NCBI GenBank assembly: GCA_001515945.1 | Contig: LOER01000006.1 | Location: forward strand, 1 to 50,319 | Direction: 5' to 3' | DNA: 50,319 nucleotides | DNA from: Desulfitibacter sp. BRH_c19 | GTDB taxonomy: Bacteria; Bacillota; DSM-16504; Desulfitibacterales; Desulfitibacteraceae | Part shown: piece after piece, positions 1-50,319 of the stretch | Numbering within the stretch: the stretch's first letter is position 1 | How the letters are laid out: each line of letters starts with the position of its first letter | Position numbers and translations under genes: made by a program | The notes under the pieces: model-generated | Databases searched by the model: none | What the model was told of the DNA's origin: nothing | The model's input: only the letters and a program-made list of their open reading frames with translations

Positions 1-585
1 TTCTCTTAGCTTTTCTGGGCTTCCTGCTATTGTTTCTGCTATTTTTATGGCGTTTCGTAAACCTTCCATTGTGTACATGCCGCCCATTACATGCTTGGTT
101 GTATTTGTTAATGCCCAATAAAAACGATTTATATCTGCTGCTTCGTCTGGTACATCTGTTGGGAAGGTGTTTATTACATAGAAGGAAACGTTATCAAGAT
201 AGTCTACCATACGAGCTATATCTCTAACATCATGGGTATTTGTTTTACGTTTTTGACCATTGTCTAAATCAAGAGCATATAAAACTGTACCTCCTGTACC
301 TAAATGGGTACGGCTTTTTTCTAGGTGGAGATCATTTTTTTCGTCCTGTCCATAAAGGACTACTTTAGATGGTGCCGACTTAATAGCAGCTTCTAGCATA
401 GACTTTGGAATTTTAACTATTTCACCTTCTACTATAGCTCCACCCTCTGTAAATATCTGGCGTGCTCTTTCGCTTTTTATCTTCATACCTACTTCTTCTA
501 GAATTTCTACTGTTGCTTCATGTACTGAATTAATTTGCTCTTCTGTTAATAATTTGAGTTGTCCTCCGTTTAAAGCTGGAAACAT
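1..585 (-). CDS. MttB-superfamily corrinoid methyltransferase, N-terminal part
   Basis: The frame opens at an ATG preceded by AAAAGGAGGAGCAATAAACC and stays open for 195 codons to the window edge, so only the N-terminal part is present. The translation begins MFPALNGGQLKLLTEEQI and contains HEATVEILEEVGMKI and an HLGTGGTVLYALDLD stretch followed by DIARMVDYLDN. This matches the start of trimethylamine methyltransferase (MttB) family proteins, which move a methyl group from a methylated amine to a corrinoid protein. Most bacterial members lack pyrrolysine and act on quaternary amines such as glycine betaine, proline betaine or carnitine. The region where MttB carries pyrrolysine is outside the window, so that point cannot be judged. 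A betaine-type ABC importer lies about 2 kb away on the same strand, which supports a quaternary-amine substrate. Substrate assignment is inference. Confidence 0.82.
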   Translation of the reverse strand, partial: MFPALNGGQLKLLTEEQINSVHEATVEILEEVGMKIKSERARQIFTEGGAIVEGEIVKIPKSMLEAAIKSAPSKVVLYGQDEKNDLHLEKSRTHLGTGGTVLYALDLDNGQKRKTNTHDVRDIARMVDYLDNVSFYVINTFPTDVPDEAADINRFYWALTNTTKHVMGGMYTMEGLRNAIKIAETIAGSPEKLRE

Positions 586-664
586 GGTTTATTGCTCCTC
601 CTTTTATAGCATGCTTTTTACTATCTAATATAGGAGTAGCAATTTTAGTGCCAAAACCAAAAAC

Positions 665-710
665 ATAGAAAAAAGCCCTAGACACTTAGAATATAAGCAT
701 CAAGGGCTTT
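665..710 (-). terminator. Rho-independent terminator after the amidotransferase gene
   Basis: Read on the minus strand, arms AAAGCCCT and AGGGCTTT (positions 703-710 and 672-679) close a hairpin and are followed by a T-run. It lies about 80 bases past the stop of the amidotransferase gene and upstream of the MttB-like gene, so the two are probably separate transcripts. Confidence 0.7.
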
Positions 711-787
711 GATATTTTGCATGTTTTCTTATTATTGTTGATAATACCTGACTGTGGATTATCAAGTTTAATACTTTTCGGCATTAT

Positions 788-1405
788 TCAACAAAACAAA
801 AAGAAGTTTTCCAATATTATCCTGCCATCTCGATAATCATCGTTATACAATTCAGGATGAAACTGAACTCCATAAACATTTCTATCTTTATCCTTTATAC
901 ACTGAATAGGGGTTAAACTACTTGCTGCTAAATGGATAAATCCTGGCGACACATCCTTGATTTCACAGTAATGATGTTCATAGACTACAATGGGGGATGT
1001 AAGCCCTTTAAAAATTTTATCTTTTTGTAGCAGCTTCACCTCAACATAATCTCTTTCACTCAATTTTTCTTTTTCTATCGGACAAATATAATCCATTTTA
1101 GAGCCATAGGCCACGCCTATTAACTGCATACCTGCACATATACCCAGAAGTGGAACATTGCAATTCCTTATTAGATCATATTCACCTTGGAAAAGGGGTT
1201 CTTCATCCTTTCCCCAAGAGGAATTAAATCTTCCTGAAAGTATTATGTAATCTACAGAATAAACAGCTATGTCTTTAAAAGTTACATCGTGAAAGTGTTT
1301 TACAACAAATTCAGCATCTACTATCTGTGATATATTCTTCTTTAATTCAGGTATCCTACCAAAATCATCTTTATCTTTTTCATTATTAACAAGTAGAATT
1401 CTCAA
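788..1405 (-). CDS. Class I glutamine amidotransferase-like protein
   Basis: A 205-residue single-domain class I amidotransferase. The nucleophile elbow reads LLGICAGMQLIG with Cys90, and the His183/Glu185 dyad lies in VQFHPE near the C-terminus, so the catalytic triad is complete. There is no fused synthetase domain, so it is not a full GMP or CTP synthase. Stand-alone relatives hydrolyse gamma-glutamyl bonds or feed ammonia to a partner. The start is a TTG preceded by AGGGGGATTAAT. It lies 38 bases downstream of the MmgE/PrpD gene on the same strand and ends at a terminator, so the two are probably co-transcribed. The substrate is unknown. Confidence 0.8.
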   Translation of the reverse strand: MRILLVNNEKDKDDFGRIPELKKNISQIVDAEFVVKHFHDVTFKDIAVYSVDYIILSGRFNSSWGKDEEPLFQGEYDLIRNCNVPLLGICAGMQLIGVAYGSKMDYICPIEKEKLSERDYVEVKLLQKDKIFKGLTSPIVVYEHHYCEIKDVSPGFIHLAASSLTPIQCIKDKDRNVYGVQFHPELYNDDYRDGRIILENFFLFC

Positions 1406-1443
1406 ATTAATCCCCCTAGTGTGTCCCTTTCGATTATTTGATA

Positions 1444-2757
1444 TTATAATAATCTAAAAAGTAAGTCAAGGTCTTTAAAATTTTCCAAATTCTCCACAAC
1501 TTCTACTATTTGCCCTGCTTCTCCCGTGCTCTTTACCTGTTCTGCCAGCCAGTAAAACTTGTCTTTAAGCTCTTTCTCACTTAAAGGATTATCCCAGTCT
1601 CCCTTTGCTTTGACCCTGCCTGATAAGTATGTGTCTCCTTTTTTAGTAATAATCCGAACCTCTGCTTCTGCAACCTTTGGAAAATATTCGTCAAAACGAG
1701 CATCATGTATAATTTCTATCCTCTTAAGAACCTTCAATATCTCTGGACTATTTAATGTATCATCCAAGATCTGCCTTGGGCCAACTTCACCCTCTACAAT
1801 AGCTGCGGCAATAGGATATGCTATATTATATTGTGCTTCTTCAGTATTTATTGGAACAGCTGTTTTAAGCCTGGCACTTTCTTTAAAGGTATATACATTG
1901 ATTTTCTCTATTTCATCCGTGTCTAAGATGTTTTTAGCCATTAACTGGAGAGTTGCTGCTATGGCAGGCTGAGCCCAACGACAACAGGCATAGGGTTTAA
2001 AGTAGAGTTTGAGAATATTATATTCTTTTCCAAGTGAATTTACATGATCTGAATAGTCATGAAATCCAAAAATACTCGGAATACCTGTAAATCCTTTGGC
2101 AGCCATTAGTGCAGAGGTTACACCTACTGGGCTCCCCCATCCTATCCCATCCTTAACCATCGATGGATAGTCAATGCAGCGCATCATAGGGTTAATGGGA
2201 GCCTGGTACTCAGCGATTCCTAGGGCATTATAAATATACTCTATATCTAACTTTAACAATTTTGCTGTAGTTGCAGCCGTCGCTATAGAACCCCAGGAAC
2301 CTGAGGAATGATAAACAGGATAATAGTCATGCCAGATGATCCCTGCTCGCATTCCAACTTCATATCCCACAACAACTGCTTCTAGAAGTTCCTTGCCAGT
2401 TTTATGCTTTAGCTCTGCAACAGCAAGGGCAGCAGGAATTATTAAGGCCCCTGGGTGCCCCTTTATCGGTCTATAGCCATCATCTATATCTAATGCATTT
2501 GCCTGAAAGGCATTAGCAAATGTAGCTCCTACGCAGTTGCTTTCTCTCCCTTGTGTAATTATGGTAGAACTTTGACCCGGCCACATACTTCTAGCAAATT
2601 CCCGGGCAAGCCCTGCAACCTTTGTTTGACTACCTCCAAGAATAGCCCCTAATAAATCCAAAATACATATCTTTGCCTTAAGAATAACCTCTTCTGGTAA
2701 ATTTTCATAGTCCAAGTTTTTTATGAATTTAGCTACTTTGAGATTTCCATTTCGCAT
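1444..2757 (-). CDS. MmgE/PrpD family protein
   Basis: A 437-residue protein of the MmgE/PrpD family (2-methylcitrate dehydratase, cis-aconitate decarboxylase and related enzymes). Recognisable blocks are the N-terminal LKAKICILDLLGAILGGS, the ANALDIDDGYRPIKGHPG block with its conserved Asp/His residues, and KPYACCRWAQPAIAA. Length is typical. The start ATG has GGAGGAGTATTT in front. No prpB, prpC or citrate-synthase-like gene is nearby, so a methylcitrate cycle role is not supported. The neighbouring amidotransferase and OpuC-type importer suggest a catabolic role on an imported compound, but that is inference. A strong terminator separates it from the importer genes upstream. Confidence 0.85.
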   Translation of the reverse strand: MRNGNLKVAKFIKNLDYENLPEEVILKAKICILDLLGAILGGSQTKVAGLAREFARSMWPGQSSTIITQGRESNCVGATFANAFQANALDIDDGYRPIKGHPGALIIPAALAVAELKHKTGKELLEAVVVGYEVGMRAGIIWHDYYPVYHSSGSWGSIATAATTAKLLKLDIEYIYNALGIAEYQAPINPMMRCIDYPSMVKDGIGWGSPVGVTSALMAAKGFTGIPSIFGFHDYSDHVNSLGKEYNILKLYFKPYACCRWAQPAIAATLQLMAKNILDTDEIEKINVYTFKESARLKTAVPINTEEAQYNIAYPIAAAIVEGEVGPRQILDDTLNSPEILKVLKRIEIIHDARFDEYFPKVAEAEVRIITKKGDTYLSGRVKAKGDWDNPLSEKELKDKFYWLAEQVKSTGEAGQIVEVVENLENFKDLDLLFRLL

Positions 2758-2803
2758 AAATACTCCTCCAATAATTTCGTTTCCTTGTAAACTACTGATT
2801 ATG

Positions 2804-2838
2804 AAAAAGTAGATAAGCTATTAAAGCTTATCTACTTT
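2804..2838 (-). terminator. Rho-independent terminator of the importer operon
   Basis: Arms AAAGTAGATAAGCT and AGCTTATCTACTTT form a perfect 14-bp stem with a 5-base loop. On the minus strand it is followed by a short T-run. It sits just past the substrate-binding protein gene. Confidence 0.85.
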
Positions 2839-2848
2839 GTCTCCGTAG

Positions 2849-3775
2849 TTAATTTGAAAGTAAATTATTATCCAGGAGCCATTGTCTTGCTACATCTTCT
2901 GGTTCTTCACCTTCAATATCTACAAGATAATTCATTTGAGTCATGGTTTCAGTATCAAGTAATGGCCCTGCATCTCCTAAAAGTTGCTCAATCTCTGGCA
3001 TATTTTCTAAAGTATCCTGCCTAATAACTACTGATGGATTATATACAGGGAAAAACTTTTTGTCATCTTGAAGGTTTATCAAGTCAAAGTCAGCTATTCT
3101 TCCATCTGTTGCAAAACCCATTGCACAAGGTACTAAGCCATCCCTCAAAGCACCATAAGTTATACCAATATCCATTATTTCTACATCAGTAAATTTAAAC
3201 CCATAAACATTTTCTAATTCAGGTAATCCGTCAGGTCTTATAGCAAATTCATGGTCTGTTCCAAATATCGCTTCATTACCTTGGTTAATATAATCTCCTA
3301 ATTGAGAGATAGTTTCTATACCTAATTCACTAGCTTGATCCTTATTCATCATTAATGTATACGTATTATCAAATTGTGCATAAGGCAACCAAACCATGCC
3401 ATTTCCCAAATCTTCTTCCTTCACTTTTTGATACGCCTCTTCAGAATCTGTTAGTGCTTCTTCGTGTCCTAAGGCCACCAACCATGCTGTACCTGTATAT
3501 TCCCAGTAGAGATCAATTTCACCACTTTCTAAGGCTTCCCTGCAAACAGTTGTTCCACCTAAACCAGTCCTATCTTCAACTTCATATCCGTTATCTTCTA
3601 AAATCTGTATAGCAATTTGACCAAGTATTAGCTGCTCTGTAAATTCCTTTGAACCAATTTTTACTGTACCTTTTACATCTGCTCCATCATCACCATCATC
3701 CGTTTGACCGCAGCCTACAACCAGTACCAGCGCCAACAAAACAATCAATAAAACAGACAGCCATTTTTTTCCCAT
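2849..3775 (-). CDS. Glycine betaine/choline-type ABC transporter substrate-binding lipoprotein
   Basis: A 308-residue precursor with an N-terminal hydrophobic stretch and lipobox LVVGC (Cys22), so it is a lipoprotein on the outer face of the membrane. The mature protein opens with KIGSKEFTEQLILGQI and continues LESGEIDLYWEYTGTAW, the signature of OpuCC/OsmF-type (OpuAC family) binding proteins for betaine, choline, carnitine and similar quaternary ammonium compounds. It is the last gene of a four-gene operon with two permeases and an ATPase, 91 bases downstream of the second permease. Clostridia use this type for osmoprotection and also to import betaines as substrates. The MttB-like gene nearby favours the second, but this is inference. 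Confidence 0.9.
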   Translation of the reverse strand: MGKKWLSVLLIVLLALVLVVGCGQTDDGDDGADVKGTVKIGSKEFTEQLILGQIAIQILEDNGYEVEDRTGLGGTTVCREALESGEIDLYWEYTGTAWLVALGHEEALTDSEEAYQKVKEEDLGNGMVWLPYAQFDNTYTLMMNKDQASELGIETISQLGDYINQGNEAIFGTDHEFAIRPDGLPELENVYGFKFTDVEIMDIGITYGALRDGLVPCAMGFATDGRIADFDLINLQDDKKFFPVYNPSVVIRQDTLENMPEIEQLLGDAGPLLDTETMTQMNYLVDIEGEEPEDVARQWLLDNNLLSN

Positions 3776-3866
3776 TATCCTCTTTAACCTCCCCTTTAAA
3801 TTTTATTTCTTATTTTTTATGTAACTATTCAGGTGCCCTCTTAACTTCTGCCTGAATAATTAAGCA

Positions 3867-4601
3867 TTATGCCTCACTTTTTAATCTAGCTTCCACACTC
3901 CCCAAAACATTATCAAGTAAAATTGCTAACAGGGCACTTAAAATGGCACCTGCCAAAATTATATGAGTTCGCATTAAGCTCAAACCTGTTACAATTAAAT
4001 CTCCCAGTCCCCCTGCACCAATAAATGTAGAAAGAGTTGCAACTCCAACAGATATTACTATAGAAGTTCGAATTCCCGCAAACATAATAGATAGTGCTAA
4101 TGGAAGCTCAATTCTGGTAAGTATTCTTAATGGGGTCATTCCCATCCCCTTTGCAGCATCAATAATATCTTCATTAATGCTCTGTATGCCAATTGAAGTG
4201 TTTCTTAAAATTGGTAACAAAGCATACAACCACAATGCAAAAACCGCAGTTTTGAAACCAATACCTAAAAACACATAGCTTAAGGCTAAGACTGCCAGGC
4301 TCGGTACTGTCTGTGTAATATTTACAATACTATCAACTATAGGGGTTAGAACCCTAAATTTTTGTCTTGTAATCAATATGCCAAGTGGAACGGCTGTCAT
4401 AATAGCTAAGGAAGACGCAATTACTACTAAATTTATATGCTGCCTCAACATTTTTAAGATACCTTTATACGTTAGAATTCTAGCCCCCATAGCCCCACCA
4501 GGGTTATTGACAAAATATATAATTGTAATGGTCATAATTAAAGCAACCACAGCAGGAACAACAAAAGGCCTGTAATTAAAATTCTCTGATCTATTCTTCA
4601 C
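3867..4601 (-). CDS. Betaine-type ABC transporter permease (OpuCB/OpuCD-like)
   Basis: A 244-residue integral membrane protein of the BPD_transp_1 superfamily. It has a first membrane segment near residues 12-30, several further segments, and the cytoplasmic coupling loop (AAKGMGMTPLRILTRIELPLALS) that contacts the ATPase. The start is a GTG inside the last codons of the ATPase gene, an 11-base overlap that points to translational coupling. It carries a longer N-terminus than the other permease of the operon. Two different permeases plus one ATPase and a separate binding protein is the OpuC/OpuB arrangement. Confidence 0.9.
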   Translation of the reverse strand: MKNRSENFNYRPFVVPAVVALIMTITIIYFVNNPGGAMGARILTYKGILKMLRQHINLVVIASSLAIMTAVPLGILITRQKFRVLTPIVDSIVNITQTVPSLAVLALSYVFLGIGFKTAVFALWLYALLPILRNTSIGIQSINEDIIDAAKGMGMTPLRILTRIELPLALSIMFAGIRTSIVISVGVATLSTFIGAGGLGDLIVTGLSLMRTHIILAGAILSALLAILLDNVLGSVEARLKSEA

Positions 4602-5697
4602 TAGGCTTCACCGCCTTAAATATATCATCTATAGAAATAGCACCAAGCAATTCTCCTTCCTTATTTAGTACCACTATATAACTCTCCCCAAAGTTTAACA
4701 TCAATGAAAGAGCATCATTTAAAGTTGCACCTTCTTCGATACAGTTTTCAGTAGCTATGCACGCGTCTCCTACCCATTGTGCATCATCTTTTAAATCTTC
4801 TTTTGTAACAATACCCTTAAACTTTCCATTACTAGAGCATACAGCTACAATTCCCAACTCACTTGAAGCCAAAAGTTCTTTAACATTATCAATTCCTTCA
4901 TTTTCTGAAACAATAGGTATTCTAGGTTTAACCACTTCTCTTATTCGCATAAGATGCAGCCGTTTAATAGATCTGTTGCGACCCACTAAACTAATAACAA
5001 AATCATTTACAGGCATACTAAGCAATTGATCTGGTGTAGAATATTGAACAAGCTTGCCTTCCGATAAAACTGCAATCATATCTCCCATTTTAATTGCTTC
5101 ATCAATGTCATGTGTTACAAAAATAATTGTTTTTTTCATTTGTGCTTGCAGTCGTAAAAATTCATTCTGTAGCTTAGCTCTTGTTATGGGATCAACTGCA
5201 CCAAATGGTTCATCCATTAACATTATTGGAGGTTTAGCAGCCATGCCCCTGGCAACTCCAACCCGTTGTCTTTGTCCACCACTTAAAGCTGAAGGCCTTC
5301 TATATCTATAAATTTCAGGATCTAAACCCACTATCTGTAATAGTTCATCTACTCTAGGCTTTATTTCTTTCATTGGCCACTTTTTTTCCTTTAATACTGT
5401 AGCAACATTATCTGCTATGCTCATATGAGGAAACAATCCAATTCCTTGAATTACATATCCTATATCAAGCCTTAATTTTATTGGATCTATTTTAGAACTT
5501 TCCTGTCCGTTAATATATATTTCGCCATGGGTAGGTTCTATTAAACGGTTTACCATCCTCATTGATGTTGTTTTTCCACATCCAGATGGCCCAACTAGAA
5601 CACAAATATTGCCCTTTGGTACATCTAGTGATAAATCATCAACAGCCCTGGTATTGCCCTTCACAAATATCTTAGTCACATTCTTAAATCTGATCAT
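4591..5697 (-). CDS. Betaine-type ABC transporter ATP-binding protein with CBS domains (OpuCA-like)
   Basis: A 368-residue ATPase. The nucleotide-binding domain shows Walker A GPSGCGKTT, signature LSGGQRQRVGVARG, Walker B IMLMDEPFGAVDP and the switch histidine in IFVTHD. The last ~110 residues form a CBS pair (NVKELLASSELGIVAVCS and EGATLNDALSLMLNFGESY), as in OpuCA and OpuAA, where the pair senses ionic strength or nucleotides and gates transport. The ATG at 5697 is chosen because GGGAGGGTTAAT precedes it. An upstream in-frame GTG at 5715 lacks a site. The gene sits between the two permease genes. Confidence 0.93.
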   Translation of the reverse strand: MIRFKNVTKIFVKGNTRAVDDLSLDVPKGNICVLVGPSGCGKTTSMRMVNRLIEPTHGEIYINGQESSKIDPIKLRLDIGYVIQGIGLFPHMSIADNVATVLKEKKWPMKEIKPRVDELLQIVGLDPEIYRYRRPSALSGGQRQRVGVARGMAAKPPIMLMDEPFGAVDPITRAKLQNEFLRLQAQMKKTIIFVTHDIDEAIKMGDMIAVLSEGKLVQYSTPDQLLSMPVNDFVISLVGRNRSIKRLHLMRIREVVKPRIPIVSENEGIDNVKELLASSELGIVAVCSSNGKFKGIVTKEDLKDDAQWVGDACIATENCIEEGATLNDALSLMLNFGESYIVVLNKEGELLGAISIDDIFKAVKPSEE

Positions 5698-5745
5698 ATT
5701 AACCCTCCCACTCACTAAGTCGTATTGTTTAAGTATGTATAAAAT

Positions 5746-6399
5746 CTAGCTCTGACGCTTAATCATTCTTTTTTCCAACCAGCCCAGGCCATAGTCAGCA
5801 ACTATGGCTAAAATAGCAATTAAAATGGCTCCAGTAATAATCATTTGTGGATTAGTTCGTGAAATACCTCTAAATATTAGCTCACCTAAACCTCTAGCCC
5901 CAATATATGACGCAATAGCTCCAATGCCAACCACCATTACTACAGCTGTTCGTATTCCTGCAATGATAACAGGTAAAGACATAGGAACTTTTATGCGACT
6001 CAAAATACTTATTTCTGTCATCCCCATTCCCTTTGCTGCTTCAAGAATATCGGGTTCAATGTTTTTTATTCCCACATATGTATTTCGTACGATAGGTAAC
6101 AATGAATAAACAATTAAAGCTACCAAAGCATTCCTAAATCCTATTCCTAGGATAGGTAATAATAGGGCCATTAAAGCTATACTGGGTACTGTCATCATGA
6201 TTTGAGTAAATGGTAAAATTACATTTGCAAGCTTCTCGTTATAAGAGCAAAATAACCCTAATGTAATTCCTAAAACTATCGCAACTAGGACTGCAAGAAA
6301 GACCAATCCAGCATGGTCAATCACAAGCTCTATAATGGCATCTTGTCTCCTAATCATATAGTCACATAACGCTGTCATACTTTCCCATGCACCTGTCAT
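5746..6399 (-). CDS. Betaine-type ABC transporter permease (OpuCB/OpuCD-like)
   Basis: A 217-residue permease, first gene of the importer operon. It has about five to six membrane segments and the coupling loop EAAKGMGMTEISILSRIKVPMSL, closely similar to that of the second permease. The ATG has GGGAGGATGAAGC in front. It ends 48 bases before the ATPase start. With the second permease it would form a heterodimeric membrane channel. Confidence 0.9.
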   Translation of the reverse strand: MTGAWESMTALCDYMIRRQDAIIELVIDHAGLVFLAVLVAIVLGITLGLFCSYNEKLANVILPFTQIMMTVPSIALMALLLPILGIGFRNALVALIVYSLLPIVRNTYVGIKNIEPDILEAAKGMGMTEISILSRIKVPMSLPVIIAGIRTAVVMVVGIGAIASYIGARGLGELIFRGISRTNPQMIITGAILIAILAIVADYGLGWLEKRMIKRQS

Positions 6400-6446
6400 G
6401 CTTCATCCTCCCATCGGTTAGTTGCTTATCTAAACTCTAACTGTAA

Positions 6447-6475
6447 TTATTAGCATGATTAGTCCGTTTGTACAA
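6447..6475 (-). promoter_or_regulatory. Possible promoter of the importer operon
   Basis: On the minus strand TTGTAC (6475-6470) and TAATAA (6452-6447) are 17 bases apart, ending about 47 bases before the first permease ATG. The -35 is fair and the -10 poor. The rest of the 6400-6827 stretch is AT-rich and shows no gene or obvious riboswitch. Confidence 0.35.
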
Positions 6476-6827
6476 TTTATACTTGAAATTTATAGTTATT
6501 CCTATTTTAACAATGAGCGCCCTTTTTAAAGAAATTCATATATAAATTATGCAAGTTTTATTCCACTTAAAATATTTAGTTAATTCCAAATTTTTTAATA
6601 ATACAATGGCGCATAATTTATCCTCTTTCTTAATATTAGCCGCCATTCTATTGTAAATAATCGCGAAATCCTACCTATATCAAAAGGTAGCATGTTTTAT
6701 TATTATTGAAAAATCACTATATACTTTTATTATTTTTAATAAACTTTTCTTAAACACACCATGGACGCCATTTGCATTAGTATAATTACAAGATTTATTT
6801 CTAATTATAAAGCCTCTGTTTTTGGCA

Positions 6828-6856
6828 GAAAAAAACTCAGCAGTTTAATGCTGAGC
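6828..6856 (-). terminator. Terminator downstream of the hydrolase remnant
   Basis: Minus-strand hairpin CTCAGCA/TGCTGAG with a 6-base loop, followed by seven T. It lies 28 bases past the stop of the decayed hydrolase gene and has probably outlived it. Confidence 0.75.
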
Positions 6857-6883
6857 ATTCTGATTGCCTTAATCTATTTTTTC

Positions 6884-7375
6884 TTAAAGTCTTTGGATTA
6901 TTTCATCATGGGGATGACCATAGCTGTTATCCTTACCCGCTGAATATATGGCCACCTCAGGTTTAACCTTATCTAGAAAATCCCTCGAATTTGAAGTTCT
7001 TGATCCATGATGTCCCAGCTGGATAATCTGTGCCTTCAGGTTATACCCCCTATCAATAATCTGTCTTTCTACTGGTGTTTCCACATCCCCTGTAAACATA
7101 AACCCTATTTCTCCATAAACAATCCTAACCGCAAGGCTTCCTACATGGAAATCTCCTGTAAGAGTATTGGGGTTTAATACCTCAATGACACTAGAGCCAA
7201 TTTTATATGTTTCTCCTGCCCTGGGTTCGTTGTAGTCTACACCACTATCTAAAATAGCATCTAATACCCTTTCAAAGGTCTTTGATCTATGGGTATCCCC
7301 AGACATCCCAAACTTCGGCAACCTTAAATTCCTTTAGTACTTTATCTAGCTGTCCTATGTGATCTTTATATATAG
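6884..7375 (-). pseudogene. Decayed ComEC-like metallo-beta-lactamase-fold hydrolase
   Basis: The open part (6884-7321, 145 residues) has the C-terminal half of a ComEC/Rec2-type metallo-beta-lactamase domain: RSKTFERVLDAIL, GFMFTGDVE, LGHHGSRTS and GHPHDEI. The N-terminal HxHxDH metal site is missing from it. A second frame just upstream (about 7305-7365) reads DHIGQLDKVLKEFKVAEVW, which is the natural continuation of that site, so a frameshift lies near 7300-7325. Stops precede DHIG at once and the residues before it no longer match HPHA. The C-terminus also stops early, at GHPHDEIIQRL, where relatives continue for another 10-20 residues. The gene is therefore broken at both ends and inactive as a metal hydrolase. 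Confidence 0.75.
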
Positions 7376-7642
7376 ACAATTACTAGTAAACGCCGAGATT
7401 TAAAGTATTTATCTTTGCATACTTCGTTCATATCGAAAACCAAGTATTTCCCTATTTGTGTTTAAAAATAGAAATGTATAGTTTAAGGATTTCAAATGGA
7501 TAATTTCACTCGATATTGAATTTAAGGACTAAAATAAAAAAATGTTTTATATAAATTGGAATGCCCAGTCTATGGAAATTATTAGATTGTATTTTTTATT
7601 ATCCGTAGCTAAAACATAATAATAAGCAAGGAGAAATTTTTA

Positions 7643-7972
7643 ATAAAAAAAGTAAAAGACCGAATTCTACTAGGAGCAATTACTGGAGCACTGGTATCTG
7701 CACCTCTTCAAGTGTTTGATATTTGGATACACAAGCGTGGAATGACAGGAACTGGTTATGCTGCATGGAGTTCATTATATGGTGTCCTCGCAAGAATGGG
7801 TGCTAGTTGCGTATATCCCATGGATGAAGACACTAATCTTAATGGTCTAATTTGTCATACTGTTTATGGTCTAGTTACTAGTGAGGCTGCTGTAAGATTA
7901 GGAGATGAGAGTTTATTTAAGCCTAGTCAAGCAAAGAACAGTTTTTTAAGTGACCCTACTGATGAAAACTAG
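7643..7972 (+). CDS. Small membrane protein, first of three paralogues, possible AUA start
   Basis: A protein of about 109 residues beginning KKVKDRILLGAITGALVS, a glycine-rich membrane segment like those opening the two downstream paralogues. No ATG, GTG or TTG stands at a suitable distance from the only good ribosome site (AAGGAG, 7628-7633). The in-frame codon 9 bases after it is ATA, giving (M)KKVKDRILLG. A GTG at 7712 would cut off the conserved N-terminus and has no ribosome site. Compared with its 150- and 216-residue paralogues it seems to lack middle membrane segments, so it may be a decaying copy. The role is unknown. The stretch 7376-7627 upstream shows no gene. Confidence 0.5.
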   Translation: MKKVKDRILLGAITGALVSAPLQVFDIWIHKRGMTGTGYAAWSSLYGVLARMGASCVYPMDEDTNLNGLICHTVYGLVTSEAAVRLGDESLFKPSQAKNSFLSDPTDEN

Positions 7973-8248
7973 TGATAGAAACCTAGTATTTTTACTCAAT
8001 TTATTGCTAGCCTATTGAAATACAAAGGGTAGCCTAAATTACATAAAGAAAATACCTTAAATGATTGAGAAATAGCTAATGCTATTATTTATCAACAAAA
8101 CTAGTACTCTTAAAGGTAGCTCTTAGACATTAAAATCAATCCATGCAATCTACTAAGTGCAAGGTTTAGTTCATATACAGCTTGTACACACGCAATTTCC
8201 AGAAACCAATACTGCATGATTTAACATATCAATTGGGAGGTAAATAAT

Positions 8249-8899
8249 TTGAACAAAGGCAAAGATGTTTTCATTTTGTGGGTTATAGCTGGCATAACAG
8301 GTGTAATTGCTCGTGATATATATAGTGTTTTTGCAAAAATGATTGGTTTTGCCGACTTTTATATATGGAGTGTTGGAGCTGCCTTAATGATAGAACAGAA
8401 GCAAATACAAACAATTTCGGGAACGATAGTGGGATTATTGATAGATATTGTTGTCGGAGCTATGTTTGGCGTCATCATAGGTTTACTGATAGAAAGGCGG
8501 GGGAAAAGTGGCTATATCATTAAAGGTTGGGGTGTTGGGTTAGCCGCTTGGATGTTTTTTTATGGTATCCTTTACCACAACCTGCCTTTTACCACAGGTT
8601 CAGCACCAAGTGATCCGTTATCAAACTTAAGTGCATTCATTGGACATTCAATCTTTGGAATTGTAGGAGCTGTAGTGTATGTGAATATCTTAGGCAAAAA
8701 ATTTGCTGAAACATACAATATTAACTCCTATTCTGATAGTGATAATAATGTATCAGAGTGTAAGAAGAAGCCAATGAGGTTTAAGGTATCCGTACAACCA
8801 GTAGCTAAAAAGATTATTATAAAGAAACCAAGTAAACTTATGAGCTTCAAGAAGTCTAAAAAAAGCATGATAAAACAAGTCTTGGAAAAACTAAAATGA
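8249..8899 (+). CDS. Multi-pass membrane protein of unknown function
   Basis: A 216-residue protein with about four hydrophobic segments (VIAGITGVIARD, LLIDIVVGAMFGVIIGLLI, GVGLAAWMFFYGILY, FIGHSIFGIVGAVVYVNIL) and a Lys-rich cytoplasmic tail of some 45 residues ending KSMIKQVLEKLK. The TTG start has GGGAGGTAAATAA in front. The layout, a first G-rich helix, an ERRGKSGYIIKG loop and a final GHSIFGIVG-type helix, recurs in the next gene, so the two are paralogues. They resemble YqhR/DUF6789-like membrane proteins of Bacilli and Clostridia, but this is recollection only. The basic tail is unique to this copy. Confidence 0.75.
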   Translation: MNKGKDVFILWVIAGITGVIARDIYSVFAKMIGFADFYIWSVGAALMIEQKQIQTISGTIVGLLIDIVVGAMFGVIIGLLIERRGKSGYIIKGWGVGLAAWMFFYGILYHNLPFTTGSAPSDPLSNLSAFIGHSIFGIVGAVVYVNILGKKFAETYNINSYSDSDNNVSECKKKPMRFKVSVQPVAKKIIIKKPSKLMSFKKSKKSMIKQVLEKLK

Positions 8900-9000
8900 A
8901 TGTGGATTAGCTTATACATAATGTTAGACATCTGTAAGACAAGAAAAATGTATTAAGTCTAATAAACAATAAATATTGGCGATATAGGAGGAACTCTTCT

Positions 9001-9456
9001 ATGGATAGATTTCATCGTGGATTAGTGGCAGGTATAGTTGGTGGAGTGGCTATGAACCTATGGACTGCTTTTGCAGTCACAATTCTAAACTTAGAAATTA
9101 TTAGATTTATTGATTGGGCAGGTGTCATACTGTATGGTTCACCACCTGACACGCATTTTAAAGGCTTCTATGCTTTAATAATCCAGTTAACATGGGTAGG
9201 CTTGCTTGGGGTAGTGTTCGCCTACTTAATGCGTTATACAACATCAAGAGGATATTTAATAAAGGGAGCATTTTATGGAGTTGTAGTAGGTCTAATAATT
9301 TATGCTATCCCAACTATTTTTCAGACACCTCATATTGCTAATGCAAGTATAGAAACAGTTTTGTCTAATCACACAGGGGGACTCATTTGGGGCTTATTAA
9401 TGGCACAAACACTTCGCTGGCTTGATAAGAGAGGTTCCTTAGAAACGGTGGACTAA
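9001..9456 (+). CDS. Multi-pass membrane protein of unknown function
   Basis: A 151-residue protein with about four membrane segments: FHRGLVAGIVGGVAMNLW, IIQLTWVGLLGVVFAYLM, LIKGAFYGVVVGLIIYAIP and GGLIWGLLMAQTL. Start ATG with ATAGGAGGAACTCTTCT. It shares its plan with the preceding gene, including TSRGYLIKG against GKSGYIIKG, and lies 101 bases after it, so the three genes 7643-9456 look like a tandem family. No catalytic motif was seen. Confidence 0.8.
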   Translation: MDRFHRGLVAGIVGGVAMNLWTAFAVTILNLEIIRFIDWAGVILYGSPPDTHFKGFYALIIQLTWVGLLGVVFAYLMRYTTSRGYLIKGAFYGVVVGLIIYAIPTIFQTPHIANASIETVLSNHTGGLIWGLLMAQTLRWLDKRGSLETVD

Positions 9457-9810
9457 CCTGTCCCGACTTTCTTTGTGAAAATTATATTTTATTCTTTGGG
9501 GTGCATTAGCTGGGTCCCTCAGATAGTTAGACTGTATCTTATTAAAAAGATTCATTAGCCATAAGTGATAATTTAACTCCAAAATAGATACTACTTAATA
9601 TAATGATCAGTAATTGCATAACCAATGATAGTTTGGTGAAAATGCTTATTATTAGGTATTCCAAAGGATGAAAATAAGGTAATTGATCATGAATAAAAAA
9701 TTAGAAAAGACCTTATCAAGAAAGGAGATATCCTGTGCCAATTTCCATATTCAAACAATCAAAGGGGCAAAAAGAACAAATAGATATTAAAGAATCAATG
9801 TAGTGAACCT
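9457..9810 (+). other. Intergenic stretch with two doubtful tiny frames
   Basis: No convincing gene. A 22-codon frame (9735-9803, GTG start after AAAGGAG) and a 33-codon frame (9689-9790) overlap each other in different phases. Neither resembles a known protein. They may be remnants. Confidence 0.3.
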
Positions 9811-10089
9811 CTAATATTTCTCCGCTTTCGTCCACATCACTTGGCTCAGATTTATTACTAGTTTCATTTTGCTATAATTAATAGCAGCTTCCTTTTCATC
9901 TTCTTGATTAGTGTTTGATTCCTCTACATCTATACCTTCCTCAATAAGAATATCTCCATTTTCTAGCATTTCCTGTTCTGAACCAGAATCAATAACGGCT
10001 GCAGCAAAGAATGTGAGAAAGGCTATCGTAAAGATAGCCTTATTTCTCTTTGCTTTTCCAGTTTTTTTAATTAACGTTACCAAAAACAT
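9811..10089 (-). CDS. Small hypothetical protein with N-terminal membrane segment
   Basis: A 92-residue frame with a basic start (KKTGKAKRNK), one hydrophobic segment (AIFTIAFLTFFAAAV) and an acidic tail rich in Glu/Asp. That is the shape of a small signal-anchored protein. There is no good ribosome site before its ATG, and a small hairpin (10021-10039) sits inside it, so it may not be expressed. It overlaps the tiny frame upstream in another phase. Not recognised. Confidence 0.35.
   Translation of the reverse strand: MFLVTLIKKTGKAKRNKAIFTIAFLTFFAAAVIDSGSEQEMLENGDILIEEGIDVEESNTNQEDEKEAAINYSKMKLVINLSQVMWTKAEKY
10021..10039 (-). terminator. Possible weak terminator of the ECF operon
   Basis: GGCTATC and GATAGCC form a 7-bp stem with a 5-base loop, followed on the minus strand by TTTCT only. 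It lies 130 bases past the last clear gene of the sigma operon. The T-run is poor. Confidence 0.35.
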
Positions 10090-10144
10090 TACTAAGAAAA
10101 CCTAAGGGGGTTAGTAAACCTGCTATTCCCATTAATGCATACAT
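10067..10144 (-). CDS. 25-residue hydrophobic peptide
   Basis: ATG preceded by AAAGGAG at 12 bases, encoding MYALMGIAGLLTPLGFLSN and a short VFGNVN tail. It is a single membrane-spanning peptide right after the stop of the preceding gene of the ECF operon. Small hydrophobic peptides at operon ends are plausible but this could be chance or the truncated start of a longer gene. Not recognised. Confidence 0.35.
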   Translation of the reverse strand: MYALMGIAGLLTPLGFLSNVFGNVN

Positions 10145-10168
10145 ATTATAGTTCGACTCCTTTGCCAG

Positions 10169-11149
10169 TTAGTTGCCTTTATTTCCCCAAGTACTAGTTC
10201 CAAATTTGGAAGTAACAACTGCACCTAGTACTAAGGATTTGACAAAGAATAGTATTACTACTCCTGCAAAGGGTATTTGCCTAAACAAAGCGATTATGAT
10301 CAAACCTACTAATACTGCTATTCCCAAACTAATATTGTGACCAAGCCTGTTAAAGAGCTTTCTTCCTAGTAATAGGCCAAGTGCCGCAAGACCCATTAAC
10401 TGAGTAAACCATAATGCCAGCCAGAATATGGGTATCAATGGAATTCCAAGAATGGTTATTAAAAGTGCAATGGTAATTGGAAGAGCCAAGAGCTTTATAA
10501 GAAGACCTATTCCAAAGGATTTGGGTCCATCATTACAAATTCTGTCAATTATATTTTCAGTATTCCTTGGCAGTAAAATGGCAATTAACCAGCCAAGTGC
10601 AACCATCAGAATGCTACCAACAATTTTGATCCACCAGGTTATTCCTGTAAACACATCATGGCTGGTATCTCTGAAAAAATGAGGGCTCTTTATAATAATG
10701 TCAGATGGATTATTATAAATTTTAATCTCTCCACTTACTGTGGCACTAGGATGCTTGCTTACTTTTCCGCCTAGGACAACTATGTCTCCATTTACTACAG
10801 CATTTTCTCCTAAGGCAACTCCACCCCCAAAAGCAACTACATTTCCTGCAACTGGTCCATCTAGATTGACGCCACCGCCAAAGGCTACTGTATCACCTTT
10901 TATAATTCCTGTGGATCTCACAGACCCACCAAAGGCAACTACGCTATTGACTGCACCTTCAACTTTAACAGGCCCTCCAAATGCGACCACATTTTGAGCT
11001 GTTTGTTCGTCTCCAACCTTAACTCCCCCGCCAAATCTTACAATATCATCGGCAGCAAAAGTTGCGGTTGGCATTAATAGCATTGCACCTAATAGCAATA
11101 GGCAAAATATAAAAATTTTATTATTATTTCTCATCATTATTTTCTTCAT
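10169..11149 (-). CDS. Secreted/membrane protein with V-x-F-G-G repeat domain
   Basis: A 326-residue protein. A signal peptide ends near TATFAADD. About 120 residues follow made of short repeats VVAFGGxVxxxG with one unit per strand turn, as in polymer-forming bactofilin-type beta-helices. Then come three to four membrane segments (IVGSILMVALGWLIAILLP, LLALPITIALLITILGIPLIPIFWLALWF split over two helices, LGIAVLVGLIIIALF) in the C-terminal half. The ATG at 11149 is chosen because GGAGGAAAGTG precedes it. It overlaps the preceding gene by 26 bases. It is a clear paralogue of that gene. Controlled by the ECF sigma pair upstream, an envelope-stress or envelope-shape role is likely but is inference. 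Confidence 0.75.
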   Translation of the reverse strand: MKKIMMRNNNKIFIFCLLLLGAMLLMPTATFAADDIVRFGGGVKVGDEQTAQNVVAFGGPVKVEGAVNSVVAFGGSVRSTGIIKGDTVAFGGGVNLDGPVAGNVVAFGGGVALGENAVVNGDIVVLGGKVSKHPSATVSGEIKIYNNPSDIIIKSPHFFRDTSHDVFTGITWWIKIVGSILMVALGWLIAILLPRNTENIIDRICNDGPKSFGIGLLIKLLALPITIALLITILGIPLIPIFWLALWFTQLMGLAALGLLLGRKLFNRLGHNISLGIAVLVGLIIIALFRQIPFAGVVILFFVKSLVLGAVVTSKFGTSTWGNKGN

Positions 11150-12203
11150 CACTTTCCTCCTCCACATCCTTAATCTCTTGCGAAATATCTTCAGAAACAT
11201 CTTCCTTGTTTCTATTATCAGTTTCATTCCCTGTTAGCGAAGCAGGAGTAGACACTTGAACTAGTTTCTCTTTTTTTGCAAACCATGGTCTATTTGTACC
11301 AAATTTTGTAGTCAAGATAACTCCCAGACCAAAAATTGCGATTACCGGGATGACTAACCAGCCCACTATTGGTGCTTTGCTAACAAGCCACAGCACGAAG
11401 ATACCCAGTAGCCCTTCAACCAATAAGTTTGGCTCCTTTGCCCAGTTAAAGGTATTTCTTAGTATAGGCCTTAATCTAGCACTACCAAGTGCCACAGCAG
11501 ACACCAATGCGCCAAGTAAAATGATAACAGGTACCAGTATACCCATCAATATTGCTACCGGAATACCTATTATTGTTAATGTAAGTACCAGCATTGTAAA
11601 TGGATATATAATCCAAGCTGCCAGACCTATTAAGAATGTTCTAAATAAATCTTTACTAAGCTCTAATGACATTGTATTAAGATGCCTGGGAAATATACTT
11701 GCTCCTAAGGCAATTAAACCCAGAAGTCCAAGTAACTGCATTATTGAAGAAAAAAAGGTATTAGTACCTCCGCTTCGATAATTGTGATTTACTACGCTTG
11801 GGTTTGTAGGCACAAAATTATCATGTGTTCTAGAATACTTTTCTAAAACTTCTAATTCTCCAAGATTTTCAGCAGCAACTATTTTGCCACCAATTACAGC
11901 AGTATCCTTTTTTAACACATCACCTTTGAATACTACCACATCACCTGTAACTACCGAGCCATCTGACAGGGTAACATTTCCCAAAAAGCTGACCACGTCT
12001 CCCTGTACGTGACCCAAAACTGTAATGTCACCATTAAAGCTTACAACAGCACCACTTACTACATCCTCTTCACCTATAACAATGTCTCCGCCAAATTGTA
12101 CTATATCATTCTTATGCTCCTCTGCAAGAGAAATTCCTGCGGGAACAAGTAGGATTATTAATAGTACTGCAATAAATAATATGCTTCTATGTCCTCTTTT
12201 CAT
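11124..12203 (-). CDS. Secreted/membrane protein with V-x-F-x-G repeat domain
   Basis: A 359-residue precursor with a signal peptide (ILFIAVLLIILLVPAGISLAEE). A repeat domain with units such as VVSFNGDITVLGHVQGD and VVVFKGDV follows, then three to four membrane segments (LLGLLGLIALGASIF, FLIGLAAWIIYPFTMLVLTL, VIILLGALVSAVALG), and an acidic tail rich in Glu/Asp ending EENNDEK. The second ATG (12203) is preferred, since GGAG lies 9 bases before it, while the first ATG abuts GGAG. The domain order is the same as in the next gene, which overlaps it. Polymer-forming cytoskeletal proteins are the nearest recollected family for the repeats, but the extracellular signal peptide and membrane tail differ from cytosolic bactofilins. 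Confidence 0.75.
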   Translation of the reverse strand: MKRGHRSILFIAVLLIILLVPAGISLAEEHKNDIVQFGGDIVIGEEDVVSGAVVSFNGDITVLGHVQGDVVSFLGNVTLSDGSVVTGDVVVFKGDVLKKDTAVIGGKIVAAENLGELEVLEKYSRTHDNFVPTNPSVVNHNYRSGGTNTFFSSIMQLLGLLGLIALGASIFPRHLNTMSLELSKDLFRTFLIGLAAWIIYPFTMLVLTLTIIGIPVAILMGILVPVIILLGALVSAVALGSARLRPILRNTFNWAKEPNLLVEGLLGIFVLWLVSKAPIVGWLVIPVIAIFGLGVILTTKFGTNRPWFAKKEKLVQVSTPASLTGNETDNRNKEDVSEDISQEIKDVEEESDEENNDEK

Positions 12204-12215
12204 TACCTTCATCTC

Positions 12216-12779
12216 CTAATTTAATATAAATCTTTCTCTTGTTTTTAACAAATATATTAACGCAGCAAAACAAGCGATAATAACTACCGTTACTTGAATA
12301 AAATTAGTTAGTATAAATAATAAGCTTTGCTCCCAGAATGTACTAAACAGAACAACCCAATAGGCAATATCTTTTATTAGGCCTATTGCCTGAGTCACAA
12401 TTAAACCCTGGGATATGGTCACCCAGAAACCGGGTAAAACCAGAACTCCCCAGACACCTAATGTTAATATTACTACCCCCGTTATTAGAACCAATACCCA
12501 ATTTGGTAGTTTTGGAAACACCATGCTCGTAGAAAAACTCTCAGCCATCTCTGTTTCAGTTTGCATCAGTAGTTCCCAATCAATGGTTGAAAAGTCTACA
12601 GGTAACTCCACTACATCCATTTCAAAAAGACCATTCTCAATCTGTTGTAATTCAAACCATAAGGATGAGCAGGTAGGACACTGCTGGCAATGGGAATCAA
12701 TAATTTCTCTTTGCTTAAGCATTTTCTCAGGTTCATCTAATACTTGATGCATTAATAATCCAATATTTTTGCAGTCCAT
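12216..12779 (-). CDS. Zinc-finger anti-sigma factor
   Basis: A 187-residue protein. The N-terminal part has H-C-x2-C-x2-C (SHCQQCPTC, about residues 30-38), the core of the zinc-binding anti-sigma (ZAS/zf-HC2) domain that clamps ECF sigma factors. Three membrane segments follow (WVLVLITGVVILTLGVWG onward). ATG at 12779 is used. It comes one base after the sigma gene's TAG stop and has GGGAG eight bases upstream. A GTG at 12788 is also in frame. The adjacent sigma gene and the membrane anchor make it the cognate anti-sigma factor. Confidence 0.85.
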   Translation of the reverse strand: MDCKNIGLLMHQVLDEPEKMLKQREIIDSHCQQCPTCSSLWFELQQIENGLFEMDVVELPVDFSTIDWELLMQTETEMAESFSTSMVFPKLPNWVLVLITGVVILTLGVWGVLVLPGFWVTISQGLIVTQAIGLIKDIAYWVVLFSTFWEQSLLFILTNFIQVTVVIIACFAALIYLLKTRERFILN

Positions 12780-12780
12780 T

Positions 12781-13335
12781 CTACCCACTCCCTTCTCTTT
12801 TGGTTTCTAAAAGATGACCCCTTAACATTTCTCTTGCTCGATAAAGCTTTGTTTTTACCGTACTAACTGGTTGCTTTAAAATATCTGCTATTTCCTCAAA
12901 TGTTAATTCATTTATATATTTTAAAATTACTACCACCCTGTAAGACTCAGGCAGAAGATTGATCTTTGAATTAATATCCTGACTTAGTTCCTTAACTTCA
13001 AATGCTTTCTCCGGCAGCAAGTCAGCTCTCTTTTCTATTTGGATTGCTTGATCTTCCTTCAGCATTAGCAATTCTTTTTTCTTTCGCAAATAGTCAATGC
13101 ATGTATTTGTAGCAATACGGTAAATCCAGGTTGTTATTTTAACACTTCTATCATAGGTGGCAAAACTTTTATATACCTTTAAAAAGATCTCCTGAGTCAG
13201 ATCCTTTGCCTCTTCCTTGTCTCCTACCATTTTAACTGCCAGTCTGTATACTGGCACCTGTAGTTGTTTAACAAGGACATTGAAGTATTCTTTTTGACCT
13301 TTAAAAATCTTTTCTACACAAACATCTAAATCCAA
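12781..13335 (-). CDS. ECF-type RNA polymerase sigma factor
   Basis: A 184-residue sigma-70 family protein of ECF length. Region 2 contains YRLAVKMVGDKEEAKDLTQEIFLKVYKS and TWIYRIATNTCIDYLRKKK. Region 4 contains LLPESYRVVVILKYINELT with the helix-turn-helix FEEIADILKQPVSTVKTKLYRAREML. The start is a TTG at 13335 after AAGGGATCTGGG. The promoter upstream matches the TGAAAC/CGTA class used by SigW-like ECF factors, so it probably drives its own operon: sigma, anti-sigma, then the two repeat/membrane proteins. Confidence 0.93.
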   Translation of the reverse strand: MDLDVCVEKIFKGQKEYFNVLVKQLQVPVYRLAVKMVGDKEEAKDLTQEIFLKVYKSFATYDRSVKITTWIYRIATNTCIDYLRKKKELLMLKEDQAIQIEKRADLLPEKAFEVKELSQDINSKINLLPESYRVVVILKYINELTFEEIADILKQPVSTVKTKLYRAREMLRGHLLETKREGSG

Positions 13336-13368
13336 CCCAGATCCCTTCCTTCGCCACCTACTAATCTA

Positions 13369-13395
13369 TACGAATACGTTCCATAAATAGTTTCA
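13369..13395 (-). promoter_or_regulatory. ECF-type promoter of the sigma operon
   Basis: On the minus strand TGAAAC (13395-13390), 17 bases, then CGTA (13372-13369). This equals the SigW/SigX-type consensus and lies 34 bases before the TTG start. It suggests autoregulation. Confidence 0.7.
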
Positions 13396-13416
13396 TTTTA
13401 TCTTTTAAAAAAATTA

Positions 13417-13446
13417 AGAAAAAAAAAGCCACTTAAGTGTGACTTT
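13417..13446 (-). terminator. Terminator after the 180-residue protein gene
   Basis: Minus-strand stem AAGTCAC/GTGGCTT (one T-G pair) with loop ACTTAA and a following run of nine T. It ends the gene at 13452 and insulates the ECF promoter. Confidence 0.75.
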
Positions 13447-13451
13447 TTCTT

Positions 13452-13994
13452 CTAATTTTGCCAAAACTCCTCTTCATCCCAAAATGCTATACCAGACAGA
13501 CCAGAAAATTCATCTAAACGAGAGTTTACCAGTTCTCCACCTTTAAAAAATAGGTATAAGCCTGTTGGATCTTCATCAAATGGATGATATACCCACATTT
13601 CCTTACTATTTTCTGGATTTGCTGCAATACTCCTAACAAGTACAGGCGGCTCTCCAAGGGTTTCTCTTATTTCACTTATAGATTTACCCAGAAGAGTTGT
13701 CTCTTCAGCTGCAGGAAAGAATTGTTCCCAACCAGCTTTAGGTTTACGAGATATTTCAGTTTCAGTTGGAACCTGATCATTTGGAACCTGATCATCTGGT
13801 GATTCGTTTGGCTCTTCGTCCGGCGGGTCTTTTACTTGGCCTTCCTCTACCTGCTGCCTCAATTCTACTATCTCTTGATTAAGTCTATCGACTTCATCAG
13901 TCCAAGTAGAATTTTGCCACCAGTAAACTCCACCACCAATAATAATTGCTGTTATTAAGACAGCAGCTAAGATACTTCCAAGATTCCTATCCAT
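13452..13994 (-). CDS. Signal-anchored protein of unknown function
   Basis: A 180-residue protein with one N-terminal membrane segment (ILAAVLITAIIIGGGVYWW) and a short coiled coil (VDRLNQEIVELRQQVEEG). A Pro/Asp/Glu-rich linker follows, with the repeated DDQVPNDQVP. The C-terminal domain reads LLGKSISEIRETLGEPP, then MWVYHPF and LYLFFKGGELVNSRLDE. That last part recalls the small BamE/SmpA-like fold (G-x-S-x-x-E-V-x-x-x-L-G-x-P), which is widespread in envelope proteins. It would face outward. A function is not known. Confidence 0.7.
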   Translation of the reverse strand: MDRNLGSILAAVLITAIIIGGGVYWWQNSTWTDEVDRLNQEIVELRQQVEEGQVKDPPDEEPNESPDDQVPNDQVPTETEISRKPKAGWEQFFPAAEETTLLGKSISEIRETLGEPPVLVRSIAANPENSKEMWVYHPFDEDPTGLYLFFKGGELVNSRLDEFSGLSGIAFWDEEEFWQN

Positions 13995-14079
13995 ATCTTA
14001 TCTCCTTCATTAAAGATGATATCACCTTTTTATTCTATTTTAACAGCAATGCCTAAATACTATACAAAAATTTAGTTCA

Positions 14080-14763
14080 CTATTTAGCATACTTTTCATT
14101 ATATAGTTTTTCATCATAAGGAGCTTTTCTTCCTGGACATTCTTCTTTTGGACAAAGCATGCAGTTCTTATAATTTGTTTCTGTTGGAAAATATATGCCA
14201 GATACTGATTTAATAGGTGTCATGAGAAAACTAGATTTAAGCTCCACGCCGATTAGTTCCTTAGGATCATCTAGAAGTTGAAAAAGTTCCTTTTGTTGAC
14301 TAATGGGCCAGTCCCCCAATGAGCCTGGATTCATTTCTGCAATTTTACCCATTTCATACTTATCCTTTAAATGCTTAGTAAGGGCATTCCTTGCCGACCT
14401 TAACCCTAGTTCCTTAATTGCATCTACCCAAAATACTTCTAGCATATCTGTAAAACCTTCTGACCATTTTTCCAATTCATACCCACAGGTAGCAACATAT
14501 GCGAATACCCTGTTCACTTTTTCTAAGTTAACACGTAAGACACGACTGGAAAACTTTATCCCATCAATAACAACAGTATCATCACCTTTGTCCTCTATAT
14601 ATGCTAATTTATATAGAACCTTCAAATTTGCAACATTTTCTGCTTCCTGGACAAGTTGTTTTAATCGTTTTACATAAGAAGTGCCTTCTTTGATACGTAA
14701 TCTGGTAAGTAACTCTTCAAAATCCAAATCAAATTTAATATTTTCTATTATAGTAAAGCCCAA
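14080..14763 (-). CDS. Stand-alone cobalamin-dependent methionine synthase activation-domain protein
   Basis: A 227-residue protein. Blocks VFAYVATCGYELEKW, MNPGSLGDWPISQQKELFQLL, LMTPIKSVSGIYF and a C-terminal cysteine set CMLCPKEECPGRK match the AdoMet-binding activation domain of MetH as found in small free-standing proteins of anaerobes. In MetH this domain reductively remethylates oxidised cob(II)alamin. Here it may reactivate a separate corrinoid protein, for example of MetH or an MttB-type system. The start is TTG at 14763, seven bases after AGGGGGGAT. A longer frame to 14802 would overlap the previous gene and lacks a site. Co-directional with the small membrane protein gene 13 bases upstream. 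Confidence 0.8.
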   Translation of the reverse strand: MGFTIIENIKFDLDFEELLTRLRIKEGTSYVKRLKQLVQEAENVANLKVLYKLAYIEDKGDDTVVIDGIKFSSRVLRVNLEKVNRVFAYVATCGYELEKWSEGFTDMLEVFWVDAIKELGLRSARNALTKHLKDKYEMGKIAEMNPGSLGDWPISQQKELFQLLDDPKELIGVELKSSFLMTPIKSVSGIYFPTETNYKNCMLCPKEECPGRKAPYDEKLYNEKYAK

Positions 14764-14776
14764 TTTTAAATCCCCC

Positions 14777-15055
14777 CTATTTTTCTTCTTTGCTTTTCTC
14801 AATAGATAATGCTGTTGTTAAAGAAGACATAGCTACCAGCACCCCGAAAAAGGCATAAAACATAAAAGTGGCACTTTGAGCACCATCAGATAATATAGCC
14901 CTAACTCCCATACCACAAGCTAAGATAAGTCCCACTAACACAGGTACATACTTTACCTTTTTATTATTATCATATTTTTTGGCTAAACTAAAGGTTAAGG
15001 AAGATGATATAAATACGCTTATTAAAGCATAGGCAAAAAATTCAAGTTTACTCAT
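14777..15055 (-). CDS. Small three-helix membrane protein
   Basis: A 92-residue protein with three hydrophobic segments (FFAYALISVFISSSLTFSL, YVPVLVGLILACGMGV, ATFMFYAFFGVLVAMSSL) and a charged tail. ATG with GGGAGGGAGGAACCAGT in front. It precedes the activation-domain gene and is probably co-transcribed with it. Not recognised. Confidence 0.75.
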   Translation of the reverse strand: MSKLEFFAYALISVFISSSLTFSLAKKYDNNKKVKYVPVLVGLILACGMGVRAILSDGAQSATFMFYAFFGVLVAMSSLTTALSIEKSKEEK

Positions 15056-15113
15056 ACTGGTTCCTCCCTCCCATAATATAAATTGTTTGTTTTACAACAC
15101 GCAAACGACTGGT

Positions 15114-15371
15114 TCAACCTCCGGCTCGCATAAACTTCAAGCGAAAATCAGCTAGCAAATCTTTCAAGGATTCTTTGGGAGCAGTAAAAGCTATTTCAAC
15201 AGCTATCAGTTTTATTGAACACAATACACATGGTTTTTCATCACCAAGCTCAACTAGCCAATCTGAACCATAAAACCTTTTTTCTTCGTAAGAAAACTTA
15301 CTCAAGCTTTTAAAGTATTCCACAAATTCTCTCCTAGAAACACCCCTCATTTCAATTCTTTTAGTAACTAT
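15114..15371 (-). CDS. Small conserved-looking protein of unknown function, possible AUA start
   Basis: A protein of about 85 residues with RGVSRREFVEYFKSL near the start, YGSDWLVELGDE in the middle and LADFRLKFMRAGG at the end. It looks like a compact alpha/beta domain and I recall similar short proteins in Clostridia, without a function. The excellent AGGAGG site (15380-15385) is 8 bases before an in-frame ATA at 15371, giving (M)VTKRIEMRGVSRREF. The first ATG (15350) is 29 bases from that site. An ATA start is therefore likely, unless the annotation of the 5' end is wrong. Confidence 0.6.
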   Translation of the reverse strand: MVTKRIEMRGVSRREFVEYFKSLSKFSYEEKRFYGSDWLVELGDEKPCVLCSIKLIAVEIAFTAPKESLKDLLADFRLKFMRAGG

Positions 15372-15532
15372 TGGTGTAACCTCCTGAATAAATAGTATTT
15401 ACCTATATTTACTTAATACTATTTCTCCACATTCTCATTTATATCCTTCTAAGTAGCATTCTAAAGATCTTTATAATCATTTTTCCAAATTAATATTTGC
15501 AAATAAATATTTGCAAAAAAATTGCAATAAAC

Positions 15533-15559
15533 TGCAACTTTTTTGTGTTTTTTAGTGTA
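15533..15559 (+). promoter_or_regulatory. ECF-type promoter before the second sigma gene
   Basis: TGCAAC, 17 bases, TGTA: close to the TGAAAC/CGTA pattern, 35 bases before the GTG start. Just upstream TATTTGCAA is repeated twice (15494-15515). Confidence 0.5.
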
Positions 15560-15593
15560 TAACATAGTTAGGGTTGTTATAAGAGGTGAAATC

Positions 15594-16172
15594 GTGGATA
15601 TTAATGTTGGACTAGTAAAAAGGTGTAAGAATAATGACAGGGCTGCATTTGATAGTTTGCTAAGCAAATATGAGCGGTATCTATATAACATTTGTTATGG
15701 ATATACCTTCAACCAGGATGAAGCACTTGATATAATGCAGGAGGTTTATATAAAAATATTTCGCCACATACATGGCTTTGATGAAACTCGCCCCTTCCTA
15801 CCCTGGTTGAAAAAAATAGCTATTAATACCTGCTTAAGCTACAAAAGAGATAGTAAAAAGGTTAAGCAAATATCTTTGGATCAGGAAGCTGGTGTAAATG
15901 AAGGGTCAACCTTGTTGGATTGCCTAGCTGCTGCAGATGATACTGAAGAAACTGCACTATATAATGATACACAAGAAATAGTTATCAAATCATTGCAAAC
16001 ACTTCCTGACAACTATCGTATACCCTTAACCTTAAGGTATATGGAAAACATGAGCTATGAGGAAATTGCTACTGTTTTAAGGCAACCCATAGGTACTATC
16101 AAAAATAGTGTTTTTAGAGCTAGAAATCTATTGAAGAAAAGTCTTCAATCTTACGGAATACTGGAGGTATAA
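15594..16172 (+). CDS. ECF-type RNA polymerase sigma factor
   Basis: A 192-residue ECF sigma factor. Region 2 shows YNICYGYTFNQDEALDIMQEVYIKIFRHI and FLPWLKKIAINTCLSYKR. Region 4 shows LPDNYRIPLTLRYMENMSYEEIATVL with RQPIGTIKNSVFRARNLLK. The GTG start is chosen because GAGGTGAAATC stands before it. The anti-sigma gene follows three bases after the stop. The promoter motif upstream suggests autoregulation. Position before DUF2953 and ytfJ links it loosely to sporulation or envelope functions. Confidence 0.92.
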   Translation: MDINVGLVKRCKNNDRAAFDSLLSKYERYLYNICYGYTFNQDEALDIMQEVYIKIFRHIHGFDETRPFLPWLKKIAINTCLSYKRDSKKVKQISLDQEAGVNEGSTLLDCLAAADDTEETALYNDTQEIVIKSLQTLPDNYRIPLTLRYMENMSYEEIATVLRQPIGTIKNSVFRARNLLKKSLQSYGILEV

Positions 16173-16175
16173 AAA

Positions 16176-16595
16176 ATGTGTAAGATGGATAAAGATTTAC
16201 TGCAAAAGTATATCGATAAAGATATTGCCCCACTTGAAAAAATAGTGCTGGAGAATCATCTTTTAAGTTGTCCTGAATGCCGTAAGGATATAAATCAGCT
16301 AAAGGTAATGGATTGGGACTTAAATAATCTAGATATACCTGAGGTTCCCAAAGAGCTAGCTTCTATCCGTTCCTCTGCACTAGATACTTATTTTGTAGCA
16401 TTAGATAAAGAAGATACCTCCTTTGAAAGTAAGGACATCTTGAATTTTCAATATAAAAACTTAAAAAACACAGTAAGCTTTATAAACTATCTGCCCGGCA
16501 AAAAAATGGTTCAAAATGCATTTAAAAAAACAACTACAAGTAGCAATAGAGAAACAAAAAATAAGTCTTTGCTTTCTAAAATCATTGGGTTATAG
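16176..16595 (+). CDS. Zinc-finger anti-sigma factor, apparently soluble
   Basis: A 139-residue protein with an N-terminal H-x3-C-x2-C motif (NHLLSCPEC, about residues 28-36) typical of zf-HC2 anti-sigma domains. The rest is polar and ends in a Lys-rich tail. There is no membrane segment, unlike most ECF anti-sigmas, so it is either soluble or membrane-associated through its basic tail. ATG with GGAGGTATAAAAA. It lies between the sigma gene and DUF2953 and ends 11 bases before the latter. Confidence 0.8.
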   Translation: MCKMDKDLLQKYIDKDIAPLEKIVLENHLLSCPECRKDINQLKVMDWDLNNLDIPEVPKELASIRSSALDTYFVALDKEDTSFESKDILNFQYKNLKNTVSFINYLPGKKMVQNAFKKTTTSSNRETKNKSLLSKIIGL

Positions 16596-16606
16596 GTGGT
16601 GGACCA

Positions 16607-17308
16607 ATGTCAATAATACTTAATATAATACTTTTTTTGCTATTATTTATCTTAATTGTATTGTTAGCAGCAATGATTATTCCAATAAGATATTCTTTTA
16701 ATGGAGGATATACAAATAGCCTCTACGGTTTTGGTAGTATTAGTGTATTACATTTCTGTAAAATCTTGTTTTCGTATGATACTAATGGCACTATTAGTAA
16801 AATCAACCTTTTTGGTTTTTCCATTAATATTGATCCAGAGACTGCTAAGAATAAGAAAGCAAGAGCTAAAAAATTTAAACTTAAAAAGAACCCTAAGGAA
16901 AAAGGAAAATCTAGTCAAGGTAAGGAAAGCTTCGGTTTTGTTAAGCAGCTTTTCAAAAAGGATATTCTCTTCCATGTATTATTTTTTTTAAGAGATCTAA
17001 TTAATATTTTAAAACCCAAGATTTTAATGATAAAAGGCAAAATTGGTTTTTATGAACCGCATCATACAGCTTGGCTCCAGGCTATACTTTCCTCTCTCTC
17101 TGAATTAAATATTGACTCTATAATTGATGTAGAGACTGTTTGGGATGATGAGTATTATGAGGCAGAACTTGAAATAAAAGGGCGTCTGGTAATAATAGTT
17201 ATAGTCGCTAGACTCCTTAGGTTTTTCATGTCAAAAAATACTTTAAAGGTATGGCGAGTATATAGAAGTGAAAAAAAGAAAAAAAATATCTTAAAACATG
17301 CAACTTAA
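16607..17308 (+). CDS. DUF2953 membrane-anchored protein (YtfI-like)
   Basis: A 233-residue protein with an N-terminal membrane helix (ILFLLLFILIVLLAAMIIPI), a Lys-rich stretch (about residues 80-110) and a C-terminal part including IGFYEPHHTAWLQAILSSL. This matches DUF2953, the family of Bacillus subtilis YtfI, which precedes ytfJ there as it does here. The function is unknown. ATG with AGGTGGTGGACCA. Confidence 0.85.
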   Translation: MSIILNIILFLLLFILIVLLAAMIIPIRYSFNGGYTNSLYGFGSISVLHFCKILFSYDTNGTISKINLFGFSINIDPETAKNKKARAKKFKLKKNPKEKGKSSQGKESFGFVKQLFKKDILFHVLFFLRDLINILKPKILMIKGKIGFYEPHHTAWLQAILSSLSELNIDSIIDVETVWDDEYYEAELEIKGRLVIIVIVARLLRFFMSKNTLKVWRVYRSEKKKKNILKHAT

Positions 17309-17383
17309 GCTATAAATTGTGAGTATCTATAATTGTTAAGACAAAATTAAAATTTAAAAATATAAATTAGGAGGAAGATTAAA

Positions 17384-17761
17384 ATGAACCCAACTGAAAA
17401 TGTAATTAACTCTATGTTCGAGAAATTAGAAAAATTTATTCGTACTGAAACTGTAGTAGGTGAACCCATTCAAGTAGGGAATATAACCCTAATACCTATT
17501 ATTACTGTATCCTTTGGCGTAGGCGCTGGAGGTGGCGGTGGTAAGGATGAAAAGGGTAATGATGGTACTGGATCTGGTGGAGGCTTAGGAGCTAAAATTC
17601 AGCCTAATGCAATGCTTGTACTAAAAAATGATGAGGTAAGTGTGCTTCCTTTAAGCAATAAGGGATCCTTAGACAAGCTGTTTGAAATGGTGCCAGACAT
17701 AATCTCTAAAATGGATTGCTGCAGTCCAAAGAATGAAAAAGAAGAGAAAGAAACAGAATAA
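17384..17761 (+). CDS. ytfJ: Spore protein YtfJ (GerW family)
   Basis: A 125-residue protein: N-terminal helix with MFEKLEKFIRTETVVGEPI, then the hallmark ITLIPIITVSFGVGAGGGGG, a glycine-rich stretch, GLGAKIQPNAMLVLKNDEV and a C-terminal helix. This is the YtfJ/GerW family, made in the forespore of spore formers. ATG with AGGAGGAAGATTAAA. The conserved neighbour DUF2953 strengthens the call. It shows that the organism belongs to a spore-forming lineage. Confidence 0.93.
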   Translation: MNPTENVINSMFEKLEKFIRTETVVGEPIQVGNITLIPIITVSFGVGAGGGGGKDEKGNDGTGSGGGLGAKIQPNAMLVLKNDEVSVLPLSNKGSLDKLFEMVPDIISKMDCCSPKNEKEEKETE

Positions 17762-17772
17762 CCTAAAAAACA

Positions 17773-17810
17773 AGGACGGCCCTAAATTCCCAAAGAATTA
17801 GGGCCGTCCT
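17773..17810. terminator. GC-rich hairpin between convergent genes
   Basis: AGGACGGCCCTAA pairs with TTAGGGCCGTCCT around a short loop. The T-run (TTGTTTTTT) lies on the minus-strand side, and the plus side has none, so it may stop minus-strand transcripts best. Confidence 0.65.
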
Positions 17811-17865
17811 GAATGTTTAGATCATTTCCATTGTTACCTTAGTTTTTGGTTCGCACATACTCTAT

Positions 17866-17906
17866 AAATAAACTCTCCCTCCATATTTTGCAGGGAGAGT
17901 TTATTT
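17866..17906. terminator. Bidirectional terminator
   Basis: AAATAAACTCTCCCT pairs perfectly with AGGGAGAGTTTATTT over an 11-base loop, between the ends of ytfJ and the convergent glycosidase gene. Confidence 0.8.
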
Positions 17907-17917
17907 CTAATTTGGAT

Positions 17918-20485
17918 CTATTCTAATGTTATCTTTTTTGTCTCTGGATCCCATTGGATAGATAAGTCTAAGCTTTCTGCTACTGCTCTAAGAGGTAACA
18001 TAGTACGCCCATGCATTATTTGAGGTTCTACATCTAAAGAAACTGCAGTTCCATCAACCACCATAATATCTTCTCCTGGCCATAGGTCTATCCAGCGACG
18101 TTCCTTAATAACTGTTGCATTTCTAGTATCTCCATCCCAGAGTACAGAGGAACCTAACGCCTCTGATATAAATCTGACAGGGACCATGGTGCGACCTTCA
18201 ATCACTACTGGAGCTACATCCATTTCAGTTTCATTACCATCAATTTTTAAGATTTTTTGTCCTATTGTAAGCTCCAGTACTTGTTGTTCTGAAGGTTCAG
18301 TCCCCTTGGTACCATAAGTAAAGGTTAAACCCTTCATTAAAATACTCCCCTGTAAGCTTCTTTGACCTTTTTGTTCTTCTGGTACAGCTAGATAAATGCG
18401 CTTAAGAGATACTGGTTTAGTTAAGTCCTTTGTACTAACCTGTAGTGTCTTCCAACCCAACCAATTAATCCCTGAGCTCAAATCAAGTCTATGAATATTT
18501 CCACTACCATCCTGGAGCTCTGCCCTTAACCATTCATTTCCTTTATTTCCATAAATACTTACGGCAAAACCTTCTGTAGTATCATCAACTGGAATACCAT
18601 CTCCTACAAATCTCACATAGGCTGCGGTTGTTCCCTGGCCCTTTGTAAAGTCATATGCTAGTTTTGTTACCTGTCCTGAAGAGTTTTCTGGGTCATTAAC
18701 AAGAGATATCTCACCAAGCACTCCTTGAGGAACGCCTTCATAGGAAATTCCCTGCATACTATCAAATTCTAAAACTTCCCGTTCCCCTTGAAACTGTAAT
18801 ACTAACGGAGCACTAAAGCCCTGGTATCTAGCAACTACAAATCCGATATCACTACCCTTAGTATCCTGTATAGTCAATACTCCTTGAGGAGAAACGTGCC
18901 CCTCTATTCCATGTACCTGCCAATCTACAAGATGAGCTGGAACCTGCCTGCTCTCACCAGACTTAGTACTTAAATTCAGCTGCAACTGCTTCTGGGATCC
19001 TGTCACATTAGCACTAGAAGTACCTGTTAATACCATTGTATTAAGATCACTTTTACCTAATACTTGAACAGGTATTTTAATGTTAGTAGAATTTACAGTA
19101 GCTTTTATTTCAGTAGCACCTTGTTTCCGAGCTATGAATTTATTTTCTTCTATGGTTCCTAGCTTTCCGGTCTCCTGCCACTGTACAGGTAATGTTTTAA
19201 CGTCGACAGGGTTGTAAAATTCATCATAGCCCTTCAATGTATAATTAGTCTCTTCGTTAATTAAGAGTATCTCTGTTCCACCAATAATTAAATCTTTTAA
19301 TTGTCCCTGTGGGGCCTTTGAGTAAATTCCTATTGCATTAACCACTAAACGTTCTTGGGGCTGCTCTGGTTCAAAAACTCTTTTAGTTTCCCATTCTCCA
19401 AGAGGTCTTGATACCATTGTAGTGGATCCTCCACCATCAAGGTTTAAAGCCTTCCATGCACCAATTTCCTCAAAAAATTTGGATAGGTTGGTTAGGCTTA
19501 AACCAACACTAATTGGAGTATTTCTTTCTACTCCCACAAAGTACAATGTTTGTCCATCCTTGGAGATGCCAGCAGCTGTCCTCGCACGGACTCCACTTAA
19601 ACCAGAAGTATTCCTGGAATATGGAATGGCTTTCCCTTCATTTACCAGTAACGAATGTCCTCCTACTATCATGGACCAATCTCTATTAGGTTCAATAGAA
19701 TATTGAATATCTATCATATCTCCAGACTGGAAGTTTTCCACCATGAAATTTGCTGCATCACCATGACCCCTCAAAATATACATTCCTTCTGGAACTGCAT
19801 GGTCAAAGTATTCTCCCACTACTATTTCTACTACCTGACCATCTTTTACAAGCATCTCTGTGGGAGTTGTGGAGCCATCATGACCCCTAGTTTTTCCTCC
19901 CCAAAGGTCACTATACACGTGAAGCTTATTTGCATGACTATGACTCCCCACAGGTTCTTCCCAATATATTGTTTTATTGAGTCCTGATAGCTGAAACTCA
20001 GCTCCTGAAGAAGCGCTAACCTTTCCTTCAAAGGTAAAGGGTTCTATGTAGGCCATTCTATCCTTTGTTATACCTAGAGCAAAAATATTTTCTAGTTTTG
20101 ATGGAGATGACACAAGTCTTGTGCCCATTATCATCGGACCTAATGGCGATCCTTCCCCACTCATACTATAGTAGTCCCCATTTATTGCTGCTGCTGACCC
20201 AGTATTCTTGGCCATAGCAGAAACATTTAATCTTTGAGTAAGCTTTCCAGCCCCTGGTATTACATCCACCTGAACATGGGGATTTTTCAAATCCACCTCA
20301 ATAACATTAATATTTACATGACCACTAGACGTTTGCCACTGATATTCCTTGAGTACCGCCCCTGCTGTAATTGGTACAGTTTCCTTTAACTCTGGCTTTG
20401 GAGCTTCTTCTGTTTTAATTTCAGTTGCATTTACAGGTGAAACCATAAATATGGCAATTAATAATCCTACTAAAAATCTGACCAC
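17918..20485 (-). CDS. Secreted phosphodiester glycosidase-like protein with copper amine oxidase-type N-terminal repeats
   Basis: An 855-residue exported protein with a signal peptide (FLVGLLIAIFMVSPVNA). Residues ~50-380 form a NAGPA/phosphodiester glycosidase domain: INGDYYSMSGEGSPLG, ARTAAGISKDGQTLYFVGVE and the hallmark LNLDGGGSTTM. A middle part of beta-rich repeats follows, and the last ~95 residues are two copies of the Cu_amine_oxidN1 repeat (MVPVRFISEALGSSVLWD, MLPLRAVAESLDLSIQWD), common in Clostridia surface proteins as an anchoring or wall-associated unit. GTG start after AGGAGGATTTTT. The NAGPA domain removes GlcNAc from phosphodiesters in animals; the bacterial substrates are unclear, possibly wall polymers. 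Confidence 0.9.
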   Translation of the reverse strand: MVRFLVGLLIAIFMVSPVNATEIKTEEAPKPELKETVPITAGAVLKEYQWQTSSGHVNINVIEVDLKNPHVQVDVIPGAGKLTQRLNVSAMAKNTGSAAAINGDYYSMSGEGSPLGPMIMGTRLVSSPSKLENIFALGITKDRMAYIEPFTFEGKVSASSGAEFQLSGLNKTIYWEEPVGSHSHANKLHVYSDLWGGKTRGHDGSTTPTEMLVKDGQVVEIVVGEYFDHAVPEGMYILRGHGDAANFMVENFQSGDMIDIQYSIEPNRDWSMIVGGHSLLVNEGKAIPYSRNTSGLSGVRARTAAGISKDGQTLYFVGVERNTPISVGLSLTNLSKFFEEIGAWKALNLDGGGSTTMVSRPLGEWETKRVFEPEQPQERLVVNAIGIYSKAPQGQLKDLIIGGTEILLINEETNYTLKGYDEFYNPVDVKTLPVQWQETGKLGTIEENKFIARKQGATEIKATVNSTNIKIPVQVLGKSDLNTMVLTGTSSANVTGSQKQLQLNLSTKSGESRQVPAHLVDWQVHGIEGHVSPQGVLTIQDTKGSDIGFVVARYQGFSAPLVLQFQGEREVLEFDSMQGISYEGVPQGVLGEISLVNDPENSSGQVTKLAYDFTKGQGTTAAYVRFVGDGIPVDDTTEGFAVSIYGNKGNEWLRAELQDGSGNIHRLDLSSGINWLGWKTLQVSTKDLTKPVSLKRIYLAVPEEQKGQRSLQGSILMKGLTFTYGTKGTEPSEQQVLELTIGQKILKIDGNETEMDVAPVVIEGRTMVPVRFISEALGSSVLWDGDTRNATVIKERRWIDLWPGEDIMVVDGTAVSLDVEPQIMHGRTMLPLRAVAESLDLSIQWDPETKKITLE

Positions 20486-20753
20486 AAAAATCCTCCTCTT
20501 TATCTGCTGTTATTTTGTTGTATTACTATATGAATCAGCCCAGGGTACATAAGAAGAATATTTTGGTCCTGAACTAGTTTTATATTTATTTAGACTTGTT
20601 CTATAGATATATTGTTCCAATAGTTGATTCGTTTATCAATTAATATTTGGGGCAGTATCTTCAGTTGTATCTCGATTTATTCTAACATTCTTTCAAATCT
20701 TCCATTTTACATCCTTTCATATCAAATGATTTTCACCAGATGGTGTTGCCCCT

Positions 20754-23700
20754 TTAGCCAATTTCCATGGTTAATTTACTTCCTTCCCCACCCACTTGGG
20801 CAGGTGTTACAATCAGTCTTCTTGCCATGCGATTTCTCATTTCCTGGACATGACTTATTACCCCTATGGACAAGCTCCCCATTTGAAGCCTTTCTAAAGC
20901 TGAAATAACTACTTCAAGGAGTTCCGGATCTAATGAGCCAAAGCCTTCATCTAAGAAGAAAAATTCTAGTGGATAGGTCCCCCTTAGCTGTATTTGAGAT
21001 GAAAGGGCTAATGCTAGCGAAAAAGACACTAGAAAGGTTTCTCCTCCCGAAAGGGAGCTGACAGGTCTTCTGAAGCCGCCATTAGCATCATCTCTAATAA
21101 TAAATCCACCTTCAGAATCTACCTCTAGAGTATAGCGATTCTTTGTAAGCTCTCCAAGTCGGGCAGATGCTATCCTAGCAACATTTAAGAGATGCTCCTC
21201 TGCCATAAATTCTATAAAGGCATTGCCCGTCAATACCCTCCTTAATTCCCTTAAAAGATTACCATGTTTCTGAAGCTTCTTAAATTCTTCCTCTAACTGC
21301 TGCCATCTGAAATGCTTGGCTTGAATATCCTTTAGAGCTCTTATCGCAGCACCCTTATCTTCTAAAGCCTTTTCGTGGTTTTCAATACACAGCTTTAATT
21401 GTGCTTGAACAGTTTGCCACTCTTCTTCTGATAGTGTCTTCTGTTCTAGAAGCTTCTCTAAGTCCTTTTCTCTTTCTAGTAGTGCTTCAAGCTTCTTGTT
21501 AAATTTTTGAATTTTTTCCTTAAGCCCCCTGCAAATTTCTATAGGCCGTAGTGAACTTCTTGCATCCGTTTCATTTTCAAAATCCTGTTCCTTTAAACCC
21601 ATAAGTAGCTTATCTTTTAGTATTTCTATTCTATTTAAAGTATTGGCAAAATCAGCCTTGAAGGTTGTAAGATTCTTTTCCGCCTTTGTTCTCTTTTCAG
21701 AGACGTTCTCTAGGGTTACCTTTGCCTGTTCTTTTTTATCCTTTAAAACCATTAATTCTTTATTTGTTTCAACTAGTAGTTTTTCAACAGTCTCACCCGC
21801 TGTTATATTATTCAAAAGAGTCTTCTTTTCCTCATATGAAATCTTTAGCTGATTTAAATTCATTGCCAACTCGGCCTCTTCAATCTGCTTTTCCTTAATA
21901 CCCTTTTCTGCTTCTTGTAAGGAAATATTTGTGTCCTCAATTTCTTGTTCAACTTTTTCTATTCTTGTTTTTAGATCAGCAATTTTCTTATCCCACTCAC
22001 CTAGCTTTTTCCATTCATTTACTATTTCTAGAATATCAATGTCGCCTCTTGCTCCATTTAACTGCGCTTCCTTTTCTTTTAGTCTATACTCTAGCGCAGT
22101 AAGTTTTGCTTCCGATTCCTCAATATTTTCATATAGGCTTTGTTTTCTGCTTAGGGAAACATCTCTTTTTGATTTTGCAGCATTCAGCCTGTCTTTGACT
22201 TCTGTAACTGCTTTTTCTAGCTGCTCTAGGGTAGCTAGTTGTCTCTCATACGTTAGTTTAAGCTCATCTGAGTCAAGCTTCTGCCATGCTTCAGGAAGAC
22301 TATTTCTTTGATGAGACAGGTAGGTTTGCTTTTCCTCAATGAGAATATTTTCTTGCTCAAGTTTATCCTTTAAACTATCTAGGTATAGCTGCTGCTGATA
22401 AATGCTTTTTTCACTAGTCCGCAGTTCTTCTGCTAATTTATCTAATTCCTTAGTACATTCTGCTGATTTTTCTTTTAATATATTTAAATTTTCAATACTA
22501 TCATTTGCCTGGGCTGGTTCAGGATGCTCCCTAGCTCCACAGACTGGACAAGGTGCACCATTTTCTAAGGACTCAACAAGCATTCCAGCTAGATTCTGTC
22601 TCTCCTGATCCTTTAATTCACCTTCGATCTTGTTTCGTTCTTCCTCCAAAGCTTTGATGCTTTTTTCTAGCGTTTCGTAGTCTTCTCTTGTTTTCTTTCT
22701 ATTTATCTGGGCTGTAGACAAATCATTTGTAAGAGTGGTGATCTTTTCTTTAAGATCATTTATCTCTTTTTCATAGCGAATTACTTCATTAATGTGGTAA
22801 AAAAACTTCTTTTCATCTCCTGGACTTCTTTTTTTCTCTTTCTGATAGTTTTCAGAAATAGTTTTCTCCTCTGCAACCACTGCAAGAAGAAATTGCTCTG
22901 CTTCTTGGAATCCATTTTCAGCCTGTTGATATAGTTTCTTTTTATGGTTAAATTCTTTTTTGCTTTCTGACAGCTGACCTAAGATATCCTGGTACTCTCG
23001 GTAAGTATTATATGCAAGGTTGATCTGCTGCCTATCTTCTGGAGAAACTGTATGATTTCCTACTATACTTCTCATTGCATTTTGTTCCTTAAGGCTAGTT
23101 TCCCTTTTTGACCTTAGGATATGAATCTGAGTATCTAATTCAGCTACTACTGCAGTACAGGCCTTTTTGTTTTTATGTCTTTCCGTGGCATCAATCATTA
23201 AAGCTGTAATTTCTTTTTCAAGAACTTTAGCTTCTTCTAGTCTTGTCTTTCTCATAATGAGAAGTGGTTGTTTTTCTTCCCACTCTTTTTCTGTATTTAA
23301 AAATACCTTCTGAAGATTTTTCTGTTCACTTTCAGTTCTATAAAATATATCTTGGGCGCCTTCTAGTTCTTTTGCTTGGATGTCTTTTAATCTATCAAGA
23401 TGTTCCTGTTCCTCCAAAAGATGCCTTATGGACTCAGCCCTTTCAGCTTGATTTAACTCTTTTTCAGAGGCTGTTATTTCTCCTTCTTCTTTAAGCAGAA
23501 GTTTTTTATCACTAATAACTCCATGGAGCTCTGTTTGCTTTTGCCAGATCTCCCTGTACTGATCAAAGATCTTCTGTGTTTTTTCAAGTGCTACCTTACT
23601 TTGTAGCTCTGCTTCTTTAGCTTTTTCGAGGGACACTTTAGCATTTTCTAGGGTCATTTCTGACGCATCCCCTAGACCCTGCTTTTCACGCTCTATCCCC

Positions 23701-24302
23701 TCTATGGAATTGACTACTACTTCACTTCTCTTTTTTACCTTTTCCTGGAGCTTGTCACCATATGATTCAAGGTTAAAAAGCCGTTGCAACATCATTCTGC
23801 GGTCCCGTCCTTGAAGAGATAAAAATTCGGCAAATTTTCCTTGAGGAAGTACAACCGCCCTAGTAAAGTCGTCCACGGTAAGTCCTAGTATCTGAACAAC
23901 AGACTGATCAACATCATTGACCTTATCTGCAAGTACTCTTTGCCCAAAATCACCTTCTTCAATTAAACGGCAGTTGCCACTTTGAACTGTATTTTCACGT
24001 ATTTTCTTGAACTGTCTTTCAACTATATATCTATTTGAACCATCCCCAGAATTTAGTTCAAAGGTATAGGAAACATAAACCTTATCAGAATTATGATTAA
24101 TAATTCCCTGGCGGGTATTCTTCGGGGCTCTTTCCACTTTACCGAAAAGGGCTAGGGTGATTGCATCTAAAACCGTTGATTTACCACTTCCGGTCGGGCC
24201 AAATATACCAAATGTACCCCTTTCACATAATTTGCTAAAGTCAATCTCCTGAATGTCTTGATAGCTATGCAATCCCTGTAGTTTCAATTTTATTGGCTTC
24301 AT
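20754..24302 (-). CDS. sbcC: DNA double-strand break repair ATPase SbcC (Rad50-like)
   Basis: An 1182-residue SMC-like protein. Walker A GPTGSGKST is at residues 35-43. Long coiled coils flank a zinc hook (PCPVCGAREHP, about residue 585). The C-terminal lobe has signature SSLSGGETFLVSFSLALAL and Walker B FFFLDEGFGSLD. With SbcD it forms the Mre11/Rad50-type nuclease that opens hairpins and protein-blocked ends. Its ATG overlaps the SbcD stop (ATGA), so the two are coupled. Full length for the family. Confidence 0.97.
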   Translation of the reverse strand: MKPIKLKLQGLHSYQDIQEIDFSKLCERGTFGIFGPTGSGKSTVLDAITLALFGKVERAPKNTRQGIINHNSDKVYVSYTFELNSGDGSNRYIVERQFKKIRENTVQSGNCRLIEEGDFGQRVLADKVNDVDQSVVQILGLTVDDFTRAVVLPQGKFAEFLSLQGRDRRMMLQRLFNLESYGDKLQEKVKKRSEVVVNSIEGIEREKQGLGDASEMTLENAKVSLEKAKEAELQSKVALEKTQKIFDQYREIWQKQTELHGVISDKKLLLKEEGEITASEKELNQAERAESIRHLLEEQEHLDRLKDIQAKELEGAQDIFYRTESEQKNLQKVFLNTEKEWEEKQPLLIMRKTRLEEAKVLEKEITALMIDATERHKNKKACTAVVAELDTQIHILRSKRETSLKEQNAMRSIVGNHTVSPEDRQQINLAYNTYREYQDILGQLSESKKEFNHKKKLYQQAENGFQEAEQFLLAVVAEEKTISENYQKEKKRSPGDEKKFFYHINEVIRYEKEINDLKEKITTLTNDLSTAQINRKKTREDYETLEKSIKALEEERNKIEGELKDQERQNLAGMLVESLENGAPCPVCGAREHPEPAQANDSIENLNILKEKSAECTKELDKLAEELRTSEKSIYQQQLYLDSLKDKLEQENILIEEKQTYLSHQRNSLPEAWQKLDSDELKLTYERQLATLEQLEKAVTEVKDRLNAAKSKRDVSLSRKQSLYENIEESEAKLTALEYRLKEKEAQLNGARGDIDILEIVNEWKKLGEWDKKIADLKTRIEKVEQEIEDTNISLQEAEKGIKEKQIEEAELAMNLNQLKISYEEKKTLLNNITAGETVEKLLVETNKELMVLKDKKEQAKVTLENVSEKRTKAEKNLTTFKADFANTLNRIEILKDKLLMGLKEQDFENETDARSSLRPIEICRGLKEKIQKFNKKLEALLEREKDLEKLLEQKTLSEEEWQTVQAQLKLCIENHEKALEDKGAAIRALKDIQAKHFRWQQLEEEFKKLQKHGNLLRELRRVLTGNAFIEFMAEEHLLNVARIASARLGELTKNRYTLEVDSEGGFIIRDDANGGFRRPVSSLSGGETFLVSFSLALALSSQIQLRGTYPLEFFFLDEGFGSLDPELLEVVISALERLQMGSLSIGVISHVQEMRNRMARRLIVTPAQVGGEGSKLTMEIG

Positions 24303-25546
24303 GATACAGTCTCCACCTCCTTCTCACTTTCTTCCTGATCCTCATTTAGAAGCTCTAGGAACAAGTTCATAAGGTCTTCACCAGGCAGGGTTCCTCCTGA
24401 CTTTGTCATATAAAACTGTTTAAAGAGTTCATCAATGGCAACACCTGAACGATCTACTGCTGACAGAGTATCTTTGTCTTCTGAAATAAAAACAGGTCTG
24501 ATGGCTATGATACCTGGATGAGCTTTTTTAATCAGCGCTAACTCCTGGTGATTCATTACCTCTTTAAGGTATATCTCCAGCTCTATCCAAGCATCCATAT
24601 TTCTACCTTCCTCACACCACTCAAGAACCTCATTGACACCACCTTTTGCTACCCACCTAACAAGGGGCTTTCCGCTATTTAAATGAACACTTTTCACATC
24701 AGCCTGACCACCTGGGCTTATGTCTACTATGTAAACAGATTTAGTCTGATTAGCTTCGGAAAAACTATAGGCAAGGGGAGAACCAGAATAGTAGGCAGGT
24801 ACGTCCGCTTTCACCCTCTGAGGCCTATGAAGGTGACCTAATGCAGCATACTGAACTTCTGACGGCAAGGCATCGGGATAAACAGTACATGCTCCTCCTA
24901 AGTGAAAGCTTCTTTCAGAATCGGAGATCTTACCCCCTGCAGTATAGATGTGACTCATCAATAGGTTAACTGTGTCTTTGCGAAAGTTTTGGGAATTTGC
25001 CATTAAGAGATTTTTAACACGCTCTGAGTAAGCCTGCTGCATTTTCTCGTCATCCAGTTCAAGACTCATAACCTCCTTAAGCCTAGCTTCTGAAGGATAG
25101 GGAAGGGTAAGTATTACTGCATTATGTTCACAACCAGGTACTGAAATCTCAATCCAACCTGCTCCAGAATTCACACAGCTTGCTTTGTTGGAAAGGACTT
25201 GGGGATGGATTTCACTTGCAGGCAGCCCCAACAGAAATATTCCTTGACGCTGTGCTAAAGTTTCCACGGCACACAGTCTATCAGGATTGTCGTGGTTTCC
25301 AGCAATAACCACTATCCCACGTTTACCTCCTTCTGCCAGTATATCTATAGCATTACAAAAGAGTTGTTCTGCCAAGGCAGGGGGATTATATGTATCAAAA
25401 ATATCTCCCGCAATTAAAACAAGGTCAATCTTCTCATCCTTAACGATCTGACTAAGCTCCTCAATAAAATCTTCTTGTTCCTTATGCCGATCTCGTCCCT
25501 CTAGGTTTTTCCCTAAATGCCAATCAGATGTGTGAAGTACTCTCAT
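24299..25546 (-). CDS. sbcD: Nuclease SbcD (Mre11-like)
   Basis: A 415-residue calcineurin-like phosphoesterase. All metal-site motifs are present: LHTSDWHLGK (D, H), LIAGDIFD, VIAGNHDNPDR and YAALGHLHRPQ. ATG at 25546 is chosen over an upstream TTG because AGGGAG stands nine bases before it and translation then begins MRVLHTSDW. It overlaps the addA end by 23 bases and the sbcC start by 4, so it links the AddAB and SbcCD genes in one operon. Confidence 0.97.
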   Translation of the reverse strand: MRVLHTSDWHLGKNLEGRDRHKEQEDFIEELSQIVKDEKIDLVLIAGDIFDTYNPPALAEQLFCNAIDILAEGGKRGIVVIAGNHDNPDRLCAVETLAQRQGIFLLGLPASEIHPQVLSNKASCVNSGAGWIEISVPGCEHNAVILTLPYPSEARLKEVMSLELDDEKMQQAYSERVKNLLMANSQNFRKDTVNLLMSHIYTAGGKISDSERSFHLGGACTVYPDALPSEVQYAALGHLHRPQRVKADVPAYYSGSPLAYSFSEANQTKSVYIVDISPGGQADVKSVHLNSGKPLVRWVAKGGVNEVLEWCEEGRNMDAWIELEIYLKEVMNHQELALIKKAHPGIIAIRPVFISEDKDTLSAVDRSGVAIDELFKQFYMTKSGGTLPGEDLMNLFLELLNEDQEESEKEVETVS

Positions 25547-28500
25547 TAAATTCAACTCCCTTTGGAATTCTAATGGCTTTGTTGATGCTTAAAAAATATA
25601 AGTGTTTTTCTTTGACAGGTTTCTTTAAAATTGTTTCCACAGCCTGAGAATAAAGATTAAGCTGATTTTTATAACTCTCAACTTTTTCTTCAAGGTTGGT
25701 TTGGTTAACATAATCAGTCTTATAATCAACGACAACCGCACCATCCTCTTCATAAAACAAACAGTCTATGATGCCTCTCATTAGAACACATTCATCTTTA
25801 AGCAATTTTTCTTCCCCTTTATAAATGTCAGTAGCAGGAATTGCTAGAGTAAATATCAATTCTCTCTTAACCTCACTAGCTTTTAAGATTCTAGCACCTA
25901 GTGGAGACTCAAAGAACTGCAGTACCTGATTAAAATTGACTAGGTTGGCTTCTTCAGGAGTAACGATATTCTGCTCAAGCATTAATTCAACCTGCCCTTT
26001 TATTGTTATAATATCTAACTGCTCCCTAATAGCATCAAAGCTTAGATACTGCATCACCTTATGCATTAGATTTCCATACTCTGTAGAGGATAGCTGATTG
26101 AGGTCCCTTAATTTTTGCAGAAAAACTGGTTTGTTTCTTTTGGGAGGATACTTAACAATCTCTCCCTGATTTAGGTTAGGGGCTAAGTCAGGATGCTCCA
26201 TCAGCATTCCCTTTGCTTCTGTTACTGAAACAACTGCAGATTTGCCAACTGTAGCTTGAAATGGATACTTCCAAGATAAAATCTGTTCAACAGTATCAAG
26301 ATTAGAGCCATCAGTTTCAACTACTTCTATATTTTTAATTCTTTCTAGAATTTTAATAGTCTGACTTTTTTCCTCAATCTGCTTACTAATACCAAGTTCA
26401 TATTTATTAATTAGCATACACTTCCAGATAGAAGGGTCTTCATATATGCCCACGTTCGGTATATTATCTGATGATAGGAAGGTACGCAAGTTTTTCATGT
26501 CTCTGTGTCTGAGTAGGGCAGGTACAAGCCAATCCAAAAAGGTTTTTGCTCCAGCCAAATTCCCATCTGGAAGCTGCCATCCCTCATGGAATAGGGTTTG
26601 CTCCCATTTTAAAACTGCTTTGTTCAATTCCTTTACCGATCCAACAAGTATGAGTTTTTCCTTTGCTCGAGTTAGGGCAACATAAAGAATTCTCATTTCC
26701 TCTGCAAGACTTTCTCGATGAATTTTATTTTTAATAGCCAGTTTTGCCAAGGTAGACGTTTTGACACGTAATTTACTATCTACTAGTTCTGGGCCAAGGC
26801 CTAGCTTTTTATGAATTAAAATATCCTTATTTAAATCCATCATATTAAACTGCTTGCCAAGACCTGCTACAAAAACAACCGGAAACTCAAGGCCTTTGCT
26901 TTTATGAATGCTCATAATCCTTACTACATTTTCCTTTTCTCCCATACTACGGGCTTCTCCTAAATCCTTTCCCTTTTCAAGAAATGTCTCTATAAAATGC
27001 AGAAAACGGGATAAACCTCTGAAATTTAGATTCTCATACTGTCTTGCCCTGTCATATAAAGACCTTAGGTTGGCCTGTCTTTGCTGGCCCCCTTGAAGAC
27101 CTCCTACAAAATCAAAATATCCGGTCTCACCATAAATATTCCATAGTAGCCCTGAAAGACTACCTCGGCGGGCCATGGTTCGCCACCTTCCTAACATGTC
27201 TACTATTAATTTTGATTTATTGCCAAGAGAGTCCTCACCTTTAGATGCTTCAATGACTGCTTCGAAAAAATCTCCATCCTTTTTATTCAATCTCATTGTA
27301 GCAAGTTCATCAGCTGTAAGCCCTACTATAGAAGATCTCAGTACAGCGGCCAAGGGGATATCCTGCCTGGGGTTATCAATAACCCTCAATAGTGACATGA
27401 TTGTATTTACTTCTACTGCTTCAAAATACCCCGAGCTAAGCTCTGCATAGGCTGGAATATCCCTTTTGCGGAACTCTTCAAGGAAGGAATTTGACCAGCC
27501 CCTTGTTGCACGAAGTAGAATAACAACATCTCTATATTCTAGGGGTCTGTAGCCTTTAAGTCTTTTGTCATAGATTGGATAGGCCTCATTGACAAATCCT
27601 TCTATTCTACGGACAATTGTCCTGGCCTCCATTTGACTAACTTCAAGTTCCTCTTCTTCATCATTCTGATCGGAGGCTTCATCTCTATCATCAGCATTTA
27701 ATTCTTCAGATATATTATCCAAAGCAGTTCCCTCAGCTCGATCAATAAGCAGTAGCTCAATACTTCTGTCACAATTTTGATCTGCCTCAGGATAAACTGC
27801 ACCACAAACTAACTCAGCTTCTATGTTATACTCTATTTCTCCCACAAGAGAGGTCATTATTTGCCTGAATAAAAAATTCACACCATTTATAACTGAATCC
27901 CTGCTTCGGAAGTTTTTTGTTAAGTCTATCTTCCTGTTTTTACTTCCTTCAATCGTGGAAAAGCTTTGCTGTTTATCCTGAAAAAGGGAAGGCTCTGCCA
28001 ACCTAAAACGATAGATACTCTGCTTTGCATCCCCAACCATCAGGAAGTTTGGACCCTGCTGAGCTTGTTTACAGACCAATTGTAGGATTGTTTCCTGAAC
28101 CTCATTAATATCTTGATATTCATCCACTAGCACATACATGAATTTTTCCCTGAGTTCCATTGCAACTTCAGATGGTTTTATCTCACCACCTACATGCTCT
28201 GATAGTAATTCCAGGCAGTAATGCTCCAAATCACCAAAGTCAAGGAGACCTTTACCAAGCTTTACCCTTTTATAGTCTTCATTAAATGATTTAACGAGCT
28301 CTACAAGTTTTTCAATTAAGGGAGCAGCACTATGCATATCCTCCAAAAATTCCGCTTCTGTTCTGTAAAAATATTGGGCCTCTATTTTTTTAAGACTCTT
28401 TTTAGCTTCATCCCTTAAATCTTGAATGCGTTTTTTTAAGTCTTCGTCAAAAGTTATTCCTTTACAGCTTTTTAAACGAGTAAAGGTGAGGCTATGAAAT

Positions 28501-29321
28501 CCATCTTCTAGCACATTCCATTTGCCTTTACAGTTAAGAAGTAAATCATCCACCAAACTCATGTCATCTTCTAAATTTTCAGCAAGTGGTGTAGGGCCAT
28601 TTGCTTGATTTGCTATCTTTAAAGCCCTTTCCAAGACCCCTCTAACTCTCTGTAGTTCAAGACTGATTTCTTCTTTAAGATAGTCAATCCATGGGTAATC
28701 ATCAACGCTCTGAATGTTTTCATCACAAAACCCACAGGCAACCCCATCAAGCCATCTCTCAGGCCAGGGTGTGCTTGCAGAGAAGTTGTGTATCTGAAGT
28801 ATCATTTTTTGCAAAGGAGTATCTTCTCTTTGCCCCCCATAGCTTTCTAAAAGATCCAAAAAATCCAGATCTCCGTTATCATAGTATCTGTCTAGAAGCT
28901 TCTCAACTACCTCTGTTCTTAAGATATCACTTTCTAATTCATCTGCAATTCTAAAGGTAGGGTCTAAATCTAGCTTGTGGAAATGCTGCCTTATAACATT
29001 TAAACAGAAGGAATGAATTGTCGAAATCGAGGATTTATTCAATAGCCTGACCTGTCTGCGTAAGTGCTTTGACCTGTTTCCACTACGAATTTGAGCTGCT
29101 ACTGATTCTCCCACACGCTGACGTATTTCTGCCGCTGCTGCATTGGTAAAGGTGACAACCAAGAGTCTATCAAGGTCAACAAGCTCTTGTTCATTTGATA
29201 CAAGCTGAATAATTCGTTCCACAAGGGTATGGGTTTTACCTGCACCTGCCCCTGCAGAAACTAATAGATTACAACCCCTTGCTTCTATTACTCCCTGCTG
29301 CTGTATTGTTAGCTCACTCAT
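25524..29321 (-). CDS. addA: ATP-dependent helicase/nuclease subunit A (AddA)
   Basis: A 1265-residue UvrD-like helicase with nuclease domain. Walker A SAGAGAGKTHTLVERI is near the N-terminus, motif II VLVDEYQDINEVQ in the middle, motif VI LYVALTRAKEKLILVG later, and the C-terminal RecB-type nuclease reads GIIDCLFYEEDGAVVVDYKTD. With AddB it resects double-strand breaks and loads RecA at Chi. The ATG at 29321 is preceded by AGGAAGGTGACAATA and overlaps the addB end by 8 bases. Length is normal. Confidence 0.97.
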   Translation of the reverse strand: MSELTIQQQGVIEARGCNLLVSAGAGAGKTHTLVERIIQLVSNEQELVDLDRLLVVTFTNAAAAEIRQRVGESVAAQIRSGNRSKHLRRQVRLLNKSSISTIHSFCLNVIRQHFHKLDLDPTFRIADELESDILRTEVVEKLLDRYYDNGDLDFLDLLESYGGQREDTPLQKMILQIHNFSASTPWPERWLDGVACGFCDENIQSVDDYPWIDYLKEEISLELQRVRGVLERALKIANQANGPTPLAENLEDDMSLVDDLLLNCKGKWNVLEDGFHSLTFTRLKSCKGITFDEDLKKRIQDLRDEAKKSLKKIEAQYFYRTEAEFLEDMHSAAPLIEKLVELVKSFNEDYKRVKLGKGLLDFGDLEHYCLELLSEHVGGEIKPSEVAMELREKFMYVLVDEYQDINEVQETILQLVCKQAQQGPNFLMVGDAKQSIYRFRLAEPSLFQDKQQSFSTIEGSKNRKIDLTKNFRSRDSVINGVNFLFRQIMTSLVGEIEYNIEAELVCGAVYPEADQNCDRSIELLLIDRAEGTALDNISEELNADDRDEASDQNDEEEELEVSQMEARTIVRRIEGFVNEAYPIYDKRLKGYRPLEYRDVVILLRATRGWSNSFLEEFRKRDIPAYAELSSGYFEAVEVNTIMSLLRVIDNPRQDIPLAAVLRSSIVGLTADELATMRLNKKDGDFFEAVIEASKGEDSLGNKSKLIVDMLGRWRTMARRGSLSGLLWNIYGETGYFDFVGGLQGGQQRQANLRSLYDRARQYENLNFRGLSRFLHFIETFLEKGKDLGEARSMGEKENVVRIMSIHKSKGLEFPVVFVAGLGKQFNMMDLNKDILIHKKLGLGPELVDSKLRVKTSTLAKLAIKNKIHRESLAEEMRILYVALTRAKEKLILVGSVKELNKAVLKWEQTLFHEGWQLPDGNLAGAKTFLDWLVPALLRHRDMKNLRTFLSSDNIPNVGIYEDPSIWKCMLINKYELGISKQIEEKSQTIKILERIKNIEVVETDGSNLDTVEQILSWKYPFQATVGKSAVVSVTEAKGMLMEHPDLAPNLNQGEIVKYPPKRNKPVFLQKLRDLNQLSSTEYGNLMHKVMQYLSFDAIREQLDIITIKGQVELMLEQNIVTPEEANLVNFNQVLQFFESPLGARILKASEVKRELIFTLAIPATDIYKGEEKLLKDECVLMRGIIDCLFYEEDGAVVVDYKTDYVNQTNLEEKVESYKNQLNLYSQAVETILKKPVKEKHLYFLSINKAIRIPKGVEFNESTSHI

Positions 29322-32300
29322 TATTGTCACCTTCCTTTACACCATATTCCATGTCAGGTTCAGGGGCATTACTTGACTCTTCATCAGCTTTGTGTCCCCT
29401 TTCCTTATTTAGCTGCTCCCAGACTGTATGATGAGGAATATTATTTAAAACCCTGTAATTGTTCTCTTGGAACAGTACATCAAATTGACAGATTGCCTTA
29501 TAATCACAGAATGTGCATGGCTTTATCTTACCTTTTTTATAGGGTTCAATTGCTACAATACCTGATAATATTTCTTGACCAATTTTCTTAATTGTTTTAT
29601 AAAAATGATTTCTTAGAAGTTCAAAATCTTCACTAGTAAATACTTTGGACTTCTGATAAAATCCATCCCCTTTTAATCCAACAGGAATTACTTGTGACCA
29701 GCCCGTTGCAAATTCACTATCCATTAGACGTACAAATTTTTGATCGGCAAGTACTATTCCCCTAAGCTTATACTCTTTACCTAGCTCCTTCTTGATCTTT
29801 TCCTCATCTTCAATTTTATCAAGCTTTATTATAGGGTTGTGAACCCTAAAATAGCATATGCCTCCTGGCAGAGCTTCATCTAACTCCAAGTATCCTGAGT
29901 TCTCAAGACAGACCAGCAAATATGCAAGAAGCTGCAAGCTCAAGCCATGATAGAGATCATCAAGCTTTAATTGAGTATTTCCTGATTTATAGTCAATAAT
30001 TAAAAGATATCTTGCATCCTCACCAGCTACAGAATCTACCCTATCTATCCTACCAGCAATCTGAAGAGTGGTTTCTTCATCAATTGGTATATCCAGGGGA
30101 GGAAGTATGCTACCCTCGTAACCAAAGTCTATCTCATGGCCAATGGGACGGGACTTGCCCTTTTTTGCATGATCTATCATTGCTTTTAGGCTGCTTTCAA
30201 TAATATTTTGTAGCCTTTTTGCAAGAAATTTATATCTGTTTGAGCTTAAAAGTAATTCATTTTGCATCTGAGGTGCTAAATTACCTACCACTTCATCAAG
30301 AATGGTTGTCAGCTTAGCTTCAGTAATATCAGCCATGTCCAATTGCTCTGAAGCAGCTTTTTCAAAAAAGTCTTTTAAAGCAGCATGATAAAATTGCCCA
30401 TAATCTGGTGCCTCTAGCTTATTGGTTAATCTCCTCCTGAGCTTTAAACCATAGTTTAGAAAATGAGCAAATGGACACTGCTTATATTTTTCTAAACGAG
30501 AAACGCTAGTTTTTATTAAGCTTGAGGAGGTTCCTGACGTAGCAGGTGTGTCCCCTTTTACTGAATGAAAGAGCTTTTCTCTGGTGTGTATAAAAAGAGG
30601 TTCCTCTTTATTGGTCCAAAAAAGCCCCTGAAATAGTCTACTTATTTTCTGTGTATACTCTTCTTGATTAATGAACCAGTTGTAAACATCAAACCAGCGG
30701 GAATCAACCTCCATTCCCTCCTTTAGATAACGAAACTGGCTTACCATCAAAGGTAGAGTTCCTTTTCCGCTACATACAAAATCTAATGTTTCCTCTGGTG
30801 ATTTAGGCTCTAGTATCCAGAACTTTTCCCTTATTTGAGGAAATAGTCTTTTAAGATTATCTATGACCATCGAGGGCATAAGAGCCCTTCCTTCTGTATC
30901 AGCCAATGGGTAGCTTATACATAGGTACTCACTTGCCCTAGTAAGGCCTGTATAAACTAGATAATCCTCATCTATTAGTAACCTCTCATCTCCAGGTGCT
31001 AATTCCATTCCCACCCTTTGAAGACCCTCTCTTTCTCTATCTGTTAGCATGCCCTCTTCGGATGGTCTCATAGGGAGAACACCATCTGTAACACCTGCCA
31101 AAAATGCCGCTTTTATGTTAGGTGTTCTAGAGCGTCCGAGACATACCACCACTACCTGATCAAGGCCAGGAGGAATTAAACCAAGCTCAATACCCTCAAG
31201 ACCTACTTTTAAAATCTGAGAATACTCTTCCAGGGTTAAGTTTTCATCACCTAAGGATTCTACTAGCTCCTCAAATACCTGGATAACTGCCTGGTAAATC
31301 TGAGAGTGTTCTCTCTCTTCTTCAAGATTTCCATTCTCCCGGGCTTCCTCAATCCAGTTATTAAGCTTTATGTCAACCTCTAACCTTTCAAATAGTTCAT
31401 AGATTGCTGTAGTCTTCTCAATAGCAGTCTTTGCTTTCTTTAAGGAATGATGGAATTCAAGTAAGACCTCCTGAACCATTTCCTTGGTTTTGTTTATATA
31501 GGTAATTTCATCTTTTTCCCAGTAGCTTAATTCATTATCCTCTCCTAATGTTCCTTTTCTTCTATAGCTCCAGGGAGATGACTGGAGCCAAGCCTTGCCC
31601 CTAATACCATGGGCAATAATATAGTTCTCTAGTCTATCTACAGCATCCCTATCTAAAGGAAAAAAGTCTGTTTTTAATGACCTAAATAAGGGCTCAACAG
31701 GCCAGTTTTCAAGAACTGTTTCCATACTTGAAATAATCAGTTCTACAAGGGGATGGTGAATCATAGACCTTTTCTTATCCATAAAAAAGGGCACTCCGTA
31801 ATCAAGGAATGCTGTCTCCACTAACTCCTGGTACTCTTCAAAATCCCTGAGGATAACAGCAATTTCTCTCCACCTGTACCCTTTAGTTCTGGATAAATTT
31901 AAGATCTCTCTGGCTATGCTTTCAACTTCTGCTCTTCTATTTACTGCCGAAGCTATTTCTAGATTATTTACTTCCTGGTGGTAGCAAGGTAAATCGGGAT
32001 TATAATAATGCTTTTCTAAATACGCCAGATCAGGAGATCCTCTAAATCTATAGGGTACTAAGCTAGGAGTTGGCAAGCTGAGTCTCTCAATTACAGGTAC
32101 TTTTAAACCTACAGACAGCTTGTTTATTTTTATATAGGTTTCCTTTGTTATGTAAAAGCAGTCTTCATCCTCTAAGGGCCTATTGATGTTTTGTGGGTCC
32201 AAGGATAGTGAAATATTTACTTGCTTAGCTGTTTTTATAAGTTCCTCTATAACTTTATACTCCTGGGGTGTAAAGCCAGTAAAGTCATCTATCCAAATTT

Positions 32301-32901
32301 CCGAATGCCTCACAAAATTACAGTGCCTTATTTTTTCTGCTAGTGATGTAAGATAATCATCTGGATCTAGATATTTATCCATTAGATAGTCTTCAAAATC
32401 TTTATATAAAATGCTGATGTCGTTAAGCTTTGCACCAAGCAATTTTTGTTCATCCATGTCAAAAAAACCCGCGCTACCCTTTAATTGCTCAGGTGTAAGC
32501 AAGTAGGTTTTCATTTCAGACATGGTTTTTGAGAGGATATCTAAAAATCCAGGCTGCTTTGCTGCTTGAGCAAATACCTGTAAATCTCCTTTTCTATTTT
32601 CTAAAAGTCTTTTTAAGATCATCTTCTTTCCAAGTTCTCCTATGGGCTTACGAGTTTCCCCACCTACTTCTCGAAAAACTCTCCAGGCCAATCTCCGAAA
32701 GCTTAGAACCTGAACCCTCATTAACCCACCTAGTCCAGGAGTACAAGCCAGCTCCTTCTCTAGCTGAAAGGTAGCCTGCTCAGGAACTAAATAAATCAAG
32801 GCATGTCCATCAGGCTTGTCCCTTAGTTCTTCTCTTATGCTTCTAAGACAGTATTGCGTTTTACCTGAGCCTGCAGCACCAAGTACAAATCTTAAGGCCA
32901 A
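29314..32901 (-). CDS. addB: ATP-dependent helicase/nuclease subunit B (AddB)
   Basis: An 1195-residue protein with Walker A LGAAGSGKTQYC at the start, an inactive helicase-like middle and a C-terminal nuclease (IAGRIDRVDS, LLIIDYKSG). Four cysteines expected to hold a 4Fe-4S cluster are present: one in YKQCPFAHF and three in KPCTFCDYKAICQ. The start is taken as TTG at 32901, 6 bases after GGGGGGAG, giving MALRFVLGAAGSGKT. An ATG at 32925 would place that ribosome site inside the gene. First gene of the addB-addA-sbcD-sbcC operon. Confidence 0.96.
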   Translation of the reverse strand: MALRFVLGAAGSGKTQYCLRSIREELRDKPDGHALIYLVPEQATFQLEKELACTPGLGGLMRVQVLSFRRLAWRVFREVGGETRKPIGELGKKMILKRLLENRKGDLQVFAQAAKQPGFLDILSKTMSEMKTYLLTPEQLKGSAGFFDMDEQKLLGAKLNDISILYKDFEDYLMDKYLDPDDYLTSLAEKIRHCNFVRHSEIWIDDFTGFTPQEYKVIEELIKTAKQVNISLSLDPQNINRPLEDEDCFYITKETYIKINKLSVGLKVPVIERLSLPTPSLVPYRFRGSPDLAYLEKHYYNPDLPCYHQEVNNLEIASAVNRRAEVESIAREILNLSRTKGYRWREIAVILRDFEEYQELVETAFLDYGVPFFMDKKRSMIHHPLVELIISSMETVLENWPVEPLFRSLKTDFFPLDRDAVDRLENYIIAHGIRGKAWLQSSPWSYRRKGTLGEDNELSYWEKDEITYINKTKEMVQEVLLEFHHSLKKAKTAIEKTTAIYELFERLEVDIKLNNWIEEARENGNLEEEREHSQIYQAVIQVFEELVESLGDENLTLEEYSQILKVGLEGIELGLIPPGLDQVVVVCLGRSRTPNIKAAFLAGVTDGVLPMRPSEEGMLTDREREGLQRVGMELAPGDERLLIDEDYLVYTGLTRASEYLCISYPLADTEGRALMPSMVIDNLKRLFPQIREKFWILEPKSPEETLDFVCSGKGTLPLMVSQFRYLKEGMEVDSRWFDVYNWFINQEEYTQKISRLFQGLFWTNKEEPLFIHTREKLFHSVKGDTPATSGTSSSLIKTSVSRLEKYKQCPFAHFLNYGLKLRRRLTNKLEAPDYGQFYHAALKDFFEKAASEQLDMADITEAKLTTILDEVVGNLAPQMQNELLLSSNRYKFLAKRLQNIIESSLKAMIDHAKKGKSRPIGHEIDFGYEGSILPPLDIPIDEETTLQIAGRIDRVDSVAGEDARYLLIIDYKSGNTQLKLDDLYHGLSLQLLAYLLVCLENSGYLELDEALPGGICYFRVHNPIIKLDKIEDEEKIKKELGKEYKLRGIVLADQKFVRLMDSEFATGWSQVIPVGLKGDGFYQKSKVFTSEDFELLRNHFYKTIKKIGQEILSGIVAIEPYKKGKIKPCTFCDYKAICQFDVLFQENNYRVLNNIPHHTVWEQLNKERGHKADEESSNAPEPDMEYGVKEGDNNE

Positions 32902-33077
32902 GTTCTTCTCCCCCCTTCCAAACATCTATATCATATTGCATTCACATATTTCCAAATTTATTACATGTTACATCATTTGAATCTATTAAACATATAAATT
33001 AATTCCACAAAAGTGCCATCTATCCTTCATTAATTTACTTTTTCTGTAAAATGACAATCTATGTCTCTTTTTTATTC

Positions 33078-33791
33078 CTAAACCAGGCCTTTTAAAAACT
33101 TCTGCCTCAATTCCGGTTCAAACCTCTCTATTGCATAACTTAACATTGTCCGAGGCATTGATTGATAATGCTCCTCCAAGAACTTAAGTTCTGTTAAAAA
33201 ATCTCTCTTTCCTACTTCCCTCAACATCCAACCTACAGCCTTATGTATTAAATCATGTTCATGATGAAGTAGTATCTTGGCCATTTTTAAGGTTTCTTTA
33301 AACTCATTTTTTCTTATAAAATAGAATGTAGAAATGATTGCAATTCTTTGTTTCCAGAGAATATTTGAGTTTGCAAGTTCGTATAAGATATTCCTATCTT
33401 TATCCATAAGATATGCACCCAAAATCTTTTCTGCAGATACATCAACTAAGTCCCAGTTATTAATGTACAGAGTATTTCTTAGATACATGTCTACAATATT
33501 CTTTTTATCCTGCTCTGTTGTTGCTTTCTCAAACTTGTAGACTAATATTATTAATGCTGTAAATCGATATTCATGAATTGGTTCTCTTAATAGCTCCTGA
33601 GCAGTCTCTAACGATACATTTCGATAATGTTTCATTGCAATTTTGCGTTGATCAGGCACTCTTATACCTATAAATTGATCTCCTTCACCATAACCACCGG
33701 GTACTGCCTTAAAAAATTTTGGAAGAAATTCGGCCTTGTCATGGTTAATATAACAATTTAAATCATGTTTTATCTGATCTAAATCTTTCAA
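33078..33791 (-). CDS. DNA alkylation repair protein, AlkD-like
   Basis: A 237-residue all-helical HEAT-like repeat protein. Diagnostic blocks: GIRVPDQRKIAMKHY, YINNWDLVDVSAEKILG, LIHKAVGWMLREVGKRD and MPRTMLSYAIERF. The family contains DNA glycosylases (AlkD) that remove bulky or positively charged alkylated bases, with an Asp and a Trp at the active site. NNWDLVD supplies both. TTG at 33791 is chosen because GGGGTG lies 6 bases before it. It is separated from addB by about 150 bases and may be expressed on its own. Confidence 0.9.
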   Translation of the reverse strand: MKDLDQIKHDLNCYINHDKAEFLPKFFKAVPGGYGEGDQFIGIRVPDQRKIAMKHYRNVSLETAQELLREPIHEYRFTALIILVYKFEKATTEQDKKNIVDMYLRNTLYINNWDLVDVSAEKILGAYLMDKDRNILYELANSNILWKQRIAIISTFYFIRKNEFKETLKMAKILLHHEHDLIHKAVGWMLREVGKRDFLTELKFLEEHYQSMPRTMLSYAIERFEPELRQKFLKGLV

Positions 33792-33841
33792 AACTATCAC
33801 CCCAAAATTAGATTTAATTAATGTTGTTTTTGCACTCCTTA

Positions 33842-34190
33842 AAATAGAACATTAGAGATATGAACCGATAACGTTCCTGGCATTACTAACGCGCCTAAGA
33901 GTACTGCTTTAACTAGTGCTCCTAGTGGGATTGTCCCTGAATTTGCCGGTATATCTATCAATGCATTACAACCAACCATTGATCTCATTACACTTGATGC
34001 TTGTTTACCTATTTGCCTTGCAATCCATTGTCCTTTTTCGTAATTTAGATGCACCCTTAAATACCTGCGTTGAGTGCTTTTTTATTAAATCGATCTCCTG
34101 AAAAGCATCAAGAATTTTATCAGCTATTGCTGTTTTATCATCGAAAAATATATCTTGCGCTTCTTCCAGTTCAACTGCTTTAAATTTCAT
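33842..34190 (-). pseudogene. Remnant carrying the C-terminal end of a MoeA-like protein
   Basis: Two overlapping frames. The first (34005-34190) has a good ribosome site (AGGAGTATAGATA) and starts MKFKAVELEEAQDIF, with a TAA stop after 61 codons. The second frame (about 33890-34054) reads YEKGQWIARQIGKQASSVM and SMVGCNALIDIPANSGTI, which matches the last domain of molybdopterin molybdenumtransferase MoeA (GKQGSG, ANALIVIPEG). Past KAVLL the sequence runs into an attC-like half-site, so MoeA's end is replaced. The catalytic core of MoeA is absent. It is a deletion remnant, and may fuse two genes. Confidence 0.55.
33865..33893. repeat. attC-like half-site inside the moeA remnant
   Basis: CCGATAACGTTCCTGGCATT is close to the left half of the palindrome at 41484 (GGTAACGTTCCCGGCATT). 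The matching right half is missing. It sits between the MoeA remnant and the AlkD-like gene. Confidence 0.5.
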
Positions 34191-34369
34191 TATCTATACT
34201 CCTTTTCTAAAGCTGTAATGAGGACCCCTAGTTAGTATTAAATAGAATATAGTTATTTTCCCATACATTACATATCCTGGCAAACCCATAAGATGGACTA
34301 CAAAAATTGTGTATTGAATTTCACTAAATTGGCAAAATAAATATTACTAACTAGTTTGGGGGTATTATT

Positions 34370-34891
34370 ATGATTCAGGTTGGGAACTTTCACATTGGTA
34401 CAACTAATAGCGTTACACCACCAAAGATAGATATTGGTGAAGCATTTATATTATCACAGCATTTGTATTATAGATATAGTTGTCTAGAACAAACTCATAA
34501 ATATTACAACTGGGCAAATGATGCTGATTTTGTAACGCTTATTAAAGCAGGATTGAATTATTTGGAAAAGGAAATATCTTTAGTAGAGGAACAATTGGAT
34601 AAATATAAAGTACCTCAACCAAGTAGGTCACCAAAAAGTGTTAAGATTTCTAAAGACGTAAATAATAGTTCATTAATTAGTGACCAATTTTTATTTGAGC
34701 AAATGCGCAATGGGTGTATAGCAGCGGTAGAGAAAAACCTTCGTAATGCTGTGATGATCCTTAACAATGATTCCTTACGTGTTATGTTTATAGACTTTGT
34801 AAAAGAGGAAATGGAAATATTGCTTAATCTCTTTAAATATGGAAAGTTAAAAGGTTGGTTGCCAGTATATCCAATTTATAAGGCAGATTGA
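34370..34891 (+). CDS. Helical protein, possible spore-coat-type (DUF3231-like)
   Basis: A 173-residue protein predicted all-helical. It has IDIGEAFILSQHLYYRYSCLEQTHKYYNWANDADF in the first bundle (shown only in part here) and EMRNG-like FLFEQMRNGCIAAVEKNL in the second. This repeated-bundle pattern recalls DUF3231/coat-F-like proteins of spore formers. The call rests on recollection. ATG with a GGGGGTATTATT site. It is one of few plus-strand genes here and stands alone. Confidence 0.55.
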   Translation: MIQVGNFHIGTTNSVTPPKIDIGEAFILSQHLYYRYSCLEQTHKYYNWANDADFVTLIKAGLNYLEKEISLVEEQLDKYKVPQPSRSPKSVKISKDVNNSSLISDQFLFEQMRNGCIAAVEKNLRNAVMILNNDSLRVMFIDFVKEEMEILLNLFKYGKLKGWLPVYPIYKAD

Positions 34892-34950
34892 GAGTGTTAA
34901 CAACCATGCGTTAAGAATAAATCATATAACGTTCTGCAAATATGAGAAGT

Positions 34951-35691
34951 TTACTTTGAGCCAGTAAAAAGGGCGTGCCCTGCATGGTAAAATAGAACTT
35001 CAATATTTCTGAAACCTGCATTTTTCAACCATTTCAACTGACTCGCAAGTATAGAAGGCTTATCAACTGGATCAGGATAATAGAATATATTCCATTGTTC
35101 TCGTTCAAAAAACTTGTAAGCCCTTAAATCCCCGTAAAAACTCATAGATTGTTCTTCTACAATTTCATCCCACTCTCGTGCTGCTATTAGTCTTGACTCC
35201 TCTGTAACGGGTTTGATTATATCAGCAATAATGAATCTTCCTTTTCTCTTTAGACCAGAGTAGAGTCTTTTAAAAAGCATTTCTTTTTCACTATCATTTA
35301 AATGATGGATAGCTAATATACTAGTAAAACAATCCACTTTGCCGAGATTTTCTTCCCAACTTTGTTTATGTATGTCAAATTTTTTAAATGTCACCCTATC
35401 CGCACAAGAAGTTAATCTATCTTTTGCATAATTCAACATTTTTTCGCAACCATCTAATGCTATGACCTTTGATTTAGGGTATCTTTTCAAGATAGATTCT
35501 GCGAGCCACCCTCCACCAACGCAAATATCTACGACTGTAAATTCATTTTGAGAGTAGGTGAATAGTAAATCAATTAATATCTTTTCCATCTTTTCGCGAT
35601 ATGGCACAAGTGCTTTTCCAAATTGTAAAAATTGCTCTGAATCCGATTCATTCCACTTGATTTCCCTGTCAATAGAGCTGATATCATTCAT
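34951..35691 (-). CDS. Class I SAM-dependent methyltransferase
   Basis: A 246-residue methyltransferase. Motif I reads VVDICVGGGWLAES, followed by KVIALDGCEKML (acidic end of strand 2), and LTSC...FKKFDIH. The post-I motif is FTSILAIHHLND. The substrate is unknown; UbiE/COQ5-like free-standing enzymes of this size are common. ATG after AGGTGG at 10 bases. After its stop the sequence AACGTTATATG resembles an attC R' end, so it may be a cassette gene. Confidence 0.85.
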   Translation of the reverse strand: MNDISSIDREIKWNESDSEQFLQFGKALVPYREKMEKILIDLLFTYSQNEFTVVDICVGGGWLAESILKRYPKSKVIALDGCEKMLNYAKDRLTSCADRVTFKKFDIHKQSWEENLGKVDCFTSILAIHHLNDSEKEMLFKRLYSGLKRKGRFIIADIIKPVTEESRLIAAREWDEIVEEQSMSFYGDLRAYKFFEREQWNIFYYPDPVDKPSILASQLKWLKNAGFRNIEVLFYHAGHALFTGSK

Positions 35692-35779
35692 CAATAATAA
35701 GCCACCTTTTTAGAAACCTAATTCAACTTTAACGTCTACTATGCATTTTCTCCTGTCCTCATGACAGTATGAATAATCA

Positions 35780-36058
35780 TTACCCAGTCTCCAGAGTTAT
35801 TAGTACAATCTCAGGTCGATTATAAAACCTAATAGGTAACACACTTTCTCCTAGACCACCATTAATCACCATTTTTGTGAGGTTTGATGAAAATAGTCCA
35901 TAATCTAACTTTGGAAAAAATCCTTGCCCTGGTGCAATAATTGCATGCTTCCGCCCGCGTCTAAGGACTTGGCGCACTATAGTACTGGTATTTCTACGCA
36001 TTGCAAAAGGCACAATGCTAGAACTACTGGCGCAAGTTTTGTTTTTATGTCCTCTCAA
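35780..36058 (-). pseudogene. C-terminal remnant of a YkuE-like metallophosphoesterase
   Basis: The last ~45 residues (IIAPGQGFFPKLDYGLF, MVINGGLGESVLPIRF, NRPEIVLITL) match the end of calcineurin-like phosphoesterases of the YkuE type, which carry APGQGFFPKYDxGLF. The catalytic His/Asp motifs of the first 200 residues are gone. The N-terminal part is basic and unrelated. The TTG start overlaps the preceding gene's stop. Non-functional remnant. Confidence 0.65.
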
Positions 36059-36861
36059 AGCTCATTACTTTTTTTATTATAAAATTCTTTATAATCATTA
36101 GCTAAAGCTTTAGTAAATCTATCTAAGGCAATAAATATTACACTTGAAATAGAAAAAAAGAGACTGTATTCATCTACTGCTTCATTGTCAATAAAAAAAC
36201 TAATAACTTTCTGATACCCATTAAAAAATCCATATGCTACCAAGAAAAAATATGCAATAAGTCGTCTAAGATTGACAATTATTTTATCTTCATTAAATTT
36301 AAGTTTATCAAAGTATATCCAAAAATTTACATAGAGAGGAAATACAATATATGCAATGTAATACACACTAATTGGCCACTCTAATAGAAGCAAAAATCGA
36401 AATATTATTTGTATTAACACAAGAAGAATTATTAAACTAAATCCATTTTTACCAAAATAACCTAAACGGCTGAAAAAGTAATTCTCATTATGAAACTTCT
36501 TATTTCTTATCCCAGCTAAATCAAAAAAGGAAGCCTGTTTAGGTGTTTGTTTCCTCAGGGTAATTAAGATTGCTGAATTGATAAAGGAATATATAACATA
36601 AGGAATAAAGGCCCAATATTTTGCTTTACACATTACAATAAGAAATAAAATTGAGAAAGCCAGAAAAGCAAATTCTAAAATTATAATGCTTAATCTAAAC
36701 TTTGATAACCATGGAACAATTTTTTGCGCGATTTTATTTGAAATCAATTCCAATTCATTGAATAGCTTACCTATTCCCCAATTAACAACTAATCCGAATA
36801 ATATAATTGTGAGAATTGAAGGGACTACTATTTTAAGATTGGTCAAAACCTGATAATCCAC
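36055..36861 (-). CDS. Multi-pass membrane protein of unknown function
   Basis: A 268-residue protein with about six to seven membrane segments, for example IVVPSILTIILFGLVVNWG, LAFLAFSILFLIVMC, FIPYVIYSFINSAILI, LIILLVLIQIIF and PISVYYIAYIVFPLYVNFW, ending in a Lys/Tyr-rich tail. The GTG at 36861 has AGGGGG nine bases upstream and is preferred over an ATG at 36903 that has none. Not recognised. Downstream it runs into the phosphoesterase remnant. Confidence 0.65.
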   Translation of the reverse strand: MDYQVLTNLKIVVPSILTIILFGLVVNWGIGKLFNELELISNKIAQKIVPWLSKFRLSIIILEFAFLAFSILFLIVMCKAKYWAFIPYVIYSFINSAILITLRKQTPKQASFFDLAGIRNKKFHNENYFFSRLGYFGKNGFSLIILLVLIQIIFRFLLLLEWPISVYYIAYIVFPLYVNFWIYFDKLKFNEDKIIVNLRRLIAYFFLVAYGFFNGYQKVISFFIDNEAVDEYSLFFSISSVIFIALDRFTKALANDYKEFYNKKSNEL

Positions 36862-36948
36862 ACTCTTAATCCCCCTGTTATACTTAGTGTAGAAGCCCAC
36901 CATTCAGGAGGCCGCCAGATGCCCCTTAAACATTATACGAAAATAATC

Positions 36949-37206
36949 TTACTTAGGACCATGTATTGCGTGATTTGCTTTATGTACATCTTCTTTTTTC
37001 ACTAGAATTTCATAGTTGGTTCGGATACTTGAACCAATTGCTATTCTAGATTGTCCTGTACCACCAAAACTATTATTGTCGGTTCTCGTTTTGGTTTTTA
37101 TTCCATTGTCTAATAGTCTTCCCCTCATGGTAGCAAATTCCTGAAGATTGCTTGTCATGTAAATAGTCTCCCAACCAAAAAACATTCCCATAATTTTCTT
37201 CAGCAT
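36949..37206 (-). CDS. DUF2007-like small protein
   Basis: An 85-residue protein whose WETIYMTSNLQEFATMRGRL, DNGIKTKTRT and YEILVKKEDVHKANHAI match the small ferredoxin-like DUF2007 (putative signal-transducing protein) family. ATG with GGGGCGAATTAAA. It ends 1 base from the next frame's start region and is likely co-transcribed with the 131-residue protein gene upstream. Function unknown. Confidence 0.75.
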   Translation of the reverse strand: MLKKIMGMFFGWETIYMTSNLQEFATMRGRLLDNGIKTKTRTDNNSFGGTGQSRIAIGSSIRTNYEILVKKEDVHKANHAIHGPK

Positions 37207-37207
37207 T

Positions 37208-37603
37208 TTAATTCGCCCCTCTCCTAATCACAATCCCACTTACTATATTGTCAATTTTCCAAGCATATTTTTCTATCCAATATCGTTTCCCGCTATAAGA
37301 TACTGAAAAAGGTCTCCCATCAACCTCCAATTCAATTGTTGCATAGATATCTCTACCATTCCAATTTACTGTATCTGCGATGTCACTTGGTTTTGACATT
37401 AGAATCAAATTTGTTCCTTTATCTAGTCCTTTTTCCTCGATAAAAAGATTGATCAAACCTTCTGAGTGACTATCTGCAACCCATCTCTTATATCCCCCAC
37501 CACAGGCTGAAGCATCAAAACTTACTGGAGCAAAGTGTAAATACACTACCACTATTCCTATAACTATAATTATCGTAATAACTATCTTTTGTCCTCTTTT
37601 CAT
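37208..37603 (-). CDS. Signal-anchored small protein of unknown function
   Basis: A 131-residue protein with an N-terminal membrane helix (IVITIIIVIGIVVVYLHF) and an extracytoplasmic domain containing SACGGGYKRWV and FSVSYSGKRYWIEKYAW. Its ATG is preceded by AAAGG. It ends one base before the DUF2007-like start, so the two form a unit. Not recognised. Confidence 0.7.
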   Translation of the reverse strand: MKRGQKIVITIIIVIGIVVVYLHFAPVSFDASACGGGYKRWVADSHSEGLINLFIEEKGLDKGTNLILMSKPSDIADTVNWNGRDIYATIELEVDGRPFSVSYSGKRYWIEKYAWKIDNIVSGIVIRRGAN

Positions 37604-37687
37604 TACCTTTGCTCAACCTTTCTCGATACATTTTTATATCTAAGGGCTTGCAAAATATAAATATTAAATATGTATCAACCCGATGCA

Positions 37688-37706
37688 GGGCTGGCGCAAG
37701 ACTTGC
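37688..37706. repeat. 19-bp copy of an attC-like element core
   Basis: GGGCTGGCGCAAGACTTGC is identical to 44337-44355 inside the intron-split element. It directly follows the GNAT gene stop (minus strand). Confidence 0.6.
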
Positions 37707-38177
37707 TTATTCTTGTAAACTCTTTTTCATAATAGTAAAGTTTGTGCCACAATAGTCTTTTTGGTCAATAGCACTCCAGTTAAATTTTTTATAATATTCT
37801 TTAGCATTTGGTGTATATAAATATAATGTATTAATACCCATTTTCTTGGCAACTTCAATTATGTTATCAATAAGTATTTTCCCTACACCTTTATTCCTGA
37901 ATTCTTCTTTAACATACAAGCCTGCTAACCAGGGAGTAATATCGTTTCTTGTTTCCATGTCATATTCTTTTAAGCATACAGTTCCAATAAATTTATCTTG
38001 ATCCATAGCGACCAAAGCTAGAGGGAGTTTATTCAAATTCAATCTCTCAGAAATAGAAACTTCAAACTCTTTTATGCTCCTTTCCGGATACAAATAACCC
38101 CATTCACTATAAAAATATTTTGAGATTTCCTCTATTAAGTTAGGATGGTTTATTAAATAATCGATTTTAATATCCAT
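37707..38177 (-). CDS. GNAT family N-acetyltransferase
   Basis: A 156-residue GNAT protein. The acetyl-CoA loop is EFRNKGVGKILIDNII, preceded by the beta4 strand LAGLYVKE, and followed by INTLYLYTPNAKEYYKKFNW. ATG at 38177 after AGGG at a suitable distance is preferred. A GTG at 38189 is also in frame. Substrate unknown; GNATs are frequent integron cargo. Confidence 0.88.
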   Translation of the reverse strand: MDIKIDYLINHPNLIEEISKYFYSEWGYLYPERSIKEFEVSISERLNLNKLPLALVAMDQDKFIGTVCLKEYDMETRNDITPWLAGLYVKEEFRNKGVGKILIDNIIEVAKKMGINTLYLYTPNAKEYYKKFNWSAIDQKDYCGTNFTIMKKSLQE

Positions 38178-38245
38178 TGTTATTTTCACCCTTTTCTTCG
38201 AAACAGCCCTTTGACTGTGTAATAAAAGTAATTCCTCTGTTGTTT

Positions 38246-38287
38246 TCTTCCAACAAAACCAGACCCACCAAAAATTAATACATTCAT
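38246..38287 (-). pseudogene. N-terminal scrap of an NAD-dependent epimerase
   Basis: ATG followed by MNVLIFGGSGFVGR, the Rossmann nucleotide-binding start of SDR/epimerase proteins. The frame shifts right after this and ends within a few codons. Only the first strand and glycine loop survive. Confidence 0.6.
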
Positions 38288-38334
38288 CTCTCTCACCTAA
38301 CCCTTACTATTAATGGTTTCTGGTTATTTTAGGT

Positions 38335-38502
38335 TTAATCAATCTTTAAATGCTCTCTAATAAAATTACATATTTCATTCATAGCTTCTGTCGCATCATT
38401 AAACATTGGAGCTAATAATGGATAGCAATGAACCATTCCAATTCCTGCTCGGAATGTTACTTCAACCCCCACATCTGTTAACCTATTTAATGCCCTGCCG
38501 CA
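38335..38502 (-). pseudogene. C-terminal remnant of an alpha/beta hydrolase
   Basis: The frame, entered from a stop, reads LTDVGVEVTFRAGIGMVHC and MFNDATEAMNEICNFI. The His of GMVHC is the catalytic histidine position in fold-3 lipases (hormone-sensitive lipase type). The nucleophile and acid parts are absent. From 38503 to 38688 nothing else is seen. Confidence 0.6.
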
Positions 38503-38688
38503 TTAATGTTTATTCCATGGAAGGGAAAATAGCAATTAGTACAATTAGGCTAAAGGCTCTTTTTTCGATGTTCTAAAAACCCGAACTTGAGAATTTCGCT
38601 AATGATGATAAACTTTCTTACATTCACAATTCTTTTTAAAGCCTCATTTATTTAACTGAATAATGCCTTTGTACAGATGGTAGCAACT

Positions 38689-39366
38689 TTATTTACGGCC
38701 TGTACGGTACAAGCAAACCTTACGACATTCATTACAATTGTATAGATCAAACCCTCTTCCTGCTTTGAAGAAGGATTTTTCTCTACATAATTTTTGATTG
38801 ACCGTTATTCCATTCATGGCTTGCTGCGGACAAGCGTCCAGACATTTATGGCAGGAAGGAGGACAATTGAAACCTTTGACAATAGGGTCTGAATCGACTT
38901 CCGCATCAATTAGTACTGCTCCGATGTAAACCATGTTCCCCAATTTTTCATTAATTAAAATTGTATTTTTCCCCAAAATCCCCAGACCTGCAAGTACTGC
39001 AGCATGTTTTAGTGATATGATACCTCTTCCATGCATGTTTTCCTGATCCCACGATAAATATGGCACATCGGCGGGGATTAGAGCAGCCTTTACGTTACTG
39101 CTTTGAAAGAACTGGCATAGTTCCATAGCAATTCTGTCAATCTCTTCATACATCTTGTATGCAGTATGAGTATAAGGAACCGGATTCTCTGCTAGAATGG
39201 CATCGATGGGCATTTGTTTAATAAAAACAACCACACTTTTGCACTGACTAAAAACATCTTTTGGATGAAACCCTTGAGGGGCATCTGCAAACTTTTCAAC
39301 TCCTGTAATTCCACACATATGTGCTCCCGCTTTAAGCGCAAATTCTTTGATTAATTCAGATTTCAT
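38689..39366 (-). CDS. Epoxyqueuosine reductase-like 4Fe-4S protein
   Basis: A 225-residue protein with two ferredoxin-type clusters in the C-terminal third: C-x3-C-x2-C-x3-CP (CPPSCHKCLDACP) and a second set ending CNECRKVC. The N-terminal part (LIKEFALKAGAHMCGITGVE, VVVFIKQMP, ISLKHAAVLAGLGILGKN) matches the QueG/DUF1730-type reductase family. QueG proper is longer and fuses HEAT repeats, so this is a short paralogue of unknown substrate. ATG, 24 bases from an upstream AGGAGC-like stretch. Confidence 0.82.
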   Translation of the reverse strand: MKSELIKEFALKAGAHMCGITGVEKFADAPQGFHPKDVFSQCKSVVVFIKQMPIDAILAENPVPYTHTAYKMYEEIDRIAMELCQFFQSSNVKAALIPADVPYLSWDQENMHGRGIISLKHAAVLAGLGILGKNTILINEKLGNMVYIGAVLIDAEVDSDPIVKGFNCPPSCHKCLDACPQQAMNGITVNQKLCREKSFFKAGRGFDLYNCNECRKVCLYRTGRK

Positions 39367-39535
39367 AATACCTTTTGCTCCTTTCTATTGGACAGGTGCA
39401 AACTTTTACCTCCCATTTCGTAGAACATGGCCCGATTTGTGAAGTTTTATTTCTTTTCCAAATGCTCTGGGACATACAATTCGGCATTTATTGCAATTGC
39501 TGATAACTCATTGTCAAGATATATCCATAGGACCA

Positions 39536-39564
39536 TTGACAGTCAGATGGCATTTCTATATAAT
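39536..39564 (+). promoter_or_regulatory. Consensus SigA promoter
   Basis: TTGACA (39536-39541), 17 bases, TATAAT (39559-39564). Exact consensus. It drives the membrane protein/XRE pair at 39625-40231. Confidence 0.9.
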
Positions 39565-39600
39565 GTTATATATAACTAACATTTAGTTATATATAACTAA
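39565..39600 (+). promoter_or_regulatory. Double palindromic operator
   Basis: GTTATATATAAC occurs at 39565-39576 and again at 39586-39597, exactly 21 bp (two helix turns) apart. The second lies in a perfect 18-bp palindrome TTAGTTATATATAACTAA. It begins right after the -10 box. Likely bound by the XRE regulator encoded downstream. Confidence 0.75.
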
Positions 39601-39624
39601 CTAAAAGGAGGGTTTGTTTTTTAA

Positions 39625-40023
39625 ATGAATTCTAAAAAAAGGTTTGTTTTCTTACTAATTATATCCCTATTAATGGTTATCGGTACTATCTTCTTTTCTG
39701 CTAATTTAATCTCACTCGGAAATAGCTCAATGGCATTAGTACTATTATTCATAATGATTATCCCTTTAGGGATTCTTTCGGTCTTTATCAGAAAGTGCTA
39801 TTATGATTTAAAAGCTGGTGTGCCAGGTGAAGATGAAAGAACAAAAAAGGTTAGATTATACGCTGCTGGCTATGCCTATTTCATTTCTTTATATGTTTGG
39901 ATTTTACTACTTGCATTTAACAAATACTTAGATGACGATCTGTTGATGATTGGTTTATTTGGAATGACTGTTTCATTTTATCTATCATGGGTACTATTAA
40001 ATCGTAAAAAGGGTTTTGAGTAA
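39625..40023 (+). CDS. DUF2178-like membrane protein
   Basis: A 132-residue protein with four membrane segments ([71 protein letters not shown]) and a [19 protein letters not shown] loop typical of small DUF2178-type proteins. These are commonly paired with a short XRE regulator, as here. ATG with AAAAGGAGGG. Transcribed from the consensus promoter. Confidence 0.75.
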
Positions 40024-40024
40024 A

Positions 40025-40231
40025 ATGAAAACTAGGATAAAGGAACTTAGAGCACGTTTTGATCTAACCCAAGAACAATTAGCAAAAATAGTCGGTGTAA
40101 GAAGAGAAACTATTGTGTTTCTTGAAAAGGGAGAATATAATCCCTCGCTTAAACTTGCTGCTAAAGTTGCCCGTGTTTTTAATTCTACAATTGAAGAAAT
40201 TTTCATTTTCGAAGATAGAGATTTAGAATAG
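40025..40231 (+). CDS. XRE-family transcriptional regulator
   Basis: A 68-residue protein that is almost entirely a Cro/CI helix-turn-helix: [59 protein letters not shown] at 40025 is one base after the preceding gene's TAA stop, so it is translationally coupled. A TTG at 40016 is also possible. It most probably represses its own promoter through the double palindrome. Confidence 0.9.
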
Positions 40232-40243
40232 TACCTATATAAC

Positions 40244-41431
40244 TCACCCCGTGTTATTGCACTTCGAAATACCACAAAAATCAATAATCACATCAGTCAA
40301 TATTCTGGCTGTATCAATTACCGAAGCAAACTCAACATATTCAGTTGCAGCATGACATCCATCGCCGCTTGGACCATAAATAACTGTTGGTATTCCGACA
40401 CTTGCTAATATTGCTGAGTCCATCCATCCACTCATACCTATAAAGTGTGGACTAATCCTTAATCTATTTGTAAATGCTTTTTCTAAAGATTTTACAATTA
40501 GCTCTTCCTTCGATACTTCAAGTGCAGGACGGTAGAAAAATACATCAAAATCAGCCTTAAACTCTTCATCTGATGCCTTTATTTTGTTAATAATACCTTG
40601 TATCTCTTCCATGACATCTTCTCTAGTTTCGCCGGGTAGTGTTCTTCTTTCTAATTCTATCTTGCAGTAATCTGGATATGTGCTTAATTCCTTACCTCCA
40701 CTTATTGATGACGCATGAATTGAAGGGAAACCAAGTAATTGATGTTGTTTACGTGAAAGTACATTTTTTTGTAAATTCTCTACTTCGATTAACACTTTTC
40801 CTGCCTTTGTAATTGCATCAATTCCTTTATCAGGCATACTTCCATGTGCTGCTTTACCGAATATTTCGATTTTCGCCCACGCAAAACCTTTATGGGCAAT
40901 TGCTATTTCTAGATCTGTAGGTTCAAATATTATTGCTGCATCAGCTGAGAATTTTTCAACTAATACTTCAGTCCCTTTGCTAGCATATTCTTCATCAGCA
41001 ACAAATGCCAGAATCACATCCCCCTTCAATTTTACGCCTGAATCAATAATCGATTTTACTGCTCCAATCATTGCAGCTAATCCACTTTTCATATCTAAGC
41101 TGCCTCGGCCATAAACTTTGCCATTTTCATGCTTTGGCAATAATGGTTCAATTTCCATTCCTTCTATTGCTACAGTATCGGTATGGCCATTCAACATTAA
41201 ATTTTTACCATCACCATTCCCTTTAAGTACGCCAATGACATTTAATCTATCTCTTTCAACTTCCTGATATTCAACTACTAGTCCCATTTGAGCAAGATAG
41301 ATGCCAATAAATTGAGCAATTTCAGATTCTCCATTTCCATCTTTAACAAGTACAGGGTTAACCGAGTTGATTTTTATCATTTCTTCTAAGAGCTTTAGTA
41401 TTTCTCTCCCATTATTTTTCATTTTACTCAA
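40244..41431 (-). CDS. M20 family metallopeptidase (ArgE/DapE-like)
   Basis: A 395-residue zinc hydrolase. Metal ligands and catalytic residues are seen in LNGHTDTV, YGRGSLDMKSGLAAMIG, VADEEYASKGTE and FEPTD, with GMSGWMDSAILAS and DGCHAATE later. This is the ArgE/DapE/acylase group, which splits N-acyl or succinyl amino acids. The substrate cannot be fixed. The TTG start (41431) and the ATG three codons later (41422) both are possible; GGGGTGG stands upstream. It converges with the XRE gene, leaving 12 bases between the two stops. Confidence 0.88.
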   Translation of the reverse strand: MSKMKNNGREILKLLEEMIKINSVNPVLVKDGNGESEIAQFIGIYLAQMGLVVEYQEVERDRLNVIGVLKGNGDGKNLMLNGHTDTVAIEGMEIEPLLPKHENGKVYGRGSLDMKSGLAAMIGAVKSIIDSGVKLKGDVILAFVADEEYASKGTEVLVEKFSADAAIIFEPTDLEIAIAHKGFAWAKIEIFGKAAHGSMPDKGIDAITKAGKVLIEVENLQKNVLSRKQHQLLGFPSIHASSISGGKELSTYPDYCKIELERRTLPGETREDVMEEIQGIINKIKASDEEFKADFDVFFYRPALEVSKEELIVKSLEKAFTNRLRISPHFIGMSGWMDSAILASVGIPTVIYGPSGDGCHAATEYVEFASVIDTARILTDVIIDFCGISKCNNTG

Positions 41432-41483
41432 CTTCCACCCCTTTCGTAACTCTAATAATTAACCAAAAAAGCCCAGTATGGCA

Positions 41484-41555
41484 GGTAACGTTCCCGGCAT
41501 TCTCGTAGCGTCATAGTAATTCATCTATTCTAAGTTGCGGGACTCCCCTGTTACC
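41484..41555. repeat. attC-like palindrome A
   Basis: GGTAAC (41484-41489) and GTTACC (41550-41555) are the outer boxes. Inner arms TCCCGGCA and TTGCGGGA pair with one extra G in the left arm, as in attC L'' boxes. It follows the RidA gene on the minus strand. Confidence 0.6.
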
Positions 41556-41611
41556 CATGCAAGGCTAGCGGTGATAGTCATCGGATAACTTGTAAATAGG
41601 CTATAGCCTAT

Positions 41612-41992
41612 TTAACCTCTTCTAGCAATCATTTCGATTTCGACTTGTGCCCCTAGTGGTAGCTCATTAACTCCAATAGTTGTCCGTGCAGGATAAGGAG
41701 AAGAAAATTGTTTTGAGTAGACTGAATTCATAGCCAAAAAGTCTCTCATATCAGTTAAAAAAACAGTGACCTTTATTACATCATCTGGAGATAAGCCTGC
41801 TGAATACAACACATTAAATAAATTCTTAAAAGACTGCTCTGTTTGAGTAATAATATCACCTTCTACAAGTTTGCCCGTTTTGGAATCAATAGGAGTCTGT
41901 CCCGAAAGGTAAATCAAATTACCTGATTCAACAGCGTGTGAATATGGACCAACTGATACGGCTCCATCTGCATTAATAGCTTTTCTCGGCAT
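41612..41992 (-). CDS. RidA family enamine/imine deaminase
   Basis: A 126-residue RidA (YjgF/UK114) protein. It shows VSVGPYSHAVESGNLIYLSGQTPID, then VFLTDMRDF and YPARTTIGVNELPLGAQVEIEMIA with the substrate-binding Arg of PARTT. The usual role is hydrolysis of reactive 2-aminoacrylate and similar intermediates. Clean ATG with AAGGAGGAATAAAAAA. It stands in a cassette-like position, followed by attC-like palindrome A. Confidence 0.92.
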   Translation of the reverse strand: MPRKAINADGAVSVGPYSHAVESGNLIYLSGQTPIDSKTGKLVEGDIITQTEQSFKNLFNVLYSAGLSPDDVIKVTVFLTDMRDFLAMNSVYSKQFSSPYPARTTIGVNELPLGAQVEIEMIARRG

Positions 41993-42017
41993 TTTTTTAT
42001 TCCTCCTTGTATACTAT

Positions 42018-42062
42018 GAGCAGCACCCGATCTGGACGTAATTTCCAGTTGGGAAGTTGCTC
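42018..42062 (-). promoter_or_regulatory. Long hairpin in the RidA leader
   Basis: On the minus strand GAGCA...TGCTC closes an outer stem with TCCCAA/CGGG-type pairs and an inner CTGGA/TCCAG stem. It ends about 16 bases before the RidA ribosome site. On the plus strand it is followed by a T-run and could terminate. Function unknown. Confidence 0.4.
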
Positions 42063-42156
42063 ATTTTTTAATTTTTGTTCTTTAACAACTACAACAAATA
42101 ATTATTCATCGTAGCAGGGCTTGTGGGTATGTGGGCAATGCTTTAGCATTGTCCAA

Positions 42157-42228
42157 GCGATTGTGGATGGCATCGGTCCTGTTTTTGCTTCTGGTATTAT
42201 TGCTGAAATCGGAGATATCCACTCAGTT
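42157..42228 (+). pseudogene. Scrap of an IS110-family transposase
   Basis: About 24 codons reading IVDGIGPVFASGIIAEIGDI match the conserved C-terminal block (PGIGPVxAAGLLAEIGDI) of IS110/IS1111 transposases. The continuation after GDIHSV does not match. The flanks contain more broken palindromic pieces (GGGCAATGC/GCATTGTCC at about 42132-42153 and CGTGTTATCGG near 42315). The rest of 41993-42459 shows no gene. Confidence 0.5.
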
Positions 42229-42504
42229 CGACAGCCACGCTCGTTCTCCGTTGCAAAAATCGTGACAACCTTCAAGTTAGGTCGAAGGCGCAGCCGGAGC
42301 CGCAAATTATCGTGTTATCGGAAGGGTCCAGCTTCAAAGAATGCTTACCAAAGCTTTCTTATTTATTATATACCATAATGTGCCAATGCCATGTTTTTTT
42401 CTAAATTAGATCATATGGGCATAATATTTATTGAATAGATTTTTAAAGGGTGGTATTATATGGATAAAGATAAAAAAGCACCTCTTGATAAGGAGGAGAA
42501 AAAA

Positions 42505-42654
42505 ATGTCAGCAATTCCTAAGAAAGTACAGATTGATCGCCAATCTATATTAGACAGAATTAGCTCAAAAACTACAAAACTCAATGCAAAAAAAGGTAAA
42601 GTAAAATTAAATCCAGACAATCCCAGCCACAAAGATTGGTATGAGGATAAATAG
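42505..42654 (+). CDS. Putative antitoxin of a MazF-like toxin
   Basis: A 49-residue basic protein (MSAIPKKVQIDRQSILDRIS, then KGKVKLNPDNPSHKDWYED). The strong site AAGGAGGAG stands before this ATG; an in-frame ATG at 42460 has only GGGTGG. It ends 8 bases before the toxin start. Its family is not recognisable by eye and the role rests on size and position. The C-terminal NPSHKDWYED is typical of antitoxin tails that wrap a toxin. Confidence 0.6.
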   Translation: MSAIPKKVQIDRQSILDRISSKTTKLNAKKGKVKLNPDNPSHKDWYEDK

Positions 42655-42662
42655 TATAAGTG

Positions 42663-43001
42663 ATGTCTTACATTGGTAATATTTATTGGCTTGAAATTTA
42701 TTACGAAGACAAAGATGAATCTAAAATCAGACCCATATTGATTGTAAACCATGAGAAAGATTCTAATCTCCTCACAATAGCTGAAATTACTAGTTCTCCG
42801 CCAAATAATCCTGCAACGTACTTCGATCAATTTAAAGAGCCCATTTATAAATGGAAAGATGCTGGACTTTCCCGCCTATCTTATGTTAAGACTCATAAAC
42901 TCCATAGAATTGCCAAAGATGAACTTGGCTCTTATTGTGGAGAATTAGATGGAGATGAATTTTTTAGAATCCTCGACAAAATAATAGAAGTAAATAACTG
43001 A
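42663..43001 (+). CDS. PemK/MazF-like toxin
   Basis: A 112-residue protein with the PemK/MazF plan: GNIYWLEIYYEDKDESKIRPILIVN at the start (the R-P-x-L-I-V strand), then LTIAEIT, RLSYVKTHKLHRIAKDELG and the C-terminal helix. MazF-like proteins are mRNA interferases. The usual start pattern is diverged. Translation is coupled to the antitoxin. It points away from the other cassette genes. Confidence 0.7.
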   Translation: MSYIGNIYWLEIYYEDKDESKIRPILIVNHEKDSNLLTIAEITSSPPNNPATYFDQFKEPIYKWKDAGLSRLSYVKTHKLHRIAKDELGSYCGELDGDEFFRILDKIIEVNN

Positions 43002-43022
43002 GACCTCTTGCAGGTCTTTTTT
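43001..43022 (+). terminator. Terminator of the toxin-antitoxin pair
   Basis: AGACCT/AGGTCT stem with loop CTTGC and a T-run, starting at the toxin's stop codon. Confidence 0.85.
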
Positions 43023-43070
43023 GTTTTCCAAAAAATAAGCTTAAAATTATGCTCCGAAATGGAGATTCCC

Positions 43071-43170
43071 GATAACGCAACCGAGTTTACGAAGTTCATG
43101 GGTCTTAGCCAGACTTGGCTTAGGCATGAATTTGGGTGAAGCGTAGCGGAACCGTAAACTTTTTGTTATG
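43071..43170. repeat. attC-like palindrome D
   Basis: Outer boxes GATAAC (43071-43076) and GTTATG (43165-43170). Inner arms GTTTACG and CGTAAAC pair perfectly, with spacers of 8 and 5 bases. A further internal stem uses TCTTAGCCA/TGGCTTAGG. It follows the beta-lactamase-family gene on the minus strand. Confidence 0.75.
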
Positions 43171-43194
43171 TGAAGTATACAACCCCAGCCGTTT

Positions 43195-44268
43195 TCATTT
43201 ATCTGCTACTTTTAACAATTCTTTAATTACTTTTATCATAAACTTAAGACCTTTACTTTTATAAGATACATCATTAAAATTCCCAATCAAATAAGCATCT
43301 AATCCTGGATGGTAAAACATAAATGCCCCTGTTGCCCCAACACATCCCCAGCAATTATATTTTCCTGGGAGTAAGACTGGTATAGTTCTAAACTGCCAAA
43401 TACCATAACCATAATCTATTCCAAAAAATAATTTAGTTGAATCATTCTTCATTTTTTCTAAAGTATCTTTTGAAACTATTTGACCTGCCACTAAAGCATT
43501 CATAAATTTAAGTAAATCCTCATTAGTAGCTACAACTCCACCACCAGCATAGTCAAGTCCAGCATAGTTTTTTAAATCGTTCCCTATTGTCCCATCAATA
43601 CTAAAATGCGCAATTGGATATGAATATTCTTTTATGGGATCAGAATAGTTAAGCATAGATGAGTTCTCCATTCCAAGAGGAACAAAAATATAATCCTTCA
43701 ATACTTCATGGAATGGCTTACCTGTAATATTTTCAATGATTAATCCCAAAAGATGATAATTAGTATCTGTATATTTTGTCTTTTTCCCTGGTGGACAATA
43801 AGGTTTTAAATTATTTTTACCCCAGATAATAGCTTCCCGTGGGCTCATATTAAATTCCTTCTCCTCAAGAAGCTTATCTAGTAGTGGCCAAAAGTTATCA
43901 TATAAACCTGATGTTTGTTTCAACAGATGTTTGATTTTAATATTATTTGTATAATCTTTACCCTTGTAAATATGAAGATCATTCAGTAATTCCTCATCTA
44001 AATAGTTGCTAATGCTATCACCAAAAGATAGCTCTCCCTTTTCAAATAACATACTAATTATAGTTGATGTAAATAATTTGCCAACACTAGCCATATAATT
44101 AGGTTGCTGAGGGTTGGCACGCATATCACCTGTTGAACCTTCAGCAATATTCATATGAAAATCTAACTTCTGCGAATGAACTAATAAATAAGCATTCTTT
44201 ACTTTAGAATCTTTTCGCACTTGATTCCTAAACATATCTTCAATTATTTTCATCGTTACTTTCTTCAT
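43195..44268 (-). CDS. Beta-lactamase family serine hydrolase
   Basis: A 357-residue protein of the class C beta-lactamase/DD-peptidase fold. It shows the SxxK motif in MASVGKLFTSTI and YTDTNYHLLGLIIENITGK in the YxN place, then LDYAGGGVVATNEDLLKFM. There is no signal peptide, so it may be cytoplasmic, like many esterase-type members. The ATG at 44268 has AAAGGAAGGCGAAA in front. A longer frame would run through the palindrome and into the intron and is rejected. The canonical YxN is diverged to YTD/N. Antibiotic resistance is not implied. Confidence 0.82.
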   Translation of the reverse strand: MKKVTMKIIEDMFRNQVRKDSKVKNAYLLVHSQKLDFHMNIAEGSTGDMRANPQQPNYMASVGKLFTSTIISMLFEKGELSFGDSISNYLDEELLNDLHIYKGKDYTNNIKIKHLLKQTSGLYDNFWPLLDKLLEEKEFNMSPREAIIWGKNNLKPYCPPGKKTKYTDTNYHLLGLIIENITGKPFHEVLKDYIFVPLGMENSSMLNYSDPIKEYSYPIAHFSIDGTIGNDLKNYAGLDYAGGGVVATNEDLLKFMNALVAGQIVSKDTLEKMKNDSTKLFFGIDYGYGIWQFRTIPVLLPGKYNCWGCVGATGAFMFYHPGLDAYLIGNFNDVSYKSKGLKFMIKVIKELLKVADK

Positions 44269-44298
44269 TTTCGCCTTCCTTTCAAAAGTATATTTCAC

Positions 44299-44400
44299 AT
44301 AACGCTCTTTGCATTCCCGACGTGTCCGTCCCGCTAGGGCTGGCGCAAGACTTGCCCACCCTATGGTACATTCCCAAATGCAAGTCTTGTGACAGAGGAT
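44299..44400. repeat. Left part of attC-like palindrome I, split by a group II intron
   Basis: Outer box CATAAC (44299-44304) and arm GCATTCCCG (44311-44319) match the right part GTTATG and CGGGAAAGC at 46360-46378 beyond the intron. Inside is a stem CAAGACTTGC/GCAAGTCTTG. Confidence 0.65.
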
Positions 44401-44448
44401 ATGTGGGCGGCTTACCTCAAAACTCACCCCACCGCCGCTTGGGTGAGT

Positions 44449-46359
44449 AGCTAATCTCTCACGAAATTTCGCCCTCTCAGAACCGGACATGCCCAATTAA
44501 GGCATCCGGCTCCCCATATGAGCCTCTTTACACATATGCTGAATTAAGGTTAACTAAAGATTTAGGATTTTCTAGTGGATAGAGCTTCAACATCTTATTG
44601 AATTTACTCCACTCTAAATTATTCCTTTGACTACGCCGATTAAGCCATTTTGCTAGCAGAATAATGATTTGCCTTTTATAGTTCAATAGATTTTGCCAGT
44701 TATCACTAACACCATAGTATTGATAGTGACCCCTTAGTTTAGAGTTTACTGTTTTCCATATTTCTTTTAGGGATTGATGTCTATTTTCCTTAATCCATTG
44801 AGCAAAATCTTTCACCTTTGCGTTATATTTCTTTCGTGCTGTTTTCCATTTCAATTTGAAGCGTCCTTTTCTACTTCTTCCGCAGTAGTGGGTAATTCCC
44901 AGAAAGTCAAAAGTCTCAGGTTTTCCATCGCCACGTCTTTTTGCATCTCTCTCAGCAAACCGACCAAATTCTATAATTCTTGTTTTCTCTTCAGCTACTT
45001 CTAGCCCGAATTTTGCCAGTCTGTCCTTTAATGATTGGTAGAAAAGTTGTGCATCTCTCTTATATTGGAAACAAACTACGAAGTCATCAGCATACCTTGT
45101 TAGGTATGCTTCACCAATACTCATTTTTCTAATAACTTTGTCAAACCATGGGTCAAGGGTGTAGTGAAGATATATATTTGCCAGTAACGGCGATAAGCTA
45201 CCCCCTTGCGGGACACCTTCTGTAGTGTTGATGAAAGTGTCTTCTTCCATTATTCCTGCTTTGAGAAAACGTTTAACTAACCTGAGTATTTTGGTGTCTT
45301 TAACTCGGTGTTCTAGCATTTTCATTAGCCATTCGTGGTCCACATGATCGAAAAAGCCACGAATGTCTGCTTCAACTATATAGCTTACTTTCTTTGTTCC
45401 TATGTTACGGCTTAAGTCTTTTAGAGCTTCATGACAGTTTCTTTTTGGTCTAAATCCAAAGGAGAAATCAAGGAAGTCTTGTTCGTATATGCTTTCTAGT
45501 ATGATAACTAGTGCTGTTTGAACCAGTTTATCTTCTAAAGCTGGGATTCCAAGCGGTCTCATTTTATTGCTTCCTGCTTTGGGAATATACTTCCTTCTTA
45601 CTGGGAGTGGTTTATATGTACCTCTCTTCAGCTTCTCCAGTAGGTTGATTAGATTCTCCTCAAGATGTAATTTGTAAATCTCTTTAGTTTCTCCATCAAT
45701 TCCAGGGGCAGCCGAGCTTGATACTCTTTTGAAAGCTTCTCTTAATGTTCCTTTACCCATAAGATGAGCTAGTGAACAGAATTTGCTACTTTTATCTGCC
45801 CTTGCACGTTGTGCTATGTCTGCAAGTTTTGTTCTCACTGTTATCCTGGTTCTGAGTCCAGGCAATGTGTCGTTTGCATACGGTCTCATATGTCACTCTC
45901 CTTCCCTCTTTCCGGCGTTACCCGTTTTCATCGGTACTATGAGAGTGTCCGACTTCCCATTGGCATTTGCCTCTCTTACCTCTTCAGCTTGTTTGGCATA
46001 CTTCTCTATGGTGAGAAGACCGTTGGGATCTCCCTGGGTTTCCACACATTCTTAGTGTTCTGCTAGGTATGGTCTTCGACCCCGGATAGGTCACCTTGTC
46101 CTCGCCTTATACGCACAAGGTGATATTGCTTTCCACGTTCCCGACCGTTTCTGCCTCTATCATTAGTTACAGAGTTTTCGGGGCTCAATCCCGTTCACCG
46201 CTGGGATACCACCCAGTCGATTCTACCTCGCTGACTTTCTGTCTACGCTTAAAACACTACGTTACCGCAATGCCTCCAAGACTCGATACGAGGCGGATGG
46301 CTAGTCCTTACCTCGGCAGGATCTCCCCCTGCTAGAATGTGCGACCTGCCAGGACGCAC
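44449..46359 (-). mobile_element. Group II intron
   Basis: The 5' end is placed at 46359, where the minus strand begins GTGCGTCC. Domain V is seen near the 3' end as GAGCCGGATGCC ... GGCATGTCCGGTTC (about 44485-44525), followed by a domain VI-like hairpin GTGAG/CTCAC. The exact 3' end (near 44449) is approximate. It contains one reverse-transcriptase gene in domain IV. The DNA on both sides is the split attC-like palindrome I. The RT lacks an endonuclease domain, so integration would use a nicking-independent route. Confidence 0.8.
44528..45889 (-). CDS. Group II intron reverse transcriptase/maturase
   Basis: A 453-residue RT. Motifs: KMRPLGIPALEDKLVQTAL, FSFGFRPKRNCHEAL, VEADIRGFFDHVDH, GVPQGGSLSPLLANI and the catalytic TRYADDFVV. 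The maturase (X) domain includes LRGHYQYYGVSDNW and KWLNRRSQRNN. There is no HNH endonuclease at the C-terminus. The class (C, D or E type) could not be assigned safely; C-terminal blocks recall class D/E rather than the attC-targeting class C. Confidence 0.93.
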   Translation of the reverse strand: MRPYANDTLPGLRTRITVRTKLADIAQRARADKSSKFCSLAHLMGKGTLREAFKRVSSSAAPGIDGETKEIYKLHLEENLINLLEKLKRGTYKPLPVRRKYIPKAGSNKMRPLGIPALEDKLVQTALVIILESIYEQDFLDFSFGFRPKRNCHEALKDLSRNIGTKKVSYIVEADIRGFFDHVDHEWLMKMLEHRVKDTKILRLVKRFLKAGIMEEDTFINTTEGVPQGGSLSPLLANIYLHYTLDPWFDKVIRKMSIGEAYLTRYADDFVVCFQYKRDAQLFYQSLKDRLAKFGLEVAEEKTRIIEFGRFAERDAKRRGDGKPETFDFLGITHYCGRSRKGRFKLKWKTARKKYNAKVKDFAQWIKENRHQSLKEIWKTVNSKLRGHYQYYGVSDNWQNLLNYKRQIIILLAKWLNRRSQRNNLEWSKFNKMLKLYPLENPKSLVNLNSAYV

Positions 46360-46378
46360 CGGGAAAGCTCGTGTTATG
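46360..46378. repeat. Right part of the intron-split attC-like palindrome I
   Basis: CGGGAAAGC, a four-base spacer and GTTATG. It pairs with CATAAC and GCATTCCCG at 44299-44319 across the intron. The intron boundary lies at the inner end of the arm. Confidence 0.65.
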
Positions 46379-46405
46379 TAAAAGTCGCGCGCCTCTAGTT
46401 TCAGA

Positions 46406-46424
46406 GGCTGACAGGACGTTAGCC
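46406..46424. repeat. Hairpin with AGGAC loop
   Basis: GGCTGAC - AGGAC - GTTAGCC, after the stop of the DUF3795 gene (minus) and before palindrome I. Same loop as at 48051 and 48774. Confidence 0.6.
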
Positions 46425-46447
46425 CCTCCAAATAGATATTTAATAGT

Positions 46448-47008
46448 TCACCTTTTTTTTCGTTGTCCTAGATAATATCCTTTCTGTCGTGCAATCTCGC
46501 CAAGTATGGAATGCAGAACTTTAGATTTACCTTTAATATCTAAACCATATGATGATTCTTTTGCTCCTACTAATGCTTCTTTTATCTCTTCAATTTTCAT
46601 AACGGTTGCTGCTACACAATAATAGCTTTTTGAGCGACCTTCGTTAAAATTATCTAACATATCCTTTAGCAGTTCTTCTCTTATGTCCTGCAATCTTTTA
46701 TATTCTTCAAATCCATTTTTCTGGATATAAATAATATCCTCCTTAAGCTTTTGATAACATTTAAATGAGTCATATTTTGCTCCCGCTTCCCGATGTTTCC
46801 CCCATTTTTCACAATTAGAACTTTCCTTACATTCCCAACAAAATTCAACCTCTTTTTTCTTTATAGCGCACGTTATAAAAGGACATCCAAGAGTCATTCG
46901 CGATTGACTCTTGCACCCGTCACATCTACTCTTAGCATCCGTATGATACATTGGACACAATTGACATGAAAGACCACATATCCCCATATCTGGGTATTTA
47001 ATGTCCAT
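46448..47008 (-). CDS. DUF3795 cysteine-rich protein
   Basis: A 186-residue protein whose first ~75 residues are a cysteine set: MGICGLSCQLCPMY, SRCDGCKSQ, GCPFITCAIKKK and FCWECKESSNCEKW. This is the DUF3795 metal-binding (probably zinc) domain of anaerobes. The C-terminal 110 residues are helical. ATG with AAGGGG upstream. Function unknown. It is a single-gene unit followed by the AGGAC hairpin and palindrome I. Confidence 0.85.
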   Translation of the reverse strand: MDIKYPDMGICGLSCQLCPMYHTDAKSRCDGCKSQSRMTLGCPFITCAIKKKEVEFCWECKESSNCEKWGKHREAGAKYDSFKCYQKLKEDIIYIQKNGFEEYKRLQDIREELLKDMLDNFNEGRSKSYYCVAATVMKIEEIKEALVGAKESSYGLDIKGKSKVLHSILGEIARQKGYYLGQRKKR

Positions 47009-47102
47009 TAGTGATTAACCCCTTCATATTGATATTTACTAAACATCACTAATCAGATCTATCCGCCCCACGATGTGGCGGCCACCGCGCGCGATTTTTT
47101 TA

Positions 47103-47226
47103 TATAACGTTCCAGTATTAGCGAAGGTATTAGAAACTACCTCAAAATCCATTACAAACGCAATTTTAACCTTCTCAGGACTATTCAAAAACTATTTACT
47201 ACTTTCGCTAATACGTTGTTATACGA
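47103..47226. repeat. attC-like palindrome E
   Basis: Outer boxes TATAACG (47103-47109) and GTTATACGA (47218-47226). Inner arms GTATTAGCGAA and TTCGCTAATAC pair over 11 bp without a mismatch. Spacers of 5 and 3 bases. About 124 bp, after the membrane protein gene on the minus strand. Confidence 0.8.
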
Positions 47227-47284
47227 TGGGATGTGTCCCCAAATCAAGCTCCAACAAACCTTTAAATGAATGTGTACGTAATAA

Positions 47285-47722
47285 TTAGTTGAGGCTAATG
47301 TTCATGGGGCACGCTCTGTTCCCACATCCCTTACAAACTTTAAAAGTTATCTCTACACCTGAAACAATAATTAACACCCAAAAAATAACCATCAATTGTA
47401 GTCTGCCTATTAGCCAAAATTGGGGAAATCCAACGATGAATAATAATGGAAGTAAAACACCGATGTAATCTCCTATCATATATGGCTCCTCTGATCTTTC
47501 CGGTAATAATTTCGTAACTTTCCCTGGCAAAATGTGTCCACATGAGTTTCGACGGCACGGACATTTCGAACAAAAGGCATAAACAATTATGAAAAATAAA
47601 ACTGTACAAAGCACGAAGTAAGTTAAAGCAGTGATTCTCGACGATTGCGCAATTGATACAGCTCCTATTAAAATAGCTACTAAGATGAGTACAAGACTCC
47701 ATACCCCATGTAATCTTCTCAT
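47285..47722 (-). CDS. Small cysteine-containing membrane protein
   Basis: A 145-residue protein with four hydrophobic segments (SLVLILVAILIGAVSIA, YFVLCTVLFFIIVYAF, IGVLLPLLFIVGFPQFWL, LMVIFWVLIIVSGVEIT) and two cysteine groups: CSKCPCRRNSCGH in the middle loop and CKGCGNRACP at the end. These could bind a metal. ATG with GGAGGGAGCGGGAAATT. Not recognised. Single-gene cassette position between palindromes E and F. Confidence 0.75.
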   Translation of the reverse strand: MRRLHGVWSLVLILVAILIGAVSIAQSSRITALTYFVLCTVLFFIIVYAFCSKCPCRRNSCGHILPGKVTKLLPERSEEPYMIGDYIGVLLPLLFIVGFPQFWLIGRLQLMVIFWVLIIVSGVEITFKVCKGCGNRACPMNISLN

Positions 47723-47762
47723 AATTTCCCGCTCCCTCCATCTATTTCTCCGAACACATCCT

Positions 47763-47919
47763 GTCGTATAACGTGGCGCGGGTTTGCGAAGTTGCTTTGG
47801 AGGACAAGGGGTTTTCTTGTCCGTAAAAGCAATTTTGCAAACCTGCTGATAGGCGATGTTGGGAGCGCTTCAGCGCGAACCCGCCTATCAGCGGGTGTAA
47901 CCGGCGCCACGATAGGACG
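47763..47919. repeat. attC-like palindrome F1 (129-bp type)
   Basis: Starts CGTATAACG. Outer arms CGTGGCGCGGGTT (47769 on) and AACCGGCGCCACG (47899-47911) pair at 12 of 13 positions. Inside are GGTTTGCGAA/TTTGCAAACC, GGACAAG/CTTGTCC and TGATAGGCG/CGCCTATCA. The right outer box has decayed to CGATAGG. Nearly identical to the element at 50191. Confidence 0.75.
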
Positions 47920-47955
47920 GAATTGTGTGCGCAGCGAGCAATTTCCGTCCTATCG
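47910..47955. repeat. Inverted repeat joining palindromes F1 and F2
   Basis: CGATAGGACGGAA and TTCCGTCCTATCG pair with a short stem-loop of GCGCAGCGAG between them. It replaces the expected right box of F1 and the left box of F2. Confidence 0.65.
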
Positions 47956-48025
47956 TTCCGCGAATTGCCGAAGTCTGATTACTACATTCATATTCTCTCA
48001 GATTTTGGCAATTCGCTGTTATCGG
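47951..48025. repeat. attC-like palindrome F2 (short type)
   Basis: Arms GCGAATTGCCGAA and TTTTGGCAATTCGC pair; the right box is GTTATCGG. The loop is nearly that of palindrome G. The left box reads TATCG, a decayed ATAACG. Confidence 0.75.
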
Positions 48026-48050
48026 ATGGATGAGGCCCCCCGAAGCCAGA

Positions 48051-48069
48051 GTGCGACAGGACGTCGCAC
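48051..48069. repeat. Hairpin with AGGAC loop
   Basis: GTGCGAC - AGGAC - GTCGCAC, a perfect 7-bp stem, 17 bases past the stop of the 219-residue protein gene (minus strand). Confidence 0.75.
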
Positions 48070-48086
48070 CCTTAATAATTAATGCT

Positions 48087-48746
48087 TTAACAAATTTTAA
48101 TTACTACGTCCTCTGGGAATGTGTCACCTTGCTTTTCAACAAGTAAGTATACTCCTGATGACCCCTCAAAAATTTGACCGATCCCTTGTTTCAATCTCTC
48201 AATTAGTAAGTCTTTGTTAAAATCGAATAGATAACACCAGGTTTCACCTGCGTCAATTACAAAAAGAATCAAAGTGTCAATGTAATTTTTACTTTTCTTC
48301 TCAAGAACACAATTAAGAAATCGATGAATGTAGGTATCAAATGCATCATTTACATCCCCAACAATTACCTCTGTCACTCCTCTGGAATTTAACTCTTTTG
48401 CACTCTTATTCTTTAAATATCCGTCATGATATTTTGAAATTTCAATTTTAATACTTCCGCCAGGCCCTTGAATAATCCCGTCATACTTCTGATTTCCAAT
48501 TACAACATTATATCTATTATCTGAAACGCCAAACTCAGATTTTGCAAACTTATATAGGGGAATAAATTCTTCATAAAATTCCTTAAAAAGACCTTTCCTT
48601 AACCTAGCAAGCTTAATTAGTTCTGTGTTACTCCCGACTTTATCCATGATCTCCTTATAATAGAGATTCATTTCCTCTACCGTTCGTGGTTTTTCAATAT
48701 CTTTAAGAAATTCATTTATAATGACATCATTGATTTCGCATTCCAT
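48087..48746 (-). CDS. Protein of unknown function, cassette-encoded
   Basis: A 219-residue soluble protein. The centre has YNVVIGNQKYDGIIQG, GSIKIEISKYHDGYLKNKSA and GVTEVIVGDVNDAF. The E-x-K-like IEISK after a D (YDGII) is reminiscent of a PD-(D/E)xK nuclease core, but the pattern is weak. The N-terminal half is helical. ATG after an AGAGAGAGG stretch. Flanked on both sides by AGGAC-loop hairpins. Not recognised. Confidence 0.7.
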   Translation of the reverse strand: MECEINDVIINEFLKDIEKPRTVEEMNLYYKEIMDKVGSNTELIKLARLRKGLFKEFYEEFIPLYKFAKSEFGVSDNRYNVVIGNQKYDGIIQGPGGSIKIEISKYHDGYLKNKSAKELNSRGVTEVIVGDVNDAFDTYIHRFLNCVLEKKSKNYIDTLILFVIDAGETWCYLFDFNKDLLIERLKQGIGQIFEGSSGVYLLVEKQGDTFPEDVVIKIC

Positions 48747-48773
48747 AGAATTACCTCTCTCTTAACAATATTT

Positions 48774-48790
48774 CGCCGCAGGACGCGGCG
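48774..48790. repeat. Hairpin with AGGAC loop
   Basis: CGCCGC - AGGAC - GCGGCG, a perfect 6-bp stem, upstream of the 219-residue protein start (minus strand) and next to palindrome G. Confidence 0.75.
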
Positions 48791-48806
48791 ACCCCGCCTC
48801 ATCTTT

Positions 48807-48889
48807 CCGATAACGTTCCGTGAATTCCCGAAGTCTGGTTACTACACTCATATTCTCTCAGATTTTGGGAATTTACTGTTATACGACGG
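48807..48889. repeat. attC-like palindrome G (short type)
   Basis: Outer boxes CCGATAACG (48807-48815) and GTTATACGAC (48878-48887). Inner arms TGAATTCCCGAA and TTTTGGGAATTTA. It follows the lipoprotein gene stop by a few bases (minus strand). Confidence 0.8.
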
Positions 48890-48896
48890 ACCCCTT

Positions 48897-50165
48897 TCAC
48901 TTAAGTCGATTAAGTAGATTATCAGATTTTAGCACATCAAATAAAAAGTCATCATCGCCAAGACTCTTATACTTTGTTACAACAATATAGTCACCTGATG
49001 GGCAGATGTTCATATACACCATAAATGTGTCTCGATAGTCGTCAACTTTGATAAGTTTCTTACTCTTGGTGCTATATGCAAAATATTCTCCCACATATTC
49101 TTCCTTAGATTTGCTGTAGTTTTCAACGCCGAACATGAATACGCATTCCTCATCCTGTTCGAAAGCCCCCATAAAACGTATGAACTGTCTTCTATCTATA
49201 TCTTCATCAGGGAAATCTTTTTCTCCGTTGTAGATATCAAATACCTGAGACTGCTTGGTATCAGGATTATAAACTACACCTTGGTAAATACCCCCGGTCA
49301 TTTCTCCAGTCATAAAAACTAAATTACCTTCATTTGTACGGAATATTCCTCCTCTTAAACAACGTTCAGCAGTTATTAGTGAGGATACTCCTGTGGGAAT
49401 ATCATAAAGATAAGTTTCCATTACATCCGGTTGGGACTCCTTAAGATAAACAAAACGTTTATCATCAACCACCAATAATAACTTTGCATTTTTTATTAAT
49501 TCATTCTCACCTGTTTTATTGCCGACGTAAATGCTACCCAATACAAAGTTATCAAGTTGGCGTTTGCTATTATAATAAAGCTTATCACCAATCTTCTTAA
49601 CATTAATCGCCCATGAAAGGTATGGAGCTACCGTTTCAGGGTCTGCCTTTGTAGTAACGGGGGCACACTCTTCGGTTATTTGGACTTCTTCACCTGTTTT
49701 AGTATTAATCAAGAAAAGACGGAATTTATTAGAGAATAAGATATTTTCGTTATCAAACCATTCAACCTGCTCCACCCGAGGTCTGTATACCCCAACTCCT
49801 TCACGATATTTATCAAGATCAAGATGCAGTACGGATTTGTCTGTTTCTAAATTACGTATTTCTACGTCATTATCATAATACCCTATCGTTTTTATTACTA
49901 TAATTTGCGATTTATCAGGTGATAAATCGCAATCTAATGAGGTAATATTTCCTTTGAATGTATTGTCTGACATTAAGTTCTCGGTTCTACCATTTAAGGG
50001 AAAGTAGGCAAATAATCCATTATCAGTTGCATATAGTAATTGATCATCCTGCCATTCTGTTGATATTGCTCTTACATCTTTAGGTAGTTCAATTTCACTT
50101 GTACCTCCACAACCAGTAAAAATAACAATAATAAAGCAAAGTAAAGCACACATTAATTTTCGCAT
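48897..50165 (-). CDS. Lipoprotein, possible beta-propeller
   Basis: A 422-residue lipoprotein with signal LMCALLCFIIVIFTGCGG (lipobox IFTGC). The mature part has repeated YATDNGLFAYFP, NITSLDCDLSPDKSQIIVIK and EWFDNENILFSNKF-type strands, as in TolB/WD40-like propellers. It would be anchored outside the membrane. ATG after an AGGAAGA site. Single-gene cassette position, with palindrome G directly after its stop and the F1-type element before it. No specific family recognised. Confidence 0.75.
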   Translation of the reverse strand: MRKLMCALLCFIIVIFTGCGGTSEIELPKDVRAISTEWQDDQLLYATDNGLFAYFPLNGRTENLMSDNTFKGNITSLDCDLSPDKSQIIVIKTIGYYDNDVEIRNLETDKSVLHLDLDKYREGVGVYRPRVEQVEWFDNENILFSNKFRLFLINTKTGEEVQITEECAPVTTKADPETVAPYLSWAINVKKIGDKLYYNSKRQLDNFVLGSIYVGNKTGENELIKNAKLLLVVDDKRFVYLKESQPDVMETYLYDIPTGVSSLITAERCLRGGIFRTNEGNLVFMTGEMTGGIYQGVVYNPDTKQSQVFDIYNGEKDFPDEDIDRRQFIRFMGAFEQDEECVFMFGVENYSKSKEEYVGEYFAYSTKSKKLIKVDDYRDTFMVYMNICPSGDYIVVTKYKSLGDDDFLFDVLKSDNLLNRLK

Positions 50166-50190
50166 TAATCTTCCTCCTCACACAAAGGGT

Positions 50191-50319
50191 CTGTCGTATA
50201 ACGTGGCGCGGGTTTGCGAAGTTGCTTTGGAGGACAAGGGTTTTCTTGTCCGGAAAAGCAATTTTGCAAACCTGCTGATAGGCGATGTTGGGAGCGCTTT
50301 AGCGCGAACCCGCCTATCA
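50191..50319. repeat. attC-like element H (129-bp type), cut by the window edge
   Basis: Near-identical to 47763-47890: one G fewer in a G-run and two other base changes. Begins CTGTCGTATAACGTGGCGCG. It is cut before its right arm. It lies just upstream (minus strand) of the lipoprotein gene. Confidence 0.8.

Follow-up and report, generated by a model that had tools for sequence, protein, structure and literature searches.

Organization of the operon

The stretch of DNA analysed here (the window) comprises 50,319 nucleotides from Desulfitibacter sp. BRH_c19. A preliminary description of it had placed a sigma factor, a membrane anti-sigma factor and two paralogous proteins behind a TGAAAC/CGTA promoter; all of these parts were found on the minus strand, where the two paralogues are termed bf1 and bf2:

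13369..13395, minus strand: ECF-type promoter TGAAACTATTTATGGAACGTATTCGTA, TGAAAC-N17-CGTA, spacer 17, exact match
12781..13335, minus strand: 184-aa ECF sigma factor starting at TTG; Sigma70_r2 and Sigma70_r4_2 both exceed their Pfam cut-offs
12216..12788, minus strand: 190-aa membrane anti-sigma factor with an HxxxCxxC zinc motif; assignment based on motif and position
11124..12212, minus strand: bf1, predicted exported bactofilin-like membrane protein, 362 aa; Pfam Bactofilin 17.0 bits, under the 27.9 cut-off; AlphaFold2 model and VIA-align
11868..12107, minus strand: bf1 beta-helix, residues 36-115; AlphaFold2 pLDDT and VIA-align
11307..11762, minus strand: bf1 membrane domain, residues 151-302; AlphaFold2 model; the GIP motif does not vary among the aligned sequences
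10169..11149, minus strand: bf2, bactofilin-like membrane protein of 326 aa, predicted to be exported; start moved from 11227; model mean pLDDT 85.3
10709..11047, minus strand: bf2 beta-helix, residues 35-147; AlphaFold2 pLDDT and VIA-align
10211..10654, minus strand: bf2 membrane domain, residues 166-313; the model shows about five TM helices

The anti-sigma gene overlaps the sigma gene, and the promoter sits 33 nt ahead of the sigma start. The bf2 start at 11227 was rejected as too early, the ATG at 11149 being preceded by the ribosome site GGAGGAGG. A 25-aa ORF following bf2 was not considered part of the unit, as it is absent from the congener and was unseen in six other loci with a tandem pair. 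The low end given previously, 10067, takes in this ORF; because the ORF is not conserved in the congener, the operon is taken to stop at 10169.

The sigma gene product matched Sigma70_r2 (7e-21) and Sigma70_r4_2 (3e-14) in Pfam. It contains Sigma70 regions 2 and 4 only and its gene adjoins that of an anti-sigma factor, as is characteristic of ECF sigma factors; its best NCBIfam match was SigW-like, under the equivalog cut-off of that model. The anti-sigma protein matched no Pfam family over cut-off and has no large outside domain; its HxxxCxxC motif and several predicted TM segments mark it as a putative zinc-associated (ASDI type) anti-sigma factor. In the congener (G002) both promoter elements are kept with an altered spacer, and the footprint is common to both congeners.

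bf1 and bf2 are divergent relatives of bactofilins with predicted export

bf1 and bf2 are paralogues (26% identity; tblastn E 9.6e-12), and each is predicted to have a signal peptide, a beta-helix and a polytopic membrane domain. The V-x-F-G-G repeat ascribed to both is readily recognised in bf2 but only faintly in bf1. In AlphaFold2 models, pLDDT was about 95 over most of residues 36-115 of bf1 and 86-98 across most of residues 35-147 of bf2. Structural comparison using VIA-align matched the bf1 beta-helix to bactofilin 6rib with Z 11.4 (2.4 A, 78 aligned) and that of bf2 with Z 15.0 (1.4 A, 96 residues aligned). For both models the top three VIA-align rows were bactofilin entries, above other beta-helices (the first non-bactofilin row for bf2 had Z 10.2), and each protein is accordingly predicted to have a bactofilin-type beta-helix. 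The preliminary description had called for such predictions and had staked its reading on a beta-helix and on similarity between the proteins; both are predicted to be beta-helical, and they are related. It is VIA-align that ranks bactofilins clearly first; Foldseek returned no match at E<=0.001 and listed a bactofilin 12th by E-value.

Neither protein reached the curated cut-off of PF04519 (bf1, 17.0 vs 27.9 bits; bf2, no match at E<=1). Nine of 14 family members in alignment A1 matched PF04519 at E<=0.1 (best 5.8e-10), and when PDB sequences were searched with the A1 profile, bactofilin A matched at 0.0018, closely followed by other beta-helices. An alignment A3 profile matched no PDB sequence at E<=0.1.

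Export and membrane linkage, both claimed previously, were borne out at the level of prediction: the signal peptides have AxA-type ends, each protein has a predicted membrane domain, and the loop charges are positive-inside. Across 39 sequences, the two predicted outside loops of the bf2 membrane domain had a mean K+R content of 0.00 and 0.08, compared with 1.95, 2.67 and 2.41 for the three stretches predicted to be inside. By these charges and the models, the beta-helix of bf1 and bf2 would lie outside the cell, with the C-terminus predicted inside. Both proteins thereby depart, by prediction, from the definition of bactofilins as cytosolic proteins without an export signal. The membrane domain had no family assignment from Pfam or NCBIfam, and the VIA-align lists for both models scarcely covered it.

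That domain could itself be the working part, in transport, lipid handling or a protease-like activity, with the beta-helix as a non-polymerising cap or binding module. The strongest conservation in the family falls there (the GIP motif and invariant P and G), and a paralogue in the same genome (L033) has the membrane domain without the beta-helix. Against this, almost every member viewed retains the beta-helix, which is also the portion whose fold can be recognised. The family's invariant columns (G, P, I and T) show no catalytic residue pattern. We regard this reading as quite unlikely.

The family is widespread and recurrently linked to ECF sigma genes

The family profile matched 98 of 398 genomes of the phylum; present in about a quarter of those sampled, the family is therefore not a curiosity. 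Among 93 loci that encode a family member, 38, spread over 23 of 44 families, had an ECF sigma gene immediately upstream, and only three of the 41 ECF matches within these loci lay elsewhere. Among 64 further loci, a set overlapping the first 93 in part, 18 had an ECF sigma gene directly upstream; 12 of these 18 were outside Bacillota-type records, and the linkage also occurs in some loci of other phyla. Carriers of the unit include culturable relatives, for example among the Tepidanaerobacteraceae. For sampling, 80 regions of profile matches were taken roughly by rank, with weaker matches left out, as was L031, which is a fragment only. The best match of the window's sigma factor was the module's own sigma factor in 23 of 37 other module-bearing genomes (hand tally).

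The gene between sigma and bf encodes HxxxCxxC in 46 of 56 linked loci; in the other 10, the gene picked at this position was without the zinc motif. In GC-rich Rokubacteria records the ORF picked there is likely spurious, and another frame of L164 encodes a multi-TM protein. By a crude hydropathy count, 47 of the 56 anti-sigma factors had 2-4 TM segments. The promoter type was found ahead of 14 of 38 linked sigma genes vs 2.2% of 3,800 random windows, and ahead of none of the 55 family genes without a linked sigma gene. Together with the operon linkage conserved across families, this autoregulatory-type promoter argues for the ECF control proposed earlier.

It is very improbable that the sigma and bf genes are merely neighbours without common regulation. 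Loss of the linkage in many lineages would fit such an arrangement, but judging from the three other ECF matches no more than a few percent of loci should be linked, against the 38 of 93 observed, and the genes overlap, share a strand and show the promoter enrichment.

A wider regulon is unsupported because the promoter pattern was not enriched genome-wide (12 matches in the Desulfitibacter genome, G000, vs 23 for the reversed control). Separately, an operon encoding membrane-fusion, RND and outer-membrane-efflux proteins is preceded in both congeners by an exact TGAAAC/CGTA match; because no alignment was found between these two sites, it is a lead only as a second sigma target.

The remaining 55 of the 93 loci lacked an adjacent ECF sigma gene, so the family is broader than the ECF system; five of them (L064, L068, L115, L118 and L120) have <1.5 kb upstream and may be false negatives. 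In cyanobacteria and rhizobia the family is present and no ECF gene was seen beside it. Mapped on the tree, sigma linkage needed at least 12 changes, which indicates that sigma and bf part often. All eight upstream partners in the eight tandem-pair loci, from four families, formed one clade. Judged from these sequences the tandem pair is old, and the single clade suggests two non-redundant roles.

Some family members accompany cdaA-cdaR-glmM

In 12 loci from three families, bf lies beside cdaA, cdaR and glmM, and in three of them the order is sigma-anti-sigma-bf-cdaA-cdaR-glmM. In the five of these loci whose gene order was read (L023, L072, L075, L077 and L078), bf immediately precedes cdaA and shares its strand. 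The CdaA-CdaR-GlmM operon (c-di-AMP and wall precursor) is absent from the window; to our knowledge, bf has not been described as part of it. Its presence beside bf relatives suggests that the unit serves the control of turgor and peptidoglycan.

These neighbourhoods bear on whether bf1 and bf2 could be co-sensors, in which the outside beta-helix senses the state of the wall or membrane and the helices hold or release the anti-sigma factor. Co-transcribed anti-sigma helpers have precedents in RseB and YhdK, the adjoining three-gene order is kept across 23 families, the anti-sigma factor itself lacks an outside sensor domain, and most of the anti-sigma factors counted above have 2-4 TM segments. 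On the other hand, beside cdaA-cdaR-glmM the family is kept with or without sigma, and the many unlinked loci and repeated changes in linkage described above also speak against this role. As the main alternative it is possible, though doubtful. Since the family exists without a local sigma gene, its core role is probably not regulation of that sigma factor.

A proposed envelope-stress unit

The sequence predictions lend good support to ECF control of a membrane-linked pair of exported proteins. As the most probable reading, we give about even chances to the operon being an autoregulated envelope-stress unit whose output, an exported, membrane-embedded bactofilin-type pair, acts as a scaffold on the outer face. 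In the unstressed cell the membrane anti-sigma factor would, by analogy with its family, hold the ECF sigma factor; membrane or wall stress would release it, and the freed sigma factor would transcribe its own operon from the TGAAAC/CGTA promoter. bf1 and bf2 would then be exported via their signal peptides and retained in the membrane by about five helices, with the beta-helix predicted to lie between membrane and wall. There the two, probably together, might build a scaffold to stabilise the membrane or guide wall synthesis, the weakest step of the scheme. Omp85 was unmatched in the genome (7 of 14 controls were positive), making an outer membrane unlikely.

The envelope polymer suggested previously is plausible. 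Bactofilin filaments are non-polar and form by end-to-end stacking of subunits; in bf1 and bf2 one end of the beta-helix is tied to the membrane domain, so such stacking could be blocked. An outer-face cytoskeleton, in which a bf1/bf2 bactofilin heteropolymer between membrane and wall both withstands envelope strain and signals it to the ECF switch, as an ancient module reused across phyla, is unlikely.

Comparison with known systems

The beta-helix fold of bf1 and bf2 is that of bactofilins (PF04519; Thermus bactofilin 6rib/6ria, Caulobacter BacA 2n3d). According to PMC12448750, canonical bactofilins are cytosolic, at the inner membrane face, with a short membrane-targeting peptide, in agreement with the cytosolic location given in the preliminary description, and only about 3.2% have predicted N-terminal TM helices. 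Unlike these, bf1 and bf2 combine a predicted export signal with a polytopic membrane domain, and they fall under the Pfam cut-off; the same genome also carries one canonical bactofilin (102.4 bits). Of the novelty claimed earlier, the arrangement therefore stands and the fold does not, as bf1 and bf2 are divergent bactofilin relatives with predicted export; it is fair to regard the arrangement as what is new. The literature searched, which excluded the 2021 ECF reclassification, held no account of an ECF-bf unit. Bactofilins have been studied as cytosolic scaffolds, and a widespread, exported and membrane-embedded branch with ties to ECF stress switches and the c-di-AMP/GlmM operon would show that this fold also functions across the membrane. 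Such a branch would offer a direct handle on the stimuli of multi-TM anti-sigma factors, and similar gene sets in many bacterial families hint at unstudied envelope protection.

The operon resembles SigW-type Bacillus systems in its ECF sigma factor, TGAAAC/CGTA autoregulatory-type promoter and zinc-motif membrane anti-sigma factor. It differs in its output genes and in its anti-sigma factors, which are mostly multi-TM, whereas those of the SigW type are single-TM. PSP/Lia envelope-stress systems with Toastrack (DUF4097) also have beta-helical envelope-stress partners. Toastrack is predicted to be intracellular in the PSP paper (PMC11237479), the available part of which contains neither 'bactofilin' nor 'ECF'. 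Pfam found no PspA, PspC or LiaI-LiaF-TM among the genes of the window's operon, which also include no DUF4097 gene. Elsewhere, in five loci (L028, L090, L094, L103 and L112; Pfam run on L094 only), the gene immediately after bf encodes a DUF4097-like protein.

Operon organization

The operon lies on the minus strand, with bf1 and bf2 as tandem paralogues predicted to encode exported, bactofilin-like membrane proteins.

10169-13395 (-), operon: ECF-type promoter, ECF sigma gene, anti-sigma gene, bf1, bf2
11124-12212 (-), bf1
10169-11149 (-), bf2

The promoter, TGAAAC-17 bases-CGTA, ends 33 nt ahead of the sigma start; its two elements persist in the congener (G002), where the spacer has diverged. 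The sigma protein contains sigma-70 regions 2 and 4 (Pfam), and the anti-sigma protein carries HxxxCxxC and is hydrophobic in several segments. The genes are tightly packed: sigma and anti-sigma overlap, as do bf1 and bf2, the start of bf2 being placed at 11149 instead of 11227 with the ribosome site as criterion. A 25-aa hydrophobic ORF 3' of bf2 (10067-10144, minus strand) has no conserved counterpart in the congener and is probably a chance ORF.

bf1 and bf2 are predicted to share the bactofilin fold

The two proteins are 26% identical. Pfam bactofilin matched bf1 below threshold and gave no match with bf2. AlphaFold2 models built from a 39-row alignment (mean pLDDT 85.3 for bf2 and 77.3 for bf1) each begin with a hydrophobic helix, followed by a beta-helix and then by a membrane domain made of helices.

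bf1, about residues 37-114, predicted beta-helix (AlphaFold2)
bf2, about residues 36-145, predicted beta-helix (AlphaFold2)

With VIA-align, the top three rows were bactofilin structures for both models. Against 6rib, bf2 scored Z 15.0 (rmsd 1.4, 96 residues; best non-bactofilin entry 10.2) and bf1 Z 11.4 (rmsd 2.4, 78 residues; best non-bactofilin entry 8.4). Foldseek alone was weaker, with nothing at E<=0.001 and a bactofilin in 12th place. The window's genome (G000) also has a single canonical bactofilin apart from the operon (102.4 bits; L230, G000:C47:111305-111598), and on its contig 3 a bf paralogue with a signal peptide and membrane domain but without the beta-helix (L033:6262-6984).

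Bactofilins are described as typically lying at the inner face of the membrane, with N-terminal TM helices predicted in about 3.2% (PMC12448750); halofilins are described as their archaeal homologues (PMC12186497). The term 'ECF' is absent from the former paper, as are 'bactofilin' and 'ECF' from the Toastrack paper (PMC11237479). In the bf family, 32 of 39 aligned sequences carry an AxA-type motif ahead of the beta-helix, located at residue 10 or beyond; of the remaining seven rows, several are trimmed N-terminally. Across the same 39, the two loops predicted to lie outside averaged 0.00 and 0.08 K+R, compared with 1.95, 2.67 and 2.41 for the three predicted inside stretches. Because of these motifs and this charge pattern, we place the beta-helix outside. 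An Omp85 search of G000 gave no match (the same search was positive in 7 of 14 controls), which suggests that this location is probably between membrane and wall.

Spread of the family and linkage to ECF sigma genes

With bf1 as query, matches were found in 13 of 61 neighbourhood genomes. Within the phylum, a profile of 14 members (E<=1e-8) detected the family in 98 of 398 genomes (94 of 393 of good quality). We read 93 loci: the window, 12 from the first round and 80 from the profile search, picked roughly by rank. An ECF sigma gene lay directly upstream on the same strand in 38 of them, covering 23 of 44 families; elsewhere in the 93 loci there were only three ECF matches. A scan of named genomes, partly sharing contigs with this set, yielded 64 loci, from Thermosediminibacter, Fervidicola and Tepidanaerobacter to cyanobacteria, Rokubacteria, WOR-1, Zixibacteria, Opitutus and rhizobia. 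The upstream ECF gene was present in 18, 12 of these outside Bacillota-type records, and in none from cyanobacteria or rhizobia. On the tree, linkage was clustered (17 changes versus 33.4 in shuffles), with at least 12 gains or losses.

In G004, an apparent ECF sigma remnant, broken and spread over two frames, precedes a bf gene (L024:6400-6600). One Rokubacteria protein (L164) has an extra domain N-terminal to the beta-helix, by eye perhaps of secretin/STN type; ORFs of comparable length (about 407 aa) occur in the other Rokubacteria loci L177, L178, L180 and L186.

Two bf genes were present in 8 of 93 loci, from four families, all sigma-linked. In a 101-row tree, all eight upstream partners grouped together (100/97), and a second group (96/89) held six of the eight downstream partners. 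The pairing is thus probably old rather than the product of a recent duplication. The bf2 genes of the window and congener fell in an unresolved part of this tree, where the nearest row to the window's bf2 from outside the genus was the second partner of L096.

Regulation of the module

The pattern TGAA[AC][CT]-N15-18-CGT occurred at 14 of 38 linked sigma genes (440 nt at the gene start). Among 3,800 windows drawn at random from these loci the rate was 2.2%, and none of the 55 unlinked family genes had the pattern. A relaxed pattern gave 16 of 38, 7.8% and 3 of 55, respectively. Genome-wide, the exact pattern was not enriched (12 matches versus 23 for the reversed control); we therefore confine our promoter-based claim to autoregulation of the operon and claim no wider regulon.

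Using the window's sigma as query against 37 other genomes bearing the sigma-anti-sigma-bf module, the module's own sigma was the best match in 23 by hand tally (G148, not scorable, counted as a miss); about 11 would be expected by chance from the ECF matches per genome. The gene between sigma and bf encoded HxxxCxxC in 46 of 56 linked loci examined, and hydropathy predicted two TM segments in 19, three in 17, four in 11, one in three and none in six.

Neighbouring genes and a proposed role

cdaA, cdaR (YbbR) and glmM are neighbours of bf in 12 loci from three families (Pfam support for DAC/CdaA_N and YbbR in one representative each; glmM named by eye). In each of the five loci whose gene order was inspected (L023, L072, L075, L077, L078), cdaA follows bf directly; three of these (L075, L077, L078) read sigma-anti-sigma-bf-cdaA-cdaR-glmM on a single strand. 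A DUF4097-like protein is encoded 3' of bf in five loci (Pfam on L094).

What the analysis shows directly is how the genes are ordered, the promoter-type sequence, the predicted folds, the signal peptides with their charge pattern, and the spread of the family. Beyond this, we propose that envelope stress would release sigma, and that bf1 and bf2 would co-assemble and serve as a scaffold. Because the anti-sigma factor itself has no outside domain, bf1 and bf2 may alternatively be co-sensors for it. The family is found, however, without a local sigma and adjoins wall-precursor and c-di-AMP genes, and for these reasons we favour bf as an effector over a dedicated co-sensor.

Other loci

A second ECF sigma gene in the window (15543-17761, plus strand) is accompanied by genes for a putative anti-sigma factor, a membrane protein and the sporulation protein YtfJ (Spore_YtfJ 7.6e-25, Pfam); this set points away from the sigma-bf operon, and a comparable sigma gene occupies a similar position in the congener (L021 12839). 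A reverse-transcriptase-like ORF at 44528-45889 (minus strand) resembles, by eye, a group II intron protein. L228:2808-8441 encodes a membrane-fusion protein, an AcrB-type pump and a TolC-type outer-membrane efflux protein; the genome itself gave no Omp85 match. An ECF-type promoter match lies upstream of these efflux genes in both congeners.

Follow-up and report, generated by a model that had tools for sequence, protein, structure and literature searches.

The analyzed stretch of DNA (50,319 nt, hereafter the window, corresponding to contig C6 of a 3.85-Mb draft genome) harbors an endonuclease-less group II intron that, as judged by comparative sequence analysis, very probably represents a lineage, apparently outside class C, that homes to attC-like cassette sites. 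The full-length intron (1,918 nt; minus strand, 46359 to 44442) is located inside one such site. The two arms flanking it, which the preliminary description had proposed to be halves of a single attC-like site separated by the intron, are indeed such halves (on the forward strand, ACATAAC/GCATTCCCG at 44297-44319 and CGGGAAAGC/GTTATGT at 46360-46379). The interrupted site and the intron comprise the following features:

46360-46379, minus strand: first arm of the attC-like site (5' exon), with R'' ACATAAC and L'' GCTTTCCCG (from the sequence and the bottom-strand fold of the joined site)
44442-46359, minus strand: group II intron, GTGCGTCC...CTACTCACC (Rfam matches; boundaries from intronless site copies and relatives)
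46070-46326, minus strand: 5' part of the ribozyme, RF02005 (group-II-D1D4-6; Rfam, 140 bits)
44528-45889, minus strand: reverse transcriptase (RT)/maturase, 453 aa, YADD, no endonuclease domain found (TIGR04416, 377 bits)
44442-44514, minus strand: domains V-VI (D5/D6), RF00029 (Intron_gpII; Rfam, 45.7 bits)
44320-44441, minus strand: site loop (variable terminal structure), part of the 3' exon and not of the intron (contiguous in intronless copies)
44297-44319, minus strand: second arm of the attC-like site, with L' CGGGAATGC (44311-44319) and R' GTTATGT (44297-44303) (from the sequence and the fold)

The element displays the hallmarks of a group II intron, namely, ribozyme domains, a GUGYG 5' end, D5 and an RT/maturase ORF in domain IV. 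Both of its ends had previously been placed at the arms of the palindrome, which holds for the 5' end (GTGCG at 46359, adjoining the inner end of the L'' arm) but not for the 3' end (44442, junction CTACTCACC/CAAGC), where a 122-nt loop precedes the other arm. These boundaries were deduced from the site's own homologs. A search of the own genome with the left-flank DNA revealed eight further places, and a comparison of the joined flanks with the same genome yielded at least seven intronless copies running across the insertion point at 73-89% identity (including C16:68123-68273, C8:31785, C20:153, C8:70 and C8 near 28,200). The window junctions read TTTCCCG/GTGCG...CTACTCACC/CAAGCGGCGGTGGGG, and the intronless copies read ACGAGCTTTCCCG-CAAGG-GGCGGTGGGG, with TTTCCCG/CAAGG contiguous. 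Since these copies are contiguous over the stretch equivalent to 44320-44441, its 122 nt represent the site loop, and the intron ends at 44442; the original assignment of this stretch to the intron had to be abandoned. Some Bacillus introns carry a 3' extension, and such an extension was considered for the same 122 nt and ruled out by their occurrence in intronless copies. The CTACT motif lies nine bases from the 3' end in the window intron and in its Lachnospiraceae relatives alike.

Folding of the joined flanks, a check that the preliminary description had called for, yielded an attC-type hairpin in which an R helix and an L helix, the latter with one mismatch, are separated by a spacer and the terminal structure is branched. 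Features of attC sites found here include R'', L'', L' and R' boxes arranged as an imperfect inverted repeat and a bottom strand that folds into the more stable structure (-32.5 vs. -28.1 kcal/mol for the top strand). On the minus strand, a gene for a DUF3795 protein (46448-47008) is followed by the split site and then by a gene for a beta-lactamase-fold protein; because these neighboring genes lie on the minus strand, it corresponds to the gene (top) strand in attC terms, and the intron, as initially noted, runs in the direction of the cassette genes. As the insertion falls within the loop, none of the four boxes (R'', L'', L' and R') is cut.

Recognition of this site by the intron RNA would involve two guide-target pairings:

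46360-46365, minus strand: IBS1 TTCCCG, inner end of the L'' arm (complement of EBS1)
46368-46373, minus strand: IBS2 CACGAG, overlapping the R''-L'' spacer (pairing with EBS2)
46138-46143, minus strand: EBS1 CGGGAA (intron nt 217-222), a 6/6 complement of IBS1 that covaries in four relatives
46114-46119, minus strand: EBS2 CTTGTG (intron nt 241-246), a 6-bp pairing with IBS2 including one G-U

The four closest relatives found in the sampled genomes (two draws of 398 genomes taken across the phylum, together with the 74 genomes in the order to which G205 belongs) possess RTs 65-73% identical to that of the window and come from G205 (L061), G445 (L073), G598 (L096) and G552 (L097), hosts that represent four genera of two families, neither of which is the family of the window. 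All four introns are inserted at the same point of attC-like sites, in the order of AAC box, arm, intron, loop, matching arm and GTT box. The last six bases of the 5' exon are TTCCCG in the window and G445, TTCCCA in G205 and TTAGCG in G598 and G552, and the EBS1 sequences at the homologous place (CGGGAA, TGGGAA and CGCTAA, respectively) match IBS1 at 6/6 positions in all five introns. In each of them, EBS2 is located approximately 24 nt beyond EBS1 and forms a pairing of 4-6 bp to the R''-L'' spacer (bases -14 to -8).

The G205 intron, 72% identical to the window intron, interrupts a different type of attC-like site at the same insertion point. Over 20 intact sites running across its junction were identified, of which two belong to the window:

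48800-48895, minus strand: intact attC-like site of the type interrupted by the G205 intron (matched at 81% by the joined G205 flanks, including their junction)
47951-48030, minus strand: second intact site of the G205 type (match to the joined G205 flanks)

This site type is present in 8 of the 10 genomes tested, with many copies clustered in G443. Empty sites, which the preliminary description had suggested seeking in related strains, occur as intronless copies in the own genome and, for the G205 type, as intact sites in the window and in other genomes. Among the three or four genomes available at the level of genus, family, order and class, there was no close relative of the own genome. The G598 intron resides in an array of single-gene units in which five or more copies of its site are intact; in the stretches read for G445 and G552, no intact homolog across the junction was detected.

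These comparisons bear on two alternative explanations. According to the first of them, an ordinary homing intron has found its target by accident within one attC-like site. Indeed, with shuffled 3' flanks equally good arms were obtained in a large share of trials, i.e., the palindrome alone is not beyond chance, and arm complementarity was dropped as a sole proof; moreover, EBS-IBS pairing is expected at any real insertion. On the other hand, homology to intact sites together with the pattern repeated in five genomes is far beyond chance. All five members of the clade (at least 65% RT identity; support 97/98) are inserted at one and the same position of attC-like sites that differ in their loops, and their EBS1 covaries with the arm, as opposed to none of the 13 control introns (RTs 50-56% identical), which have other targets. 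Chance is therefore very unlikely, and of the two options that the preliminary description had left side by side, a new attC-targeting lineage is preferred over a fortuitous hit. The second alternative, a single ancestral insertion that was spread between genomes in a moving cassette rather than by repeated homing, draws on the sharing of cassettes with near-identical sites between families and on the similarity of the window and G445 5' flanks (34 bp at 88%). We regard it as improbable, given that the insertions have different loops (3' exons; window type, G205 type, G445 type and G598/G552 types), EBS1 and IBS1 are altered in concert, and separate intact copies exist for the site types of the window, G205 and G598. 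The cassette genes flanking the five insertions appear, in part, to be unrelated.

Several of the more distant relatives, from Lachnospiraceae (L013, L014, L015, L018, L020 and L023; RTs 50-52% identical), have their 5' ends 8-10 nt downstream of TATAAT-like boxes. A candidate EBS2 pairs with this box in several of them; these introns possibly home to promoters.

With respect to class assignment, no endonuclease domain is recognizable in the intron RT, for which Pfam gives RVT_1 only. The RT scores 191 bits against LtrA, above the 167 and 140 bits obtained against class C RTs, and shares 45% identity over 431 residues with the RT of a Sinorhizobium meliloti plasmid intron. In the RT tree, the five attC-inserted introns form one clade (support 97/98) apart from the class C and LtrA representatives, and none of 500 label shuffles produced a grouping as clustered as these five; the tree gives no confident join of this clade with the S. 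meliloti (class D) RT. Forcing the clade together with the class C pair costs 11.7 log units (p-AU 0.055), which marginally disfavors this grouping. The earlier impression of an RT unlike those of class C is thus borne out by its position outside the class C pair and softened by the marginal outcome of this test. On the tree alone, exclusion from class C is incomplete; it is reinforced by the pairing of EBS2 and by the strand and position of the insertion, and the lineage of the window intron is apparently outside class C. In the G205 intron, the active-site motif of the RT is FADD instead of YADD.

A class C-attC intron in an unusual orientation has to be weighed at this point, because insertion at attC is an established trait of class C introns (PMC4424553, PMC7923331), one IIC intron in Enterobacter cloacae with an unusual orientation is cited in PMC7923331, and the test against a class C grouping is marginal. 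We nevertheless consider this explanation extremely improbable in view of the RT being closer to LtrA and similar to the S. meliloti RT, the presence of EBS2, the EBS1 pairing over 6 bp, and the insertion on the top strand at a place other than TTGT/T. An RT without an endonuclease domain combined with a ribozyme using EBS2 pairing is a poor fit to class C-attC introns.

The genomic setting of the window intron is that of a cassette array with several types of attC-like sites. Long composite repeats (GTATAACGTGGCGCGGG...) at 47760-47965 and 50190-50319 resemble nested or fused attC-like sites, and the contig ends in one of them. A dense cluster of attC-like sites of a single type, observed in G443 from another family of the phylum (C1:3296000-3314000, L101, with copies up to 3325013), is likely a large cassette array. 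Among the tyrosine recombinases of the own genome, no IntI with the extra patch was found (best score 212.8 bits vs. a cut-off of 265), and stretch 178-236 of the integron-integrase profile remained unmatched; since these recombinases fall below the integron-integrase cut-off, we refer to the sites as attC-like. IntI-like tyrosine recombinases under the cut-offs of the integron-integrase model are encoded near attC-like sites (L049:2728-3795, L053:3725-4600 and L051:7495-8022, all on the minus strand); the one on C16, apparently truncated, has an intact copy of the intron target site approximately 100 bp away.

Only one full-length copy of the intron is present in the own genome, and several intact sites with the same IBS1 stand empty, which makes its present activity doubtful. 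Degraded pieces of the window intron lie on C8, and scrambled relics were observed at L002 1500-1840 and C8:8744-8880 (L058). The 5' relic at C8:8744-8880 retains IBS1 TTCCCG in its 5' flank with no recognizable attC-like site around it; as it lies outside a clear attC-like site, attC is not an absolute requirement.

In the proposed mechanism, the excised intron RNA with its RT would read the gene (top) strand through EBS1, paired with the final six bases of L'', and EBS2, paired with the R''-L'' spacer. Reverse splicing would then occur at the L''-loop junction, followed by copying by the RT in a presumed retrohoming reaction. Priming may be provided by the replication fork, as described for other endonuclease-less introns (PMC4424553). 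Because EBS1 needs to pair with the L'' arm, a hairpin on the gene strand should compete with the intron, as opposed to class C introns, for which the hairpin is needed. The insertion point in the loop, with the R and L boxes intact, suggests that the intron may travel with the cassette; that the two move together and that the split site still recombines is a matter of speculation. The fullest version of this scenario, that of a class C-independent lineage specialized on attC-like sites via guides matching the L'' arm and acting as a box-sparing cassette passenger that spreads by both retrohoming and cassette exchange, could equally well prove right or wrong.

Among known systems, class D introns (RmInt1 type) likewise encode an RT/maturase without an endonuclease; RmInt1 of Sinorhizobium meliloti homes to an insertion sequence and not to attC. 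The interrupted sites themselves share with integron attC sites the R''-L''-loop-L'-R' layout, AAC/GTT boxes, better folding of the bottom strand and single-gene cassettes, differing in that the recombinases found here are under the integron-integrase cut-off. If the hosts are Bacillota, as suggested by their nearest named relatives, these sites point to the occurrence of cassette arrays in a phylum with few integron detections (PMC9024848, Firmicutes).

Class C introns are found behind terminators or at attC sites, on the bottom strand and against the gene direction, and in a published review attC insertion is ascribed to this class, homing to ordinary sites being the habit of all other lineages (PMC4424553, PMC7923331 for the former; PMC4424553 for the latter). 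Group IIC-attC introns (S.ma.I2 and relatives) are also endonuclease-less and occupy attC sites of cassette arrays (PMC4424553, PMC7923331). However, they use the bottom strand at TTGT/T in R'', a hairpin in place of IBS2 and a short EBS1 pairing (3-4 bp), whereas the window intron uses the gene strand, the L''-loop junction after TTCCCG and 6-bp pairings of both EBS1 and EBS2. Non-class-C, integron-linked introns are represented by the group IIB introns UHB.I2 and H.ha.F1/F2 of hypersaline integrons or CALINs (PMC7923331). UHB.I2 runs in the cassette direction, as does the window intron, but belongs to CL1, has non-standard ends and lies just past an attC site, and the H.ha fragments are of class E and 5'-truncated, as compared to the full-length window intron within its site (PMC7923331). 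For these introns no lineage-wide attC targeting has been shown (PMC7923331), in contrast to the common habit of the clade described here; a lineage with shared guide-matched insertion inside the site is not reported among them. The literature searched contained no papers on this clade, although such papers may exist outside it. Overall, the five introns constitute a natural series of guide-target covariation and, if the proposed reading is true, a second lineage which, by way of another strand, another position and guide-based recognition, has come to a convergent use of integron sites.
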